This document shows, piece by piece, positions 1 through 64,000 of a stretch of 64,000 nucleotides of DNA. This stretch comes from Bacillus sp. (in: firmicutes) (GTDB lineage: Bacteria; Bacillota; Bacilli; Bacillales; Cytobacillaceae). The notes below the pieces were generated by a model. The model had not been told where the DNA came from and did not search any database. It saw nothing but the letters and a program-made list of their open reading frames with translations. How positions within the stretch are numbered: the stretch's first letter is position 1; each line of letters begins with the position of its first letter. The position numbers and the translations under genes are program-made. The stretch lies in NCBI GenBank assembly GCA_011524525.1, contig WTKE01000108.1, positions 120,550 to 184,549 of the forward strand, written 5' to 3'.

Positions 1-1029
1 GGTGATCACAGTGATTCCTAGACCAATTAGCGCCAATACTCGACCACCAAATTTATCAAATAATCTCCCCGTAATAGGAGACATAATCGCCATGGCGATC
101 GCACCTGGTAGGAGCATTAACCCGGCATCCATTGGAGAAATCCCACGAATCGTTTGAACATAAATAGGAATAAGGATCATCCCTGAGAATAATGCCATGT
201 TTGTTACCATGGATATAGTAGATGACAAGGCAAACATTGGGTATTTAAACACTCTAAAGTTTAGCAATGGATTGTCTTGTCTTAGTTGTTTTAAAATAAA
301 TACTACTAGCGAAATGAACCCGACCGCAATTGCGAGGTACACATGAGGACTGTCCCATCCCTTGCTTCCTGCTGAACTGAAGCCGTAAAGGATCCCACCA
401 AATCCAATACTTGATAAAACTAAAGAGAAAAAGTCTAAACGGAGATTACTCTTTTCTTTCTTATCTTTTAAAAGGAAGAACCCGATTAATACCACTACTA
501 TTGAAATAGGGGTAATAAAGTGGAAAAGCATTCTCCAATCATAGTGTTCAATAATCCATCCTGATAATGTTGGTCCAATTGCTGGGGCAAACATGATAAT
601 TAAACCAAATACCCCCATCGCTGTTCCTCTTTTTTCAATTGGGAAGCTAACGAGCATGACGTTCATAAGCAATGGCATCATTATCGCAGATCCTGATGCT
701 TGAAGCATACGTCCTGCTAAAAGAATCGGAAATACATGAGCCACACCAGCTACTAATGTACCGATCGTAAATAAACTCATTGCGACTAAAAATAAATTTC
801 GAACCGAATATTTCTGTATCAAGAAGGCAGTAGCCGGAATTAATATCCCGTTAACTAGCATAAATCCTGTAGTTAACCATTGAACCGTGGCAGCTTCTAC
901 CTCTAAATCCTTCATGATCGATGGTAAAGCAATATTTAATAAGGTGTTATTTAAAAACGTAATGAATGCCCCAATTAACAGAACTCCAATAATTCCGTAT
1001 GGCGGCCGTTTATCTTGTTTTTCAGCCAT
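1..1029 (-). CDS. DHA2-family MFS multidrug efflux transporter, partial at left edge
   Basis: Reading the minus strand from an ATG at 1029 gives about 343 residues with no stop before the window edge, so the ORF track missed it. The start MAEKQDKRPPYG follows a clear AGGAGG. Repeated hydrophobic segments, an early NNTLLNIALP segment and the internal G-rich FAPAIGPTLSGW match the 14-TM drug:proton antiporter-2 (EmrB/QacA) family, and the protein sits in the cytoplasmic membrane. It is divergent from a TetR gene with about 185 bp between the starts, the usual arrangement of an efflux pump and its repressor. Family assignment is confident; the substrate is unknown. The C-terminus lies outside the window. 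Confidence 0.88.
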   Translation of the reverse strand, partial: MAEKQDKRPPYGIIGVLLIGAFITFLNNTLLNIALPSIMKDLEVEAATVQWLTTGFMLVNGILIPATAFLIQKYSVRNLFLVAMSLFTIGTLVAGVAHVFPILLAGRMLQASGSAIMMPLLMNVMLVSFPIEKRGTAMGVFGLIIMFAPAIGPTLSGWIIEHYDWRMLFHFITPISIVVVLIGFFLLKDKKEKSNLRLDFFSLVLSSIGFGGILYGFSSAGSKGWDSPHVYLAIAVGFISLVVFILKQLRQDNPLLNFRVFKYPMFALSSTISMVTNMALFSGMILIPIYVQTIRGISPMDAGLMLLPGAIAMAIMSPITGRLFDKFGGRVLALIGLGITVIT

Positions 1030-1062
1030 GTATGTTCCTCCTATACTATAAGTCCAATAAAA

Positions 1063-1106
1063 TGTACTGCTGTTATATACTTTACATATATTATACCCTC
1101 AGTACA
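1063..1106. promoter_or_regulatory. Inverted repeat around the efflux-pump promoter, possible TetR operator
   Basis: TGTACTG (1063-1069) and CAGTACA (1100-1106) form a 7-bp inverted repeat with a 30-bp gap. A TATAAT -10 box for the minus-strand transporter lies between them (1090-1095). The position suits a repressor site for the adjacent TetR protein, but the wide gap is unusual for TetR and binding is inferred only. Confidence 0.35.
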
Positions 1107-1213
1107 AAAAATGCAATAAAAAAAACGCAGCTAAATTATGGGTTTGTAACCTCCATAAAAATAAGTTAGTATACATTTATACAGTGAGTCCAAATACTAA
1201 ATCAGGTGATACG

Positions 1214-2074
1214 ATGAATGATCGGAAGCAACACGTTATCAATACAGCCCATCAGCTATTTGTTGAAAAAGGATTTCAAGCAACCTCCATTCAAGACATT
1301 TTAGATTATAGTAGTATTTCAAAAGGAACCTTTTATAATTACTTTTCTTCAAAAAACGAACTACTTATGGGTATTTTTAAAGAGATACAAAAAAAGTTTG
1401 AGCAGGAAAGAAACGAACTCTTAATAGGAAAAGACCCGTCAGATATTGAATTGTTTATTAAGCAAATGGAGCTGCAAGTGAAGACCAATCGGGCAAGTAA
1501 CCTTATACCTTTATATGAAGAAGTGTTATTTTTAAATGATTCTGAGTTAAAAAAGTTTATTAGTGATTTTCAATTGCGCATGTTACGTTGGGTATACGAA
1601 CGCTTTCATGATATTTTTGGCGAGAGCATGAAACCCTATCTTCTTGATGTTGCCATTATGTTTACAGCTATTTTCCACCATAACCTTAAGTATGAGCGAA
1701 TGGCGAATAGCTTAAAAAGCAACCCCGAACGGGTGGTAAGATACAGTGTTAATCGACTTTTGACGCTAATGAAGAATGTAGGGGAAACCGGTGAGCAACT
1801 TCTTCCACCAGAACTATTGGATGATTGGTCTCCTTCTTGTCATAAGAAAGATAAAACCTATCAAGAAAAGCTCACACTTGAAATCATGAGTCTAAAAAAA
1901 GAGAGCATGAATAAGGAAGATTCGGAGAAATATATAGAGCTGCTCGATTTTATTCTAGAGGAGCTTTTGCAACCTAGTAATAAGAGGCAATTTGTAGTGG
2001 AGAGTGCATTAACCACATTAGAGGATCACTTCGGGAAATCAAAGCTACAGCATTTACGTTCGTATCTTAATTAA
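1214..2074 (+). CDS. TetR/AcrR family transcriptional regulator
   Basis: A 286-residue protein with an N-terminal TetR helix-turn-helix at about residues 5-50 (TSIQDILDYSSISKGTFYNYF) and a long variable ligand-binding C-terminal part, larger than the usual 190-220 residues. The ATG at 1214 is preferred because AGGTGAT lies 5 bases upstream; the track's GTG at 1184 has no comparable ribosome site. The gene is divergent from the DHA2 pump, so it most likely represses that pump and itself. The extra C-terminal 80 residues are charged and helical. The ligand is unknown. Confidence 0.85.
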   Translation: MNDRKQHVINTAHQLFVEKGFQATSIQDILDYSSISKGTFYNYFSSKNELLMGIFKEIQKKFEQERNELLIGKDPSDIELFIKQMELQVKTNRASNLIPLYEEVLFLNDSELKKFISDFQLRMLRWVYERFHDIFGESMKPYLLDVAIMFTAIFHHNLKYERMANSLKSNPERVVRYSVNRLLTLMKNVGETGEQLLPPELLDDWSPSCHKKDKTYQEKLTLEIMSLKKESMNKEDSEKYIELLDFILEELLQPSNKRQFVVESALTTLEDHFGKSKLQHLRSYLN

Positions 2075-2076
2075 CA

Positions 2077-2106
2077 AAGCTAGCAGGTTCATTGGCCTGC
2101 TAGCTT
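2077..2106. terminator. Bidirectional intrinsic terminator
   Basis: An 11-bp perfect stem (AAGCTAGCAGG / CCTGCTAGCTT) with T-rich flanks on both strands lies between the convergent TetR and dehydroquinase genes and can serve both. Confidence 0.85.
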
Positions 2107-2110
2107 TTGT

Positions 2111-2569
2111 TTAGGCTTTTTGTAATTGTTTTTCATCAATGAGTGTTTTTGCTGCTCGTAAGGCCAATAAATAGCTATCAAAACCAAAGCCGCAAATCTG
2201 TCCTTTGGCAATATCCGCAAATACGGAGTGGTGTCTAAACTCATCTCTGGCATGAATATTTGACATATGCATTTCAATAAATGGTACTTCTAAAACATCC
2301 AATGCATCGCGAATGCCATAGCTATAATGAGTCCATGCTCCTGCATTAATAATGACTACATCTACTTGATCCCGATAGGCTTGATGAATTCGATCGACCA
2401 TATCCCCTTCAGAATTCGTTTGGAACGTTTCAAGAGCCAAGTCTAACTCTTCTGCCAATTCTTCCATATTTGCGTTAATTTCATCTAATGTGATGGTTCC
2501 GTACATCTTTGGGTTTCTTTTTCCAAACATATTGTGATTTACACCATGTAGCATAAGTACTTTTTTCAT
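2111..2569 (-). CDS. Type II 3-dehydroquinate dehydratase-like protein
   Basis: A 152-residue protein of the AroQ type II dehydroquinase size and fold. It keeps the flexible-loop Arg18 and catalytic Tyr23 (GKRNPKMYG), the QTNSEGDM motif, the TH of INAGAWTH and the histidine-rich ARDEFRHHSV segment. The first active-site motif is GVNHN where the family normally has GPNLN, and INPG is INAG. ATG 2569 is chosen over 2596 because AGAGGG lies 8 bases upstream. It follows a LysR gene on the same strand with no other shikimate genes nearby, so a catabolic or specialised role (for example quinate breakdown) is possible. The fold is confident; activity on dehydroquinate is not certain given the substitutions. 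Confidence 0.8.
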   Translation of the reverse strand: MKKVLMLHGVNHNMFGKRNPKMYGTITLDEINANMEELAEELDLALETFQTNSEGDMVDRIHQAYRDQVDVVIINAGAWTHYSYGIRDALDVLEVPFIEMHMSNIHARDEFRHHSVFADIAKGQICGFGFDSYLLALRAAKTLIDEKQLQKA

Positions 2570-2715
2570 ATCAAATTCCCTCTTCCTTTTGCTCATTATT
2601 TCACAAACTTCTTTATATGAATAGTTTAAAACAGACCATCCATAAATACCAATTGGAATTTTTATAAGATCTATAGGTCTACCCTATACATAAGAGCAAA
2701 AGAAGATTTTTCACA

Positions 2716-3603
2716 TTAAGCCTTAAGTGAATTTTTTTCGATAAACCCTTTAAACTTTTCCACAACAGGTGATAGGTAACGATTTTTCACACTCGCCATG
2801 TAGATAATCTGTTCTGGAAGTGGGTCCTGAAAAGGTAGTACTTTAATGTCAAACAGGTCTAGAGTGGAGGATCTTGGAAGGATACCCACGCCTTGTTTGG
2901 CTGCCACTAAGCCCAATAATGCGGTATCCTCTGCTACTTCACAAGAAATATATGGAGTAATCCCAGCATTTATAAACAATTGATCGATTACGGGACGAAA
3001 TAGACTTTTCTTGTTGAAACAAACGAATTTTTCCTCAGCAATATCTTTTAATTCTACTAAAGCTTTTGATGCTAATGGGTGATCTTTATGAGTGATTAAT
3101 ACAATATCTCTCTTTAATAATGGAATAAAATCAATCTCTGGTTCATGTTCGGCATACGTACAAAAAGCTAGGTCATAATTTTCTTCCTTTAAGCCTTGAA
3201 TGATACTCTGTGTCGTTCCTTGAATACAAGAAAACGTCACTTGTCCCCCCTCATTCGCCTCCACAAAGGACTGAATTATCGATGGGACAAAATCGGCGCC
3301 TAAGGAGAAAATGAATGCTAAGTCAATAATACCCGTATTAGCATTGGTGAGCTTTTGAAGATTCCTTTCACCCTTTTCAAGCTCCTCTAATCCGTTCTCC
3401 ACATAGGTTAGAAAATAATGGCCGTACTTGGTCAGCTTTATATTTCGACCAACCTTTTCAAATAACTTGATACTTAATTCTTTTTCAAGCTCGCCTATTG
3501 CCTGACTAAGACTTGGTTGTGTGATATATAGCTGCGCGGCTGCTTTTGTATAATGCTGTGTTTTGGCTAACACTCGAAAATATTGTAAATGTTTCAGGTT
3601 CAT
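2716..3603 (-). CDS. LysR family transcriptional regulator
   Basis: A 295-residue LysR-type regulator. The N-terminal winged HTH (residues 1-60, MNLKHLQYFRVLAKTQHYTK, then QPSLSQAIGELE) is followed by a periplasmic-binding-like effector domain. ATG 3603 is preferred over the track start because AGGAGGT lies 9 bases upstream. The dehydroquinase-like gene lies downstream on the same strand about 145 bp away, so an aromatic acid effector is conceivable but unproven. The overall pattern resembles CynR/YtlI-type regulators. Confidence 0.85.
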   Translation of the reverse strand: MNLKHLQYFRVLAKTQHYTKAAAQLYITQPSLSQAIGELEKELSIKLFEKVGRNIKLTKYGHYFLTYVENGLEELEKGERNLQKLTNANTGIIDLAFIFSLGADFVPSIIQSFVEANEGGQVTFSCIQGTTQSIIQGLKEENYDLAFCTYAEHEPEIDFIPLLKRDIVLITHKDHPLASKALVELKDIAEEKFVCFNKKSLFRPVIDQLFINAGITPYISCEVAEDTALLGLVAAKQGVGILPRSSTLDLFDIKVLPFQDPLPEQIIYMASVKNRYLSPVVEKFKGFIEKNSLKA

Positions 3604-3749
3604 AACAGAGTACCTCCTGTTTCCAATCTTTAACAAGGCTCTTTTCTCGTTAAAATCGGCTTTAAGATTTTAACAACCTTTTTACGAAAACAGCTTAAAC
3701 AAAGTATATGATGTTTTTTGAACAAGAAAAAGAACTGAATATGAACAAA

Positions 3750-3773
3750 AAAGCACTCTTTCACGAGTGCTTT
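3750..3773 (-). terminator. Intrinsic terminator of the secreted-protein gene
   Basis: The stem AAAGCACTC / GAGTGCTTT with a 6-base loop and a T-run on the minus strand lies 10 bases past the stop of the upstream minus-strand gene. Confidence 0.85.
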
Positions 3774-3783
3774 CTTTCGTTCT

Positions 3784-4653
3784 TTATGGGTTCATCGTTT
3801 TCCAGCTGCCCACATGGTGGATAGCTATCCCTTTATATCCAAGGGTTGATCCGTAATGGGAGGCAACAGAAGCAAGCTGTGCGTTCATGTATGCTTCTCC
3901 TTCTTCAAAAAAGGAAATCATATCTCCTTCGTCTGTTGCACCTGTTTCTACCCCGATTACTAATGCTTTATTGTGTTTTCCAGCAAAGGCTACTTCATTT
4001 TTAACGATTTCAATGATGGCAGGTGCAGTGTCTCTGTAAGCCATGATTGTTACGCTATTTGTTTTAGTAATAACCCACTCTGCTAGATTTCCTTTACCAT
4101 ACGTATTGTTATAAGAAACTTCATCAAACCAGAATGGCAGGTCCGCTTCAAGAGGCAATTTTAATCCTGCAGCAGAGGTATTCGCTTTTGTTATCAGTTC
4201 TTGATAACTTTTGACAGTTGCCGCTCTATTCGTATTCCAACCGCTATATAAGTAAGGCTCTACATCTAAATGAATACCCGTGAATTTTTGCGAAGTGGTT
4301 GATCCTGCTTGATAAGTTTTTAACCAGTTCATTAACGCATCTTGATTTCGATACCCTTTTGGAGCTACCCAGCTTGGTGCTCCGTCAAGAGCATATACTT
4401 TTATTCCTTTTACCGATGCCTTTGTAATAAAGCTACGGTATACATTCATTGGAATATCACGATCTATTTGTACATAGACTTTGTTGATTTGCTTTTGTTC
4501 AAGAAAGCTTAGAGTTCCTGTTTCATTGCTCACAATGTCCCACGGATTCCAAAGCCATGTGGAGCGATCTACCGTAGATGCACTCATTTTTGATCCCAAG
4601 CCTCCCATTGAAAAAAGCAACACAATAATCATTGATACAACGATCTTTTTCAT
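3784..4653 (-). CDS. Secreted TIM-barrel-like protein of unknown function, c-di-GMP controlled
   Basis: A 289-residue protein beginning with a clear signal peptide (MKKIVVSMIIVLLFSMGGLG, cleavage near SAS). The mature part has alternating strand/helix segments such as INKVYVQID, GIKVYALDG and TGIHLDVEPY, and SVTIMAYRD. This resembles the beta strands of a glycoside-hydrolase-like TIM barrel with an acidic LDVEPY strand end, so a hydrolase role on cell-wall or matrix polymers is possible. I cannot name the family. ATG 4653 is chosen because GGGGG lies 8 bases upstream; the track start has no ribosome site. The gene is monocistronic, preceded by a c-di-GMP-I riboswitch and followed by a terminator, which suggests a role in the motile/sessile switch. 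Confidence 0.6.
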   Translation of the reverse strand: MKKIVVSMIIVLLFSMGGLGSKMSASTVDRSTWLWNPWDIVSNETGTLSFLEQKQINKVYVQIDRDIPMNVYRSFITKASVKGIKVYALDGAPSWVAPKGYRNQDALMNWLKTYQAGSTTSQKFTGIHLDVEPYLYSGWNTNRAATVKSYQELITKANTSAAGLKLPLEADLPFWFDEVSYNNTYGKGNLAEWVITKTNSVTIMAYRDTAPAIIEIVKNEVAFAGKHNKALVIGVETGATDEGDMISFFEEGEAYMNAQLASVASHYGSTLGYKGIAIHHVGSWKTMNP

Positions 4654-4694
4654 TTTACGTTCCCCCATTCTGCAAGCCGAGGCTCACAAAATGA

Positions 4695-4785
4695 GACCTG
4701 GCAACCTGACGACCATTCGCTTTTAACAAGCGATTAGGCTCACGGCTTTGCGTCCTTCCCTTTCGGAGAAGTTTGCCTTTTACAG
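4695..4785 (-). promoter_or_regulatory. c-di-GMP-I (GEMM-I) riboswitch
   Basis: On the minus strand the leader contains the GEMM-I signature in order: GGCAAAC, a P2 helix capped by a GAAA tetraloop (CTCCGAAAGGGAAG), GGACGCAAAGCC, then CCTAA and AATGG flanking a hairpin (the 11-nt tetraloop receptor), and closing GGTTGCC. These are the conserved ligand pocket and docking elements of the class I c-di-GMP aptamer. A TATAAT -10 box lies just upstream (4796-4801). The start codon is about 45 bases downstream. A small hairpin (GGTCTCA / TGAGCC) and a CGGCTTGC segment complementary to the aptamer GCAAAGCCG could form the expression platform; the direction of control cannot be read from sequence alone. 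Confidence 0.88.
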
Positions 4786-4834
4786 TTTTTCTTTTATTAT
4801 ACTTTATTCGGGTAGACTTTTGCCTCAGGTACTT

Positions 4835-5605
4835 TTACCCAATCAGCAATTTTCTTAATTTTTTTATTATAAAGAAAGATAGAACTCCAATTAAGGCTAT
4901 ATACATCTCAATGATCCATAAGCTCTTGATGTATCCAGTTTGGTAGAAAGCTAACGGAAAATCAATAGCGGCATGAGCGACAATAGCGAGCAAAACATAT
5001 TGGAATTTCTTTTTGATGACAGCCAATAACACTAGTAATGTAAAAGCAATTTGCATAAAGAGGGCGAAGAACCGCTCTGGTATTGCCCATAAATAATGAG
5101 AAACTCCCTGATTTAATAATGTTTCTTTGATTGTTGTTGCCTGTTCACCTGGAAGACTAGCTCCGATAGATGAATCAAATGTACCTGCATTGATCATCGT
5201 TGCAAAGATAAGAAATGGTACCACCGTTGAAAGAGCAATTACCACGGCTTCAATGCCACCCCAGCCTACTCCAAAGGAAAGACCACCTTTGTAATCTTGG
5301 TATTTTTTTAACAGCCAAATAAATAGGAAATAGCGTCCCAATTCCTCAAAAGTTCCTGCAGCCAAACCGCCATATAAGCCAAATAACCATGGATGTTCCG
5401 CATAGTTTGGAAAACTGGTTATGACAACCACATGAAGAAGTTTCTCTAGTACTTGAGTGATAATCACAAAACCGATACTACCTATTATTAACGGCTTGAG
5501 AGAAATCCCTACCTGTTTTTTTGTTATTAGAATGGCACTAACAAATAGAAGAATGGAAAATATAATAACGGCGACCATGCTCAAGATCGTTGCATTGTTT
5601 ATCAT
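4835..5605 (-). CDS. YhfC-like intramembrane protease family protein
   Basis: A 256-residue polytopic membrane protein with about seven hydrophobic segments. The segment GTFEELGRYFLFIWLLKK carries the paired glutamates expected of the YhfC branch of glutamic/CPBP-type intramembrane endopeptidases, and AHAAIDFP near the C-terminus supplies a histidine typical of that group. The ribosome site GGGGG lies 8 bases before ATG 5605. The gene is alone, driven by a strong sigma-A promoter overlapped by a 26-bp palindrome. The substrate is unknown. Assignment to the family is by motif, with moderate confidence. Confidence 0.68.
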   Translation of the reverse strand: MINNATILSMVAVIIFSILLFVSAILITKKQVGISLKPLIIGSIGFVIITQVLEKLLHVVVITSFPNYAEHPWLFGLYGGLAAGTFEELGRYFLFIWLLKKYQDYKGGLSFGVGWGGIEAVVIALSTVVPFLIFATMINAGTFDSSIGASLPGEQATTIKETLLNQGVSHYLWAIPERFFALFMQIAFTLLVLLAVIKKKFQYVLLAIVAHAAIDFPLAFYQTGYIKSLWIIEMYIALIGVLSFFIIKKLRKLLIG

Positions 5606-5625
5606 GGTAAATCCCCCTTGTTCTT

Positions 5626-5677
5626 TATTATCATTATTAATAATGATAATATTAAAGTATGAGGATTATTCTGTCAA
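5626..5677 (-). promoter_or_regulatory. Sigma-A promoter with overlapping 26-bp palindromic operator
   Basis: On the minus strand TTGACA (5672-5677) and TAATAT (5649-5654) are 17 bp apart, a near-consensus sigma-A promoter for the YhfC-like gene. A perfect palindrome at 5626-5651 (arms ATTATCATTATT) overlaps the -10 box and start point. It is built from GATAAT-like hexamers, as in Fur-family sites, but in an everted order, so a metal-responsive repressor is only a suggestion. Confidence 0.7.
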
Positions 5678-5726
5678 TGGGTTTTGTTCTTTTTTTCCAA
5701 ATTTAAAAAGCACCTCTAGGAAGTGC

Positions 5727-7163
5727 TTATTTTCTTGCTACATGAACCTTTAATTGTTTCCCTTTTACCGTTGTATGTTTCATCTCGGACAACACCTGTG
5801 TCCCTTTGCCATTTAGGATTTCTACATAAGAAGTCGTGTCAAGAATCGTGATTATTCCGATATCCTCTGCAGATACACCCTCAATTTTACAAATGGTTCC
5901 GACAAAATCCACGGCGCGCAGCTTCTTTTTTTTGCCACCATTAAAATAGAGCTTGGTGATATCCTTATTGAGTTCTTCACTCTTTAATTGCTTAATCTCC
6001 GGCTCTGAACCAATCTTCTCTTCAAAGGCAGATCGTAATCTCTCCACCTGCCCCGAAGCAGGTTTCTCCTTCTGTGGAATTGGAAAACCGATCAGCTCTT
6101 CAATCTCCTCTAACAATCGTTTTTCTCTTTCTGCCACAAAAGTAGTTGCCTTTCCTTTCATCCCTGCACGGCCGGTTCTTCCAGTACGATGCACATAGCT
6201 CTCTTTTTCATATGGGATATCAAAGTTAATCACGAGTGAAATATTTTCGATATCAATCCCACGAGCGGCGACATCGGTTGCGATTAGGTAGCGAAACTCT
6301 CCCCGTTTAAATTCACTCATTACATCTAGGCGATCTTCCTGAATCATTCCACCATGTATTTTATCGCAATCATATCCAAGCTCTGTCAGATGATCGACTA
6401 CCATGTCCACACGGTCCTTTGTCCGGCAAAAAATGATACAGCTATCCGGGTTTTCAATGATCGTTACGTTTTGCAATAATTGAAGCTTTTCCTGTTCTTC
6501 CACCCAAAATAAGGAATGCTCAATTAACCCTACTGAACTACTGGAAGATTCAATTTCTACCTCTACAGGTGATAGCAAATAGTTTTGGGCTAGCTTTTTT
6601 ACGGTATCAGGCAGAGTGGCTGAAAAGAGCATGGTTACTCGATTTTTTGGCATTTCTTCAATAATGGCTTCCACTTGTTCGATAAAGCCCATGTTTAGCA
6701 TTTCATCCGCTTCATCGATCACTAGGTATCGGACACGATCTAACACAAGGGTGCCTTTTTGAATATGATCCAGCAGTCGACCTGGTGTCCCTACAACGAC
6801 ATGAGTCTTTTGCTTGAGTTTCGTTTTTTGATACATAAAGGATTGCTTTCCATATACCTCTACTGCATTGATTCGTTTTAAGCGGCCGATATTTATAAAG
6901 TCTTCTTTGATCTGTACGGCTAACTCACGAGTAGGGGTAAGTACTAAAGCTTGCGGTTTATTTTCTGTCCAATCGATCATTTCACAAATCGGAATGGCAA
7001 AGGATGCTGTTTTTCCACTTCCTGTACGTGACTTTACGACCACATCGCGATTCTCTAGGACAAGCGGAATGACCTTTTTTTGAACTTCAGTTGGATGTTG
7101 ATATTGTAAGCTCGCTAAAGTACTTAATATTTCTTCACTTAAGGTGAAATCTGTAAAATCCAT
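5727..7163 (-). CDS. dbpA: ATP-dependent RNA helicase DbpA
   Basis: A 478-residue DEAD-box helicase, matching the 479 residues of B. subtilis DbpA/YxiN. Visible motifs in order are the Q motif region, SRTGSGKT (motif I), PTRELA, TPGRLL, DEAD, SAT, the C-terminal RecA lobe with [11 protein letters not shown] and [10 protein letters not shown], and a C-terminal DbpA RNA-binding domain (about 405-478, with [21 protein letters not shown]). The family uses that domain to bind hairpin 92 of 23S rRNA during late 50S subunit assembly. ATG 7163 has GAGG 7 bases upstream; the longer track start is unsupported. It is a single-gene unit. Confidence 0.95.
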
Positions 7164-7204
7164 CGTGCAGCCTCTTTTCCAAATTCTATAATTCGATGTC
7201 AAAT

Positions 7205-7310
7205 GGGTGTCTGTCACCCTTCGTGGACACTTTTACCTGTTTTGTCCACGGGCGGTGTCTGTCACCCTTCGTGGACACTTTTGCCTGTTTTGTCCGCGTG
7301 GGGTGGACAT
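7205..7310. repeat. Two tandem copies of a small palindromic extragenic repeat
   Basis: Two copies of GGTGTCTGTCACCCTTCGTG followed by GGACA...TGTCC begin at about 7205 and 7253. Each can fold (inner GGTGTCTGTCACC palindrome plus GGACA/TGTCC arms). A third copy lies at 8591. They fill the gap between the DGC stop and the dbpA start. The layout fits a REP-like or MITE-like repeat family. Confidence 0.75.
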
Positions 7311-7334
7311 ACATTCCTCTTTTCTATATTTTAG

Positions 7335-8537
7335 TTAATTAACCTGACTAAGCCTGTTATTTTCCAACCCGTCTGAAGATAACAAGCCTCGACTGACACC
7401 ATTTCTTCCATTTCTTTTTGCCTCATAGAGAGCTTGATCACAGGCCACATACATGGTCTCTAGCTCTGTCTCTATAGTAGGAACAATAGTTAGTATACCC
7501 ATACTAACCGTATATGAAAGCTCCCATTCAGTCAAAGACTCCTTCTCTATCCCATTACAAATTTCCCGTGCTAATTTCATGGATTGTTCCTCATCTGTTT
7601 CTGGTAGAAGAATCGCAAATTCGTCGCCACCAAAACGACTAAAATAATGGTCCTCGCTGATATACTCCCGGATCTTCCTGCTCAATTCACGCAGCACCTG
7701 ATCCCCTACATCATGTCCATACCTATCATTAATCTTCTTAAAATAATCAATATCAAACAATATAAGAGAAATAGGCCTATTATTCTTAGAACATGCCAAT
7801 AAACACTTCTTCGCTTCTGAAAAAAATACTCTTCGATTCAACGCTCCTGTTAAGTCATCATAACTGGCTAATCGAATAAGCTCTTGATCTGCTTGTTCTT
7901 TTAATATGAGGATAAATCCTGTGTTTCCAATCAGCATCACAAGATAAAGCCCTATGAAAGAAAGAGTTTGGAAAAAACCTGGAGTAAAAAAGCTCCATGT
8001 ATGAGTCGAAAATAGCGTAACAATCCCTCTACCACACAAGGCCACAGCTAAAAATAAGTAAAACACTCCTAATATCCTTCTTAATCGTGAGGGTTTGTAT
8101 TTATACACTAAATGATAGACAGGTAGAATCATAAGTATAGCGGTACCAAAGGAAGCAACAGCAATTCGGTTGCTTTCTACATTAAAAAATAAAATCGCTA
8201 AGTGAAAAGTAACTATGTTTATGATGGTCATGATTAAATACGCTATTTTTATACGTTTTGTTAACACGTTCAACAGTCTTAGAATTGCCATCATCTCAAA
8301 CGAAGTTCCTAAAAACAGTAAAGTGTTCGAAACCGAGATGGTGAACACATCTGAGATGCCACCCCGTAAGGTTAATAATGTCCAGGAAAGCGCCTGTACA
8401 CATTTGGCCAAGAAAAAAGTAGTAACCGTCTTATCTGTTCGATGGTCTCGCCAGTAAGCACTAATCAAGAACACAGTAAAAACATGCCCCGTAACCAAAA
8501 TCACAAAAATTGTTTTCATATCAAGAGAAAAGCCCAT
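7335..8537 (-). CDS. Membrane diguanylate cyclase (GGDEF)
   Basis: A 400-residue protein with about seven N-terminal transmembrane segments (residues 10-215) and a GGDEF domain (about 225-385). SYDDLTGALNRR, DIDYFKKINDRYGHDVGD and SRFGGDEFAIL mark a catalytically intact cyclase that makes c-di-GMP from two GTP. The inhibitory I-site RxxD upstream of the motif is absent (S and H at the expected positions), so product inhibition is unlikely. The ribosome site AGGTG is rather far (about 11 bases) from ATG 8537. The c-di-GMP riboswitch 3.5 kb away is a possible reader of its product. Small extragenic repeats flank the gene on both sides. Confidence 0.92.
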   Translation of the reverse strand: MGFSLDMKTIFVILVTGHVFTVFLISAYWRDHRTDKTVTTFFLAKCVQALSWTLLTLRGGISDVFTISVSNTLLFLGTSFEMMAILRLLNVLTKRIKIAYLIMTIINIVTFHLAILFFNVESNRIAVASFGTAILMILPVYHLVYKYKPSRLRRILGVFYLFLAVALCGRGIVTLFSTHTWSFFTPGFFQTLSFIGLYLVMLIGNTGFILILKEQADQELIRLASYDDLTGALNRRVFFSEAKKCLLACSKNNRPISLILFDIDYFKKINDRYGHDVGDQVLRELSRKIREYISEDHYFSRFGGDEFAILLPETDEEQSMKLAREICNGIEKESLTEWELSYTVSMGILTIVPTIETELETMYVACDQALYEAKRNGRNGVSRGLLSSDGLENNRLSQVN

Positions 8538-8590
8538 TATGTATCACGCACCTGAACAAATAATCTACCGTTATATACTACTACAATTTG

Positions 8591-8648
8591 TGGTGTCTGA
8601 CACCCTTCGTGGACAAAATTAGAGGTTTTGTCCGTCTGGGGTGGACAC
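8591..8648. repeat. Third copy of the palindromic extragenic repeat
   Basis: GGTGTCTGACACCCTTCGTG with GGACA...TGTCC arms and a GGGGTGGACA end matches the copies at 7205-7310. Together they bracket the diguanylate cyclase gene. Confidence 0.72.
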
Positions 8649-8731
8649 TCACTATAATTCTTTACGGCTCGGCCATTGTATAGAAACCAAGGTAGGACAG
8701 GGCTATATCGCGATTGAAGAGGGTCCCTACA

Positions 8732-9095
8732 ATGATTAAAGAATTCGTCATGGAGCGCCGTAGTTGGATTTTCTTTTACTTCTTCATCCATCTCTTAATG
8801 GTATTTGTGGCTTTTCTTGATTCTGCGATTCCGTTCAAACCCATTTTATACATTGTCTTTCTATCCTTTCTCCTATTCTCAATCTTCCTTTTCATCAGAT
8901 ATCAAAAGGAGACCCGTTTTTCAAAGGATTTGATGAGTGGGAGAACAATCTAGATCTTTCTCAGATCCCCCAAGCAGAAACCCCCTTTGAGACGATCATA
9001 GAAAAAAGCACCTATCAACAAACCGAATTGCTTAGAAATCAGTTCAATCAACATCAACTCAACTAGAAGATGAGAAGGACCAGCTGTTAGCTTGG
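8732..9095 (+). pseudogene. Decayed BceS/YvcQ-type sensor histidine kinase remnant
   Basis: The first ORF (MIKEFVMERRSWIFFYFF, then RYQKET) matches the two-TM N-terminus of intramembrane-sensing BceS-type kinases and has a good GAAGAGGG ribosome site. After KET the homology continues in another frame (FKGFDEWENNLDLSQ), consistent with one missing C near 8915. It shifts again near 9064 (LEDEKDQLLAW) and stops where the H-box should begin. The catalytic half is gone. Such kinases normally sit with a BceR regulator and a BceAB peptide-antibiotic exporter, none of which is here, so this is a leftover of a lost resistance module. Confidence 0.8.
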
Positions 9096-9255
9096 AAATC
9101 CACATTAAGTGATCTCTAGTGTGACTTTTTTGTTTTGGACTATCTTATTTAATATAATTTTCACCTAACATTATTCTTTCTTTCCTAATCTTTATACTTA
9201 TAGCTGGTATACTTTAAGTACAATTTTTCACAATCTCCCTATTTATACATGAAAA

Positions 9256-9280
9256 AAGCGATGCCTTTTTAGTATCGCTT
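9256..9280 (-). terminator. Intrinsic terminator of the small lipoprotein gene
   Basis: The stem AAGCGAT / ATCGCTT has a T-run on the minus strand, 16 bases past the stop at 9296. Confidence 0.75.
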
Positions 9281-9295
9281 CAAATAGCTTACTGT

Positions 9296-9691
9296 CTAAT
9301 TCTTGCTTAATAAAATGGTTTCAGCATTACCATTCCATTCCACTGTCACTTTTACCTCTGAATCTTCAATGACTTTGGCATTGGTTGGATTCGCTTCATC
9401 TCTACCGATAAGAAAACCGCCCTTCGTCAACTTTATTCCACTTTCTCCAAAGCCACCTGCATTAGTGTCAATTTTATAAGTTAATTCACCAACGGAGTTA
9501 ATATCTTTACCTTTATATTGAAGTTTGAATTCCTGTGTTTCATAGTCATCATTGGTTTGTGTAACCTTTAATTCAGCAGACCAATTATCTGTCTCTCCTG
9601 AAAATGTAAAAGTTTTTGAACTACAAGCGGTAAGTATGAACAATAAGACAACCAATAATGATGGAATCTTATTAATGATAATCCACCCCAT
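9296..9691 (-). CDS. Small lipoprotein of unknown function
   Basis: A 131-residue protein with a hydrophobic N-terminus ending in the lipobox LTAC-S, so it should be lipid-anchored outside the membrane. The mature part is rich in beta-prone stretches (FTFSGETDNWSAELKV, EFKLQYKGKD). I do not recognise a family. The ribosome site for ATG 9691 is weak (AAAAGAA). A GGGGTGG just inside the ORF could serve a shorter version starting at an ATT codon, which would still encode a complete signal peptide. It is a single gene with its own terminator. Confidence 0.7.
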   Translation of the reverse strand: MGWIIINKIPSLLVVLLFILTACSSKTFTFSGETDNWSAELKVTQTNDDYETQEFKLQYKGKDINSVGELTYKIDTNAGGFGESGIKLTKGGFLIGRDEANPTNAKVIEDSEVKVTVEWNGNAETILLSKN

Positions 9692-9871
9692 TTCTTTTTA
9701 AATAATTAATTACCCAAATTGTACCATTTCACGAAGTGAAAATGTTACAACCTTTTATTCTACCTGCTTTATTACTTCAAGAAGAAAAGAGTTTGTCTGT
9801 TTTCAAACATAGCTCTATTAAACTAAGCTGCGTTTTATAATTTAATCTGTTCGTATTAACTTTAATAAATA

Positions 9872-9899
9872 AAAGTGCGACCACCTATGGTCGCACTTT
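9872..9899. terminator. Hairpin terminator overlapping the end of a small ORF
   Basis: A 12-bp perfect stem (AAAGTGCGACCA / TGGTCGCACTTT) with a 4-base loop. The TAG stop of the 54-residue ORF lies at the loop, so the last codons are part of the stem. Confidence 0.85.
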
Positions 9900-10049
9900 A
9901 TGATAAGAGTTGATTAATTTAAATTCCTTTTCAGACCTACCTGATTCAGGACAAAGTGAAAGTAGGTGTGCATTAACTACATAGGTAAATTCATCTTTTG
10001 TTTTAGGCTCTCCCCAATTTATTGAGTCTGCTTGATATTTATACTTCAT
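9885..10049 (-). CDS. 54-residue hypothetical protein
   Basis: It starts at ATG 10049 behind a very strong GGAGGAGAG ribosome site, which is itself inside the preceding 34-residue ORF. The product (MKYKYQADSINWGEPKTKDE...) is soluble and charged with no recognised domain. The start overlaps the upstream stop by 11 bases in another frame, so the two are probably translationally coupled. The track start upstream (MFLLRK) is not supported by a ribosome site. Confidence 0.6.
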   Translation of the reverse strand: MKYKYQADSINWGEPKTKDEFTYVVNAHLLSLCPESGRSEKEFKLINSYHKVRP

Positions 10050-10143
10050 AATTCTCTCCTCCAACAGCTGTAACTTTCGCAGCAGAAACATTTCCAGCAG
10101 TTAAGAAGAATACCGTAACTAACATTATCAGTAATTTATTCAT
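10039..10143 (-). CDS. 34-residue secreted peptide precursor (too short for the ORF track)
   Basis: ATG 10143 follows GGGAG at 8 bases. The product MNKLLIMLVTVFFLTAGNVSAAKV... is a complete signal peptide with an AXA-type cleavage site (VSA-A) and only about 12-13 residues after it (ending VGGENYEV). This is the size and layout of exported signalling peptides such as Phr precursors, but no Rap-type receptor is nearby. It overlaps the 54-residue ORF downstream and contains that gene's ribosome site. It could instead be a leader whose translation opens the next ORF. Confidence 0.55.
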   Translation of the reverse strand: MNKLLIMLVTVFFLTAGNVSAAKVTAVGGENYEV

Positions 10144-10339
10144 AGCAACCGCTCCCATATTTTTATTTGATTAGGGTTGCCTAAATGATATTTTTATTGC
10201 ATTCGTAAATAGCAGTTAAATGTTCAACAAAGCTTCCTTCTTCAACTAACCTGGATCGTTAGTCGAGGAAGAATAGGAGGTGCGACAGCTAACTCCATTG
10301 TTAAACTCTAGCACCCGTTACTTAAAGAAGCCAAAAAGA

Positions 10340-10356
10340 CGGTCAAGTAGTGACCG
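10340..10356 (-). terminator. Intrinsic terminator of the tautomerase gene
   Basis: A CGGTCA / TGACCG stem with a minus-strand TTTTT run lies just past the stop at 10366. Confidence 0.7.
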
Positions 10357-10365
10357 CCCTTGTAC

Positions 10366-10761
10366 TCATACATTAACTTTATAATTCAGTGCTAATTCAT
10401 CCCCAGGTAATCCCCTTATTCCCCAGTTATGTTTGGGTGTTTCAAAAATTGTAACCTCAACATCTTGAGAGGATATACCTAATTCACTATTTATTCGCTC
10501 AAATAATAGTTTTAATAATTGTTTTTTAGCTTCTACCGTTCTACCTTCAAACATACTAACTTCAATTACGGTATATGCTTCGGTTCTCCCACTCGCAAAA
10601 TAAAAATCTTCTTTGTCCATAGGGAAAAAACGATGAAATTTCTTATCCGAAGGAAATTGAAGTGCTTCCACCATACACGAATGAATAACATCTGATAATG
10701 TTTCCTTAATTGGATTTAACCTTCCCTTTACACCGTAAATTTTAATTTGTCCCACTCTCAT
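10366..10761 (-). CDS. Tautomerase (MIF superfamily) family protein
   Basis: A 131-residue protein whose pattern (an N-terminal strand, helix with SDVIHSCMVEAL, FFPMDKEDFYFASGRTE, then SMFEGRTVEAKKQLLKLLFERI and FETPKHNWGIRG) fits the Tautomerase_2 family. Those enzymes use an N-terminal proline exposed after Met removal; here the N-terminus is MRVGQIKI with no Pro-1, so the usual catalysis is doubtful. AAAGG sits 7 bases from ATG 10761 and about 13 from an in-frame GTG at 10755; neither start gives a Pro-1. Gene neighbours do not indicate a substrate. Confidence 0.7.
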   Translation of the reverse strand: MRVGQIKIYGVKGRLNPIKETLSDVIHSCMVEALQFPSDKKFHRFFPMDKEDFYFASGRTEAYTVIEVSMFEGRTVEAKKQLLKLLFERINSELGISSQDVEVTIFETPKHNWGIRGLPGDELALNYKVNV

Positions 10762-10864
10762 CTCGCCTTTCTCTTCTCAGCTAAACTCGACTAACAATAA
10801 ACAATATTCTATATAGAATTCAAAAATACCTTCTTCAAGTATTCTTCCCCTTTAACTTAATAAA

Positions 10865-10890
10865 AGGAGCTACGCATCCACGTTGCTCCT
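10865..10890 (-). terminator. Intrinsic terminator of the methyltransferase-like gene
   Basis: The stem AGGAGC / GCTCCT (further pairing inside) with TTTT on the minus strand lies just past the stop at 10898. Confidence 0.6.
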
Positions 10891-10897
10891 ATCCTTG

Positions 10898-11602
10898 CTA
10901 ATCTTTATAGATTCTTAACATTGAGTTAGCATTTGTCTGAAATTCATATGGTACATTTACTTCTTCGACTTTACAGCCACTGTCTGTGAGGTAACTTATT
11001 ATTTTATCTAATTGGTTATATCTTTTTCCCTCCAAGTCAACTAAAGGGAAAATGCGAACTTCCTCTTTCGTAACCCTCAGTAACTCATCTAGAGTTTCAA
11101 TGTGGAATTGATAATCTAATCTATCTGAATACATAAATAGAAAATGTGCAGAGAGAAGAATATCAAATTCTTCATTCTTAAATGGTAATGAAGGTAAGGT
11201 AGTGGGAACGTATCTTTCGCTGGACTCCCTCATATGGTTTGCACAATCTTGTAACGCACTTAAGCGATGAATTCTTAGACCTTCTATGTCTTTGAAATAG
11301 TCCCATTTATAATTGTTTTGAGCTTTTTTCATATGATTCATTGCGTGTTCAATGTCCAGGAGACCTTTGTTTTTTAGGTCTTCACCTGAATGATAATAGG
11401 CAATATCGCAAGCTGTTATGTCTAAATCTGATTTGTTACCGACAGCAGTAAATGAACAAGCTCCTGCTGGACAATCGAGTATTTTCTTCCCTTTTAATTC
11501 TTCCTCTGATAGCAAAAACATATCTAAATACTCTTCAAAGGTTCTACCAATAAAAACAATTCTCTCTAAATCTAACTTTGTACTTTGCTCGGCTCTACTC
11601 AA
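10898..11602 (-). CDS. Class I SAM-dependent methyltransferase-like protein
   Basis: A 234-residue cytoplasmic protein with a Rossmann-type motif I (KKILDCPAGACSFTA), an acidic strand-2 end (DITACDIAYY) and a post-motif segment EEFDILLSAHFLFMY. These suggest a class I methyltransferase fold. The start is TTG 11602, well supported by AGAGGTGAG 5-7 bases upstream. The motif I glycines are reduced (DCPAGACS instead of DxGxGxG), a variant seen in uncharacterised Bacillus proteins. Substrate unknown. Single gene with its own terminator. Confidence 0.65.
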   Translation of the reverse strand: MSRAEQSTKLDLERIVFIGRTFEEYLDMFLLSEEELKGKKILDCPAGACSFTAVGNKSDLDITACDIAYYHSGEDLKNKGLLDIEHAMNHMKKAQNNYKWDYFKDIEGLRIHRLSALQDCANHMRESSERYVPTTLPSLPFKNEEFDILLSAHFLFMYSDRLDYQFHIETLDELLRVTKEEVRIFPLVDLEGKRYNQLDKIISYLTDSGCKVEEVNVPYEFQTNANSMLRIYKD

Positions 11603-11722
11603 CTAAACTCACCTCTTCAAAAGAATTACATTCATTTTACCATGAACAAAATGGAAAATGTTACCTTTTGTTCAATAACAACTTCATCAAAAAAGTGCAT
11701 TAGTCCTTGAGGCTATACTACT

Positions 11723-11941
11723 TTACCATTCTCTTTCAATATTTGATAGTTCACTCCATAAAGGCAATAAACCATTTTGCTCCATAAAATTATCAAACCT
11801 ATTACAGCTTGTTTCTTTTATATCTTTTCTTTCTAGCCAAATCGTATCACATTCATCGCATATATAAATGATGCGATCTAATTTTTCTATATGCGCTCTA
11901 CACACAATGCCTTGCCCATCGCAAAAAGGACATTCTGTCAC
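11723..11941 (-). CDS. Small zinc-ribbon-like protein
   Basis: A 72-residue protein with two CxxC knuckles, CPFCDGQG and CDECDTIW, which would bind one zinc ion. The GTG at 11941 is chosen because GGAGGTG lies 7 bases upstream; the 89-residue track ORF starts before that ribosome site. The rest (IWLERKDIKETSCNRFDNF) is unremarkable. Function unknown. Confidence 0.65.
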   Translation of the reverse strand: MTECPFCDGQGIVCRAHIEKLDRIIYICDECDTIWLERKDIKETSCNRFDNFMEQNGLLPLWSELSNIEREW

Positions 11942-12202
11942 TAAATTGCACCTCCTTAATATAAAAAGAGCCCTCAATCCTTTTTGAATCAATGCCCCTT
12001 GATCGATAAAATTATATGATTAGTTTTGATATATAAAGAGCAATTAGTGCAAGTGGTGCCTTTGAAGAAACTCATTTAAATTATTTTTAATTCCATCAAC
12101 CTGGTATGGATTTAATTTATCCGCTTAACCCTTGTGGTTTCAACCCATAGGAATGCATATCTATTTCTGTACATGTAAAAAATACAGAAGAGGTGAGAAC
12201 AT

Positions 12203-13207
12203 ATGGAATATGATCATTTAAAACTTACAGCTTCCGAAATAGGGACACTATGGGGGGAGTATGTAAACGGAACAATGACCGAGGTAGTAAATAGGTATAT
12301 GATTTCTATTTTGGAAGACACATCAATAAAAGAAGTTTTTGAAATTGCATTAGAAAAATGGGAAAAACAAAAGCAGCAGCTTGTGTCCTTCATTGAGAAA
12401 GAGGGCTTTCCAGTTCCCATTGGATTCACTGAGTCTGACCTTAATAAAGGTGCAGCAAGATTGTTTTCTGACACATTCTGCTTAAATTATTTACATATTA
12501 TGACGATAAATGGTCTGTTGGGACATACAACTGCTTTTAGCGTTTCTGTCAGAAAGGACCTACGGGAATTTTATAATTCATGTGATAATGATGCAAAAAG
12601 AATGTACGATTTAACTATTGAGCTGTTGCTTCAAAAGGGAAAATTCCAAAGAGACCCCTATTTTTATCCTAATGAGAGCCCTGAATTTATTTCTACTAAA
12701 GATTTTACAGACGGAATCTTCGGAAAAGGGAGACTTTTATCTGCAACAGAATTAATCAGTCTTTCTCTTAACATTAAAAAGAGCATTATGGCAAAAGCTC
12801 TCTCAATCGGATTTAGTCAAGTTACTGGTTCGAAAGAAGTAAGAAAATTTTTTGAGGATTTAGAAAAAGCGGCAGATGGAAACATACAATCCCTTTCAAG
12901 AGTTATGCAAAAGGATAATTTGCCCGTCCCCATGTCGTGGGAAACAGAAATTACCATGTCCAAAGACTCACCTTTTTCAGATAAATTAATGTTGTATCAT
13001 ATGGGTTTCTTGGCTCAAACTGCACAAGTATACTACGGGACAGGTCTAGCAACAACAATAAGATCAGATCTGGGGGTGGTTTATGAAAAAGCCATTCTAA
13101 AATCATTAGCAATTACTAAAGACTGGTTTGATATTATGGTGAAAAACAAGTGGTTAGAACAGCCTCCACTTGCTCCCAATAGAAAAGAGCTTGCACAAGA
13201 TAAATAA
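12203..13207 (+). CDS. DUF3231 family protein, two tandem ferritin-like domains
   Basis: A 334-residue, mostly helical protein in two similar halves: LTASEIGTLWGEYVNGT with FPVPIGFTESD in the first, and LLSATELISLSLNIKKS with LPVPMSWETE in the second. This internal duplication is typical of DUF3231 proteins of spore-formers, whose helices resemble ferritin-like bundles. The ribosome site AGAGGTGAG precedes ATG 12203. Members are often spore-associated, but no sporulation promoter can be called here. Single gene. Confidence 0.82.
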   Translation: MEYDHLKLTASEIGTLWGEYVNGTMTEVVNRYMISILEDTSIKEVFEIALEKWEKQKQQLVSFIEKEGFPVPIGFTESDLNKGAARLFSDTFCLNYLHIMTINGLLGHTTAFSVSVRKDLREFYNSCDNDAKRMYDLTIELLLQKGKFQRDPYFYPNESPEFISTKDFTDGIFGKGRLLSATELISLSLNIKKSIMAKALSIGFSQVTGSKEVRKFFEDLEKAADGNIQSLSRVMQKDNLPVPMSWETEITMSKDSPFSDKLMLYHMGFLAQTAQVYYGTGLATTIRSDLGVVYEKAILKSLAITKDWFDIMVKNKWLEQPPLAPNRKELAQDK

Positions 13208-13287
13208 AAAGATACTTTTTTTATTAGTAAAACGATTTCGGCTGGGTAGGTTAAGATATCCCCACTAACATAAAAGGAAGTGAGTAG

Positions 13288-13584
13288 ATGACTCAGAGTA
13301 ACGAACGCAATAACTTCGATGGAAATGTAGAAGAAAGTGGCAGCAATCCAGCTGTAAGCCAAACTAATCAAGGTGCTGATGAAGTTGGTGAAGCAGCAGG
13401 AACTATAAGTGGAGCCGTTGCGGGTGCTATGATTGGTGCTCCATTTGGGCTAGTTGGTGCTGTTATAGGCGGTGTTTCAGGCGGTGCGATTGGTAACCAG
13501 ATGGGGGAAGGGACTGATGGAGATCAACATTCAGCTTCCGAAAATAATGATGTGAGTAATAATACGGACTCTATAAATGAATAG
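13288..13584 (+). CDS. Glycine-zipper protein
   Basis: A 98-residue protein with a polar N-terminus, a central glycine zipper of small-residue heptads (GTISGAVAGAMIGAPFGLVGAVIGGVSGGAIG) and a polar, Asn/Ser/Asp-rich tail. The zipper could form a hairpin of two membrane-inserting segments. AAAGGAAGTGAG precedes ATG 13288. A GGGTAG about 40 bases upstream resembles a sigma-B -10 box, but the -35 match is poor. Function unknown; such proteins are often stress-related. Confidence 0.65.
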   Translation: MTQSNERNNFDGNVEESGSNPAVSQTNQGADEVGEAAGTISGAVAGAMIGAPFGLVGAVIGGVSGGAIGNQMGEGTDGDQHSASENNDVSNNTDSINE

Positions 13585-13654
13585 CCCTCTTCAATCGATT
13601 CGGATGGAATAAACAAGGCGAGTGAAATAGCAAACCCTTTTAAAAAATTAGTAA

Positions 13655-13689
13655 GCAAACCCCTAGTCGATTTTGACAAGGGGCTTTGC
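13655..13689. terminator. Hairpin between convergent genes
   Basis: GCAAACCCC and GGGGCTTTGC pair with one bulge around a 16-base loop, between the glycine-zipper gene and the convergent dehydrogenase. Confidence 0.6.
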
Positions 13690-13712
13690 GGTCACCTCAT
13701 TCTTTAGCAAAA

Positions 13713-14885
13713 TTATCTAAATACCACAGGAGATGCAATTTCTTTAAACATTTCAATCACTTCTTCTTTTGTTGGCTGGAATGGATTACCCGGTGCACAA
13801 GCATCTGCTAATGCATTTGTTGCTAGTTTATCTAAATCCACATCCGTTACACCTAACTCAGAAAGGGTACTTGGAATTCCTACTTCCTTACAAAGAGCTT
13901 TAATCGCTTCAATCACTTCATCAGCACATTGCTCATCTGTTTTTCCTTCTACTTGTATGCCTGCTGCTTTAGCAATGAGACGGAATTTCTTCGGATCACG
14001 TTTCGCATTTTCTCTTTCCACAATGGGTAGAAGCATGGCGTTACATACTCCATGTGGAAGATCGTACACACCGCCCAGCTGGTGCGCCATCGCATGAACA
14101 AAGCCTAGTCCTGCATTGTTAAAGGCAATTCCCGCTAAGAACATGACGTATGTCATTTGCTCACGAGCTTCAATATCATGACCGTCTTTTACGGCACGAG
14201 GCAAGTAGTTAAAGATGATTTCAACAGCAGCTAATGCGGTTGCATCTGTTACTGGGAAGGCACCTGGGGTCACAATCGCTTCAATTGCGTGGGTGAGTGC
14301 ATCTACACCTGTCGCCGCTGTCAAATCTGCTGGTTTATCCACCATCAGCTCTGGGTCATTTACTGAGATGGTTACTAAGCTATTTTTATCTACCATAACC
14401 ATTTTCACTTCACGGTCCGTATCTGTAATCACGTAGTTAATGGTGAATTCACTGGATGTACCAGCGGTAGTGTTGATAGCAACAATCGGAACCGATTTAT
14501 TCTTTGTTTTTCCAACACCTTCATAGTCTCGTAAATCTCCTCCATTGGTTACATAAAGTCCAATGGCCTTTGCTGCATCCTGTGGAGATCCTCCACCAAT
14601 TGATACGATGAAGTCACAAGCATTTTCCTTAAACACCTCAACCCCTTCATACACATTTTGGACTGTAGGATTTGGTTTGACATCATCAAAGATCACATAT
14701 TCTAGATTAATCGTATCTAATTCCGCAAGAACTTTTCCTGCTAGACCGGATTGATTCAAAAACTTATCCGTGACAACTAATGCCTTTTTTTGACCCAGTT
14801 CTTTCACAAGTGCTGGCAGTTCTTTTAAACAACCTCGTCCCATTAGGTTGGTGCTTGGTACATAATACACACGTGCATTGCTCAT
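13713..14885 (-). CDS. Iron-containing alcohol dehydrogenase (FucO/YiaY type)
   Basis: A 390-residue group III alcohol dehydrogenase. GGGSPQDAAKAIG is the NAD(P)-binding motif. The iron ligands are seen in TGVDALTHAIEA (Asp and His) and GLGFVHAMAHQLGGVYDLPHG (two His). ATG 14885 is used because GGAGGAAG lies 7 bases upstream. Relatives include lactaldehyde reductase FucO, which reduces L-lactaldehyde, a product of rhamnose breakdown, to 1,2-propanediol. A link with the rhamnose genes 10 kb away is possible but unproven; butanol and methanol dehydrogenases share these motifs. Two inverted repeats lie in the 350-bp upstream region. Confidence 0.88.
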   Translation of the reverse strand: MSNARVYYVPSTNLMGRGCLKELPALVKELGQKKALVVTDKFLNQSGLAGKVLAELDTINLEYVIFDDVKPNPTVQNVYEGVEVFKENACDFIVSIGGGSPQDAAKAIGLYVTNGGDLRDYEGVGKTKNKSVPIVAINTTAGTSSEFTINYVITDTDREVKMVMVDKNSLVTISVNDPELMVDKPADLTAATGVDALTHAIEAIVTPGAFPVTDATALAAVEIIFNYLPRAVKDGHDIEAREQMTYVMFLAGIAFNNAGLGFVHAMAHQLGGVYDLPHGVCNAMLLPIVERENAKRDPKKFRLIAKAAGIQVEGKTDEQCADEVIEAIKALCKEVGIPSTLSELGVTDVDLDKLATNALADACAPGNPFQPTKEEVIEMFKEIASPVVFR

Positions 14886-15085
14886 CTTTTCTTCCTCCTC
14901 CATCGGTTGTTCACTTCTTCACATATAAGTTTTTAAAAATGAGAAAGGGTTTTCACAACACCTTTTCGTGTGACTTCCTATATAAATATCTTACTCCCCT
15001 GCCTCAAGATAATCAACATAAATACAGGTATTAACTTTTGTTAACTTTTGATTTTTAACATTTTAGACACAAAGTTATTTTGTTT

Positions 15086-15115
15086 AGTTCTGTTATTATA
15101 ATAAAAAACAGAACT
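15086..15115 (-). promoter_or_regulatory. Inverted repeat spanning a -10 box of the dehydrogenase promoter
   Basis: AGTTCTGTT and AACAGAACT are perfect 9-bp arms around a 12-base centre that contains TATAAT on the minus strand. A regulator bound here would block or govern transcription of the alcohol dehydrogenase. The regulator is unknown. Confidence 0.5.
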
Positions 15116-15160
15116 GTAAATTTTATATAGGAAAAAAGGGAACAAACTTATATTAAATGA

Positions 15161-15194
15161 AACATACATATTGGACATGTCTAATATGTATGTT
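15161..15194. promoter_or_regulatory. 34-bp near-perfect palindrome
   Basis: AACATACATATT and AATATGTATGTT are perfect 12-bp arms. The 10-base centre (GGACATGTCT) is also palindromic except at its outer pair. No T-run follows, so it is not a typical terminator; an operator or a cruciform-type site is more likely. It lies between the phosphatase stop and the dehydrogenase promoter. Confidence 0.5.
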
Positions 15195-15242
15195 CCTATA
15201 TCACACTTATTATATTAATTTTTTATTCCAAAAAGAAAACAA

Positions 15243-15776
15243 TCACTTAACAAATGTATAGAGAACTCCATTTTCTGGTCTTCTGAAATAAGGTCCTCTA
15301 AAACCTCTCTTTTGTAATTCCTTACTCATGTATATCATGATGCCCCCATGACTGATAATTAGGACATTTCCACCTGATTGTAAGGCAATATCCAAAGCCT
15401 TATTTACTCGTTTTAGGACATCTCTTTTTTTCTCTAGCTGGGATTTATGATTGAATAGCCAAGCAAATTTGATAAAAAGAATGTGAACAAGTAGAGGCAA
15501 CCTAATTTTCTTCTGAAAGAATGGAGAAAGGGCAACTTCTCTTAATTCTTCAAGATAAATAATTGTGCCATCAAAACATCTTTCAGCTGTTATCCTTGCT
15601 CTTGGTAAATCACTCGAAAAACATTTTTCCCAATTAACTTGAGATAAATTGATTTCCTTTTCTTCCACATTCGACTCGTTATAATCTTTCTCCCATCTTT
15701 GTAGTTCCTCAGCGGAAATGAATTTTTTAGGATACCCCTGGGTTACTTTTAAATGGCGAACTAAACCAACCTTCAT
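15243..15776 (-). CDS. Histidine phosphatase superfamily protein
   Basis: A 177-residue protein with the phosphohistidine motif at the N-terminus (GLVRHLKV, where the family usually has RHG), the second basic motif SSDLPRARITAE and the catalytic-region SHGGI. This is the phosphoglycerate-mutase-like phosphatase fold, with an internal hydrophobic segment (LPLLVHILFIKFAW) that is unusual. The substrate cannot be deduced. The ribosome site before ATG 15776 is weak. Single gene. Confidence 0.78.
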   Translation of the reverse strand: MKVGLVRHLKVTQGYPKKFISAEELQRWEKDYNESNVEEKEINLSQVNWEKCFSSDLPRARITAERCFDGTIIYLEELREVALSPFFQKKIRLPLLVHILFIKFAWLFNHKSQLEKKRDVLKRVNKALDIALQSGGNVLIISHGGIMIYMSKELQKRGFRGPYFRRPENGVLYTFVK

Positions 15777-15863
15777 TAACCAATTTCATCCCTTCTACAA
15801 GGTAAAACCCTCTTAAACTTGTATGAATGCAAAAATAATATTTTAGTACACCTATCTCTGTGT

Positions 15864-16667
15864 CTATGGAACCTCTACCACAAAAGGTACTGTAACAACT
15901 TCACCTTTTCGTTTGAATTGACCCCAAATTTTATAAACGCCACTTTCTAGAAATTCTGTTTCAAATAATGCCTCTGGTCCACTACCTTGACCTTCTAATG
16001 CATGAACATGTAAGTATCTTTCACCATCTTCCGATAAAACCACGACGTGCCCGATTGATCCTAGATATGGTTCTAGGTCTGATACTGGCAGCTGAGTATC
16101 TTCGTCGGTTAGAATAAATTTCAACGTACGTTCTTCCCCAGCTGCAAGGTCCGGTTCAATCGATAACGCCACGTTCATTCCTTCTACGGTTTTCTCTAAT
16201 TTTTCATCAACGGTAACTTCTACTGGCTGTGCAGTATCGCCTTCAACAGTTACCCAGGCCATCTTACTCATCGAATCCCCGTTTGTCGGTTTGAAGTCCG
16301 CAACCATCCGGTACTTCCCGCCTGCCGGAAACTCACTTTTGATTTCAAACACCCCATCTCCCTTGTATTCTGGATGGATATGATGAAAATAGGATAAATC
16401 CTTACTTACAATGATTAAATGGATCAGCTTTTCATGGTTCACTTCAAAATTTCCAACCGGCGCTCCATTATTTGTAACAGTAAGCCGAATGACATTCTCT
16501 AATCTGGATGCTTGTTCTTTATCAATCTCCCAATTTACATTGACATCTTCCGTAATAATCCTATTGCTTTTCTCAACAACCTCTTCTTCTTCCCATGATG
16601 AGTCCGTCCCGCAGGCTGATAGCAGCACTGCACACGAAATAAATAGTATTAATAACTTATTAATCAT
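15864..16667 (-). CDS. Histidine-rich lipoprotein with duplicated YtkA/FixH-like domain
   Basis: A 267-residue lipoprotein (lipobox LSAC-G). It contains two copies of one pattern: HLIIVSKDLSYFHHIHPE near residue 85 and HVVVLSEDGERYLHVHALE near residue 207, each a strand ending in an HxH cluster. This resembles YtkA/FixH-like domains often found with metal-handling genes. The ribosome site is GGGGTG. It follows the large permease by 61 bp on the same strand, with a possible hairpin (GGGACGG.../...CGTTTCCC) between, and is probably the last gene of the HssR-type operon. A metal or haem-binding role outside the membrane is inferred, not shown. Confidence 0.7.
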   Translation of the reverse strand: MINKLLILFISCAVLLSACGTDSSWEEEEVVEKSNRIITEDVNVNWEIDKEQASRLENVIRLTVTNNGAPVGNFEVNHEKLIHLIIVSKDLSYFHHIHPEYKGDGVFEIKSEFPAGGKYRMVADFKPTNGDSMSKMAWVTVEGDTAQPVEVTVDEKLEKTVEGMNVALSIEPDLAAGEERTLKFILTDEDTQLPVSDLEPYLGSIGHVVVLSEDGERYLHVHALEGQGSGPEALFETEFLESGVYKIWGQFKRKGEVVTVPFVVEVP

Positions 16668-16728
16668 ATTTCAACACCCCATTAAATTAGTAGGGAAACG
16701 ATCCACAAGAACCGTCCCCTTGTCACTC

Positions 16729-19218
16729 CTACTCGTATCGCAATGCTTCGTTCAACGGGATTTTGACTGCTCTTCTTGATGGTGTAAAACTTGAAACCAA
16801 GCTGATGATGATTCCAAATAAGAAGATCAACGATATGATTAGGTTGGAAACTCCGAATTCAAAGGTTAATGTATTGTACTCCATAAAACCAGAAGTCATA
16901 TAGATTAGCAGAATCCCAAATAAAATTCCGATTACGGTTGCCGCTAAACCAATTCCAAACCCTTCTAAAAGAATCATTCTGATGACTTGCTTCCGTGTCA
17001 CCCCGACTGCACGCATCATTCCAATCTCCCGGATACGCTCCATAATATTGATGAGCAATGTATTCGTGATTCCGATACCAGAAATGATAATCGCAAGAAC
17101 AACGAGTGCATTAATGATGCTAAACGAGCTCGTAACGACAGCCCCAATAACGGATACCCAGTCCTCAGGTCCCCACATTTCTTCAATTCTCTCACCAAAT
17201 TGCCCATAGATGTTTTCTCGTAGTTGAAGTGAACTTGTTTCTTCGTCCTTAATGACGAGTGCATTTCGTTCGTACTTCACGCCAAAGCTTTCTTCAAAAT
17301 GGCTATCCTTTACAAACGCACTATAGCCATTGTTTTTCATGGTGCTGACAACAGCAACCACCTTAAAAGGCTTTGCCCCGTCTAATGTATCAAGCGTAAT
17401 ACTTTCACCGATTTTCCCTCCCCATACACCGTAGGAAGTTTGGTCGAGAACAATTTCGTCATTCTTTAGGCTTTCAATTAATTCACTATGTGTCCATTCT
17501 TGGCTAGTAAATAGTGGGAAACGACCAATCCATTCCTCCCCAACACCGAACACAGGGAGCATTCTTTTTTGACCATCAAGGGTCCAAATGATAGACTGTT
17601 TAGAATAAGTCGTTGCATCTGCAACACCTTTTGTTGCTTTAATAGTTGCAAGGTCTCCCTCTTCAATATGGTGGAACATGATATCAAGATTCCCACCATA
17701 AGTGGAATGAATCACTTTTTCATACGTCTGTAAAAGTGCAGAGTTCAGAGACGCCATTAGCACAATCATTGCAATTCCAAGACAGAGAATCACAGAAGTC
17801 ATAGAAGATCGACTTAGGTTTCGATTCAAGTTGCGCATTGCCATGTCTCCCGAAAATCGAAAGACTACTCCATAGAATCCTCTCATCACCCACACAAACA
17901 TTTTAAAAAGATAAGGGAAAATCAGCGCAATCCCAACCATAAGGGGTAAAACTAAAAGGAGATGCTCAATAAAGAAGCTAGATAATATCAGTAAAACTCC
18001 GACGATTCCAAACCACTTATTCGTCCCTTCATTTGCTTTCGCTTTGTTCTCCTTCAATACTTCAATGACACTAATTTTCCCAACGTTCCGTATCGGAAAC
18101 CACGCTGCAGCAATCGGAACAAACAAACCTGCAATCAACGATAAGATAATTCCTGGTAGGAGTACCATGCTATTTCCATCGGTAATTCCAATGAGCATAA
18201 AGACCAGGGCTGTTAAGCCAAGTGCCATTCCATATCCGATCACTAGACCTAGCACTGTTCCAATTAGAGCTAATAGGATTACCTCTGTTAGTACCATGAC
18301 CTGTAATTGGCCAGGAGTGTATCCAATCGTTTTCAGCACGGCAAACTCATTTTTTCTTTCCCTAATACTGACGTACAGTGAATTAAAGATAATGAATGCA
18401 CTTAGAGCAATTCCAAGAAATCCTGCAATATAGAGAGCCAAGAAAAAGGAATCCATCTTTTGAAACTCTTCATCCACATTCACAACGACTGGCTGCTTAT
18501 AGATGTTTGCATGATCTTTTACTAGTTGTTCAGCAGCCTGTTCTACAGCTACTAAACTTTCTGAATCACTCGCTCTCACTTGAATACCTTGAATTTTCCC
18601 TTCCAAACCAAACCACTCCTGTACAACAGGTAGTGGAACAGCGATAGCCCAGTGGTGATACTTTGCCATACTCCAGCTAGATGGTCCCATTAAATCTTGA
18701 GTGTACTTCACAATCGCAGAAACCTCGATTTCTTTCACTCCATTTTCTGTATCAATGGAGATGGGATCTCCAATTTTCGTTCCCCACACCTTTGCTGTTC
18801 TGTCTGTAATTACGGCACCTTTTCCGTTTAGGTCCCCTTCAATTCGTTTGAACCCAGTAACAGTCGTATCAAGCTTGCTATACCCTGTTATGACAACCCT
18901 TTTTTGAATCGCAGAAATCTCTTCATCTTCCAAGGCGAGTTTGGCATTTTCTTTTAAAAGGGCAATAGATGTCGCGTTTTCAATAGATTCCGTTTGTGTA
19001 AGAACATCCTCCGAAAAATAAGCCTCCGTTCCTGCGATAGTGAAATCTGCCTTCGCAAAGGCCTCTTTTATAAAAATAGGGAAGGACTTCTCTGCGGAAT
19101 CTACGGCAGCAATCACAGAAAATGTGGATGCCACCCCTATTACAATCGATAAAATCGTAAGAAAGGTTCTCATCTTCCTCCGCATCAAGTTACGCCATGC
19201 GATTTGCCACTGCTTCAT
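16729..19218 (-). CDS. Large FtsX-type ABC transporter permease
   Basis: An 829-residue permease with an N-terminal RNLMRRKMRTFLTILSIVIGV segment, a MacB-like extracytoplasmic domain, a first FtsX block (about 250-400), a central helix pair, a second extracytoplasmic domain, and a second FtsX block (about 690-829) that includes NIMERIREIGMMRAVGVTRKQV. It therefore carries two MacB-PCD/FtsX modules in one chain, unlike HrtB (about 350 residues, one module). ATG 19218 is used because AAAGGTGG lies 8 bases upstream; it overlaps the ATPase gene by 29 bases. The partner ATPase is directly upstream. The exported substrate is unknown; regulation suggests haem or envelope stress. Confidence 0.88.
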   Translation of the reverse strand: MKQWQIAWRNLMRRKMRTFLTILSIVIGVASTFSVIAAVDSAEKSFPIFIKEAFAKADFTIAGTEAYFSEDVLTQTESIENATSIALLKENAKLALEDEEISAIQKRVVITGYSKLDTTVTGFKRIEGDLNGKGAVITDRTAKVWGTKIGDPISIDTENGVKEIEVSAIVKYTQDLMGPSSWSMAKYHHWAIAVPLPVVQEWFGLEGKIQGIQVRASDSESLVAVEQAAEQLVKDHANIYKQPVVVNVDEEFQKMDSFFLALYIAGFLGIALSAFIIFNSLYVSIRERKNEFAVLKTIGYTPGQLQVMVLTEVILLALIGTVLGLVIGYGMALGLTALVFMLIGITDGNSMVLLPGIILSLIAGLFVPIAAAWFPIRNVGKISVIEVLKENKAKANEGTNKWFGIVGVLLILSSFFIEHLLLVLPLMVGIALIFPYLFKMFVWVMRGFYGVVFRFSGDMAMRNLNRNLSRSSMTSVILCLGIAMIVLMASLNSALLQTYEKVIHSTYGGNLDIMFHHIEEGDLATIKATKGVADATTYSKQSIIWTLDGQKRMLPVFGVGEEWIGRFPLFTSQEWTHSELIESLKNDEIVLDQTSYGVWGGKIGESITLDTLDGAKPFKVVAVVSTMKNNGYSAFVKDSHFEESFGVKYERNALVIKDEETSSLQLRENIYGQFGERIEEMWGPEDWVSVIGAVVTSSFSIINALVVLAIIISGIGITNTLLINIMERIREIGMMRAVGVTRKQVIRMILLEGFGIGLAATVIGILFGILLIYMTSGFMEYNTLTFEFGVSNLIISLIFLFGIIISLVSSFTPSRRAVKIPLNEALRYE

Positions 19219-19909
19219 TTTGATAACCACCTTTCATTCCGTCTTCTACAATTAATCCATCACGAACCGTAATAATTCGATTCGCTACTTGCGCTGCTTG
19301 TAAATCATGAGTCACCATTACAATTGTGATTTGTTCCTCTTTATTAAGCCTCGAAAGTAATCGTAAAATGTCTTCTCCGTTTTTCTGATCCAAATTCCCA
19401 GTAGGTTCATCGGCTAAAATCAATCTTGGCTTCATCGCCAATGCTCTTGCGATCGCCACCCTTTGTTGCTGCCCACCGCTTAATTGAGATGGGTATTGTG
19501 ATTCTTTTCCCTCCAAATTTACATCTGATAAAAGCTGTTGAACGGTTGTTTTGATTTTTGCTTTTGACGCATTGTTTGCAGAAAGTGCCAAGGCAATGTT
19601 TTCTCCAACGGTCATCATGGGTAAAAGCTGATAGTTCTGAAAGACAAACCCTAATTTCGTACGCCGAAAATGGGTAAGTTCTTTTTCCTTTAATCTGTTT
19701 AGTTCAACATCATCCACGACAATGTTTCCTGAACTAGGTGAATCAAGTCCGCCTAACAGCTGTAGTAATGTACTTTTCCCTGAACCACTCGGACCCATAA
19801 TCGCTACAAATTCTCCTTTTTGAATGTGAATATTGTTGTTTTTCAAGGCATAAAAATCTCCTGACTCTAAAGAATATACTTTTGATACATCTGTAACAGT
19901 AATCATCAT
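19190..19909 (-). CDS. ABC transporter ATP-binding protein (MacB/LolD/HrtA type)
   Basis: A 239-residue ATPase with Walker A GPSGSGKST, Q-loop VFQNYQLLP, signature LSGGQQQRVAIARAL, Walker B RLILADEPTGNLD and the switch histidine in MVTHD. This is the subfamily that powers FtsX/MacB mechanotransmission permeases, to which HrtA belongs. GGAGG lies 6 bases before the tandem ATG start. It overlaps the permease start by 29 bases, which indicates coupled translation. It is the second gene of the operon that begins at 20426. Confidence 0.9.
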   Translation of the reverse strand: MMITVTDVSKVYSLESGDFYALKNNNIHIQKGEFVAIMGPSGSGKSTLLQLLGGLDSPSSGNIVVDDVELNRLKEKELTHFRRTKLGFVFQNYQLLPMMTVGENIALALSANNASKAKIKTTVQQLLSDVNLEGKESQYPSQLSGGQQQRVAIARALAMKPRLILADEPTGNLDQKNGEDILRLLSRLNKEEQITIVMVTHDLQAAQVANRIITVRDGLIVEDGMKGGYQNEAVANRMA

Positions 19910-20006
19910 TGATTTCCTCCAATATTTATCATTTTTTTAGTTGCTAAAATCATTTTGGTTTTCCTGCTAAAGGCTACAAATGCAAGGGTTAGTAGTAACA
20001 CAAAGG

Positions 20007-20426
20007 CTAGAAGTAGCCATATAAATAGGCTGGTAAGTACAAAAAGGCAATCACAAACCATGCAAAAAATAATGCCAAAGGGCTAGCGCCTTTTAAGGTT
20101 CGGTAAAGTATTTTTATATAAGCATTTTTATAGAAAGGTGTTGCCTCCAACAAAAAGATAAATGGATTACAAAAGGTTCCAAACCCCAGTGGGATCACAG
20201 CGTAGAATGGAACCCTCATGTTCGTTCCAAGCTCTATCAAGAAAACAAATCCTAAGGTAAATGCCTGCATGATAAAATCCAAATGAGCTGCTTTCAGTTT
20301 TCTTGGGTTCGTAAAGAACTGCTTTAGCTGTGAATGATTCATATAATAGACAGCCCCAAGCGGTAATGATAAAACCAGACCTACAAGAAAAATAAATCCA
20401 GCCCAGTGTAAAAGAAAAACATTCAT
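20007..20426 (-). CDS. Membrane protein of unknown function, first gene of the HssR-type exporter operon
   Basis: A 139-residue protein with about four transmembrane segments (FIFLVGLVLSLPLGAVYY, FTLGFVFLIELG, FYAVIPLGFGTF, FFAWFVIAFLYLPAYL). A GGAGAG ribosome site lies 5 bases before ATG 20426. No family recognised. An HssR-type direct repeat lies about 65 bp upstream, and the ABC ATPase follows after 97 bp, so it is likely co-expressed with the exporter and may be an accessory membrane subunit. Confidence 0.7.
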   Translation of the reverse strand: MNVFLLHWAGFIFLVGLVLSLPLGAVYYMNHSQLKQFFTNPRKLKAAHLDFIMQAFTLGFVFLIELGTNMRVPFYAVIPLGFGTFCNPFIFLLEATPFYKNAYIKILYRTLKGASPLALFFAWFVIAFLYLPAYLYGYF

Positions 20427-20479
20427 ATAATCTCTCCTTTTTTAGCTCTATTTTTGTTTCGCATTTCTTTGATGAACCT

Positions 20480-20512
20480 ACAGTAAACCTCCAATATGAA
20501 CTGAATATGAAC
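20480..20512 (-). promoter_or_regulatory. HssR-type promoter 1
   Basis: On the minus strand GTTCATATT-CA-GTTCATATT (20493-20512) is identical to the direct repeat described for S. aureus HssR upstream of hrtAB. Seven bases later comes a TACTGT -10 box (20480-20485). The repeat covers the -35 region, as expected for an OmpR-type activator. It drives the operon 20426 to 15864. Confidence 0.8.
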
Positions 20513-20531
20513 ACAAGTAATATATATTTTT

Positions 20532-20780
20532 TTACCAGCCTGTTTTCAACAGGGTACCTAAGACAAGCAGAACCGAGGAGACAACAATGACAGATAAAAC
20601 GATGATGATCTTGCCTGGTAAATCCGGTTCTTTCAGATGGTCATAAATGAACCACAAAAGCATTCCCAAGGTGAGGATGGTCAGGCCTCTTCTCAAATAA
20701 GTTGCTATATCAATTACCCAGTTTGAAGAAAATATGATTGAAAGAAGTAATGGTAAAAAAAGAACTATTCGAACCTTCAT
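20532..20780 (-). CDS. Small membrane protein under HssR-type control
   Basis: An 82-residue protein with an N-terminal hydrophobic segment (IVLFLPLLLSIIFSSNWVI), a second (GLTILTLGMLLWFIYDHL) and a third (IIIVLSVIVVSSVLLVLGTLL). ATG 20780 is used because GGGGGG lies 5 bases upstream. It has its own HssR-type promoter and ends 20 bp before promoter 1. No family recognised. Its placement implies a role in the same stress response as the exporter. Confidence 0.65.
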   Translation of the reverse strand: MKVRIVLFLPLLLSIIFSSNWVIDIATYLRRGLTILTLGMLLWFIYDHLKEPDLPGKIIIVLSVIVVSSVLLVLGTLLKTGW

Positions 20781-20837
20781 ACTCACCCCCCTTTCTTAAA
20801 AAACCGCTAGTAAAACCAATGAGTGGCTAACAACTGT

Positions 20838-20870
20838 ATGATAAATCCTCTATATGAACTGAATATGAAC
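20838..20870 (-). promoter_or_regulatory. HssR-type promoter 2
   Basis: On the minus strand GTTCATATT-CA-GTTCATATA (20851-20870) differs from the HssR consensus by one base. It is followed after exactly seven bases by TATCAT (20838-20843), the same geometry as promoter 1. It drives the 82-residue membrane protein. Confidence 0.78.
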
Positions 20871-20884
20871 GCAAATAAAAAAAA

Positions 20885-20912
20885 GAGAAAGGAGTAAAAA
20901 TACTCCTTTCTC
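20885..20912 (-). terminator. Terminator of the hssRS-like operon
   Basis: A 12-bp perfect stem (GAGAAAGGAGTA / TACTCCTTTCTC) with a long T-rich tail on the minus strand follows the kinase stop at 20927. Confidence 0.9.
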
Positions 20913-20926
20913 AGTTATTACTATAT

Positions 20927-22264
20927 TTATATTTGAGGGATTGTCACGATAAACTTCGCCCCTCCCCGAGGACTCTCAGACACTTCTATATGACCATGAT
21001 GTAAATCAATAATTTGTTTTACTATCGATAATCCAAGCCCGTTTCCTTTAATCGAAGAATCACGGGACTTATCAACCTTGTGGAACGGCTTAAAAATATC
21101 CTTTCGTTCTTCTTTTGGTATCCCCACACCATTATCGGTAATCGAAACAGTGATTTGATTATTATTGACAGTTGCTTCAATAACAATATTCCCTTGTACT
21201 GGTGTGAATTTAATGCTGTTATTAATAAGATTCGTCCACACCTGTTTCAGCTGATCTTCATCTGCCTGTACGGTTATCGGCTCTAGCTGGATATTAAATT
21301 GAATATCCTTCGCTGACCATTGTGGTTCCAGGCCAATGACCACACTTCGCAACTGTTCATCTAATCGATATGTTGCCAGATTGAGCTTATGTTGGTCATG
21401 CTGCAAATGAGAAAGATGAAGTAGATTTCTTCCAAGACGTGATAACCGTTCGCTTTCTTGTTCAATGATTTTCGAATAACGATTCCGAGTTTCCTCATTC
21501 AATTGCTTTTGTTGTAATGCTTTTGAAAATCCCGAAATGGAGGTGAGCGGTGATTGAATTTCATGGGAGACATTGGCGACGAATTCCTGACGCATTTGAT
21601 CCAGCTTCCCAAGCTCCCGTGCCATTTCATTAAAGCTGGCACTTAAGACCCCAATCTCATCCTTTCGTTTTGTTGGGAGTTCAATTTTAAAGTTTCCTTG
21701 TGCCATCTTCCTCGTTGCTTCGGTTAGCCGTACAAGTGGATTCACGACATAGCGAGCACCAATGATAACCAAGAGGCTTCCTAAAAAGAGAATGAATACG
21801 TACATAAGGTGAATGGAATTCATCGTTTCCTCTTCCACCTTATTTCTCTCTACGCTGATAAATAATGCATAGGACTTACCATTGTCTGATAAGGGAATCC
21901 CCACGACCGGGACTTGAAATTCACCTTCAAAAATCTCCTCCTCTACTTCCCCAGATAGAACGGTTTCTACATGTTTTGTTTCAACCTTCAAATCCTCTTC
22001 CAGAAGAGGAACAGCCTCCTGATTATATAGCTGAAGCCTACTTCCAATTGTACCTGTAAATGTTTGAGTAAATTGCACAACATCATTAGAATTAGAAGTC
22101 TGATAGAGTTCTACCACCTTTTCAGCATTGGTGAGTAGGATTCGGCGAATTTCCTTATGGATGCTATCTTTATATAAATAAGTGGTTCCCAGATAAGCAA
22201 CAAACAAACTAACCATCACAACACTAACAAAAATAACGACAATACGAGTATAGAGCGACTTAAT
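20927..22264 (-). CDS. HssS-like sensor histidine kinase
   Basis: Two TM segments flank an extracytoplasmic domain of roughly 110 residues, followed by HAMP, HisKA with VSHEIQSPLT, and HATPase with NLINNSIKF, DNGVGIP and GLGLSIV. The order and the QMRQEFVANVSHEI stretch resemble HssS. The track start (GTG 22219) would cut into the first TM helix. In-frame sequence continues upstream as IKSLYTRIVVIFVSVV, the normal kinase N-terminus, back to an ATT at 22264 (or CTG 22270) preceded by GGAGG inside the regulator gene. A non-ATG/GTG/TTG start is therefore inferred, with a short overlap with the regulator. About 445 residues in that form. Confidence 0.8.
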   Translation of the reverse strand: MKSLYTRIVVIFVSVVMVSLFVAYLGTTYLYKDSIHKEIRRILLTNAEKVVELYQTSNSNDVVQFTQTFTGTIGSRLQLYNQEAVPLLEEDLKVETKHVETVLSGEVEEEIFEGEFQVPVVGIPLSDNGKSYALFISVERNKVEEETMNSIHLMYVFILFLGSLLVIIGARYVVNPLVRLTEATRKMAQGNFKIELPTKRKDEIGVLSASFNEMARELGKLDQMRQEFVANVSHEIQSPLTSISGFSKALQQKQLNEETRNRYSKIIEQESERLSRLGRNLLHLSHLQHDQHKLNLATYRLDEQLRSVVIGLEPQWSAKDIQFNIQLEPITVQADEDQLKQVWTNLINNSIKFTPVQGNIVIEATVNNNQITVSITDNGVGIPKEERKDIFKPFHKVDKSRDSSIKGNGLGLSIVKQIIDLHHGHIEVSESPRGGAKFIVTIPQI

Positions 22265-22940
22265 TGCCAGACACCTCCAAGCGATACCCGAGACCGCGGA
22301 TTGTTACAATCTTGAAGTCAGATTCAAACTCCGCAAATCGCTCTCGAAGCCGCTTGATATGCACATCAACTGTCCGCTCATCCCCCTCATAATCCATGCC
22401 CCAAATTTGTTCAATCAGGTTGTCACGAGTAAACAGCTGACCTGTGTAGCTGCCCAGCTTATAAAGTAATTCAAACTCCTTCATCGGAATGGTTTCCCTT
22501 CGACCATCTTGATAAACAACATGGTAGGTTTTACGGTCTAATTCAAGCTCTCCAAGCTTAATCACATTAGATATAGAAATTCGATAACGCTTCAGCAAAG
22601 CTCTCACCCGTAACACGAGCTCTATTGGATCAAAGGGCTTTACTAAATAATCATCAGTACCAAGCTTAAAGCCCTTAATCTTATCCTGAGCTTCTCCCTT
22701 TGAGGTAATCATCAAAATCGGAATATCCCCAAGTTCTCGGAGCTCCTTGCATAGCCTCCAGCCATCTATTTTTGGCATCATAATATCGAGAATGACTAAA
22801 TCGAGAGGATTGTTTTCCGCATACTCCAACGCATCCACTCCATTCGCCTTCTCCACAATCTCAAATCCCTCATCTTCCAAATATAATCGGACAAGCTCCC
22901 GAATATGAGACTCATCATCAACCACCATAATCTTAGTCAA
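22260..22940 (-). CDS. HssR-like OmpR family response regulator
   Basis: A 226-residue regulator: receiver domain with DDE, phospho-acceptor Asp in LVILDIMMPKIDG and the KPF lysine, then a winged-helix DNA-binding domain ending in QIWGMDYEGDERTVDVHIKRLRERF. That last stretch closely resembles HssR of Staphylococcus. The TTG start at 22940 is supported by GGGGG 7 bases upstream. Two promoters 1.4-1.8 kb away carry the HssR direct repeat, which supports the assignment. HssR/HssS normally sense haem stress and switch on the HrtAB exporter; here the neighbouring exporter is of a different build. Confidence 0.85.
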   Translation of the reverse strand: MTKIMVVDDESHIRELVRLYLEDEGFEIVEKANGVDALEYAENNPLDLVILDIMMPKIDGWRLCKELRELGDIPILMITSKGEAQDKIKGFKLGTDDYLVKPFDPIELVLRVRALLKRYRISISNVIKLGELELDRKTYHVVYQDGRRETIPMKEFELLYKLGSYTGQLFTRDNLIEQIWGMDYEGDERTVDVHIKRLRERFAEFESDFKIVTIRGLGYRLEVSGN

Positions 22941-23190
22941 TCATATTCCCCCTTATTGACCGGATAAAATCTATTTTTCTTAGAAACTTTGTTTTGTTTT
23001 ATGTACGATCTAGTAAGTAAATCGTATATAATTATCCTACTTATACTTGTTACACGCAATATATTATAGAAATAATTTCCAGGTTAATAAGAGTCGTTCT
23101 ACTGGTTCATCTGGCACGACCATTTAGGGCAGAGGCATTACTTTCACACCATTATATCTCCTTATTTCATGGTTTAACGGTTTAAAAAAA

Positions 23191-23211
23191 AACAGACCAA
23201 CTCGGTCTGTT
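23191..23211 (-). terminator. Terminator of rhaR
   Basis: The AACAGACC / GGTCTGTT stem with a nine-T run on the minus strand lies just past the stop at 23218. Confidence 0.88.
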
Positions 23212-23217
23212 TTCATC

Positions 23218-23982
23218 TTAAATATCTACGAATAGTAATTTAACTTCCTTTTCTTCAAGCCTCTCTCGTGTTCGATCATCCATGTTTGAATCGGTAATAA
23301 TGCTGTGCACTGCTGATAATGAGTTTATTTGAGAGAAGGCTCTTTTTCCAAACTTGCTGGAATCCGCCATTAAGATCACTTTATCAGCAATCTGAATCAT
23401 ATCCTTTTTTAATAACGCTTGCAATTCATTCGTATCGCTAAGTCCACCATCTGGATGAATCGCCTTACATGAAAAGAACATTTTGTTCACATGGTACATT
23501 TTCAAGGAACGTTCTGCTAGAGGACCCACATACGAAAGAGATATCGACATTAGGTTTCCACCCGTTGAAATAACACGAATTTGTTCCTTTTTACTCAGCT
23601 CTAGGGCCACTTTAATCGAATTTGTTAGTACCGTTAAGGGCATGTCTGGCAGTTCTTTCGCCATATACCAAGCTGTGGTACTCGCATCAAGAACGATCTG
23701 GTCCCCCGGCTCCACCATTTTTACCGCCTCTAACGCGATGGCACGCTTTTCAGCCGCTCTTGTAATTTCTCTTTCCAAATAAGAAACTTCATTATCTTCC
23801 TTTTCAATACTTACGGCACCACCATGACTTCTTTCCAAAAAGCCATCTTTTTCTAATTTTTCAAGATCTCTACGAATGGTCTCTTCCGTTACTGAAAAAA
23901 TTTTGCTCAGTTCGGACACTCGTATACTTAAGCGTTCATTGACTAGATCAACAATTTTCCTCTGCCTCTCAGCTACCAGCAC
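23218..23982 (-). CDS. rhaR: DeoR family regulator of rhamnose genes
   Basis: A 254-residue DeoR-type repressor: N-terminal HTH (ERQRKIVDLVNERLSIRVSELSKIFSVTEETIRRDLEKLE) and a C-terminal sugar-phosphate-sensing domain with VLDASTTAWYMA and STGGNL. The same family member (RhaR/YulB) controls the rha operon of B. subtilis, where a phosphorylated rhamnose intermediate is the expected inducer. The GTG start at 23982 follows AAGGGTG at 7 bases. It lies downstream of rhaA but after a terminator, so it likely has its own promoter. Naming rests on context. Confidence 0.82.
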   Translation of the reverse strand: MLVAERQRKIVDLVNERLSIRVSELSKIFSVTEETIRRDLEKLEKDGFLERSHGGAVSIEKEDNEVSYLEREITRAAEKRAIALEAVKMVEPGDQIVLDASTTAWYMAKELPDMPLTVLTNSIKVALELSKKEQIRVISTGGNLMSISLSYVGPLAERSLKMYHVNKMFFSCKAIHPDGGLSDTNELQALLKKDMIQIADKVILMADSSKFGKRAFSQINSLSAVHSIITDSNMDDRTRERLEEKEVKLLFVDI

Positions 23983-24082
23983 TAACGTACACCCTTCCCC
24001 TATCGAACGTTGATTTATATTTGATTATTTTTATTTTTATGTTAATTTCATGTTAAATTATAGCATATCCTTTGAAAAACAA

Positions 24083-24122
24083 AAAGATAGTAGACCCCAC
24101 AAAGGAAGATCTACTTATCTTT
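24083..24122 (-). terminator. Terminator of rhaBA
   Basis: AAAGATAGTAGA pairs with TCTACTTATCTTT (one bulged base) four bases past the rhaA stop, with TTTTTGTTTTT following on the minus strand. Confidence 0.8.
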
Positions 24123-24126
24123 TTTG

Positions 24127-25380
24127 TTATCTTTTTGATAATACTTCTGTTTCGTATGTTTTTACTTCTTCTAACCAAGCCTCTTTTACAGGGACACCCA
24201 TTTGTTCACAATAGTAATCCCAAATGGCTCCAAATGGATAGGTTTTGAATTCTTCCATTAGGGCTAATCTTTCGGTGAAATTGCCTTCTTCTTGAAGCTG
24301 TTTTAATTTTTCGTTTGGCACAAGCATCGCGTATAACAGTGCCTTCACCATGTTTCTTGTACCGATTGTCCATGCCGCTACACGGTTAATACTTGCATCA
24401 AAGAAATCAAGACCGATAATGACTCGATTCAGTGCATCATTACGAACAATTTCAAGGGCAATTTCTTTTAGTTCGTCATCTAAAATCACGACATGGTCAC
24501 TATCCCAGCGTACCGGTCTTGAGACGTGAAGAGCTACCTTGTCACTATATAAAAGCATCGAAGAAATTTTGTTGGATACCGTTTCTGTTGGATGGTAATG
24601 ACCTGTATCAAGCAAGCAGATTTTATCGTTCTTTAATGCATAGCCTAGGTAGAATTCATGAGAGCCGACCACATACGATTCAGAACCAATTCCAAATACT
24701 TTGCTTTCTACCGCATCCAGATTGTATGACTCATCAACGGGTACAGCAAAAATTTTATCTAAAGAGTCCTTTAAGCGCTGTCTTGGAGTCAATCTGTCAC
24801 TAGGGATATCCTTGTAGCCATCTGGAATCCAAATATTTGTTAACGCTGGAGTTCCAAGTTCTTTTCCGAAATACTCCCCAATTTTTCTACTTCCGATACA
24901 GTGATTAATCCAAAATTCACGGATTCCTTCATCTGGATGTGAAAGAGTTAATCCATCGGATGCTTTTGGATGTGAGAAAAGAGTTGGGTTATAATCTAGC
25001 CCTAATCCTTGTTCCTTCGCCCAAGCTACCCAATTTTCAAAGTGCTTTGGCTCTAGCTCATCACGTTCCACTACTTCTCCGTTTGTTTCTGCGTAGATCG
25101 CATGAAGATTGACACGGTGCTTACCAGGAATGAGTGAAAGTGCTTTTTCTAGGTCGCTACGCAATTGCTCAGGTGTCGTTGCCTTGCCAGGGTAGTTCCC
25201 AGTTACATCAATTCCTCCAGAGAGCTCGCTAGGATTTACTTCAAATCCTCCCACATCATCGCCTTGCCAACAGTGGATAGAAATAGGTACAGATTTTAGT
25301 TTTTGTAATACGTCTTCTACATCGATTCCCCATTTTGAGTATGCTTGTTTTGCTAGTTCAAAGTTTTCCTTAATCGTCAT
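24127..25380 (-). CDS. rhaA: L-rhamnose isomerase
   Basis: A 417-residue protein, the normal length of RhaA, which interconverts L-rhamnose and L-rhamnulose in the cytoplasm using two divalent metal ions. Recognisable family segments include [17 protein letters not shown] near residue 32, [53 protein letters not shown] and [18 protein letters not shown]; the Asp/His in LLDTGHYHP and LDFFD supply metal ligands. GAGAGGAAG precedes ATG 25380. It follows rhaB by 18 bp in one operon. Confidence 0.96.
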
Positions 25381-25398
25381 GATATTCTTCCTCTCCGA

Positions 25399-26820
25399 TT
25401 ATGAGTTTGCTACTGATTTAGTAGGTTCGTATTTTTTTACTTCAAAAGATTGTTTTATAACAGAACGTGCTTCCTGTAGATCCGAAAATTCTCCTAATGC
25501 CATTAGTTGAGCTACGATATTCCCGATAGCTGTTGCTTCAATCGGACCAGCGAGCACTTCTTTGTTTGTCACGTCCGCGACAAGCTGATTCAGCATTTCA
25601 TTTTGACAGCCACCACCGATGACATTGATCTTGTCAAAAGACTTTTCAAAGATGCTTTCAATTTCTCCAATGGTTTCTTTATAGCTAGCTGCTAGACTGT
25701 CATACACACATTTCGCCACTTCCCCAGGTGTATTAGGAACACTTTGTCCCGTCTCGATGCAATAATTCATGATTTCTTGAATCATGTTGTCCGGCTTTAA
25801 GAATCGATCATCGTTGACATTAACGATTGCCCAGAAGTCTCCTGCCTCTTCTGCGAGTTCTACCAGTCTAGCGAACGAGTACTCATGATTGTAGTTGCGC
25901 TTAACCTCTTGAATCATCCATAGCCCCATAATATTTTTCAAGAAACGGAAGCGATAGTCGATACCGCCTTCATTCGTAAAATTGTAGTCTAGCGCTTTAG
26001 TGACACAGATCGGGAAATGATTCTCCGTCCCCATTAACGACCAAGTTCCTGAACTAATATAAATGGTACTCTCCTCTTCTGGTACAGAGATGACCGCCGA
26101 TCCGGTATCATGTGTGGCAGGGAGTATCACGTTCATATCAAAGCCAAGCTCTGTTACTAGCTCTTCCTTTAAGTTCCCTAGAATGGTCTTTGGCATCTGG
26201 ATTTCATGGAACATTTCCTTATTTATGCCTAAAATATCTAACAGCTCGTAATCCCATTTTTTTGTAAAAGCATTAACTAGCTGTGTGGATGTTGCATTTG
26301 TATACTCGTTCGATTTTTTCCCGGTTAGTAAAAAGTTCAAATAATCCGGTACCATTAAAAAGGACTTTGCTTTTTCTAAGATGTCAGGATGGTTTTTTTT
26401 CAAGGAGTATAGCTGGTAAATCGTGTTGAACTTTTGAAATTGAATCCCTGTTTCTAGATAGAGTCGTTCTTTTGAGATGATTTGGAATACCTCTTCCATC
26501 ATGCCGTCGGTTCGCGGATCACGGTAGGACACGGCCTCCGTAAGTGGCTGATCATTTTCATCTAGTAGGACAAAATCAACCGCCCATGTGTCAATCCCGA
26601 TACTATCAGGTTGGATACCAAGTTCACTGCACTTTATTAATCCTGTTTTAATTTCATCAAACAGTCGATCGATCTCCCAGCAAAAGTGGTTCCCTTTTTG
26701 CACAATCTTATTTTCAAATCGATATAATTCACGTAACTGTAATTGTCCATTTTCTCTATGGCCCAACATTAATCTGCCACTTGAAGCACCAATATCAACA
26801 GCAATACTGTACTTGTTCAT
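25399..26820 (-). CDS. rhaB: Rhamnulokinase
   Basis: A 473-residue FGGY-family kinase that phosphorylates L-rhamnulose to L-rhamnulose-1-phosphate. It shows the N-terminal VDIGASSGRLMLG phosphate loop, GIDTWAVDFVLLD, PATHDTGSAV and YISSGTWSLMG, and near the C-terminus INVIGGGCQNEMLNQLVADVTNKEVLAGPIEATAIGN. ATG 26820 lies 8 bases after AAGGAG; an in-frame TTG at 26826 is less likely. It heads the rhaBA operon, and a cre box overlaps the leader just upstream. Confidence 0.96.
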   Translation of the reverse strand: MNKYSIAVDIGASSGRLMLGHRENGQLQLRELYRFENKIVQKGNHFCWEIDRLFDEIKTGLIKCSELGIQPDSIGIDTWAVDFVLLDENDQPLTEAVSYRDPRTDGMMEEVFQIISKERLYLETGIQFQKFNTIYQLYSLKKNHPDILEKAKSFLMVPDYLNFLLTGKKSNEYTNATSTQLVNAFTKKWDYELLDILGINKEMFHEIQMPKTILGNLKEELVTELGFDMNVILPATHDTGSAVISVPEEESTIYISSGTWSLMGTENHFPICVTKALDYNFTNEGGIDYRFRFLKNIMGLWMIQEVKRNYNHEYSFARLVELAEEAGDFWAIVNVNDDRFLKPDNMIQEIMNYCIETGQSVPNTPGEVAKCVYDSLAASYKETIGEIESIFEKSFDKINVIGGGCQNEMLNQLVADVTNKEVLAGPIEATAIGNIVAQLMALGEFSDLQEARSVIKQSFEVKKYEPTKSVANS

Positions 26821-26838
26821 CCTCAACGCTCCTTTTGG

Positions 26839-26852
26839 TGTAACCGCTTACG
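26839..26852. promoter_or_regulatory. cre box (CcpA site) upstream of rhaB
   Basis: TGTAACCGCTTACG matches the CcpA site consensus closely (reverse strand CGTAAGCGGTTACA). It lies just before the rhaB ribosome site and after a TATGAT -10 candidate, a roadblock position. Confidence 0.75.
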
Positions 26853-26925
26853 ATACTACTATCATACTAGATTCAGAGAAATATCCTATAACGGGATTCA
26901 TTTAATTTATTGACCTTATTTGCAC

Positions 26926-27575
26926 GAAAAGCGGAAGTAGCTTGTTCAGGGGCGACAGGCATAAGACGAATCGCGCAGGAAGGCCTGCCTTCTGGAGCGA
27001 GTTGGCTTATGACCCGAGCCCCTAGCTACTGGAGCTGGACAGAGAAAAGCGGAGCGGACTGTTCTGACCCGACAAGCATAAGGCGAGCCCTGGCGGAAAG
27101 CCTGCTTTCCAGAAGGGATTGACTTATGACCGGGGAATAAAGGGTTCAATTTATTCCTTCGAGGGTCAAGGAGGGGGAGCTGGACAGAGAAAAGCGGAAG
27201 CAGCTTGGTCAGCTCCGACAGGCATAAGACGAAGACCGAAAGAGGTCCTGACCTCTGTAGGGCTTTGGCTTATGACCCCGAGGAGCTAGCTGCTGGAGCT
27301 GGACAACGAAAAGCGGAAGGGCCCGTTTAGCGACCTATGGACTCCTCGAAAAAGTTTTATGACGTGTATGCTTTTATTTGCCTGGCTTTCACGTCATAAA
27401 CCCTTTCTTATAACGCGTACGCCTCTGTTTTTTCCAGCTCTCGTGTCATAAACCTCTTCTTATGACACATATTCCTCCATTTTTCCGGCTTTCACGTCAT
27501 AAGCTCATGCTTCCCTTCGAGCGGAGCTGGACAACGAAAAGCGGAGGCAGCTTGACCAGGGGCGACAGGCAAAAG
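26926..27575. repeat. Block of about five extragenic hairpin repeats
   Basis: Copies begin GAAAAGCGG at 26926, 27044, 27189, 27308 and 27536. Full copies are 118-145 bp and end GGAGCTGGACA. Each contains CATAAG...CTTATG and outer arms such as GTAGCT/AGCTAC (copy 1) and GCAGCT/AGCTGC (copy 3), so pairing is kept while bases change. Copy 4 is interrupted by about 190 bp that holds three related CACGTCATAA/TTATGACGTG segments. Copy 5 is truncated. No plausible gene; track ORFs here are shadows of the repeats. Confidence 0.85.
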
Positions 27576-27620
27576 CTTAAATTGAATAGAAAGGCCAATT
27601 TTAATTAAGAACATAAAAAA

Positions 27621-27646
27621 ACTGGCCGAAATTGCATTCGGCCAGT
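27621..27646. terminator. Bidirectional terminator, twin of the one at 48839
   Basis: ACTGGCCGAA / TTCGGCCAGT with a 6-base loop and T-runs on both sides. On the minus strand it ends the AraC transcript beyond the 20-bp repeat array. Confidence 0.9.
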
Positions 27647-27732
27647 GCCTTTTTGTTGCTTTGGAGAGTTATTTAACCAAATTAGATTACTTTTGAAACA
27701 AAATCCTTTGCTCTTCATTCGGTTTTTTTGAG

Positions 27733-27972
27733 TTTATTTGCGATTTCAGGGATATATTTGCGATTCTGAACTTTTATTTGCGATTCCAGAAATTTATTTG
27801 CGATCCTGAACTTTTATTTGCGATTTCAGGGATTTATTTGCGATTCTGAACTTTTATTTGCGATTCCAGAAATTTATTTGCGATCCTGAACTTTTATTTG
27901 CGATTCCAGAAATTTATTTGCAATTCTGAACTTTTATTTGCTATTTGCGACTCAAGAAATTTATTTGAAGCT
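27733..27972. repeat. Tandem array 1 of a 20-bp unit (TTTATTTGCGATTCCAGAAA)
   Basis: About twelve copies, ten in strict 20-bp register (27733, 27753 ... 27913), the last two degenerate. The TTTATTTGCGAT core is nearly constant. The second half alternates between CAGAAA/CAGGGA and TGAACT types, giving a duplicated 80-bp higher-order unit (27733-27812 and 27813-27892). It lies between the AraC stop codon and its terminator, so it is expected to be transcribed as a 3' untranslated region. Confidence 0.92.
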
Positions 27973-27984
27973 GAACCACAAAGT

Positions 27985-28953
27985 TCATCTGCTCTTCTTC
28001 TCCACCCGATAATCCTTTGGAGTTTTTCCATATTTGCTTTTGAAAATCCGGTAGAAGTAGCTCATGTTGTCGTAGCCGACTTCATCAATGATTTTTGTAA
28101 TCGGCATTTCGGTTCTTTCTAAAAACTCTTTTGCTTTCGTAAGGCGTTTCTCCTGCAAAAGCTCCTTAAACGTATACTTCGTCGCTTGCTTGATTTGCTT
28201 ACTTACCGCGTAGTGAGGCTGATTCAATTGCTCAGCCAACTCATAGAGTGAAGCATTTTGGTAATGTTCATCAATATACTTCATTGTCTCAACAAGGATA
28301 TAGTGATGTTCGGTGCTTAGTTCATTTTGCTTTAATTTATCTGTGTGCTTTAAAAGCTCTATCATCAAAAGCCCCATATAAAGCTTTAAAGTAGACTCTG
28401 AAAATAACGATGGTTCCATGATTTCATCGATCATCTTCTTAATTAACTCTTGAATAGCCTCCACATGGGTAACAGCAAAGTACAAGTATTGTCCATTCTG
28501 CGTGTGATTATAGAGACTGTTAATAATGAAGTTACTCATTAAGTTGGTAGAGGATAAATAGGAAAAAATAAAATCAAAGAATTTCGGCTGAATGATAAAA
28601 TTAATGATTATATCCTCTTTTGCACAAGCTTCAATTTCGTGTTCAATATGCTGATTCAAAAATAAAAGCTCGCCCTGCTTCAAGTGAACATTCTCCGTTC
28701 CAACCTTCTGCTTTAACTCACCATGAAACACGTAATTAATTTCGATATAATTGTGGCGATGCTTGGGAAAATCAATAAATCGGGTATGTTTTCTCAGCAT
28801 TATCATCTCTTTCGGATTCAAGAACTTCTCACTTTCAATAATAAAAGACGTTTGATTCGTATAAAGGTCTTTTTTGATTTCACTACTTTGCTCGAGAATC
28901 ATCTGTTCTTCTTCTGTCATTTCCATCAAGGTTTCAAGAAGATCATTTCCCAT
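27985..28953 (-). CDS. AraC family regulator with cupin sensor domain
   Basis: A 322-residue protein: N-terminal cupin-like sugar-sensing half (FIDFPKHRHNYIEINYVFHGE, LKQGELLFLNQHIEHEI) and C-terminal AraC double HTH (ASLYELAEQLNQPHYAVSKQIKQ, then ITKIIDEVGYDNMSYFYRIFKSKYGKTPKDYR). ATG 28953 follows GAGGTG; the longer track start is not needed. It is paralogous to the AraC gene at 53425 (shared LISEF/LMSNF and NGQYLYF/NGRYLYF segments). The target is not visible; it may act on rhamnose or rhamnoside genes in this region. Confidence 0.88.
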   Translation of the reverse strand: MGNDLLETLMEMTEEEQMILEQSSEIKKDLYTNQTSFIIESEKFLNPKEMIMLRKHTRFIDFPKHRHNYIEINYVFHGELKQKVGTENVHLKQGELLFLNQHIEHEIEACAKEDIIINFIIQPKFFDFIFSYLSSTNLMSNFIINSLYNHTQNGQYLYFAVTHVEAIQELIKKMIDEIMEPSLFSESTLKLYMGLLMIELLKHTDKLKQNELSTEHHYILVETMKYIDEHYQNASLYELAEQLNQPHYAVSKQIKQATKYTFKELLQEKRLTKAKEFLERTEMPITKIIDEVGYDNMSYFYRIFKSKYGKTPKDYRVEKKSR

Positions 28954-29000
28954 ATTACACCTCATGAACGTGATTTGTGTTGTCTTTAGTTTAATATAAA

Positions 29001-29027
29001 AGCTTGCAGGGATAAACTCTGCAAGCT
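29001..29027. terminator. Hairpin upstream of the AraC gene
   Basis: AGCTTGCAG / CTGCAAGCT perfect stem with a T-rich stretch on the plus side. No gene reads into it in the plus direction, so its role is unclear. The rest of 28954-29325 holds only an extended -10 promoter (TGTTATAAT at 29215-29223) for the LytTR gene. Confidence 0.5.
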
Positions 29028-29325
29028 CATTTTTCTCTATGCTATTATGTTTTCAACATAACCGGACCTAGTGACCGACCCCCAGTGGAGGAAAGCATAT
29101 TGCTAATGATGGTCGCTTATTCACCTGTGCTCCACAAACACAAAATTAATTCTCATAGACTATGATTAACTCTGAATAATCTAGTAAATATTGGAATATG
29201 ACTTTATATGGATGTGTTATAATGAATGGACTGAAGGATGTAAGCAGTTATCTTAAATTCTTGAAAAAACAAAAACCAGAATCCTTATTCAACTGGAAAT
29301 AATTTGTATTTTCGTGGGTGGTAAT

Positions 29326-29763
29326 ATGAAAATTTCAATAGAAGAAATAAGCAAAGAACTTGGCGAAGAAATCCTCATTAGATGTCATGAAGTAGATGAT
29401 GAAATACATGAAATCGTAAACAAGCTGGAATCTCATGACCCCACTATACTCGGATATCAAAATGATAGAGTTCACCGGATTAAACTTAGTGAAATCTATT
29501 ATTTCGAGGCAGTTGACGGAAAGGTTTTTGGTTATGGTAAGGATAGCGTTTTTGAGGTAAAACAAAAGCTTTATGAGCTAGAGGTATTATGCACGGGAAA
29601 GAACTGTTTTCGTTCATCCAAATCTACTATTTTAAACATAGCTAAAATTTCATCTATATATCCGTCCATAAGCGGCCGATTCGAAGCGGTGCTTGATAAC
29701 GGGGAACGTGCGGTCGTTTCAAGACAGTATGTGCCTGTCCTAAAAAAAATGCTCGGCTTGTAG
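29326..29763 (+). CDS. LytTR-domain DNA-binding protein
   Basis: A 145-residue protein with a short N-terminal part and a LytTR domain: RVHRIKLSEIYYFEAVDGKVFGYG, CFRSSKSTILNIAKISSIYP and GERAVVSRQYVPVLKKML. It has no receiver domain. ATG 29326 follows GGGTGG. It is followed 12 bp later by a DUF3021 membrane protein, a recurrent pair in Firmicutes in which the membrane partner is thought to hold the LytTR protein in check. An extended -10 promoter lies 100 bp upstream. Confidence 0.85.
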   Translation: MKISIEEISKELGEEILIRCHEVDDEIHEIVNKLESHDPTILGYQNDRVHRIKLSEIYYFEAVDGKVFGYGKDSVFEVKQKLYELEVLCTGKNCFRSSKSTILNIAKISSIYPSISGRFEAVLDNGERAVVSRQYVPVLKKMLGL

Positions 29764-29775
29764 AAGGAGGATCAT

Positions 29776-30216
29776 ATGAGACTTACTGATATTGTACAAA
29801 AGATGATAAAGGATTTTTTGATTATCTTTGCATCTATTATCATGATAATTACATTTTTACGACAAATGTATTATCCCAATCTGGCCTTTGATTTGAAGTC
29901 GATATATATTATTATGGCCTTTTCATTGATAAGTGCATTAATGGGATTTATTTTATATTCTCCTGATGATATAAGCGAGAAAAAAATGCGCATAAAAATA
30001 GTCACTCATTTTTTTACTTTGGAGATTCTTTTGATTGCCCTGGGCAGCATTTTTGGTATTGTGAATAGTGTATTAGATGGGGTCATACTTGCTCTGCAAA
30101 TTGCAGTTATCTATATCATCGTTCGTCTGCTGTCATGGCAAAAGGATAAAAAAGAAGCCCAAAAAATCAATGAAAAACTAAAGGCATTCAAGAAAGACAT
30201 TTCAATAAAATCATAA
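29776..30216 (+). CDS. DUF3021 family membrane protein
   Basis: A 146-residue protein with four transmembrane segments (FLIIFASIIMIITFL, IYIIMAFSLISALMGFILY, FTLEILLIALGSIFGIV, VILALQIAVIYIIVRLL) and a lysine-rich cytoplasmic tail, matching DUF3021. AAGGAGG precedes ATG 29776. Likely membrane partner and inhibitor of the upstream LytTR regulator, by analogy with LytTR regulatory systems. Confidence 0.82.
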   Translation: MRLTDIVQKMIKDFLIIFASIIMIITFLRQMYYPNLAFDLKSIYIIMAFSLISALMGFILYSPDDISEKKMRIKIVTHFFTLEILLIALGSIFGIVNSVLDGVILALQIAVIYIIVRLLSWQKDKKEAQKINEKLKAFKKDISIKS

Positions 30217-30248
30217 AACAGCTGTAGTAGACAACAGATTATTTTGCG

Positions 30249-31691
30249 GTGAACTTTTTAGTTTTACCGCTCTTTTTTGCATCTTATTTGCTTCTGGATA
30301 CAACTTACCGATTTTCCATATACTTCCATTCAGTCGTTTATTATGATGAATTCATAAAAATGATTGAAGAGAGAGGGAGTCACTCTATGGGAACTTTATT
30401 ATTATTGATCGCTTTGATTTTCGAGATTAGTTTTGCCATCTACTGTATCGTTACTAAGGAAAACCATAATAAAGTAAAGAATTTGATTAGAATTAATATA
30501 TTTATAGCCTTTATCATTTTCATCATTTCACCTGTGATCGTGTGGAGCTTCCGCTGGGTTATGCTTGCTATACTGCTCTTCATTTTAGCAGTAAAGGGAA
30601 CGATTTCTCTTATCCGCAACAGAACAAATACACAAATTTACAAAACTTCTAAAATAATGTGGAAGTCCATTATGATGATGGTGGCCTTGGTATTTGCACT
30701 AGCCCCTGCCATTGTTTTTCCGCAGCATCAATTACCAAAAGTAACAGGTGATTATCAAGTCTCAACCGCTACTTATACTTATGTTGATAAAAACCGTATC
30801 GAAGAATTTACAAACACGGGGGACAACAGATTTGTTAATGTGGAATTTTGGTATCCTGAAAATGCAAAAGGGACCTACCCTCTTTTGGTGTTTTCACATG
30901 GAGCATCTGGGATTAAAACAAGTAATACCTCCACCTATACGGAACTTGCAAGTCACGGCTATGTTGTTGTTTCCATTGATCACCCGTATCACTCCTTTTT
31001 TACAGCTTCAGAGGATGGAACAAAGACATTAATCAATTCCGATTATCATCTTGAAGTCAGCAACGCCAATAAAGATGGCGTTTACATGAAGGAAGAACTT
31101 TATGGACTCATTCAAAAATGGATGAAACTGCGAACAGATGATATGAATTTTGTTATTGATACGATCCTTGCAAAAGCCAAAAGTGACAATGCACCCGTTT
31201 ATTCACTTATCGATACAGAGAAAATTGGTGTGTTCGGGCACTCGATGGGCGGGGCAGCAAGTGTTTGGCTAGGCAGAGAACGTGATGATATACGTGCAGT
31301 TGTCAATATTGATGCACCGTTCTTTAGTGAGCTTGTTTATAATAAAGAAATCGATGATTATGTGGCAAGTGACGTAACATTCACGACCCCACTTCTCAAC
31401 ATTTATTCTGATGATGTTTGGGGACAACTAGACATAAACTCCACTTATGTTGCAAACAAACTCAATAATGAACCATTCAAAGACGCCTATACTGTTCACT
31501 TCGAAGGGGCAAAACATTTAAGTTTGACCGATTTACCACTTTTCTCTCCTATCCTGGCAAGTATACTGCAAGGCGGAAAAGCGAACATTGATAAATATTA
31601 CAGCATTGAAACGGCAAATGAACTAATCCTTAAATTTTTCGACTATGAATTAAAGGGGATTGGCCATTTCTCCCCCAAAGAAACATATTGA
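30249..31691 (+). CDS. Membrane-anchored alpha/beta hydrolase (PAF-acetylhydrolase II-like)
   Basis: A 480-residue protein. About four N-terminal transmembrane segments (residues 1-170) precede an alpha/beta hydrolase: VNVEFWYPENAKGTYPLLVFSHGASG, HGYVVVSIDHPYHS, nucleophile elbow GHSMGG (Ser), INIDAPF and a C-terminal EGAKHLSLTD His. The pattern fits the platelet-activating-factor acetylhydrolase/dienelactone hydrolase-like branch. The GTG start at 30249 has a weak ribosome site. It lies 32 bp after the DUF3021 gene, so it is probably the effector gene of the LytTR/DUF3021 unit. Lipid ester substrate is a guess. Confidence 0.78.
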   Translation: MNFLVLPLFFASYLLLDTTYRFSIYFHSVVYYDEFIKMIEERGSHSMGTLLLLIALIFEISFAIYCIVTKENHNKVKNLIRINIFIAFIIFIISPVIVWSFRWVMLAILLFILAVKGTISLIRNRTNTQIYKTSKIMWKSIMMMVALVFALAPAIVFPQHQLPKVTGDYQVSTATYTYVDKNRIEEFTNTGDNRFVNVEFWYPENAKGTYPLLVFSHGASGIKTSNTSTYTELASHGYVVVSIDHPYHSFFTASEDGTKTLINSDYHLEVSNANKDGVYMKEELYGLIQKWMKLRTDDMNFVIDTILAKAKSDNAPVYSLIDTEKIGVFGHSMGGAASVWLGRERDDIRAVVNIDAPFFSELVYNKEIDDYVASDVTFTTPLLNIYSDDVWGQLDINSTYVANKLNNEPFKDAYTVHFEGAKHLSLTDLPLFSPILASILQGGKANIDKYYSIETANELILKFFDYELKGIGHFSPKETY

Positions 31692-31764
31692 TTATAACAA
31701 GACCCCATAATGCATCAAAATTAGTTCTCTTGGATTTTTCAAATAAGATGTCTTGTCCTTACTC

Positions 31765-31985
31765 GAGTAGCCGCAAAAGGAAATAAGCGGAGATATTTCC
31801 GTTAAATGCAGAATGGAGCTCGTTTCGGAGTAAATAAAGGAAGGATTTCCGCTTATGCAAAGAAAAATCTCCCCTTTTCGAATTTTTCGAGCGAATAGGC
31901 GGAATCTCTCCTTCTATTAAAGCTTTTTCTAATTATTATTACTAATTAAGCGGAATTTCTCCGTCTATTAGCTTGAGTGCTTTAC
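31765..31985. repeat. Scattered AAGCGGA...TTTCCG repeat motifs
   Basis: In the 388-bp gap between two convergent genes there are at least four related segments: AAGCGGAGATATTTCCG, GGATTTCCGCTTATG, GGCGGAATCTCTCCTTC and AAGCGGAATTTCTCCGTC. They look like decayed copies of a small palindromic repeat. No gene is evident here. Confidence 0.5.
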
Positions 31986-32079
31986 CAGAAAGACTACTCT
32001 GATATATTAGCAGGTTTGATAAAAGTCTAATTTAATAAAAGAATGTAAATCCTCCTGATAAAATAACTGGAATTTTAAT

Positions 32080-32598
32080 TTAGAAAACCATAGAGTTTTC
32101 ATTTTTCCAGACATGATTAAAAAGCCAAGATTTAAGTATATACATGGTTACAATAAAGATAATCACATTTCTCCAAATAATGCTGATTTTCCCATCCCTC
32201 GGCTGGACAATCCCCATAGAAACAATATTCCAAAACCATTTCTGATTGATGATTTTTTGTTTCTGGGTTCCTTCATCTATGTTTTGCCTTTTCTTATTTA
32301 CATGTCTAGCCCATAGTAAAACGATAATAATATCTGCAATGGAGGCAGCAATCACTGCTGTCATAGCAAACTGTTTTGACGGTTTCCAACCTTCAGATTC
32401 TAATTCCTGTTGTTTTAGAATTTCTTGTTTTTTTTCGTATGCAGCCAGTTCTGATTTAAACTCATTTGAGAATTTGCTAACATCTGAGTCTTCCTTAATC
32501 CCTTCTACATCTAAACTTTTCACAGCGAGAAGGAGTGAGCAAAACAACAATACATAAATCAGGAAAAATAATGCTATTTTCTTTTTTGAAGATTCCAT
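32080..32598 (-). CDS. Hypothetical membrane protein
   Basis: A 172-residue protein with an N-terminal TM segment (IALFFLIYVLLFCSLLLAV), an external charged coiled-coil-like stretch (FKSELAAYEKKQEILKQQELE), a second TM segment (FAMTAVIAASIADIIIVLLWA) and a third near the C-terminus (VIIFIVTMYILKSWLF). GGAGAGGAC precedes ATG 32598. No family recognised. Single gene. Confidence 0.65.
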   Translation of the reverse strand: MESSKKKIALFFLIYVLLFCSLLLAVKSLDVEGIKEDSDVSKFSNEFKSELAAYEKKQEILKQQELESEGWKPSKQFAMTAVIAASIADIIIVLLWARHVNKKRQNIDEGTQKQKIINQKWFWNIVSMGIVQPRDGKISIIWRNVIIFIVTMYILKSWLFNHVWKNENSMVF

Positions 32599-32820
32599 GT
32601 CTTTGTCCTCTCCTATAAAGAACTAATATCATCTTATTTTACCATTTATTACCCTTTTCCGGATAAAAATAGTAATAATAAACTAATTCGTGGCCTTGAC
32701 CAATACTTCAATAAACATAGGTAGCAAATCCTCCTTAAGTTAGATCTGACGAAATATTGACATCATACAAAGCATCAACCTGAATGTACTAGGAAAATCT
32801 AATGAGTAGGAGGGATTGCT

Positions 32821-34035
32821 GTGCCCAAAAAAACTTTATTACTTATTATACTTTTCGCCTTTCCGTTCATCTCTGTAACGCACGCAGAAGTGCCAATTAA
32901 GGCAGCATTTGTTCGTGAACACCAGTTATGGATGAAAGAGGGAGATCAAGAAATACAGCTTACCATAGATAAATATGTCTATTCACCCCAGTGGTCCCAT
33001 GATGGTAGATTTATTGCTTACATTGACGGTGATGAGCATGGAGAGAAGTCTAACTTGTGGATCTATGATACAAAGAAGAAAGAAAATTATGAACCATATT
33101 CTAACATCGAAACTTCTTCTTTTGCTTGGTCTCCTATTTCCAATGAGCTAGCTTATTTATCAGGATGGGTATTAAATGTTACAAAGATGAAGGGTGACCG
33201 ACCATATGGATTTGAAAATGTGTCGTTGGGAGTTAGTGGTTTTGAATGGTATCCAAATGGGAAAGAGTTTATTGTTTCAACTAGCTCAAATCGCCTTCCC
33301 ACAGGCTGGGAGCCAGTTAAGTTGTACCATATTCCAAAGGACATGAACCTTAATGAGAAAAAAGCCAATCTATTGTACTCAATTCATATTGATGAAAATC
33401 ATTTATTTGCTGTTGATTTCGATGACTTTAAGTGGAGTTATGACGGAAAGTGGGTCAGCTTTCTCGGCACGCCAACACCTTCTTGGGCTATGGACAGTAA
33501 TCCTTTATGTGTTCTATCTTCAGATGGAAAAGTGTTCAAGGATGTTGGTAGGATGTTAGGATTTAGTGACTGGTTTAAGTGGTCACCTCAAGCAAATCAA
33601 TTAGCTTATATTTCAGGAGAAGGACGATTTTTTGTTGAGAATAAAATTACAAAAATTGCTGATATAGAGGCTTCTACTAAACAGGTAGATTATACACCAA
33701 AGAGTTACGTTGACCTAGATTTGGAATGGCGTTCCCCTTCCAAAGTAATTGTCGCACGCGCTCAAGAGAACAAAGCGTGGAAAGAAGGTCCAGTTCCCAC
33801 CATGTTCACCACTCTGTATGAAATAGATTTAGATTCAGGGATTCAGAAACAAATCACATTCCCAAAAGAAAATGAATTAGATGTGGAACCACAGGTAGCT
33901 GGCTCCTACCTCACATGGGTACGTAGACAAGGTGATATGCAAAAAGGTGATGTTTGGATAAAGGAAGATAAGCAGAAAGAAGCAAATGTCTGGATAAAAA
34001 ATATAGATTTTTCACCTGCTTTATTTAAGAAGTAA
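32821..34035 (+). CDS. Secreted TolB-like beta-propeller protein
   Basis: A 404-residue protein with a signal peptide (KKTLLLIILFAFPFISVTHA) and repeated WD40-like/PD40 blades: QWSHDGRFIAYIDGD, AWSPISNELAYLSG, EWYPNGKEFIV, KWSYDGKWVSFLG and KWSPQANQLAYISG. It should fold as a six-bladed propeller outside the membrane and bind a partner protein or polymer. The GTG start at 32821 follows AGGAGGG. Single gene. Function unknown. Confidence 0.8.
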   Translation: MPKKTLLLIILFAFPFISVTHAEVPIKAAFVREHQLWMKEGDQEIQLTIDKYVYSPQWSHDGRFIAYIDGDEHGEKSNLWIYDTKKKENYEPYSNIETSSFAWSPISNELAYLSGWVLNVTKMKGDRPYGFENVSLGVSGFEWYPNGKEFIVSTSSNRLPTGWEPVKLYHIPKDMNLNEKKANLLYSIHIDENHLFAVDFDDFKWSYDGKWVSFLGTPTPSWAMDSNPLCVLSSDGKVFKDVGRMLGFSDWFKWSPQANQLAYISGEGRFFVENKITKIADIEASTKQVDYTPKSYVDLDLEWRSPSKVIVARAQENKAWKEGPVPTMFTTLYEIDLDSGIQKQITFPKENELDVEPQVAGSYLTWVRRQGDMQKGDVWIKEDKQKEANVWIKNIDFSPALFKK

Positions 34036-34083
34036 CCCGTGAGCATAAGTGTTCCAAACCGAAGAATATAGCACCAGAAATCA

Positions 34084-34106
34084 GGCAGCCCATTTTGGAC
34101 TGCTTT
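34084..34106. terminator. Hairpin terminator after the propeller gene
   Basis: GCAGCCCA / TGGACTGC (one mismatch) is followed by TTTT on the plus strand. Confidence 0.55.
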
Positions 34107-34123
34107 TATGTTTCAGAAAAGCA

Positions 34124-34612
34124 TTATTTTTTTACAATCGGTATATAAATATCGAAATGGGGGTCATTTGGGTCACCATCAACTGGGTAATATTCATGTT
34201 TAATTGGCATATATGGATCATAATAATCTACACCAACCTCTCTATAAGCGGTATAGTCACTATCAAATAGCCATTGATGTAAGTCCGTATATGTCTTTTG
34301 TATATCTTTACCTTTGTTATGTGTGGTCTTCACGTACATCCATTCAGGAATTCTGATTTCAATCATTCCATCAGGAATCACCTGCTCCTCATTCACTTCA
34401 TATACAGCGTAATGTGCGAACCCGTTTTCAACTACATGATAAGATAGACCCAATTGGACACTAGGAATCACCTTATGCTCTAATTCATCTGCTCGGTCTA
34501 TACTTTGTTGAATGACCTTTTTTAAATTCGGTACGATTTCCGAAAATGTCCCCTCCCATTTTAATCCAACTGCCCGATAGGCTGGTAAAGTTAAAATTTT
34601 ATAGTTCATCAT
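34124..34612 (-). CDS. GyrI-like/AraC effector-binding domain protein
   Basis: A 162-residue stand-alone effector-binding domain: YKILTLPAYRAVGLKWEGTF, LGLSYHVVENGFAHYAVYEV, IPEWMYVKTTH, and the C-terminal FDIYIPI that closes the family. Such domains bind small amphipathic or cationic compounds and may sequester or hydrolyse toxins. AGGAGG precedes the ATGATG start. Single gene; ligand unknown. Confidence 0.82.
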   Translation of the reverse strand: MMNYKILTLPAYRAVGLKWEGTFSEIVPNLKKVIQQSIDRADELEHKVIPSVQLGLSYHVVENGFAHYAVYEVNEEQVIPDGMIEIRIPEWMYVKTTHNKGKDIQKTYTDLHQWLFDSDYTAYREVGVDYYDPYMPIKHEYYPVDGDPNDPHFDIYIPIVKK

Positions 34613-35038
34613 ATTTCCTCCTAGATTTTTATTTCACAAAAGAAGCTGGTTTAATTAGGAGCAGTATGTCTGAAAGAATCCCTTCTAACCGCCTTATTTT
34701 ATAGTAATTGTTCTTTAAGATAGCTAAATTTTCCTAAAGAAATAAAGCCTTTTTTTCAATCCCACGACGTCTGCACCAACCGATACTATCGAAAGCATCT
34801 GTAAATCAATAGAAAGGCAATACCACTTCTAAATCAGTTAAAGGCCTGATACTTTTATAGCCTTCCTTATATACCGATAGCATTTTTAGTTAAAAAACAA
34901 ATTTTGTATAGCTACAAAGACAATTAATGCACTAAGCATTAGTTATGTCTTCATCCTTCATTCCACCCTCTGAATAACATTACATCCAAATTATGCCTTA
35001 TTGAGAAATTAAAAAGGTAGAACTTCACTGTGTAAAAT
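34613..35038. other. Gene-free interval
   Basis: About 425 AT-rich bases with stop codons in all frames. I see no RNA gene, repeat or strong terminator here apart from the GyrI-like gene's ribosome site at its edge. Confidence 0.5.
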
Positions 35039-35620
35039 TCAGACCCTTAGCGAGCCACGGAATCCTCTGGCAGCATAGTAAGAATCGGCACCGTTATGAT
35101 ACACGAAGACATGTCCAAAGCGACAGTCGCAAAAAAGTGCCCCACCAAGTTCTCTTATAGCAGAGGGGGTTTGTACCCAGCTTGATGTTTTCAAATCAAA
35201 ATTCCCAAGCTTCTGCAATTCGCGGTATTGTTCCTCTGTTAATAGTTCAATGCCCATGTCAGTCGCCATATCGATTACGTTATTTTCTGGCTTATGATTT
35301 TTCCTTGACTCCAGTGCTGCACGGTCGTAACAAACACTTCTACGACCTTTAGGACTTTCCGCTGAACAATCATAAAAAAGATACTCGTCCTTTTCCTGAT
35401 CATACCCAACCACATCTGGTTCACCACCAGTTCTTTCCATTTCATGAAGCGACCACAGTTTTTCTGTATTCACCTCTAGCTTTGCCTGGATGTTATCCCA
35501 TTCAAGACCTTCGTGGCGGTTTATGTTTTTTTCAAAACGAGCTTTCAATACTTTTAATATGTCTTCACGTTGTTCTTGTGACAATTCCTTATTATTTCTG
35601 ATGGCATTTTCCTTTGTCAT
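35039..35620 (-). CDS. DUF4256 family protein
   Basis: A 193-residue cytoplasmic protein with LEWDNIQAKLEVNTEKLWSL, MERTGGEPDVVGYD, YLFYDCSAESPKGRRS and ALFCDCRFGHVFVYHNGADSYYAARGFRG, which match the conserved stretches of DUF4256. AAGGGG lies 7 bases before ATG 35620. The repeated acidic and Cys residues hint at metal binding, but function is unknown. Single gene. Confidence 0.82.
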   Translation of the reverse strand: MTKENAIRNNKELSQEQREDILKVLKARFEKNINRHEGLEWDNIQAKLEVNTEKLWSLHEMERTGGEPDVVGYDQEKDEYLFYDCSAESPKGRRSVCYDRAALESRKNHKPENNVIDMATDMGIELLTEEQYRELQKLGNFDLKTSSWVQTPSAIRELGGALFCDCRFGHVFVYHNGADSYYAARGFRGSLRV

Positions 35621-35776
35621 ATTCATTCCCCTTATTGTTATTACTCATAATGCTTTAAGTATATATCCATATTAATTTAAAAATAAATCGTTTTCAAAAA
35701 TTACTTGGAGAAATAAGATAGGATTCTCCTTTCCCAAATTCCTTTGGTATAGTATTAGAAGTGGAGGGTTGATAAA

Positions 35777-36594
35777 ATGTTTTCCTTGGAATTGTTCAAA
35801 CAATTGCCCGTAAGGATTGTTATAGTGGCAGTGCTGATTATTCTTACCGTTTATTTGATTCGTAAGTCCATCAAGCTTTTCTTTGATAAAACGAGCTTTT
35901 TGGATGAAAATCGTGAAGAGACATTGATGCATTTCGCGTATCAGGTGACAAAGTTAATGGGATTGTTGTTCTTCTTTATTTATGTGCTCAGCCATTTCTT
36001 TAACCTGACTAGGCTTGTTACTGGTTCGGTAGTAGTGGCCGGTGCCCTGGCATTGATTTCCAGCATATTATCCGGGATTATATTATGGGGCTGACGTACT
36101 TGTTTGAACGTCAGATTCACCACGGAGATTATGTGATTATCAATGGAAATCAGCAAGGAAAAATTGAGGAAATCAGCATGCGCCACCTGAAGATTCGCCA
36201 GTTTGACGGCTACCTGTATTCGGTTTCCTATAGCAATATTAATGAACTACATAACGGGAGCAGGGGAAGGCGCCGGGTGAACGAAAGCCTTGTTCTCAGC
36301 TACAGGCAAAATCCAGACGAAGCTTTTAAGGTCATGGAAGAAGTGGCTCAAACCTGCAACGAGAAATACGGAGATTTCTTATTGAAGGATGAACAAGGTC
36401 TTCCCGTGGAGAGCTTCAAATTTAACCAAATCACCGAGTTGAACATTGATTTTAGGGGGCATAGATACTCCATATCCGGACTTGTGAAGGAAGCGGATCT
36501 TGTTGAAGCAAGCAAAAAGGTCAGGTATGAATTGGCCATGGCTGCCTATATGAACAATTTGGAGATGGCAGAAAGCCTTAACATGGGCCATTAA
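35777..36594 (+). pseudogene. MscS-type mechanosensitive channel, split by a frameshift
   Basis: ORF 1 (105 residues from ATG 35777, ribosome site GGAGGG) supplies TM helices and the pore region up to VVAGALALISSILSGIILWG. ORF 2 (from 36085) continues directly with LTYLFERQIHHGDYVIINGNQQGKIEEISMRHLKI, the MscS beta-domain, and the C-terminal mixed domain. The frames join if one G is added to the GGGG run at about 36087-36090. MscS channels relieve hypo-osmotic stress. As written the gene is interrupted, although reinitiation at the overlapping ATG, phase variation or a sequencing error could each apply. Confidence 0.8.
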
Positions 36595-36597
36595 CAA

Positions 36598-36628
36598 AAG
36601 GGACGTATGCTCATGCATATGTCCCTTC
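36598..36628. terminator. Bidirectional terminator between convergent genes
   Basis: AAGGGAC(G)TATGC / GCATA(T)GTCCCTT is a long near-perfect stem with T-rich flanks on both strands. Confidence 0.85.
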
Positions 36629-36637
36629 TTGTTCCAT

Positions 36638-37519
36638 TTATTTGTTCATAAAATGATACACCGCACCAATCATTCCTGCATCATTTCGATGTTTACATGG
36701 AGCAATTTCCACTTTTAAAAACTTCCACCACTCAAGTTTTTCTAGCTTTTCTTGGATTTGTTCTATCAGTCCTTCTCTTGCACTTACTCCTCCACCAATG
36801 AGGATCTTCTGAGGATTTAGAGTCACTGCGAGATTAAAGAGACCGTAACTAACATGCTCCAACCAGTCATGAATGAGCTGTTCCACCTCTTGATTTTCAG
36901 CAGCCTCAGAAAAAATGGACTCTCCCTCAACCTTTACATACTCATCCAAGCCCTTATAGTCTCTATACCTTTTGATCAGACTCGTGGTAGAAGAGTTGGT
37001 ATGAAGCATTTCTTTCCCCTTTTCATCTGCTTTCGTTAGCATAAAGCCAAATTCACCACCGCGGAACGTATGGCCGTGGACAATCTTTCCATTCACCATG
37101 ATCCCTCCGCCAATTCCTGTGCCGATCGTATAGCAAATAAAGTCCTCGCAGCCCACGGCATTTCCGCTCCATCTTTCCGCTAACGCTGAGCAATTCCCAT
37201 CATTCTCAATCTCCACTCGTAAAGGAACCCTAGCTTCAAGGAGCTCCTTAAGATTTTTTTGGTCCAAAGCGATAATGGCTCCTGCTCTCTCGGCAAAACC
37301 GGTGCTTGGATTAATGAAGCCCGGAAGGCTAATAGCAACGCCTTCCACTTCATGATCCTCTTTATATGCCGTAATCGTTTGGACCATATCAGCCAAAAAG
37401 ACCTCTAGGTCATCACAAGTAGTCGAGTAGCTTCCTTTTGTTACAATGGTTCCGTCCTCAAGAACGATACCGTGCTTTACCTTTGTTCCACCCACGTCAA
37501 AAGAAATATACTTTTTCAT
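36638..37519 (-). CDS. ROK family sugar kinase
   Basis: A 293-residue ROK kinase: N-terminal phosphate loop FDVGGTKVKHGI, sugar-contact ENDGNCSALAE, GTGIGGGIMVNGKIVHGH, GGEFGF and the second ATP loop ILIGGGVSA. The cysteine-rich zinc motif CxCGxxGCxE of many ROK proteins is absent, as in BglK-like kinases. It is the last gene of the minus-strand cluster behind two GH78-type enzymes and a CUT1 importer, so it likely phosphorylates the hexose (for example glucose) released when rhamnosyl disaccharides are split. Confidence 0.88.
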   Translation of the reverse strand: MKKYISFDVGGTKVKHGIVLEDGTIVTKGSYSTTCDDLEVFLADMVQTITAYKEDHEVEGVAISLPGFINPSTGFAERAGAIIALDQKNLKELLEARVPLRVEIENDGNCSALAERWSGNAVGCEDFICYTIGTGIGGGIMVNGKIVHGHTFRGGEFGFMLTKADEKGKEMLHTNSSTTSLIKRYRDYKGLDEYVKVEGESIFSEAAENQEVEQLIHDWLEHVSYGLFNLAVTLNPQKILIGGGVSAREGLIEQIQEKLEKLEWWKFLKVEIAPCKHRNDAGMIGAVYHFMNK

Positions 37520-37544
37520 CCTTATTCTCCTTCAGCCAACGAAC

Positions 37545-39113
37545 TTATAAGTTATATTTTCGAATTAAGTATGTTGGTGTGCAGCTCCAAGCATGGCAAT
37601 AGCTGTTGATTAGATGGCTTCCGTATGGGGAAAACTCTTTGTCTTTCGGGTCATAAAGCTCCCAAAAGGTATCTGCACCATCTTCGATCATTCCACCCCA
37701 GTAGGTTTTCATCTCAGAAATGGCCAGCTCTTTTTCTCCCGCAACCAGTAACGCTTCAATAAAGTGATGATACATATAAGGAGTGGCGATTCCTATCTCT
37801 GGTTTCTCCTCTAACAAATGCTTCATCAATTGCTTACTTTCTTCTTCTGTTACTACTCCAGCTAAAACCATCCAGATTTGACTTGCCCACGAAACTTGTC
37901 GTTCTTGCCCACTTACAAAAAACTGTTGTTCTTCATCCCATAAATACTTCTTCGTTGCATGAACAATCTCCTCTAAACGAGCCGCAACAATTTCCTTCTC
38001 CGCCACATTCAGTTCTTCCATTAAAAAGACGGCTTGTTTCAACGTATAAATCAAAATCGCTTGTGAAGGAGTTTGTTTATTTAAGCCTTGTTGCCAATCG
38101 ATAAAGGACCACCACTCGGAAGAATCTACTAGAATATGATTTTCATCAAGTCTCTCAAGAGCCAGTTCCACTTGACGGTAAGCCGTTGGCCATAATTCTA
38201 TTAACGTTTCTTTGTCTCTTGTGGCTAGATAGTAATCGTGTAAGGTGGATAAAAAGAAAAGTGAGTAGTCAAACAAAAAGGTATCATCAGCAATCAACTG
38301 CGGTTCAATAAATACATTGGCGGACACCTTTCCTTGATCATTCGGTACACCGGCAAAAAGATACAAGCATCTTTTGACTAAATCATTCGTACCAAACGTT
38401 TCATAATTGGCTAGAGCCTGCAAACGTAAATCCCCTAACCAAAGACGGCGGTCACGCTTCGGTCCATCTTCAAACACGTCCTGCATACAATCCGCTAATG
38501 TTTTAATACTAACTTCATCCATTTTTTGCAACAGAGAGTCTGGATGTCCTAAGGCTTCTACCGCTTCCAGATTAGCCGACGTGACGGCTCTACATTCAAT
38601 ATCCTCGAACATAACTTGGTATTTTTGCGAAGTCGCTAGGACCTCAAACTTCACGTATCTAAAAGCATATCTGCGTGGAAGAGCAATCGTTGCGGGCAAG
38701 ACATCTACAAAAATGGTCTCCTCCTGTAGCCAAGCACTGCTTAACCAGCCATCATAATTTTCAAATGGTTCACCCATTTCTACTGGCATTTCACCAATCG
38801 TCAGCTTCAGTTTTAACGGGGCATCCGGCGGGCTTCCCACCGGACGAACACGAAAGTTTAGGTATCCCACTTGGTGGTCCCCAAAATCAACGATAAAGGA
38901 ATCACCTTTCTTGAATTCTTGTTTTTGCAATTCATCAACAGAAGAGGCATGCTCCACCTTCCAACCATGCATCACATCAGAATTGGGAATCACCTGAACG
39001 AGTGCTGTTGGCTTTACCACATTACTTTTTAAAACGGGCTTTAACCGGTGAGCTTCTTCAATAAAGGCTTTATTTTTTACAACAATATGATCTCTAAGCT
39101 TTTGTGTACTCAT
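37545..39113 (-). CDS. Alpha-L-rhamnosidase-like (GH78-type) glycoside hydrolase, short form
   Basis: A 522-residue cytoplasmic protein (no signal peptide) with an N-terminal beta-sandwich (GDSFIVDFGDHQVGYLNFRV) and an (alpha/alpha)6-barrel region containing FEDGPKRDRRLWLGDLRLQA, the counterpart of the GH78 DCPQRDERLGWTGD acid motif, and later SEWWSFIDWQQGLNKQ and ADTFWELYDP. It is about half the length of its 979-residue neighbour. GGAG precedes ATG 39113, and its first 20 bases overlap that gene's end. It may act on a different rhamnoside linkage. Confidence 0.8.
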   Translation of the reverse strand: MSTQKLRDHIVVKNKAFIEEAHRLKPVLKSNVVKPTALVQVIPNSDVMHGWKVEHASSVDELQKQEFKKGDSFIVDFGDHQVGYLNFRVRPVGSPPDAPLKLKLTIGEMPVEMGEPFENYDGWLSSAWLQEETIFVDVLPATIALPRRYAFRYVKFEVLATSQKYQVMFEDIECRAVTSANLEAVEALGHPDSLLQKMDEVSIKTLADCMQDVFEDGPKRDRRLWLGDLRLQALANYETFGTNDLVKRCLYLFAGVPNDQGKVSANVFIEPQLIADDTFLFDYSLFFLSTLHDYYLATRDKETLIELWPTAYRQVELALERLDENHILVDSSEWWSFIDWQQGLNKQTPSQAILIYTLKQAVFLMEELNVAEKEIVAARLEEIVHATKKYLWDEEQQFFVSGQERQVSWASQIWMVLAGVVTEEESKQLMKHLLEEKPEIGIATPYMYHHFIEALLVAGEKELAISEMKTYWGGMIEDGADTFWELYDPKDKEFSPYGSHLINSYCHAWSCTPTYLIRKYNL

Positions 39114-42033
39114 GATTATTCTCCTTTTTTCCAGCTACTATCGCTTCATTGATTTCTTGAATGATGGAATCTACCTCATTTAGTTGAATCGTCGGTTCCT
39201 TGGCGAAACGAGTTAGAGTATAGGCCTTCATATGTGAAAAAGGTCCGATTTTTTCTGAGATTCCTGGAGAGTGCTTCTCTAGTACTTCCATTGCTTTTGA
39301 AGAGGAAAGAAGGTCTAGCACTCTTGAATTCTTCGTAAATAGCTCCAAGCTTCCCATTTGGTTTGGATACGTAAAGGTATATACGCCAGAACGGACTTCG
39401 ATTTGAACATTCCCATCCTGATTTTCCACCTGTAAGACTCCCTCTGCATGGACGACTTCCACATGATTTTCCTTTAGATCCTCAATTTGAACATGTGGTA
39501 ACACAATCGTTGCCGTCGTATTCGCAGGAATTTCAACCCGTACATTGATTTCATCCTTCGTCCATTCCCATGCCGAGACGATTTTTCCATATAAGGACTG
39601 ATGCTCAGCTCTAGCATGCGTCAACTTTCCACCGGCAAATTGAGGACAAATTAGAATCTTTTTATAGGCAACATCACTTTCATCCATATCAAGTCCGGCT
39701 ACTCTACGGTACATCCAATCACCAATGGCTCCATATGCATAGTGATTAAAAGAATTCATATCATCACTCCAAAAGCTACCATCTGACTTGATGCTATCCC
39801 AATGCTCCCAAATGGTGGTCGCCCCTTTTTTCACTGAGTAAAGCCATGATGGATAACTATCTTGAAGTAATAGCTTCATAGCGGTATCATGGTACCCATT
39901 TTCGGAGAGAGCAAAGCACAGATATGGTGTGCCAACAAATCCTGTTGTTAAATGGTAGTCATTTTCAATGACTAGATTATTTAAATCGGAAGCCACTCGT
40001 TTCCTCGTTTCACCCTCTACTAAGTCAAAGGCGAGAGCGAGTACATGTGCGGTTTGAGTAGGAGAAGCGAGTCGTCCACTTGGTGAGATAAACTCTCGAA
40101 CAAACGTCTCTTTGATCTTTTTTAATAGACTGCTATATTCAGCTGCCTCTTCGTACTTTTCCAGTACAATCGCACTGTTTCTTAAAATTCTTGTCGAGTG
40201 GAAATAAAAAGCGGTTGCGATGAAGTCTCTCGGAGTGGCTCCAACATAGCTATTTTCCTTCGCATCCAATCCAAGCCAGTCTCCAAAGTGAAAGCCCGTA
40301 TTCCACAAGAATTCGTTCTCGCCTTGTTTCCGAATATATTCAACCCATGCTTTCATGCTGTCGTATTGCTCTTTAAGCACGCTCTTATCGCCATACACCA
40401 TATACACGGTCCAAGGACAAACGGTCACCGCATCTCCCCAAGCAGCCGAAGAGGAATTCCCTCCCATTAAGTTAGGCAAATCGGGAATGACAAACGGAAC
40501 GCCTCCATCTTCGAGCTGATCAGCCTTCAGATCTCTTAACCACTTTTTAAAAAACGGAGCACCTTGATAGTTATAAAGTGCTGTTCGTATAAAGACTTGG
40601 GCATCTCCTGTCCAGCCAAGCCTCTCATCTCTTTGTGGACAATCGGTTGGAACATCCACAAAATTCCCTCTTTGTCCCCAGACAATGTTTTTCTGTAGTT
40701 GATTCACAAGTGGGTCTGAACAGGAAAATGTACCTGTTAAAGGCATATCCGAGTGAATAACTTCTCCGATAAAATGATCTAGTTTCAATCCATTTTGTTG
40801 ATTCGAATATCCTTGAACTTTTACATAACGAAAGCCCTGGAAAGTGAAGTGTGGCGCATAAGTTTCCACTCCTTCTCCCTTTGCCATATAGGTCACCCGC
40901 TGCTTTGCTTTTCTTAAATTACCGAAGTAAATATTGCCGTCCTTATCCAAAACCTCTGCATGTTCTAAGGTGATGATTGTTCCCTTAGGTGCTTCCACGG
41001 TAAAGCGCATGCGCCCGACCATGTTTTGGCCCATATCTAGTACGGTGTCACCTGCAGGTGTGACAAACACATCTACTGGACGAATCGTTTCCGTTACTTT
41101 AGTTGACCAGTTTTCTTGAGACACCAGGTTCGAAAAAGGTAACTCGATACTTACGCATGTAGCCCAATTGCTATCATCAAACTCAAACTGGCTCCAGCCT
41201 GCCTGTTCTAAGCGTGCATCATAGGATTCTCCATGGTATAACTCGGAAGATAAAATCGCGCCTGTTGAAGCCTTCCAGGATCGATCGGTACCGATGACTT
41301 CTTCTGTACCATCAACATACTTGACGTGAAGTTGCATTAGGAAGGATCGCTGGTCACCAAATATATTTCTTTTATTACTCCAACCTAAATTCCCTTTATA
41401 CCAACCATCCGCTAGCAGCACACCAACCGCATTTTCTCCTTCTGATAATAGCTTTGTGACATCGTATGTTTGATATTGCAATCGGGTTTTGTAACTCGTC
41501 CAGCCAGGTGTCAGAAGGTCGTCAGTTATTTTCTTTCCATTGATATACGGCTCATATAATCCAGCTGCTGTCGCATACACACGTGCGGAAGCAATCTCTT
41601 TTTCCAAGGTAAATGCTTTCCTCAGTTGAAAAATCTCCTCTGATTGAGGGTCCAGCTTCGTTTCGTCTGGAGTAATCCAGCTCGCTTCCCACTCATGATG
41701 ATCAAGGAAAGCTGTTTCCCAACAAGAGACCTCACTCCAATCTGATTCCCGATTGTAGTTATCCCACACTTTGACTCGAGTAAAGTATGGGGTTCGAGAT
41801 TGAATCGGACCTGTATACATGAGTTGGATGGATTGATCGGATTCTACTTTTCCTGTGTCCCAAATACTATTTTCAAAGTGTTTAGAGGTTGATACTTGCA
41901 CCTGATAGACCGTCTGAAACGTAGCACGACGATCAGATTCCAGCTGCCACCTGAAGGTTGGATTTTTCACATCGATCCCAATTGGATTTCTCCGATACTC
42001 GCATGTTAGATTCGTTACGTTTAGTCCTGTCAT
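39094..42033 (-). CDS. Alpha-L-rhamnosidase (GH78)
   Basis: A 979-residue GH78 enzyme without a signal peptide. N-terminal beta domains (LTCEYRRNPIGIDVKNPTFRW) are followed by the rhamnosidase B-type carbohydrate module, then an (alpha/alpha)6 barrel with VDVPTDCPQRDERLGWTGDAQVF (catalytic acids), WNTGFHFGDWLGLD and GATTIWEHWDSIKSDGSFW, and FNHYAYGAIGDWMYR. It inverts and releases terminal L-rhamnose in the cytoplasm. ATG 42033 follows AAGGAGG at about 8 bases; the track start upstream is unsupported. A longer C-terminal extension than usual (about 80 residues) is visible. It lies after the CUT1 permeases. Confidence 0.94.
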   Translation of the reverse strand: MTGLNVTNLTCEYRRNPIGIDVKNPTFRWQLESDRRATFQTVYQVQVSTSKHFENSIWDTGKVESDQSIQLMYTGPIQSRTPYFTRVKVWDNYNRESDWSEVSCWETAFLDHHEWEASWITPDETKLDPQSEEIFQLRKAFTLEKEIASARVYATAAGLYEPYINGKKITDDLLTPGWTSYKTRLQYQTYDVTKLLSEGENAVGVLLADGWYKGNLGWSNKRNIFGDQRSFLMQLHVKYVDGTEEVIGTDRSWKASTGAILSSELYHGESYDARLEQAGWSQFEFDDSNWATCVSIELPFSNLVSQENWSTKVTETIRPVDVFVTPAGDTVLDMGQNMVGRMRFTVEAPKGTIITLEHAEVLDKDGNIYFGNLRKAKQRVTYMAKGEGVETYAPHFTFQGFRYVKVQGYSNQQNGLKLDHFIGEVIHSDMPLTGTFSCSDPLVNQLQKNIVWGQRGNFVDVPTDCPQRDERLGWTGDAQVFIRTALYNYQGAPFFKKWLRDLKADQLEDGGVPFVIPDLPNLMGGNSSSAAWGDAVTVCPWTVYMVYGDKSVLKEQYDSMKAWVEYIRKQGENEFLWNTGFHFGDWLGLDAKENSYVGATPRDFIATAFYFHSTRILRNSAIVLEKYEEAAEYSSLLKKIKETFVREFISPSGRLASPTQTAHVLALAFDLVEGETRKRVASDLNNLVIENDYHLTTGFVGTPYLCFALSENGYHDTAMKLLLQDSYPSWLYSVKKGATTIWEHWDSIKSDGSFWSDDMNSFNHYAYGAIGDWMYRRVAGLDMDESDVAYKKILICPQFAGGKLTHARAEHQSLYGKIVSAWEWTKDEINVRVEIPANTTATIVLPHVQIEDLKENHVEVVHAEGVLQVENQDGNVQIEVRSGVYTFTYPNQMGSLELFTKNSRVLDLLSSSKAMEVLEKHSPGISEKIGPFSHMKAYTLTRFAKEPTIQLNEVDSIIQEINEAIVAGKKENNHEYTKA

Positions 42034-42124
42034 TCTTTTTTCCTCCTTCTTTGAATAAAAAAACAAACCCCACTAATCCTTCACCTTCTGTTGGACAAGT
42101 AAGATTTGTTTTTCAGCATCCTTT

Positions 42125-43012
42125 CTACTTAACAGCTCCTGCGGTCATACCAGCTACAATCTTCTTATTGAAGAAAATAAACAAGATAAGTGGTGGAATC
42201 GAGATTAATAGAATATTTGTAAATAACAAGTTCCATTGCGTATTGTACATGCTTGAGAAATTATAGAGTGTTAACTGTAACGTGGCGTTTTCAGCACCTG
42301 GGAAGAAGTATAACGGGTTAACGAAATCGTTATACACTCCAACAGCGGTTAGTACGATGACGGTTGCTGAAACTGGTTTTAACAATGGCAAAATAATGCT
42401 AAAGAACAAGCGCATTCTTCCACAGCCATCAATCAGTGCCGCTTCATCCAGTTCTTTCGGAAGGGTTGCCATAAATCCTTTATAAAGCAAAATGGTAAAT
42501 GGTAGGTTTAGTGCTACCTCTACTAAAATAATGCCCGGCATCGTTTTAAATAGTCCGATTCCATCAAGAACCCAGATCGTAGGTACGATAGCTGGCGGAA
42601 TAATAAGTCCAGCTAAAATTAAGAAATTGAAGAATGGTGACATTTTGCTCGTACGACGTTGGAGCACATATCCAGCCATTGCCCCGACCAAGATCAGAAT
42701 AGCAATCGAAAAACCAGTGATCATCATGCTATTGAAAAATGCTCTAACAATCATTCCATTTTGTGCGGCCATAACCGCTTGAATATTTTCGATAAGCTGA
42801 AACGAGCTTGGTAGTTCCATATTTAAGAGAGAGGACTCTTTCGTATCCTTACTCGCATTCACAATAACAAAGTAAAAAGGAACTCCGAAAATAATTAAGG
42901 AAAGGATGATCGCTAAGATTTCACTAAATAACTTCCTTACCGTCTTTCTCTTTCTTGTATTCTTGGTGCGAAATGGCGCCTCAGCTTTTACTGCGATCTG
43001 TGTTTCACTCAT
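42125..43012 (-). CDS. CUT1 sugar ABC permease (MalG type)
   Basis: A 295-residue inner-membrane permease with six TM segments and the EAA loop EAALIDGCGRMRLFFSIILPLLKP that docks the ATPase. It ends VAGMTAGAVK, typical of MalG-type subunits. Its start overlaps the stop of the MalF-type gene by one base, showing co-translation. No ATPase gene is in the operon; in Bacilli such importers are usually energised by the shared MsmX-type ATPase, encoded elsewhere. Confidence 0.92.
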   Translation of the reverse strand: MSETQIAVKAEAPFRTKNTRKRKTVRKLFSEILAIILSLIIFGVPFYFVIVNASKDTKESSLLNMELPSSFQLIENIQAVMAAQNGMIVRAFFNSMMITGFSIAILILVGAMAGYVLQRRTSKMSPFFNFLILAGLIIPPAIVPTIWVLDGIGLFKTMPGIILVEVALNLPFTILLYKGFMATLPKELDEAALIDGCGRMRLFFSIILPLLKPVSATVIVLTAVGVYNDFVNPLYFFPGAENATLQLTLYNFSSMYNTQWNLLFTNILLISIPPLILFIFFNKKIVAGMTAGAVK

Positions 43013-43878
43013 TATAAGTCCACCTCTTTCTTATTCAAGAATGCATATAACGGGAAGGCAAGCGCTGAAACAACAACAAACAAAATCACGTTTCCTGCTG
43101 TTGAGAGACCATAGAAACCACCTTGGTACTGCTTATATATAATAGAAGCGATCAAGTCGGTACTAAATCCAGGGCCACCCTTTGTCATTGCCCACACTAA
43201 ATCAAATGAACGCAAGCCACCGATAAAAGCTAGAATAATAACAGAGTTCATGGCTGGTCTGCTTAATGGAACAATGATATTCCAAAACTTATGGAACGAG
43301 TTCCCACCATCAATGGCTAGCGCCTCATAGTAGTCCTCTGGAATAGACATAATTCCTGCGATAAAGATAACGGTTGCCATCCCTACCCCTTTCCATACAT
43401 CTACTAATGCAACAGATAGTAAAGCAATCGTTGTGTCTCCTAACCAATCTGGTCCTGTAATTCCCACAATCTTCAATGCCGTATTAATTAACCCTTGAGT
43501 GGGATGCATCATCATCGCAAACGCCATCCCAACTGCAATCGTACTTAAAAGGGTTGGAAAGAATACCATCGAACGGACAAAGCCGATCGTTTTTAGCTTT
43601 TGACTTAAGAAGACACCTAGTAAAAGTCCTAAGATTACCTTTAACGTACAGGTCACAACCGCGTAAATGATCGTATTTTTAAAACCTATATTCAGTGAAG
43701 GTTCTGTTAAAAAAGTGATGAAGTTTTCAAATCCGATAAATTTCCAATCCGTGAGGGTCCACCATGTCATACTAAAGAAAAACGACATAATAGTTGGCAG
43801 TAGGAAAAACACGAAGTATATAATTCCTGCGGGCAATAAGAAGTAATACGTGTACGAGCGATTGGTAAGCTTTGTCAT
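43012..43878 (-). CDS. CUT1 sugar ABC permease (MalF type)
   Basis: A 288-residue permease with six TM segments and the EAA loop EALAIDGGNSFHKFWNIIVPLSRP. It pairs with the downstream MalG-type protein to form the channel for the sugar delivered by the lipoprotein at 43959. ATG 43878 follows AAGGGG. Substrate likely a rhamnose-containing oligosaccharide from context. Confidence 0.92.
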   Translation of the reverse strand: MTKLTNRSYTYYFLLPAGIIYFVFFLLPTIMSFFFSMTWWTLTDWKFIGFENFITFLTEPSLNIGFKNTIIYAVVTCTLKVILGLLLGVFLSQKLKTIGFVRSMVFFPTLLSTIAVGMAFAMMMHPTQGLINTALKIVGITGPDWLGDTTIALLSVALVDVWKGVGMATVIFIAGIMSIPEDYYEALAIDGGNSFHKFWNIIVPLSRPAMNSVIILAFIGGLRSFDLVWAMTKGGPGFSTDLIASIIYKQYQGGFYGLSTAGNVILFVVVSALAFPLYAFLNKKEVDL

Positions 43879-43914
43879 AATGTATTCCCCTTTTCTAGTC
43901 TGGTTAGATTAGAA

Positions 43915-43936
43915 GCCCTGTCTCATTGGACAGGGC
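43915..43936 (-). terminator. Hairpin between binding-protein and permease genes
   Basis: GCCCTGTC / GACAGGGC stem without a strong T-run. It sits where binding-protein operons often have a partial terminator or RNA-stabilising stem that raises binding protein over permeases. Confidence 0.55.
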
Positions 43937-43958
43937 CTCCTCTCATTTAACCAGCTGA

Positions 43959-45272
43959 TTACCAGCCTTCAAGGCCAAGTTGTTTTGCTTGCTTTTCAAC
44001 GTCTTTATCGTAAAGTTCAGCTCCAGCTTTCGCATCAGAAATACCGCTACCTACTTCAACAGTGATTTGTGGAAGGTTCGGGCCCTTAACAGGACTTAAA
44101 AATTCTAGAGCAGGTGCTGTTTTACCTGATTCGAAGAATGGCATCATATCTTTAACTGCTGGATACACATCTTCTGGAAGTTCGATATCTTTAATTGCCG
44201 GTGGTCCATCCGGCTTAATTTTTGAAGTGTAAATGTCAATTCCCTCTTGTGAAATGAAGAACTCCATCCACTTCTTAGCCTCATCGATATGCTCACTGTT
44301 TTTATTTATATAAATACCGCCTGGTAACCATACCGTTAACCCATTCTCATCGGCACTTTCTCCTGGCTGCGGGAAGAAACCAATATCATTCAGTTGATCT
44401 GCATAGTTAGCTGATAGCATAGGTAGAGCAAATGTTAACATTGGATAGTGAGCTCCCTGACCTTCCGCTAACATCTTTAATCCTGCTTCGTAGCCTGTAG
44501 CAAGGAAGTCCTCATTTAAGTAGCCACCCTCAAACACTTCAGCTAACTTTTCAAAGCTTCGGAGAGCCCCTGGAGTATCAGCAATCTTTGCTTTATTAGC
44601 TGTGAAATCCTCTGGAAAAGTTGGATTCTGTTGAAGAACATTATAGTTGTCTGCAAGAACGATTAGCTGTGATGTCCAAGAATCTTTGTAACTACCAATT
44701 ACAGCTGTCTTACCGGCTGCTTTAATCTTTTCATTATTGGCCATTAGTTCATCCCATGTTGTTGGAACAGAAAGCCCAAGTTCTGCGTAGACCTTTTTAT
44801 TATAGAACCAACCACCCGCCATAACATTGGCACTTGGAATTCCAAATACTTTTCCATTCGCTGATAGTGATTCTTTCGCATCATCTATAATTGTTTCAAC
44901 AAATGGTTCATTCGTAATATCAACAAAATTTTGCTCTGGGTTTAATGCTTGGAAAAGAGAACCAGAGTTATATGCCATTAAGTCAGTCATGTCTCCAGTC
45001 GCTAAACGCGTCTTAACGAGGTTGTCTCCTTCTCCCCCACCTGGACGTAATTCATATTCGGTTTTAATGTCGTATTTCTCTTCAATCGCGTCTGTTACCG
45101 CTTTCATCCCATCCAAGTTTGACTGATTATCAACAAGTATGGTTAGCGTCACTTGTCCTGAATCTTCTTCTTTGTCTCCTGAAGCACTGTCGTTGCTGCT
45201 GCAGCCTGCTAGAATTCCAGCGAATAACGCGGCACTTGATAGAACTGCAAAAATTTTCTTTTTAGCCTTCAT
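43959..45272 (-). CDS. CUT1 sugar-binding lipoprotein
   Basis: A 437-residue extracellular solute-binding protein (family 1) with signal peptide and lipobox LAGC-S. Typical segments are VTLTILVDNQSNLDGMKAV, VFGIPSANVMAGGWFYNKKVYAELGL with PTTWDEL, and WLPGGIYINKNSEHIDEAKKWMEF. It captures the sugar at the cell surface for the two permeases downstream. Its gene starts the transport operon, separated from the YesM/YesN genes by a terminator and a 240-bp promoter region with a cre box. Confidence 0.92.
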   Translation of the reverse strand: MKAKKKIFAVLSSAALFAGILAGCSSNDSASGDKEEDSGQVTLTILVDNQSNLDGMKAVTDAIEEKYDIKTEYELRPGGGEGDNLVKTRLATGDMTDLMAYNSGSLFQALNPEQNFVDITNEPFVETIIDDAKESLSANGKVFGIPSANVMAGGWFYNKKVYAELGLSVPTTWDELMANNEKIKAAGKTAVIGSYKDSWTSQLIVLADNYNVLQQNPTFPEDFTANKAKIADTPGALRSFEKLAEVFEGGYLNEDFLATGYEAGLKMLAEGQGAHYPMLTFALPMLSANYADQLNDIGFFPQPGESADENGLTVWLPGGIYINKNSEHIDEAKKWMEFFISQEGIDIYTSKIKPDGPPAIKDIELPEDVYPAVKDMMPFFESGKTAPALEFLSPVKGPNLPQITVEVGSGISDAKAGAELYDKDVEKQAKQLGLEGW

Positions 45273-45398
45273 CTTTTAACTTCCCCCTTATATATAATGA
45301 TGACCTAAAATCCAATGACAGCATTCTCGCTTCCATTAAGGAAGATCAGATTCTATTTTTATGTTTTCCTAGGTTGTTGTCCTTGGATCTATCTTTAT

Positions 45399-45412
45399 TG
45401 TAAGTGCTTTCA
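45399..45412. promoter_or_regulatory. cre-like box upstream of the CUT1 operon
   Basis: TGTAAGTGCTTTCA matches the CcpA consensus with one mismatch and overlaps a TACAAT -10 candidate on the minus strand. It would give catabolite repression of the importer. Confidence 0.6.
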
Positions 45413-45488
45413 TTAACTTTTTTAATGGTCTCATTTTTTTGATTACGTCCGTATTTTTTGTTTATGTATGAATTTTTCGTACAAAAAA

Positions 45489-45513
45489 AGTCCTGTACCC
45501 ATGGAACAAGACT
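45489..45513 (-). terminator. Terminator of the YesM/YesN 1 operon
   Basis: AGTCCTGT / ACAAGACT stem with a TTTTTTT run on the minus strand. The regulator's stop codon lies at the base of the stem. Confidence 0.75.
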
Positions 45514-46984
45514 ATTTTATTTCCTTAAATTGACCTGGCTTGATCCCAACATGCTTTTTAAAAAGCTCGGAGAAATGTCTATAGCTGTGATAACCAACTA
45601 ACTCACTTACCTCAGCAACCTTTTTCCCCTCTGTCAAAAGCTTCTTCGCTTTTTCCATTCGCAACTGGGTTAAGTATTTGATATACGACTCACCCATTTC
45701 TTCTTTGAATAAGAGGCTAAGATAGGTAGCATTCATCCCCACATGTTCTGATACATCTTGGAGGGTTAGGTCTCTAGTAAAATTCGCTTGTATAAAGGAA
45801 CAAGCACGTTCAACCGCTTCATGCTTATAAGTCGAGCGAATAGTAATAGAAGCATCCGTGATCTTCTCCAGTTGATCGAAAACCCAAGCGAACATATCCT
45901 CCTTTGTTTGACATTTGCGAATATCAAGATGTGGCATATAGGTTGGCCATGTTTTATTTGGATCAAACCCGGTCTCTTTTAGAACTTCTAACCCGAGATA
46001 GACAAGCTTTAGGATATCACGTTCAAAGACGTCCGGATGAATCCTTTTTCTTTCTAACTGACCGATTAAATTATTCAACTGTTCTAATAATCCCTCTTTA
46101 TCACCTGCTCGAATATGGAACATGACGGCTTGTTCATGTTTTGATAAGTCGCTACTATAGCTTGGATGTTCTCCAATATCCTCAAAACGATACCAATCTA
46201 GTTCATTCATAAACTGGGCATATCTAAGGGCATGAAGGGCTTCATGGTAACTTTTATGGATGTTTAGGATATTGGAATACATTTTTCCCGAGCCCACGGT
46301 CACTCCTGCCTCTTCCGACCATTTCCTTAAGTTCCCCCATAAGTTCTCTTCATCTTTTATCAAATGGCACAGTACCAACAGGTTCTCTATTCCATTTTGA
46401 AGAGGGATCATTCGATGGCCCTCAATTGGTTCAGGGAGTGGAACAGGTGAGGAAAGGGCCAGAACAGTTACCCCTTCAATCGTTTTTTCCCCTTGACCAA
46501 AAAGCTCTCTCCACTGTAACACATCACCTTTTCCAAGTAATAAATGTAACGTCTCTTTTTCTAGCCTTTCCTTCTGGCTGTTATCTTTTAACACATTGAC
46601 CGTTTCTTGTTGCGTGATTCGGGTGAGTGTTTTTTCTAAGGCTTCTTTTATGATAGGTATTGTAATCGGCTTCTCTAAGTAATCTACTACACCTAGTCGT
46701 AAGGCCCTTTTCACATAGTCAAACTCATTGAATCCACTGAACACAATACATTGCGTATCAGGTGCTTCCTTTAAGATTTCCTCTATTACCTGTAAGCCAT
46801 CTTTTCCTGGCATTCGTATATCTGTAAAAACGATATCTGGTCGATGCTCATGAAAGATTTGAAGAGCCTCTTCGCCATCAGCAGCCGTTCCCACTAGCTC
46901 AACTTCATACTCAGCCCAATCTATCATTCGTTCTAGACCCTTTAGTACGATAAATTCATCATCAAAAATGACTGCCTTCCGCAA
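45512..46984 (-). CDS. YesN-type response regulator (AraC output), system 1
   Basis: A 490-residue regulator: receiver (FDDEFIVLKGLERM, phospho-acceptor in DIVFTDIRMPGKDGL, EKPI lysine), a middle linker domain, and a C-terminal AraC double HTH (LTLQDVSEHVGMNATYLSLLFKEEMGESYIKYL, VAEVSELVGYHSYRHFSELFKKHVGIKPGQF). The TTG start at 46984 is supported by GGGGG 8 bases upstream. It overlaps the kinase gene by 23 bases. It likely activates the CUT1 operon directly downstream. Confidence 0.9.
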   Translation of the reverse strand: MRKAVIFDDEFIVLKGLERMIDWAEYEVELVGTAADGEEALQIFHEHRPDIVFTDIRMPGKDGLQVIEEILKEAPDTQCIVFSGFNEFDYVKRALRLGVVDYLEKPITIPIIKEALEKTLTRITQQETVNVLKDNSQKERLEKETLHLLLGKGDVLQWRELFGQGEKTIEGVTVLALSSPVPLPEPIEGHRMIPLQNGIENLLVLCHLIKDEENLWGNLRKWSEEAGVTVGSGKMYSNILNIHKSYHEALHALRYAQFMNELDWYRFEDIGEHPSYSSDLSKHEQAVMFHIRAGDKEGLLEQLNNLIGQLERKRIHPDVFERDILKLVYLGLEVLKETGFDPNKTWPTYMPHLDIRKCQTKEDMFAWVFDQLEKITDASITIRSTYKHEAVERACSFIQANFTRDLTLQDVSEHVGMNATYLSLLFKEEMGESYIKYLTQLRMEKAKKLLTEGKKVAEVSELVGYHSYRHFSELFKKHVGIKPGQFKEIK

Positions 46985-48740
46985 GCTCTTGACCCCCTTT
47001 ATCCTCTCGAAAACGAATTTCTACTTTTGTTCCTTCGTTAACTTTACTCGAAACGGTAAGCTCACTCTTTTCTCCATAACAGAGGAATAAACGCTCCCTC
47101 ACATTTTGCATACCATAACCCGTTCTGGTGACATCGAGGTCGGCAATTCCTACCCCATCATCCTCTACGGTAAAAATAACCCAACCGTCCTCGAGGCGAC
47201 CGGTTAATGTAATCGTTCCTTTTCCAACCTTAGGCTCAAGCCCATGATAGATTGAATTCTCCACTAATGGCTGAAGAAGTAATTTTAGAATCTCTTTATC
47301 TAGTAGAAGTGGATCTACTTCCTCCACATACACAAAGCGGTAATTAAAGCGTAAGTTTTGAATCGTTAGATAGTGTTTTATATGCTCTAGTTCTTTGGAG
47401 ACAGGAATCATGTCCTTCCCATTATTTAAGCTTAACTTAAAGGTTTCAGAAAGGGCCACGGCCATCTTTGCTACCTCATGATTATTTTCTAGCTCTGCCA
47501 TCCAATACATAGAATCGAGAGTGTTATAAAGAAAGTGAGGCTTAATTTGCGCTTGTAACGCTCGAAGTTCGGCCTCTCTTTCTTTTAATTGCACACGGAT
47601 TAACTCCTCATTCAACGCTTTATTCTCACCCGTTATTTTTTGAAAAGTCTGCCCAATCGCTCCGATTTCATCAGTTGGAGTATCGGTTTCCGAGGGTTGT
47701 AAGAGACCATTTGTCCACTCTGCAGCCATTTTCCTCAACCGAACAATAGGATTGGATAGCGTTTCCGATAGTAAAAACGAGAAGACGAATGCAACAATGG
47801 CAATAACAGACGCAATCGATATCGTCACATTCCGTATCTGATTGGATTGCTTTAACAACTCTTTTTCATTAATCACATGAGAAAACGTCCAACCAGTGAT
47901 TCGATTCTGATAATCCGTGACGATATATCCTTGATTTTTCAACTCCTCTAATGGAGAGACCTCCCTATTGGACAACTCTTCTACCTGAAAAGAATTTGGG
48001 TATCGGTACACATCCCTGTAAATCCCCTGTGAATCGTCCAAAATCAGAAAGGCACTATTTTCACTTTTTTTAAACACTCTCGAAAAGATTGATTTATTAA
48101 TATTCACAACTAGCAAACCTGTAGTAGTAGGATCATAGAATTCTCCTGGGTCTTTTAGTAGCTTTACAGATGAAAAAGTCTTACTAGATTTATTTCCTTG
48201 TAACACATTATAGCCGTAGAAAATGGCTTTCCCATCCTTTTGGACAGCATCCCTATACCAATCTGTATCTTCTATATATTCATGAAAGCCACCATTTCCA
48301 TATCTGCCATAGCTTTCAGACTTCCCATAACACATTCCTTGAAAATTCACATTGAATATACAAACTGATTCGATGTCTTGTGTATCTATTAAACTACTTG
48401 CCAGATGATCCTGCAGCCTTCGAAGCGATCCGTTGTCGACCAATCTTCCCCCTGCCACATCAAGGGTCACACTTTCTTTTAGCTCTTTTTGGACATCCTT
48501 ATTCCATGTGATAATTCGCTCCATATTTATGACGTTACGAAATAATAAGTCCGCAACTTCACTCGAAGTTTCTAAATGGTTTTGTATCGTTGCCGTCTGG
48601 TTTTTAACCAATAAATCCTTTGTAATATTAAAAGAGACAAAACCAAGTCCCATTAAAGGGCCAATAGAAAGAGCCAGAATTAAGGTGAAATTTCTGTACC
48701 TATATTTTTCGTTTTTAATCTTTTTGAAAAGCGCTTTCAT
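46962..48740 (-). CDS. YesM-type sensor histidine kinase, system 1
   Basis: A 592-residue membrane kinase: TM1 (FTLILALSIGPLMGLGFV), extracytoplasmic sensor domain, TM2 (VTISIASVIAIVAFVFSF), HAMP, the His_kinase domain QAQIKPHFLYNTLDSMYWM (phospho-accepting His) and an HATPase with NSIYHGLEP and VEDDGVGI. ATG 48740 follows AAAGGTG at 9 bases. It signals to the overlapping YesN-type regulator and probably senses a rhamnose-containing sugar. Confidence 0.9.
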   Translation of the reverse strand: MKALFKKIKNEKYRYRNFTLILALSIGPLMGLGFVSFNITKDLLVKNQTATIQNHLETSSEVADLLFRNVINMERIITWNKDVQKELKESVTLDVAGGRLVDNGSLRRLQDHLASSLIDTQDIESVCIFNVNFQGMCYGKSESYGRYGNGGFHEYIEDTDWYRDAVQKDGKAIFYGYNVLQGNKSSKTFSSVKLLKDPGEFYDPTTTGLLVVNINKSIFSRVFKKSENSAFLILDDSQGIYRDVYRYPNSFQVEELSNREVSPLEELKNQGYIVTDYQNRITGWTFSHVINEKELLKQSNQIRNVTISIASVIAIVAFVFSFLLSETLSNPIVRLRKMAAEWTNGLLQPSETDTPTDEIGAIGQTFQKITGENKALNEELIRVQLKEREAELRALQAQIKPHFLYNTLDSMYWMAELENNHEVAKMAVALSETFKLSLNNGKDMIPVSKELEHIKHYLTIQNLRFNYRFVYVEEVDPLLLDKEILKLLLQPLVENSIYHGLEPKVGKGTITLTGRLEDGWVIFTVEDDGVGIADLDVTRTGYGMQNVRERLFLCYGEKSELTVSSKVNEGTKVEIRFREDKGGQELAEGSHF

Positions 48741-48838
48741 TTTTATCATCACCTTTTGAGCGAAGAAGTTTGTCGAATCTTTTTTAAGTAACTATAATAC
48801 ATAGATTTCGGGAATGCTATGGTTTTTTTAATAAAAAA

Positions 48839-48864
48839 ACTGGTCGAAATTACATTCGACCAGT
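48839..48864. terminator. Terminator, twin of the one at 27621
   Basis: ACTGGTCGAA / TTCGACCAGT, same loop and flanks as 27621-27646 with paired base changes. On the minus strand it is followed by TTTTTTT and ends the transcript of the rhamnosidase beyond the 20-bp repeat array. Confidence 0.9.
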
Positions 48865-48949
48865 ACTTTTGGAGGCTCTATAGGGTCATTTAACGTTGTT
48901 AAATCCCTTTTGGAACTAAATTGTGCTCTTGAGAACTTCTTTTCAGGTG

Positions 48950-49109
48950 TTTATTTGCGATTATAAGGATTTATTTGCGATTTCTGAAATTTATTTGCGA
49001 TTTCTGAAATATATTTGCGATTCCAAATTTTTATTTGCGATCCTGATTTTTTATTTGCGATTCCTGAAACTTATTTGCGATCTCAACCATTTACTTGCTA
49101 TTTAATACA
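48950..49109. repeat. Tandem array 2 of the 20-bp unit
   Basis: Eight copies in exact 20-bp register (48950, 48970 ... 49090), TTTATTTGCGAT plus a variable TCTGAAA-like half. The last copy is degenerate and contains the stop codon of the rhamnosidase gene. Unit, period and position relative to stop codon and terminator match array 1 at 27733. Confidence 0.92.
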
Positions 49110-51871
49110 CATTTTTCAGCATACTCAATCTGGTGAATTCCACTTCCAACAACAAACTTTACTTTCCCTTCGCTTATATAGGTCATGAATTCACTACTAC
49201 CTTTGATATCCACATGTTGAGGAAGGATGACGGTTGCTGTTGTGTTGGTTGGTACCTCAATTTCCAATTGAACCGTATGATTGTTTTTGCTCCATGACGA
49301 AGAAAGGATCCCATAACCTGTTCTAAGTTTTGCTTTTGCAAAAGATAATCCACAATCGGTATGGGGTTCGATGATGCTCGTTTTGTATCCAGGTTGATCA
49401 TGTTTGATACCGGCAATATGTCTATATAGCCAATCACCAATACATCCAAATGCATAATGATTAAATGACATATGGCCAACCGTTCCATCCGTTGTGATCG
49501 CTGACCATGATTCCCAAATCGTAGTTGCTCCCTTTTCGACTTCATAAAGCCAAGAAGGACATTCTGTTTGATAGAGTAGTCGATAGGCGAGATCGGCATG
49601 GCCTTCTTCACACAACACATCCATTAAATAAGGGATCGATAGGAATCCCGTATCAAGCTTATACCCATTCTCCTTAATTAATTCAACTAATTGGTTGACC
49701 ACCAGCGAACGTTTTTGCTCAGACACCATATTCATTTGCAGAGCCAAAATATATATCCCTTGAAAATGCGAGCTTATTCTCCCTTGATCATCCACATACT
49801 CTTCCTCAAAAGCTTTTCTAATTTGGCTATTCAAGTTTTTGTACATAGACTCCAGTTCGGAATTCCCAAGGACTTTTAAAATTTCGGCTAAAAGGAGTGT
49901 TGAATTTGCATAAAAGCACGTTGCCACTAGTTCTTTTGTCCGAATCGCACTTTCCATCGGATTTTTTATGCTCGGTATTAACCAATCTCCAAAATGGAAT
50001 CCTGTATTCCATAAGTATTTTTGCCTTTCCAAACGAATAGGATCTCTGTCATCTAGATCGTCTGGAATCTCCGTCTCTGCTTTTTGACGAACATAACTCA
50101 TCCATTTGGTCACGGCTTCAAAATTCTCTTCTAAAATCCGCTTATCCCCATATCTTTCGTATAATACCCAAGGAACGATAAGGATGGCATCGCCCCACCC
50201 GGCACTCGAAAGCTGTCCCCCATTTGCTGTACATTCTGGCTCGTAATATTTTCCTGTTGGTACAAAATTGGCGATTTGACCATCTGGAAATTGTTCTAGA
50301 CGGACATCAACCAACCACCTAGTTAAGAAAGAATCAACATCCATATTAAAGGCGGCTGTTGGAGCAAATACCTGAATATCCCCCGTCCAACCTGCTTTTT
50401 CTCGTTGAGGACAGTCTGTCGGAATCGATAACATATTCGTCTTTTGACTCCATTGGATGTTTTGCTGTAATTGATTAATTCTGCCGTCAGAACACTCGAA
50501 ATGGCCCGTTGTTTCCATATCACTATATAATACGATCGCTTTTACATCTGTTTTTTGAATGTCATGTGGATGACCGGTTACACGCACATATCGGAAACCA
50601 TGATAGGTAAAGCTTGGTTCATAGGTTTCCATTCCATTTCCTTTTGCGATATAGATATCTATTTGGTCTTTATTCCGACCCATTATATTCATGAAAAATT
50701 TCCCGTCTTGATCCAATACCTCGCTATGTTCCATACAAATGGTCGTGCCCCGCGGAACATTCATGTTTATACGAATACGTCCCGCAATAATCTGACCAAA
50801 GTCAATAATTTGCGCTCCATCCTCTTCACGGTGGATATTTAATGGTAGTAATTCCTCCATCGCTTTTACACTTGGTCCATATTGAACCGTAAGATTTTCG
50901 AGTGAGTAATCCACACGATTGACCTTAGACCAACCAGATGCATCAAAATTAGAACAACTCCAATCATCCTGCTCGAGTCTTGCGTCATATTTTTCACCAA
51001 TAAATAGGTCAGAATATTGCCATGGTCCAGAACTTGAGACGAAGTTTTCATCAGAGGTTATGATTTTTGTTGTTCCGTCCTCGTATTCCATTTCTAATTG
51101 GAGCAATATTCCTAGTTTGTTTCCATATTGACAGCTATGACCTGTTAATTGAATCCGCCCGATATACCAGCCATCTGCCACTATTACACCCATTACATTG
51201 TCGCCATTTTGAATAAACTGTGTGACATCATAGGTTTGATATTGCAGATGAACATTGTAAGCTGTGAAATCTGGTGCAAATTCTATGTCTCCTACCCTTT
51301 GTCCGTTCAGTTCCAATTGATAGATTCCATGACTGGTTACATAGACTCTTGCCTTTTTGACTTTTTTTTCAGCCGTAAAAGGACGTCGCAACAACTGAGG
51401 AGGTTGAAGATTCTTCACTCTTTCCTCGAGACTTTCTGCCTTTAGGCCACCAGAAAAGATTTCTTTGATCGTGATAAAATCTTCCTCAATGGCTTCTTGT
51501 TGCTCAGGCTCCATCCAGCTTGCCAGCCAATCTTCCGGGTTTAACAATCCCATTTCCCACGATGCAGGCTGACTCCAATCAGATTCTCTGCCTTGGTTAT
51601 CCCACACTTTCACTTTCCATTCATATCGCTTACGTGACTGTAAGGGAGTTCCCTGATAATCAATCCAAAGTGATTGGTCACTCTTTACTTTTTCCGTATT
51701 CCATACTACGGTTCCATCTTCATCCGTTACTAGTACGTGGTAAGCTGTTTGCAAAATAGGATGTTGCTCCGTTTGAATCCACCAACTCAATCGAGGGGTA
51801 ACAACATCTATTCCTAACGGTTGTTTCTGACTTTCTACCGTAAGATTTTCAACCCTTAGACCCCTATCCAT
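49091..51871 (-). CDS. Alpha-L-rhamnosidase (GH78), second enzyme
   Basis: A 926-residue cytoplasmic GH78 enzyme: N-terminal beta domain (SQKQPLGIDVVTPRLSWWI), carbohydrate module, and barrel with SIPTDCPQREKAGWTGDIQVFAP, WNTGFHFGDWLIP, GATTIWESWSAI and FNHYAFGCIGDWLYRHIAG. One catalytic-loop difference from its 979-residue paralogue is REKAGWTGD for RDERLGWTGD. ATG 51871 overlaps the stop of the symporter gene by 8 bases; the ribosome site (GCGGTG) is modest. It forms an operon with the GPH symporter and probably hydrolyses the glycoside that symporter brings in. Confidence 0.93.
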   Translation of the reverse strand: MDRGLRVENLTVESQKQPLGIDVVTPRLSWWIQTEQHPILQTAYHVLVTDEDGTVVWNTEKVKSDQSLWIDYQGTPLQSRKRYEWKVKVWDNQGRESDWSQPASWEMGLLNPEDWLASWMEPEQQEAIEEDFITIKEIFSGGLKAESLEERVKNLQPPQLLRRPFTAEKKVKKARVYVTSHGIYQLELNGQRVGDIEFAPDFTAYNVHLQYQTYDVTQFIQNGDNVMGVIVADGWYIGRIQLTGHSCQYGNKLGILLQLEMEYEDGTTKIITSDENFVSSSGPWQYSDLFIGEKYDARLEQDDWSCSNFDASGWSKVNRVDYSLENLTVQYGPSVKAMEELLPLNIHREEDGAQIIDFGQIIAGRIRINMNVPRGTTICMEHSEVLDQDGKFFMNIMGRNKDQIDIYIAKGNGMETYEPSFTYHGFRYVRVTGHPHDIQKTDVKAIVLYSDMETTGHFECSDGRINQLQQNIQWSQKTNMLSIPTDCPQREKAGWTGDIQVFAPTAAFNMDVDSFLTRWLVDVRLEQFPDGQIANFVPTGKYYEPECTANGGQLSSAGWGDAILIVPWVLYERYGDKRILEENFEAVTKWMSYVRQKAETEIPDDLDDRDPIRLERQKYLWNTGFHFGDWLIPSIKNPMESAIRTKELVATCFYANSTLLLAEILKVLGNSELESMYKNLNSQIRKAFEEEYVDDQGRISSHFQGIYILALQMNMVSEQKRSLVVNQLVELIKENGYKLDTGFLSIPYLMDVLCEEGHADLAYRLLYQTECPSWLYEVEKGATTIWESWSAITTDGTVGHMSFNHYAFGCIGDWLYRHIAGIKHDQPGYKTSIIEPHTDCGLSFAKAKLRTGYGILSSSWSKNNHTVQLEIEVPTNTTATVILPQHVDIKGSSEFMTYISEGKVKFVVGSGIHQIEYAEKCVLNSK

Positions 51872-53204
51872 TAATAACACCGCTTTCAATTGTTTGACTC
51901 TTTGATGGTTTTGTTTTATAGAAAAGCATCAACACAGAAAATAAAAGTGCACAAACTGCTGGAATTAAAGCAGAAGTAACCAGAATTCCTTCTAAACTTT
52001 GAGCGGTTGGCGCGCTGCCTGCTTGATATCCATAAGCTGCTAGAACAAAACCGGCAAGTCCACCGGAAAGCGATGAACCAAGTTTTTGAATAAAGTTATA
52101 AAGAGAATAATAGACTCCTTCAATATGCAACCCATTCTGTCTGACAGAGTAAGAGATGGCATCAGGTAGCGCTCCCCAAGCAGCAAACATGACCAATCCC
52201 GTTAATGCTCCAGCAAAAATATTAAGAACTAAAACCATTGGAGCCATATTTACAGGGGTGAAATAGATTAACAGGAAGTCAATGACCGATAAAGCACCAA
52301 TTAAAATATAAAAGTTTCTTATTCCGATACGAATAGCAATAGCCGGTAACACGAGAGTTAGAACTAAACCAATAATTCCTCCAAGACCAGAAACGACACT
52401 AAACAAATTCGGATTGCCGACATTGTAAATAAAATAGTAAATGCCAGAAGCTCCTCGAATACCTAGACTTAATTGAGCTAATAAAAAAGAAGCAGCTAAG
52501 ATTAAAAATGGTATATTGGTTCCTACTGTTTTGATAGCTAACTTAAATGGAATCTGTTCTCTTTTTTCATTCTCTATCACTTTCTCAGCTGTCCCTTTAA
52601 AACAGAGAAGAATCAAAATAATAGATAAGACTCCAATAAAGGCTCCCATAAAGAAATAGCCAGTCTTTGGACTTGGAAATAACCCTACGATGGGTACGGC
52701 AATCGTACCTGCAATGGCTGCCGATAAACCTGAAAACAAAACGAGATACTTCGTCAAGTGCGTTCTTTCTTGAACATTGTCCGTCATAACCGTGTTTAAT
52801 GCGGCATGAGGAATACTGACAATACTATACAGGATACTGATTAACAAATATAAAGTGAAAGCGTAAAACACCTTACCTGTTTCAGTAAAATTTGGTGCAT
52901 AAAACAAAAGCGCTGTGGCAATTCCGTACGGGACTGCTCCAAACAGTAGGTAAGGTCTCATCTTCCCCCACTTCGATTTGGTTTTATCCACTAAAAATCC
53001 AAACGGTAGGTCAAAACCCGCATCAATCAGGCGTACGACTAACAAAATAGTCCCTGCAGTTGCTGCTGGGATTTTAAGTACATCCGTATAAAAGTACATA
53101 ATGTACATCGATATAAAAATATAAACAATATCCTTCCCAAATGCACCTGAACCAAAAGCTAATTTTTCTTTTAATGATATACTACCGGCTTCTTTTCCCT
53201 TCAT
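51864..53204 (-). CDS. GPH family sugar:cation symporter
   Basis: A 446-residue 12-TM transporter of the glycoside-pentoside-hexuronide:cation symporter group, with the N-terminal KLAFGSGAFGKDIVYIFISMYIMYFYTDVL, RLIDAGFDLPFGFLVDKTKSKWGKMRPYLLFG and the later DAISYSVRQNGLHIEGVYYSLYNFIQKLGSSLSGG. It resembles YicJ/UidB-type carriers of glycosides. Start ATG 53204 with GGGGG 8 bases upstream. It is divergent from an AraC regulator and coupled to a rhamnosidase gene, so it likely imports a rhamnoside. Confidence 0.9.
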   Translation of the reverse strand: MKGKEAGSISLKEKLAFGSGAFGKDIVYIFISMYIMYFYTDVLKIPAATAGTILLVVRLIDAGFDLPFGFLVDKTKSKWGKMRPYLLFGAVPYGIATALLFYAPNFTETGKVFYAFTLYLLISILYSIVSIPHAALNTVMTDNVQERTHLTKYLVLFSGLSAAIAGTIAVPIVGLFPSPKTGYFFMGAFIGVLSIILILLCFKGTAEKVIENEKREQIPFKLAIKTVGTNIPFLILAASFLLAQLSLGIRGASGIYYFIYNVGNPNLFSVVSGLGGIIGLVLTLVLPAIAIRIGIRNFYILIGALSVIDFLLIYFTPVNMAPMVLVLNIFAGALTGLVMFAAWGALPDAISYSVRQNGLHIEGVYYSLYNFIQKLGSSLSGGLAGFVLAAYGYQAGSAPTAQSLEGILVTSALIPAVCALLFSVLMLFYKTKPSKSQTIESGVING

Positions 53205-53320
53205 CTCCTTAACCCCCTATGATTTTATTTCGCTTACCTTGAACAATATGGCAAATGTTAACCATCAAACGAATCACCTGTCATTTGCTCACTTCTTTTA
53301 AAAAACCTTTGCTTTTATTA

Positions 53321-53334
53321 TGTAAGCGATGTCA
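53321..53334. promoter_or_regulatory. cre-like box in the symporter/AraC intergenic region
   Basis: TGTAAGCGATGTCA matches the CcpA consensus except for one or two positions. It lies between the divergent symporter and AraC genes. Confidence 0.5.
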
Positions 53335-53424
53335 TACTTATCTTATAGAAATTTATCTGAATTTTTAATATCAAATCATATCTTGTTTTATAACAAATCT
53401 TAACTTTACTTGGAGTGGATTGAT

Positions 53425-54456
53425 ATGTTTGTTGCTGAGTTAGAAGAGTATTTAAAAACCTATAATGAAATTGAAACCATTGCTATTCAAACGGGAATGT
53501 CCAATCTTAAAGACATATTGCATTTAATGAATCGTCCACTAGCAGGAAATTCGAAGTATGCCGAAGAGACTGGAGATATTCTATCAGCTGATTTATTTAT
53601 GAAGAATACGGAAAAAATCACCTTCATGAAGCATGCTCGTTTTATCGAGGTGGTTCCTCATAAACATGATTTTCTAGAAGTTAGCTATGCATACAGGGGA
53701 GGTTTTACCCAGGTAATTAATGAACAGGTGGTGAAAATGGAGGAGGGTGACCTAACCATATTGGATACGGATGTGGTTCACACCATCAATAAAGTATCAG
53801 AAGAATCCATCATAATTAATATACTGATTAGGAAGGATTATTTTAATCAAAGTATTTTAGCTCGTTTAACAGAAAATGACCTCATTTCGGAATTCGTGAT
53901 CGATGCTATTTATAAACCGACTATGAATGGACGTTACCTCTACTTTCCCTCACGTGGAAATGAGAAAATCCAGCATTATATCACTACCTCTATGTGTGAA
54001 TTCTTGGACCCTGATGTGGCAACCATTGAAGTGATTAACTGTAACGTGATTCTTCTTTTTACGGAGCTTCTAAGGTTGTCTAAGAAAAGCAATCTGCAAG
54101 CGAATGATGTGACGAAGGGAAAGAGTTCTCTTGTAGAAATTCTTAATTATATGGAGGAACATTATCTAACGATCACCCTTAGTGAGGTTGCTGAACACTT
54201 TCACTTTCACCCTAACTATTTTAGTAGGTTTTTTAAAGAGAATCTGGGTAAGACCTTTAGTGACATGGTTCAAGAACTTCGACTGCGCCAGGCAAAACTC
54301 TTACTTGAAAATACAACCTTCCAAATCAATCATATTGCGGATGAAGTAGGCTACACCAATTTCAATCATTTCTATAAAAAGTTTAAGGAGCATTTTCACG
54401 TTACTCCTGCCGAATACCGAAAACAATTTATCGAACAAGGAGACAAGGAGGCTTGA
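53425..54456 (+). CDS. AraC family regulator with cupin domain, divergent from the symporter
   Basis: A 343-residue protein with a cupin-like sensor half (ARFIEVVPHKHDFLEVSYAYRG, VKMEEGDLTILDTDVVHTI) and an AraC double HTH (ITLSEVAEHFHFHPNYFSRFFKENLGKTF, QINHIADEVGYTNFNHFYKKFKEHFHVTPAEYRK). ATG 53425 follows GGAGTGG. It probably activates the symporter-rhamnosidase operon that starts 220 bp away on the other strand. It is paralogous to the AraC gene at 27985. Confidence 0.9.
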   Translation: MFVAELEEYLKTYNEIETIAIQTGMSNLKDILHLMNRPLAGNSKYAEETGDILSADLFMKNTEKITFMKHARFIEVVPHKHDFLEVSYAYRGGFTQVINEQVVKMEEGDLTILDTDVVHTINKVSEESIIINILIRKDYFNQSILARLTENDLISEFVIDAIYKPTMNGRYLYFPSRGNEKIQHYITTSMCEFLDPDVATIEVINCNVILLFTELLRLSKKSNLQANDVTKGKSSLVEILNYMEEHYLTITLSEVAEHFHFHPNYFSRFFKENLGKTFSDMVQELRLRQAKLLLENTTFQINHIADEVGYTNFNHFYKKFKEHFHVTPAEYRKQFIEQGDKEA

Positions 54457-54490
54457 GTGTTCGTCTCGCGCTTATAAGGACAAAAAAATA

Positions 54491-54517
54491 ACTTACAGAC
54501 GATTAAGGTCTGTAAGT
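54491..54517. terminator. Bidirectional terminator between AraC and the CUT2 operon
   Basis: Perfect 10-bp stem ACTTACAGAC / GTCTGTAAGT, with TTTTTAT on the plus side and TATTTTTTT on the minus side. Confidence 0.88.
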
Positions 54518-54528
54518 CATTTTTATTC

Positions 54529-55572
54529 TTAATACACTTCTTTCCACTCGGCAATATTGCTAGCATCAAATTTGAATGGATCACCAAGCATGATTTGTGT
54601 GCCATCTCCGTCTTCAACGATTTCCTTCTCACCAAGGTCACCCGCTGTGAACTTGTCACCCACTTTTCCAGTAATCGTTTCGTTCACAAGCGCATCGGCA
54701 GCGTATCCTGCTAAGTATCCTACATCAATTGGATTCCACAGATACATCCAATCACAGACACCGCTTTCAATATACTCGGCCATTTCACTAGGTAAACCAA
54801 GACCTGTTAAGTGAACCTTATCTTTTAATCCTTTATCTGTTAGTACTTTTCCAGCTGCCGCAATCCCAACTGTGGTAGGTGCGATGATTCCTTTTAAATC
54901 TGGGTATGATTTTAACAGTGCTTCAGTTTCTGATACACTCTTGTCTCTTAAATCATCACCATAGGCTACTTTTACAAGTTCAATATCTTTATATTTTGGA
55001 TCCTTTAATGTTTCCTTCATTTGCTCAATCCAAGCGTTTTGGTTCGTTGCTTGAGAGGTTGCACTAAGTACGGCAATTTGTCCTTTTCCGCCAATCATTT
55101 CTGAAATGGCTTCAATTTGTACACGTCCAATCGCCACAGGGTCTGCTTGGTTAACGTGAACCATACGGCTTTGCGCATTAACAGCAGAGTCTAGAGAAAG
55201 AACTTTAATGCCTTGGTCCATCGCTTTCTTCAACGCCGGTTGAAGGGCGTCTGGATCATTTCCTACAATCGCAATGCTGTCCACTTTTTGCGAGATCAGC
55301 TCTTCAATCATTTGAATTTGAGCTTCAGCAGTTGGCTGGTCTGGAGCTTTTAAAATCGCTTCATGTCCAAGCGCTTCAATGGCTTGCTTAAACCCATCCA
55401 TTTGTTTTTCCCCATAAGGGTTACCGGTGTTTTTAAAGACGATGGCAAAACGCTTCTTCCCATCCTTACTACCAGAATCGCCAGATCCCTCGTTTGAGGA
55501 TGTTTGCGAACAGGCCGCAAGCATTGAGAATACTAGAAAAATCGACAAAAATCCTAGGAACAGCTTTTTCAT
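54529..55572 (-). CDS. CUT2 sugar-binding lipoprotein (RhaS/LsrB-like)
   Basis: A 347-residue lipoprotein (lipobox LAAC-S) of the RbsB-like periplasmic-binding type. Ligand-site stretches include KRFAIVFKNTGNPYGEKQMDGFKQAIE, VDSIAIVGNDPDALQPALKKA, LSLDSAVNAQSRMVHVNQADPVAIGR and TGLGLPSEMAEYIESG. The last two are typical of the RhaS/AI-2-binding branch. It closes the operon rhaT-like, two permeases, binding protein. Rhamnose is the likely ligand from context; AI-2 or another pentose-like sugar cannot be excluded. Confidence 0.82.
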   Translation of the reverse strand: MKKLFLGFLSIFLVFSMLAACSQTSSNEGSGDSGSKDGKKRFAIVFKNTGNPYGEKQMDGFKQAIEALGHEAILKAPDQPTAEAQIQMIEELISQKVDSIAIVGNDPDALQPALKKAMDQGIKVLSLDSAVNAQSRMVHVNQADPVAIGRVQIEAISEMIGGKGQIAVLSATSQATNQNAWIEQMKETLKDPKYKDIELVKVAYGDDLRDKSVSETEALLKSYPDLKGIIAPTTVGIAAAGKVLTDKGLKDKVHLTGLGLPSEMAEYIESGVCDWMYLWNPIDVGYLAGYAADALVNETITGKVGDKFTAGDLGEKEIVEDGDGTQIMLGDPFKFDASNIAEWKEVY

Positions 55573-55634
55573 TTTGTTCTCCCCTTTTTTGTATTGATTT
55601 ATTTATCTACAAACAGTCTTTGACTGCATTGTAC

Positions 55635-56645
55635 TTATCCAGCGATCTGTTGGTCTTGACTCTTCGGTGGCTTTCCTTTTGCCTTCGCTTTTGGTTTCAG
55701 ATTAGGAACCATGACTGCTACAATGAGCAACAGTCCAATGATGATCATTAGAACTTGTGCGGGCATATTGATCAGTCCCAGTCCATATCGTAAAAATCCG
55801 ATGAGGAAAACAGCGATAATGGCACCAATCATTTTTCCTTTTCCACCAGCTGTACTAATCCCACCTAACACCACCATCGCGATCACATCTAACTCGTATC
55901 CGAGCGCCACATTTGGTCTTGTACTGCCCATTCTTGATGTTAAAAAGAGAGCCGTAATAGCAGCCATCACCCCAGCAAGTGTAAAAACAATTATTTTGAT
56001 TTTATCCACTTGAACACCAGAGAAACGACTGGCTGTTGGATTATTTCCAATGGCGTAAATCCGTCTCCCAAAGGTCGTTTTGTGCAGCAATAACCCAAAT
56101 AGCACCGCCATCACGACAAAGGCAATCAAGATAAACGGAACACCACCGATATATCCCCATCCTAAGAATCCAAACCATTCGGGGAAGGAACCGGCTGATT
56201 GATCTTCTAAAATGATATAAGCAATCCCACGGTAGATAATCATCGTTGAAAGAGTAACAATAACGGCTGAAAGTTCCTTAAACCTTACAATCAGTAGTCC
56301 GTTAATCAAACCACAAATCGCTCCCACCGCTAGGCAAATCACAACCGCTAACTCCATTGGAACACCTATGGTATACAAATGAGCCATGACGACAGAAGCC
56401 AAAGCTACTGTAGATGAAACAGAAATATCAATATCTCGCAAAATCATAATCATCACCATCGGAAAGACCATAAATGCCTTATCAAGGAACGTCATGGTCG
56501 CATCCCGTAAACCAACACTATCTAAATAGAAGGGTGATAGATTCGTATTAATGACATTAACAACTAGAAACAATAGTATGAGCATCCATTCCCACTGAAG
56601 GAAGAAGCCCTTCCAAGAAAATGGTTTTTTGTTTACCTGATCCAT
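55635..56645 (-). CDS. CUT2 sugar ABC permease (RhaQ/LsrD-like)
   Basis: A 336-residue permease with 8-10 TM segments of the BPD_transp_2 family. Family marks are IDISVSSTVALASVVMAHL, IYRGIAYIILEDQSAGSFP, GRRIYAIGNNPTASRFSGV and VVLGGISTAGGKGKMIGA. It is separated from the paired permease by 2 bp. A lysine-rich C-terminus (KPKAKAKGKPPKS) is slightly unusual. It forms the channel with the 335-residue permease. Confidence 0.86.
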   Translation of the reverse strand: MDQVNKKPFSWKGFFLQWEWMLILLFLVVNVINTNLSPFYLDSVGLRDATMTFLDKAFMVFPMVMIMILRDIDISVSSTVALASVVMAHLYTIGVPMELAVVICLAVGAICGLINGLLIVRFKELSAVIVTLSTMIIYRGIAYIILEDQSAGSFPEWFGFLGWGYIGGVPFILIAFVVMAVLFGLLLHKTTFGRRIYAIGNNPTASRFSGVQVDKIKIIVFTLAGVMAAITALFLTSRMGSTRPNVALGYELDVIAMVVLGGISTAGGKGKMIGAIIAVFLIGFLRYGLGLINMPAQVLMIIIGLLLIVAVMVPNLKPKAKAKGKPPKSQDQQIAG

Positions 56646-56647
56646 CT

Positions 56648-57655
56648 TTAAATTCTCCTCCTCATGAGAGCATTCATATCTACTCCTCGTTTCACAAGGG
56701 CATTTAATACAACAGCAATAAGGATAATGGAACCTTGAATTCCTGTCTGCCAGAAAGGAGAAACATTGATTAATGGAAGAGCATTATTCATAATCCCAAT
56801 TAATACAGATCCTAGAATAATTCCTGATATTTTTCCCGATCCTCCAGCAATATTTACTCCCCCAAGTACACATGCAGCAATCACCGTTAACTCATAACCT
56901 GATGCTGTATCTCCTTGAGCAGAAGCGAATTTCGATACCCATAACACCCCAGCTAAACCAGAGAGACCTCCCATGATCGTGTAAACAAGCCATATAATTT
57001 TATCGTGGTTAATTCCGCTTATTTTTGCTGAATCAGGGTTGCTTCCAACCGCATAAATTTGTCTACCCGTTTTTGTATGATTAATAAAATAGTAGAATGC
57101 TACATAAATGAGTATAGCTATTAAAATAAGATTATTAATTCCTAAAAAAGAACCGGTTGCTATGCCTTTAAAGCTATCTGGCATTTGATGTGCACTCACC
57201 CACTGTCCACCGCTCACCATAAAGGTAAGACCTCGGAAGATATACATCATCCCCAGTGTCGCGATAATGGGAAGGACGCCTCCCTTTGCAATAATCGCTC
57301 CTAAGATGACCCCACTAACCAACCCAACAAAAGTTCCTAATAAAATGGCCAAGAGTGGGCTCAGATTAGGAAAAGCTCCAACCGTTAAGGCAGCAATCAT
57401 TCCTGATAAAGCAAGAGTTGCCCCGATCGATAGATCAATTCCTCTTGTAATAATTACGAGCATCATACCAACAGCAAGAATACTTAGGATGGCCGTATTC
57501 GTAATCATGTCATTGATGTTTTCCAATGTTAAAAAGCTTGAATTTCTCCATTGAATAACGACCGATAGGATGATAATAAAACCGAGTAATCCGACCTCAC
57601 GGAACTTGGCGATATTTTCTATGAACGTTCCTTTTTGTCCATTATTTGCAGCCAT
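56648..57655 (-). CDS. CUT2 sugar ABC permease (RhaP/LsrC-like)
   Basis: A 335-residue permease of the same family as its neighbour: RGIDLSIGATLALSGMIAAL, MYIFRGLTFMVSGGQWV, GRQIYAVGSNPDSAKISGI and CVLGGVNIAGGSGKISGIILGS. It follows the ATPase gene by 12 bp and precedes the second permease by 2 bp, so all are co-transcribed. Confidence 0.86.
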   Translation of the reverse strand: MAANNGQKGTFIENIAKFREVGLLGFIIILSVVIQWRNSSFLTLENINDMITNTAILSILAVGMMLVIITRGIDLSIGATLALSGMIAALTVGAFPNLSPLLAILLGTFVGLVSGVILGAIIAKGGVLPIIATLGMMYIFRGLTFMVSGGQWVSAHQMPDSFKGIATGSFLGINNLILIAILIYVAFYYFINHTKTGRQIYAVGSNPDSAKISGINHDKIIWLVYTIMGGLSGLAGVLWVSKFASAQGDTASGYELTVIAACVLGGVNIAGGSGKISGIILGSVLIGIMNNALPLINVSPFWQTGIQGSIILIAVVLNALVKRGVDMNALMRRRI

Positions 57656-57667
57656 ACTTCTCCCCCC

Positions 57668-59200
57668 TTATAAGCCAGATGCCTCAAGCGATTGACCGTC
57701 TGTCGAGTCCTTACTCGCCATCGCTGCTTCAAGAATCGCTTCCTGTGTCGCCTGCTTTGCTTGAATTTCTGCCGTAATTCTTCCCTCTCTCATCACGAGA
57801 ATTCGGTCACTCATACTGATCACTTCTGGCATCTCCGAGGAAACCATAATGACGCCGTATCCTTGAGCAGCCAGATTGCTGATAATTTCATAGATAGCAG
57901 ACTTGGCTCCAACATCGACCCCCTTCGTAGGCTCATCAAGGATAATAATGTCCAAACCGGTCATCAAAAGCTTTGCCACAGCCACCTTTTGCTGATTTCC
58001 TCCTGAAAGAGAGCTCACCAAGTTGGCCACATTCGGTGTTTTCACATTCACTTTTTTGGATAGATGATTCGCATACTCGTCTTCCTTCTTCCGATTCATC
58101 CATCCTTTTTTTGATATTAGAGGCAAGGAAGATAAGGTAATATTTTTATCAATCCCCCATGATAAAATGAGGCCCTGCTGTTGCCGATCCTCAGGCAAGT
58201 ATCCGATTCCTTGGTTCATCGCCTGAAGCGGTGTTTGAATGGTGGTTTCTACCCCTTTGACAAAAATCTTTCCTTTGTCTGCAGGTTCCACACCGAAGAT
58301 GGCTTGACATACCTCACTTCGTCCCGCTCCTACTAGTCCGGTTATTCCAAGTATTTCTCCCTTACGAAGCGAAAAGGAGACATCTGCAAAAAATCCTGTT
58401 TTCCCTAGTCCCTCTACTCTTAGTACTTCGGTTCCAATTGTAGCCTCCACTTTTGGAAACAGCTGCTTAATTTCTCTTCCGACCATCGCGACAATTAAAT
58501 CTTCATTGGAAATATCATGAACACCCCAGGAGCCGATATATTTGGAGTCTCTAAAAACGGTTACCTTGCTGGCCAAACGGTACATATCTTCAAACCGATG
58601 CGATATGAAAATGATCGATGTGCCACTATCTCGTAACTTCTCCGTTATTCGATAAAGATCTTCACTTTCGTTTCGGCTCAAGGCTGCCGTTGGTTCATCC
58701 ATAATGATGATCTTTGCATTTGTGGAAAGAGCTTTTGCAATTTCAACCATCTGCTGCTGCGCAACACTGAGCGTTCCCATAATGGTTTTTGCATCAAAGC
58801 TTGCACCTAATTCCTTTAACAATCGGTTGGCTTCTTCATGCATTTCTTTCCACCTGATTCTTCTTGTTCCTTTTTGTATTTTTTCGTGACCCATAAAAAT
58901 ATTCTCCGTCACACTTAAGTCAGGGTAGCAGGTCACATGCTGATAGATGGCAGCGATTCCAACCTTTTGCGCTTCTGTTGGGTTTTTAAAATTGACCGCT
59001 TTTCCATTAAGGAACATCTGCCCTTCATCTGGCTGATGCACACCTGTAATGACCTTGATAAAAGTCGATTTTCCCGCTCCATTTTCCCCCATTAATGCAT
59101 GAATCTCTCCCGGTCCTAACTGAAATTGAACATTATCAAGAGCTTTTACACCTGGAAAGGTCTTCGTAATCCCTCTAAGTTCAAGCACAAAATCAGACAT
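57668..59200 (-). CDS. CUT2 sugar ABC ATPase with two nucleotide domains (RhaT/RbsA-like)
   Basis: A 510-residue fused ATPase. Domain 1 has Walker A GENGAGKST, a signature-region LSVAQQQMVEIAKAL and Walker B IIIMDEPTAALS. Domain 2 has the degenerate Walker A GLVGAGRSE usual for this subfamily, signature LSGGNQQKVAVAKLL and Walker B IIILDEPTKGVD. ATG 59200 has AGGAG 8 bases upstream, better than the track GTG. It is the first gene of the transport operon, downstream of the YesM/YesN 2 genes and their terminator, with a cre box and a direct repeat in its promoter. Confidence 0.9.
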   Translation of the reverse strand: MSDFVLELRGITKTFPGVKALDNVQFQLGPGEIHALMGENGAGKSTFIKVITGVHQPDEGQMFLNGKAVNFKNPTEAQKVGIAAIYQHVTCYPDLSVTENIFMGHEKIQKGTRRIRWKEMHEEANRLLKELGASFDAKTIMGTLSVAQQQMVEIAKALSTNAKIIIMDEPTAALSRNESEDLYRITEKLRDSGTSIIFISHRFEDMYRLASKVTVFRDSKYIGSWGVHDISNEDLIVAMVGREIKQLFPKVEATIGTEVLRVEGLGKTGFFADVSFSLRKGEILGITGLVGAGRSEVCQAIFGVEPADKGKIFVKGVETTIQTPLQAMNQGIGYLPEDRQQQGLILSWGIDKNITLSSLPLISKKGWMNRKKEDEYANHLSKKVNVKTPNVANLVSSLSGGNQQKVAVAKLLMTGLDIIILDEPTKGVDVGAKSAIYEIISNLAAQGYGVIMVSSEMPEVISMSDRILVMREGRITAEIQAKQATQEAILEAAMASKDSTDGQSLEASGL

Positions 59201-59234
59201 ATCTTTCACTCCTAACCCCTTTTCGTTCGTCTAT

Positions 59235-59248
59235 TGTATACGCTTACA
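59235..59248. promoter_or_regulatory. cre box at the CUT2 promoter
   Basis: TGTATACGCTTACA fits the CcpA consensus and overlaps a TACAAT -10 box on the minus strand (59233-59238), so CcpA would block transcription of the importer when preferred sugars are present. Confidence 0.75.
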
Positions 59249-59286
59249 TATAGCTTACTTGTTCCCCTCCTATGCGAAAAGGAGAG

Positions 59287-59316
59287 AATCTTCGGGTAGG
59301 GGGGATATTCTTCGGG
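59287..59316 (-). promoter_or_regulatory. Direct repeat upstream of the CUT2 promoter, possible YesN site
   Basis: AATCTTCGGG (59287-59296) and ATTCTTCGGG (59307-59316) are direct repeats exactly 20 bp apart, about 60-90 bp upstream of the expected start point. The promoter has no good -35 box, so it needs an activator. Spacing of two helical turns suits an AraC-type output domain such as that of the adjacent YesN-like regulator. Confidence 0.5.
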
Positions 59317-59336
59317 AGTTTTTGTAAAAATGAAAA

Positions 59337-59356
59337 AACCTCCCGTTAAGGAGGTT
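59337..59356 (-). terminator. Terminator of the three-component sensor operon
   Basis: AACCTCC / GGAGGTT stem with TTTTTT on the minus strand, starting at the regulator's stop codon. Confidence 0.85.
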
Positions 59357-60930
59357 TAATGTGACTCTAATTTTATTTTTTCTTTAAATTTTGATGGCAC
59401 TTCCCCGTAATACTTTTTAAATAACTTACTAAAATATTTCGTATCAGCGTACCCCACTTGCTCTGCAATATCATAGATTTTTAGATCTGTTGTTACTAGG
59501 AGCTCCTTCGCTTTTTTTATCCTCGTTTTGGTTACATAATCCAGAATGGTCTCTCCGGTCTGACTTTTAAAATACTCACAAAAATACGTGGGATTCATCG
59601 GGATCTCACGAGCGATTTTTTCAATGGTGATATTTACACCCAAATGCAATTTGATCCACTTCTTCGCGATATGAACCGGATCAATCTCATTTTTCTGGAT
59701 ACGATTTTTCCTTACTTGGAAGATTCTCGTCATCCATCTAGACAGTTCATCTCGTAAACTTGAAAAGCTTGTTGCCTTTCTAGTGAATTGGATTGCTTCT
59801 TGGATAAGGCTCACATCTCCTTTGTTACTAGAATCCTTTAAGAGTACGTTGACCAGTTGAACGGAAAGAGATTGTATATATTTCTCTATATCTTGAGGAG
59901 TCGAAAGACTTTTGAGCTCAAGTAAGTACTGCTGTAATAAGTCAAAGGCCTCCTCTTCCCTATCTCCCTCCAAGGAATGAACCAATTTACTGATGACTAA
60001 ATCCAAGCCCTTGATTTCTTTACCTTTCACAGCTGTTAATTGCTGAAGTTGAGAAAACGTAAAGACTTTATTTCCACCATATAATAACCGGAGTTGCATC
60101 AGTGTTTGTAAATCGGTTTTCATAGAAGAGATGAGGGAAACCTCCTGACATTCATCACTTACGGCCAACGTGTGCGTGGAGGATAGCGATTGTTTCAACT
60201 GAATTTGTAGTTCTCTTGCGACATCCTTCTCCCCTACATCACCCTCCGTAAGAATCCAATACGTTGACTCTTCTCCTTTCCAAAACCAATACCTACACTT
60301 CTTTTTTAATACCATGTGAATCGAATTCTCAACTTCATTCTTCCAGTTCTCTATGGATCCATTTTCAAGCGATTGGTCCAAGGCTAGATAATAGAGTTTG
60401 TAAGCTCCATACGTAAATTTCTTCGTCCACTCGAGCTCCGATAAATCGATTTCCCTTTCTTTGGTTAGCTCACTTAGTTGCTGGCTTTGCTTTAGAAAGA
60501 TGAGTTCCGCATCGATTTCTTCGTTTTTCTCTTCATCAAGCCATTTTTGTTTAATTTTTGCTTTAACCTTCCCTAACTGCTCTTTGAAATCTTCCCTAAC
60601 GATCGGTTTAACCAAATAGTCAATGGCTCCGGCACGGATCGCTGTTTGTAAGTATTTAAAATCATTGAATCCACTGATAACAACTGCTTCAAAGGAAGCT
60701 CGTTTTCTTAATGTCTCGATTAAATCCAGTCCATCCATTCCTGGCATCTTAATATCTGTAATTAATAAATCAAAGGCAAACGCTTCTTTTTCATAGGTGT
60801 TCAGCAACTCTAGCGCACTTGAAAAGCTTCCAACCACGTGAAAATCATCTTCATTGCTTTGAACTAATCGTTCGATTCCCCTGCGAATTCGATTTTCATC
60901 ATCCACGACAAGTGTTAGTATCTTTCTAAT
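59356..60930 (-). CDS. YesN-type response regulator (AraC output), system 2
   Basis: A 524-residue regulator: receiver (VVDDENRIRRGIERLV, phospho-acceptor in LLITDIKMPGMDGL, VKPI lysine) and a C-terminal AraC double HTH (ITIEKIAREIPMNPTYFCEYFKSQTGETILDYV, IYDIAEQVGYADTKYFSKLFKKYYGEVPSKFK). The track ATG at 60948 has no ribosome site and would add RGRGQ. The family start is normally two or three residues before this motif, at an ATT (60930) that follows GGGGGAGAGGG, so an ATT start is suspected. It overlaps the kinase gene end and likely activates the CUT2 operon. Confidence 0.85.
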   Translation of the reverse strand: MRKILTLVVDDENRIRRGIERLVQSNEDDFHVVGSFSSALELLNTYEKEAFAFDLLITDIKMPGMDGLDLIETLRKRASFEAVVISGFNDFKYLQTAIRAGAIDYLVKPIVREDFKEQLGKVKAKIKQKWLDEEKNEEIDAELIFLKQSQQLSELTKEREIDLSELEWTKKFTYGAYKLYYLALDQSLENGSIENWKNEVENSIHMVLKKKCRYWFWKGEESTYWILTEGDVGEKDVARELQIQLKQSLSSTHTLAVSDECQEVSLISSMKTDLQTLMQLRLLYGGNKVFTFSQLQQLTAVKGKEIKGLDLVISKLVHSLEGDREEEAFDLLQQYLLELKSLSTPQDIEKYIQSLSVQLVNVLLKDSSNKGDVSLIQEAIQFTRKATSFSSLRDELSRWMTRIFQVRKNRIQKNEIDPVHIAKKWIKLHLGVNITIEKIAREIPMNPTYFCEYFKSQTGETILDYVTKTRIKKAKELLVTTDLKIYDIAEQVGYADTKYFSKLFKKYYGEVPSKFKEKIKLESH

Positions 60931-62731
60931 TTGCCCTCTCCCCCTCATTAAGCAAATCTATTGGGAGTAAAGGAATCCGGATCGTTACCTCCGTCCCAAT
61001 ACCTCCCTTGCTCTCTACACGAAGCCCATATTGTTCTCCAAACATCATCGTGATCCGACCATGAACATTGATCAGTCCAAACTTCGAATCTCTTCGACCC
61101 ATTGGATCCATTTGTAAATATTTATTCAACTCAGCCATAACATCCTCATTGATTCCAGGACCATTATCTTTTACTTTAAAATGAACTTCTTGATCTTTTA
61201 TTTCTATTAAAATTTCCACTTTAAAATGATGAGAATGGTCCAGTCCATGCTTCATACAATTTTCAACGATTGGCTGAAGAATGAATTTCGGAGTTAAAAA
61301 CCTCTTCGTATCCATATGATCCTGAATTGAAAATTCAATTCGGTCCTCAAAACGAATTTTCTGTATCGTCAAGTAATCTTTCATATGCTGCACTTCTTGG
61401 TCAATGGAAACGATTTTCTCTTTATTGCTAATGGAAAAACGAAGCATGCGACCAAGAATCGATACCATATCGACAACCGTGTCATTTTCCCCTTCCTCTA
61501 CCGCCATACCAATCGTTTCCAATGTGTTGTACATAAAATGTGGATTGATTTGCGATTGCAACGCATATAGCTCCGCTTCTTTCTGCTGAAGCTTGATTTG
61601 GTAGTTCAACCGTATGAGGTCTTTAATTTTTGCTACCATGGAATGAAAGCTTTTCGCTAACATTCCTATTTCATCCGTGCTATTACTCGTTACATCCACC
61701 TCAAAATTCCCATTTTCGACTTCCTTCATCTGATGAGTTAGACGATGAATAGGACGTGACACTGTCCATGCTAAAAAAACAGAAATGAGTGTTCCAAGAA
61801 GAATAATGACAATAAAAACAATGATGGTCGCATTTCGGACAAGATCCGTTCGTTCGGTTAAATTTTTCAATTTGACACTGTGCAGTAACACCCAACCATC
61901 AGGTCCTCCGCGACTAATGCTGATCAGTCGATTTTCCTCTTCTCCTGTCGTTCGAAAGCTTCCATTAATCTCCGGATATTTTTGAAACTGTTCATCCATT
62001 GAACCAATTTTTTCAGAATCGGTATGATAGATCATTTGACCTTCTTCACTCAAAAGAGACAAATCAGCATTATTAACCGTCTCGAGATTTTCAACCACAT
62101 TGCTCATAAAGCTTAAATCGACGGCAATAAACATCGTTCCAAGATTCATCCGATTCTCTGTATCCGTTATTTGCCTCATTAATAGTATATAAGGCGGATT
62201 TCCTTTGAATGATAATGGCACCTGACTGGGTAACAGAAAGGATTGCTTCCCTTTTAACTCCAGATCCTGTCCGAACGGAAGCATATCCTCTCCAAAGCCC
62301 GAATAAGGAATTTTTGAACTTTCAAACAGACGATTTTTTGATAGGATAAACGCACCTAATACATCTGCCTCTCCATTAATATAGGTGCGTGTTAAATAAC
62401 TATTTACGATAAAGCGATCTTGAAGGAGCGATGATTTATTTTGATAGGAATCTTTTCTTAGTACTTCAATGACTTGATTCGAGTTGTATAGAAGATCTGG
62501 AAGTTGTTTGACATCAGCCAAATAGTAATCGATGCTCTCATTTGCTTGATCAAGGACCTTTGGTATATACTCTCCCACCTGTTCCTCTATGGACTTCGTA
62601 TATTGAGAGTAGGCAACATACCCAATGAGACTCATGGGAAGAACCGTTAGCAGCATGTAGGTAAAAATGAGTTTGGTCATTAAGCGATAGTTCTTAAAGC
62701 TTTTCCACTTAAAAATCATATTGATCCACAT
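60926..62731 (-). CDS. YesM-type sensor histidine kinase, system 2
   Basis: A 601-residue membrane kinase: TM1 (LIFTYMLLTVLPMSLIGYVAY), a large extracytoplasmic Cache-like domain (about 40-300), TM2 (IIVFIVIILLGTLISVFLAW), HAMP, QSQINPHFMYNTLETIGMA with the phospho-accepting His, and an HATPase with CMKHGLDHS and VKDNGPGIN. Its start overlaps the end of the sugar-binding lipoprotein by 23 bases, which argues that the lipoprotein presents ligand to this kinase. Confidence 0.9.
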   Translation of the reverse strand: MWINMIFKWKSFKNYRLMTKLIFTYMLLTVLPMSLIGYVAYSQYTKSIEEQVGEYIPKVLDQANESIDYYLADVKQLPDLLYNSNQVIEVLRKDSYQNKSSLLQDRFIVNSYLTRTYINGEADVLGAFILSKNRLFESSKIPYSGFGEDMLPFGQDLELKGKQSFLLPSQVPLSFKGNPPYILLMRQITDTENRMNLGTMFIAVDLSFMSNVVENLETVNNADLSLLSEEGQMIYHTDSEKIGSMDEQFQKYPEINGSFRTTGEEENRLISISRGGPDGWVLLHSVKLKNLTERTDLVRNATIIVFIVIILLGTLISVFLAWTVSRPIHRLTHQMKEVENGNFEVDVTSNSTDEIGMLAKSFHSMVAKIKDLIRLNYQIKLQQKEAELYALQSQINPHFMYNTLETIGMAVEEGENDTVVDMVSILGRMLRFSISNKEKIVSIDQEVQHMKDYLTIQKIRFEDRIEFSIQDHMDTKRFLTPKFILQPIVENCMKHGLDHSHHFKVEILIEIKDQEVHFKVKDNGPGINEDVMAELNKYLQMDPMGRRDSKFGLINVHGRITMMFGEQYGLRVESKGGIGTEVTIRIPLLPIDLLNEGERAN

Positions 62732-63767
62732 TTTCCTTTGTAAAATCGATCGGTTCTCCCATAATCACCGTATCATCTATCACGTGAATTCTCCCTACCT
62801 GAGGTACATCTTGTTGATTAGAGGGGTGGACTCCATCGACTAAATTCGTAGCCAGGGCGACTGTTAAATACCCTAATTTTTTCGGACTCCAGAGGGTTAC
62901 CACTTGGGCGGCGCCCACCTTTAAGTATTCGTTCATTGGGTTTGGTGACGACAAGCCAACAACCGACACATCTCCCATCCTTCCTTCTTCCTTCACTGCC
63001 TGAGCAGCTGCCGGTGGACCAACCGAAGAATTCCCGATAATCCCCTTGAGATTCGGATACTTTTCTAGCAGATCTTTGGCTAGCATATACGCTTTATGTG
63101 GATCATCATCAGAGGCAACCACTTCAACAAGCTCCATATTCGGGTAATAATCTCGTTGTTGTACCTTAATCCAGTTGAGCCATACATTTAAATTGGCCGC
63201 CGATTTTGAACCAGTAATAATTGCAAATTCCCCTTTTTCATCCACATTCCATGCGAGCGTGTCCATTAGATGTCGGCCCAATGTTTCCGGATTCACCATA
63301 TTGATAAAAAATTCCCTAGAGTCAGAATGTGTATCAGAGTCCCATGTGATCACCTTAATGTCCTTCCTTTGGGCTCTTTTTAACACGGGAACCAGTTTGT
63401 CTGGATCATTGGCAGAAACTGCAATTACATCGACTTTTTGATTAATCAGCTCTTCAATTACTTTAATTTGCTGAGTAGAGTCAGCTACGGTCGGACCTTT
63501 ATAAATGACCTGCACACCCAGTTCTTCCCCTGCCTCTAACGCGCCTTCTTCTACTGCATTAAAATAAGGAATATTCACGAGCTTAGGTACAATAGCAATC
63601 GTATACTGGCGTTCCTCTGTTTTCTCTGTCTCTCCTTTTACGTCCCCTTTAGAATAAATCACTTCAAATTCACCTTTATTGTTGGTGTTAGTAGTAGTAG
63701 TAGTAGTGCAACCGCTTACAAAGACAAGAATAAACAAACCAACAAGTGTCACCGTCCTTCTTGCCAT
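62709..63767 (-). CDS. Sugar-binding lipoprotein of a three-component sensor
   Basis: A 352-residue RbsB-like lipoprotein (lipobox VSGC-T) related to the transport binding protein at 54529: IPYFNAVEEGALEAGEELGVQVIYKGP, VDVIAVSANDPDKLVPVLKRA, ITWDSDTHSDSREFFINMV and VVGLSSPNPMNEYLKVGA. GGGGGAAGAG precedes ATG 63767. Directly after the lipid-anchored Cys comes a run of six Thr codons written as a GTA/ACT microsatellite. It heads the operon lipoprotein-kinase-regulator, with overlaps at each junction, and therefore probably senses rather than transports. Confidence 0.85.
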   Translation of the reverse strand: MARRTVTLVGLFILVFVSGCTTTTTTNTNNKGEFEVIYSKGDVKGETEKTEERQYTIAIVPKLVNIPYFNAVEEGALEAGEELGVQVIYKGPTVADSTQQIKVIEELINQKVDVIAVSANDPDKLVPVLKRAQRKDIKVITWDSDTHSDSREFFINMVNPETLGRHLMDTLAWNVDEKGEFAIITGSKSAANLNVWLNWIKVQQRDYYPNMELVEVVASDDDPHKAYMLAKDLLEKYPNLKGIIGNSSVGPPAAAQAVKEEGRMGDVSVVGLSSPNPMNEYLKVGAAQVVTLWSPKKLGYLTVALATNLVDGVHPSNQQDVPQVGRIHVIDDTVIMGEPIDFTKENVDQYDF

Positions 63768-63850
63768 TCTCTCTTCCCCCTTAGAGATTTATATATTCAT
63801 AATATTCTTTCATTTTAGCACAGCCTATCCTTGTTTACACTACTAAGAAT

Positions 63851-63876
63851 AAGGTGTTCATTATTTTGAACACCTT
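63851..63876. terminator. Bidirectional terminator near the right edge
   Basis: AAGGTGTTCA / TGAACACCTT with a 6-base loop and T-rich flank, upstream of the three-component operon; it probably ends a gene that enters from the right. Confidence 0.8.
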
Positions 63877-63885
63877 TTCTTTGTG

Positions 63886-64000
63886 GTCCGAATCGACCAC
63901 TCTTTCGGACTCAAAATCTACTCGCATAAACTTTCCTGTCCGTATCAGACCCTCTTTCGGACTCAAAATCTACTCGTATGAACTTTCCTGTCCGTATCAG
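63886..64000. repeat. 52-bp tandem repeat at the right edge
   Basis: GTCCG(A/T)ATC begins copies at 63886, 63938 and 63990 (52-bp period). The body TTTCGGACTCAAAATCTACT is identical in the two full copies. The array runs out of the window. No coding frame is convincing. Confidence 0.85.

Follow-up and report, generated by a model that had tools for sequence, protein, structure and literature searches.

Two tandem arrays in the window

What is a tandem array of 20-bp units doing between the stop codon of a rhamnosidase gene and a hairpin terminator, and why does a similar arrangement occur a second time in the same stretch of DNA? The window in question comprises 64,000 nucleotides of a Bacillus sp. 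assembly (G000) that is 67% complete and whose same-genus relatives include Robertmurraya korlensis. Array 2 (48950..49101, + strand) has eight units, each consisting of a core TTTATTTGCGAT and an 8-bp spacer at an exact 20-bp pitch; its last unit is degenerate and overlaps the stop codon of a gene for an alpha-L-rhamnosidase (Bac_rhamnosid6H; 49091..51889, - strand), the 3' end of which abuts the array. On the other side stands a sensor histidine kinase gene (46962..48752, - strand), preceded by an intrinsic-terminator-like hairpin (48839..48864, - strand; 10-bp stem and T run, ACTGGTCGAA..TTCGACCAGT) and a linker or leader (48865..48949, + strand) that joins hairpin to array and has homologues in the linkers at four further loci, so that the order on the - strand is rhamnosidase stop (in the last unit), array, linker, hairpin terminator. 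Array 1 (27733..27944, + strand) has 11 units with the same core and pitch, a linker (27647..27732, + strand) that aligns with that of array 2, and a hairpin (27621..27646; ACTGGCCGAA..TTCGGCCAGT) that is terminator-like on both strands. The unit and the 20-bp period, described in an earlier sequence-only reading, are confirmed at both places, as is the judgement that they are not chance low-complexity sequence: with at most one mismatch, the 12-mer core has 23 matches in the window, against 0.92 on average and never more than 3 in dinucleotide shuffles. The placement described there (rhamnosidase stop, array, terminator) holds for array 2 but not for array 1, where the gene is an AraC-family regulator (27985..28965, - strand) with its 3' end 40 bp from the array; the next gene past array 1 encodes an FGGY carbohydrate kinase (RhaB-like; 25399..26826, - strand), after which comes RhaA (24127-25380).

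The window also contains 52-bp tandem repeats at 27385-27502, adjoining array 1, and at 63886-64000, which belong to the other constant-length class of tandem repeats (51-53 nt) of PMC8161180. A c-di-GMP-I riboswitch is located at 4697-4787 (- strand; Rfam RF01051, 73.9 bits).

Arrays at other loci in Robertmurraya

The window's genome has approximately 12 array loci, and the chromosome of G002, a complete Robertmurraya genome, has 16. Alignment of flanks places an array at the orthologous position of G002 for 9 of the 12 arrays of G000, and in R. korlensis or G004 for the other three. An absence of further copies and of conservation in related strains, which the sequence-only reading had named as the outcome that would count against it, is contradicted by these orthologous arrays in G002 and R. 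korlensis. The copy-number variation that it had proposed to look for is also present: array 2 has eight units in the window and five in R. korlensis, beside a leader that is 96% identical and coding DNA that is 87-91% identical, and array 1 has 11 units against 19 in its G002 orthologue. Unit number changes by whole 20-bp steps. The leader was considered as a constrained element and rejected, being 96% identical in R. korlensis at array 2 but only 64-67% at array 1.

Arrays are nearly absent from G001, a complete genome of the same genus in which only two loci have any, one of these amounting to no more than a degenerate pair of units. Its PBP locus is a clean empty site, at the place where G000 has a leader of ~56 bp, a 212-bp array and a further ~11 bp, with an overlap of ~4 bp at the junction. 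The proposed check for target-site duplications thus rests on this one empty site, which fits either gain accompanied by a short duplication or microhomology-mediated loss. Because G001 is nearly without arrays and its PBP locus is empty, the arrays are dispensable at the genus level. Downstream of the PBP gene of R. korlensis (L232), a single core unit TTTATTTGCGAT is found just after a terminator, at the locus where G000 has 11 units and G002 has 36; it is either a seed or a remnant.

The hairpin and linker

The terminators of the two window loci are homologous, as previously proposed, differing by a paired change of C-G to T-A, and both score as terminators of the - strand; a second compensatory change, G-C to A-T, was read from the alignment in R. 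korlensis. The linkers are likewise homologous, with the segment CTCTAGAG / TATTTAAC common to both. A hairpin followed by a CTCTAGAG..TATTTAAC linker lies upstream of the G002 arrays at 335k, 374k, 472k and 524k as well as at both window loci, and since the array at 524k is the orthologue of array 1, hairpin, linker and array occur together at five non-orthologous Robertmurraya loci. In the window's genome the hairpin pattern has two matches only, at the two window loci. The view of these sequences as one repeated module is upheld insofar as the combination recurs at five loci, but it is not a matter of two copies only, nor is the hairpin the defining part, because it is absent from most arrays and has decayed in two copies (G002 335k and 472k) while the arrays there persist. 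An intrinsic terminator does not accompany each array. The array is the constant, general part; the hairpin module is real, yet not defining.

Architecture of the repeat unit

The pitch is exactly 20 bp in 312 of 320 Robertmurraya intervals, most of the rest being multiples and two being one base off 20. It is 20-21 bp in G301 and in Gottfriedia-like genomes and 18 or 21 bp in Ureibacillus, and gaps in other genera are mostly 18-21 or 39-42 bp, with next to none between. Among 288 units cut by phase, identity within arrays is 0.951 for the core versus 0.558 for the spacer, a comparison somewhat in favour of the core in that arrays were detected by their cores; information per position is 1.4-2.0 bits across the 12-mer core and 0.15-0.98 bits across the spacer. 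Many arrays have 40-bp higher-order repeats. Because spacers drift without insertions or deletions while the core is conserved, the pattern points to constraint acting on the core and on the spacing alike.

Two ideas about secondary structure were rejected. Alternating spacers such as CCTGGAAA and TTCCAGAT look convincing by eye as hairpins, but the complementarity of adjacent spacers is no better than that of controls (p=0.07; p=0.84 with order permuted), and pairing between the left and right flanks of an array does not score higher with its own flank than with another (p=0.67). The flanks of Robertmurraya arrays (100 bp on each side, for example L071 and L084) have a GC skew of +0.21 on the left and -0.47 on the right in the orientation of the array, negative on the right in 35 of 37, an asymmetry that flank-flank pairing does not explain.

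Gene context

In three genomes, with 14-16 array loci apiece, the arrays are intergenic. With genes called as open reading frames without annotation, so that single flanks may be wrong, arrays avoid divergent gaps, where promoters lie (2/44 arrays versus 58/253 in the background, p=0.004), and favour convergent ones (14/44 versus 33/253, p=0.003) and the 3' ends of genes. Their other neighbours include genes for a penicillin-binding protein, glycerate kinase, cytochrome bd, YwhD, CAP and NERD proteins; with arrays adjoining genes of so many kinds, the link of both window copies to rhamnose, to which the sequence-only reading had drawn attention, is incidental. At several loci terminator-like sequences (A-runs and hairpins) were seen by eye between gene and array.

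Orientation relative to replication

The strand of the arrays was compared with the direction of replication in three complete or near-complete genomes of three families (G002, G301 and G388), with arrays merged to loci and with origin and terminus located by gene order and GC skew. In G002, where dnaA-dnaN-recF-gyrB-gyrA at base 1 marks the origin and skew puts the terminus at ~2.75 Mb, most arrays to the right of the origin have the - strand orientation and most of those to its left the + strand orientation; G301 has the same pattern, based on skew. The array strands of G388 switch near 1.1-1.4 and 3.5-4.2 Mb, and its terminus and origin were predicted from these strands before the skew was computed, which then gave ~1.15 and ~3.8 Mb. 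Altogether, array strand follows replication at 41 of 46 loci (13/16 in G002, 15/16 in G388 and 13/14 in G301; p=4e-8), and in draft genomes local GC skew predicts it at 20 of the 22 loci where |skew|>0.05. TTTATTTGCGAT is on the strand opposite to the local leading-strand sense, and so the GCGAT end is the first that a fork reaches.

Because genes are mostly co-oriented with replication, transcription is plainly the confounder to consider. At tandem loci, the ratio of antisense to sense arrays is 21:2 beside codirectional genes versus 1:4 beside head-on genes (Fisher p=0.003); four of the five loci with head-on neighbours conform to the replication rule, as do 15 of 16 in convergent and divergent gaps. 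As a control, copies of an IS256-family element inserted inside arrays have no clear polarity (5/8 on the leading-strand sense). Array polarity follows replication, not transcription. This orientation result makes a role of the array in the mRNA of the upstream gene, which the sequence-only reading had suggested testing by removal, unlikely. The leading strand has a general AT skew, with which the A-rich strand of the unit agrees; this bias is mild and is unlikely to be the cause of a 90% strand bias of a 12-mer.

The five loci that break the rule do not differ clearly from the others in array size (means of 5.8 versus 7.4 units, medians of 6 versus 5). One of them is old and degenerate, with the "wrong" orientation, and is conserved, spacers as well, in four Robertmurraya species (L090:5407-5578, L098, L110, G003:C1:868.8k). 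It lies between a terminator and the ribosome-binding site of a gene of TetR type, its first unit is entered by a promoter-like TTGAAA-17-GATAAT, and it has possibly been co-opted as an operator. Clustering of arrays near the origin was rejected as a general rule, since it is pronounced in G002 but only mild in G301 and lacking in G388; because of these differences, no single chromosomal address is implied. A search of the open-access literature found no report of replication polarity for such arrays.

An IS256-family element that inserts into the units

The chromosome of G301 contains eight full copies (L202, L204, L207, L208, L210, L211, L212, L213) of a 1382-bp IS256-family element with a 391-amino-acid transposase. 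All eight are inside array units, in both orientations, and seven have an exact 8-bp target duplication. The element is apparently site-specific for the repeat unit, and since every copy sits inside a unit, the array units are recognisable targets in living cells.

Distribution beyond Robertmurraya

Arrays built on the TTTATTTGCGAT core, with a pitch of 18-21 bp, also occur in Ureibacillus, in Gottfriedia and related Bacillus strains, and in Cytobacillus, Planococcus, Metabacillus and Neobacillus. Sampling across the order yielded arrays in 13 of 399 genomes, with a reversed control pattern nearly silent, and their occurrence among genera is patchy. Metabacillus niabensis and Bacillus sp. J37 (L044 and L059) appear to have an array at the same place, between open reading frames of 316 and 488 amino acids, in the orientation opposite to the skew rule. 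Searches for arrays in phage and plasmid sequence collections gave no match in either, an Rfam search at the arrays gave no known RNA family, and a literature search for the 12-mer gave unrelated matches only.

Possible explanations of the arrays

The reading that we prefer, at a probability of roughly 0.45, is that the arrays constitute a dispersed family of polar protein-binding arrays with a role in replication or in the nucleoid. The step of 20 bp, combining the near-invariant 12-bp core TTTATTTGCGAT with a variable 8-bp spacer, places successive cores, two turns apart, on approximately the same side of the helix, where a putative sequence-specific protein might bind them and pack cooperatively along the array. 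The asymmetric complex would then meet the replication fork, or a chromosome machine that tracks along one strand, from a fixed side, perhaps for fork handling or nucleoid organisation, and the placement of the arrays would avoid disturbing transcription. A bolder extension, tentative and on balance doubtful, is that this constitutes a new chromosome system of the Bacillales, in which a protein reads fork-oriented arrays of 20-bp pitch to manage forks or organise the nucleoid, that it explains the whole class of 20-21-nt satellites, and that an IS256-family transposon of one lineage evolved to target the units.

The main competing account, possible although we lean against it, is that a neutral satellite has been amplified with a strand bias: a seed unit expands or survives in one orientation only owing to differences between leading and lagging strands in slippage or hairpin bypass; orientation would then record a mutational bias rather than a function, and the shared core would reflect common ancestry and homogenisation. 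Strand-specific slippage predicts polarity relative to replication, slippage or unequal exchange typically produces 40-bp higher-order repeats such as many arrays have, unit number shifts in whole steps (8 versus 5; 11 versus 19), and arrays can be missing from a sister genome. However, drift would strike core and spacer equally, whereas spacers differ at ~44% of sites within an array while cores are 95% identical and only 2 of 320 intervals are one base off, and the occurrence of the same core in several families is unexplained unless there is recognition or transfer. A non-autonomous mobile module, made up of leader and array and mobilised in trans by a transposase or some other enzyme, could also account for the polarity if it inserted into single-stranded DNA of the lagging strand, which would fix orientation to the fork as for elements of the IS200/IS605 type; the hairpin and linker common to five non-orthologous loci and the presence or absence of the array at the PBP locus, with its ~4-bp junction overlap, are in its favour. 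It is nevertheless improbable, given that most arrays have no shared leader, that array positions are stable between species, and that no enzyme was found; the one enzyme seen at arrays, the IS256-family transposase, has the units as its insertion target, in either orientation, rather than as its cargo.

An RNA element in the 3' untranslated region of the upstream gene, or a small transcribed RNA, would suit the order of stop, array and terminator on the - strand at both window loci, and transcription into small RNAs is considered by Subirana and Messeguer (PMC8161180). The strand of the arrays is not fixed to genes, however, being sense beside head-on genes and antisense beside codirectional ones; the terminator-like sequences seen by eye at several loci would separate gene from array, spacers pair no better than order-permuted controls (p=0.84), and there is no Rfam match, all of which makes this explanation more improbable still. 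Duplication of a single rhamnose-locus module within the window, for which it could be said that G000 has no close copy of this hairpin besides the two in the window, is refuted by the ~12 array loci of G000, the 16 of G002 and the arrays of other families, and deserves virtually no credence.

Comparison with known systems

A CRISPR array was rejected as an interpretation: the 12-bp core and 8-bp spacer compare with CRISPR repeats of ~24-40 bp and spacers of ~30 bp, and the flanking genes examined have no cas-type domain. The centromere arrays of plasmids (ParR/parC-type) consist of direct repeats of ~10-20 bp, about two helical turns apart and compatible with cooperative binding. The present arrays resemble them in having direct repeats spaced by approximately two helical turns, but differ in occupying many chromosomal loci, with no adjacent partition genes seen and with a strand linked to replication. 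Chi, the KOPS/SRS sites that guide FtsK/SpoIIIE, and the Ter sites of Tus/RTP are asymmetric motifs whose strand follows the direction of replication, and they are short and occur singly or in small numbers, for the most part within coding sequence or close to the terminus. As with KOPS and Ter, an asymmetric motif here has a fixed orientation to replication (41/46 loci, and 20/22 in drafts); unlike all of these sites, the arrays are intergenic with a 20-bp pitch. To our knowledge, the TTTATTTGCGAT core matches no known replication-oriented motif and is unrelated to the motif of the STAR elements of staphylococci.

The STAR elements (PMC3532100) are similar in being interspersed intergenic direct repeats with a conserved motif, variable spacers, a variable number of units and loci that are stable within lineages, but they consist of repeats of ~50 nt at locations that differ between species, unlike the 20-bp pitch found here. 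The closest counterparts are the 20-21-nt tandem repeats of Bacillus (Subirana & Messeguer 2021, PMC8161180), characterised in that article's account of the class as constant in length, variable and species-specific in sequence, and enigmatic in function, with roles in the nucleoid or as small RNAs suggested. In common with the repeats so described, the present ones are non-coding and of constant length and pitch, with several to many arrays per genome, a short signal in all repeats and 40-nt higher-order forms. The families in that account are species-specific and without conservation of sequence, which is a description rather than a strict definition of the class and does not apply to the present arrays, where one 12-mer core is common to several families. 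The results presented in PMC8161180 include, in the portions relevant here, no strand or replication analysis, whereas orientation here follows replication. Apart from the shared core, the arrays conform to the 20-21-nt Bacillus class as published. It is this core, together with the rigid pitch and the strand fixed by replication, that offers a way to read the direction of replication from non-coding DNA and makes the puzzle of the 20-21-nt repeats testable.
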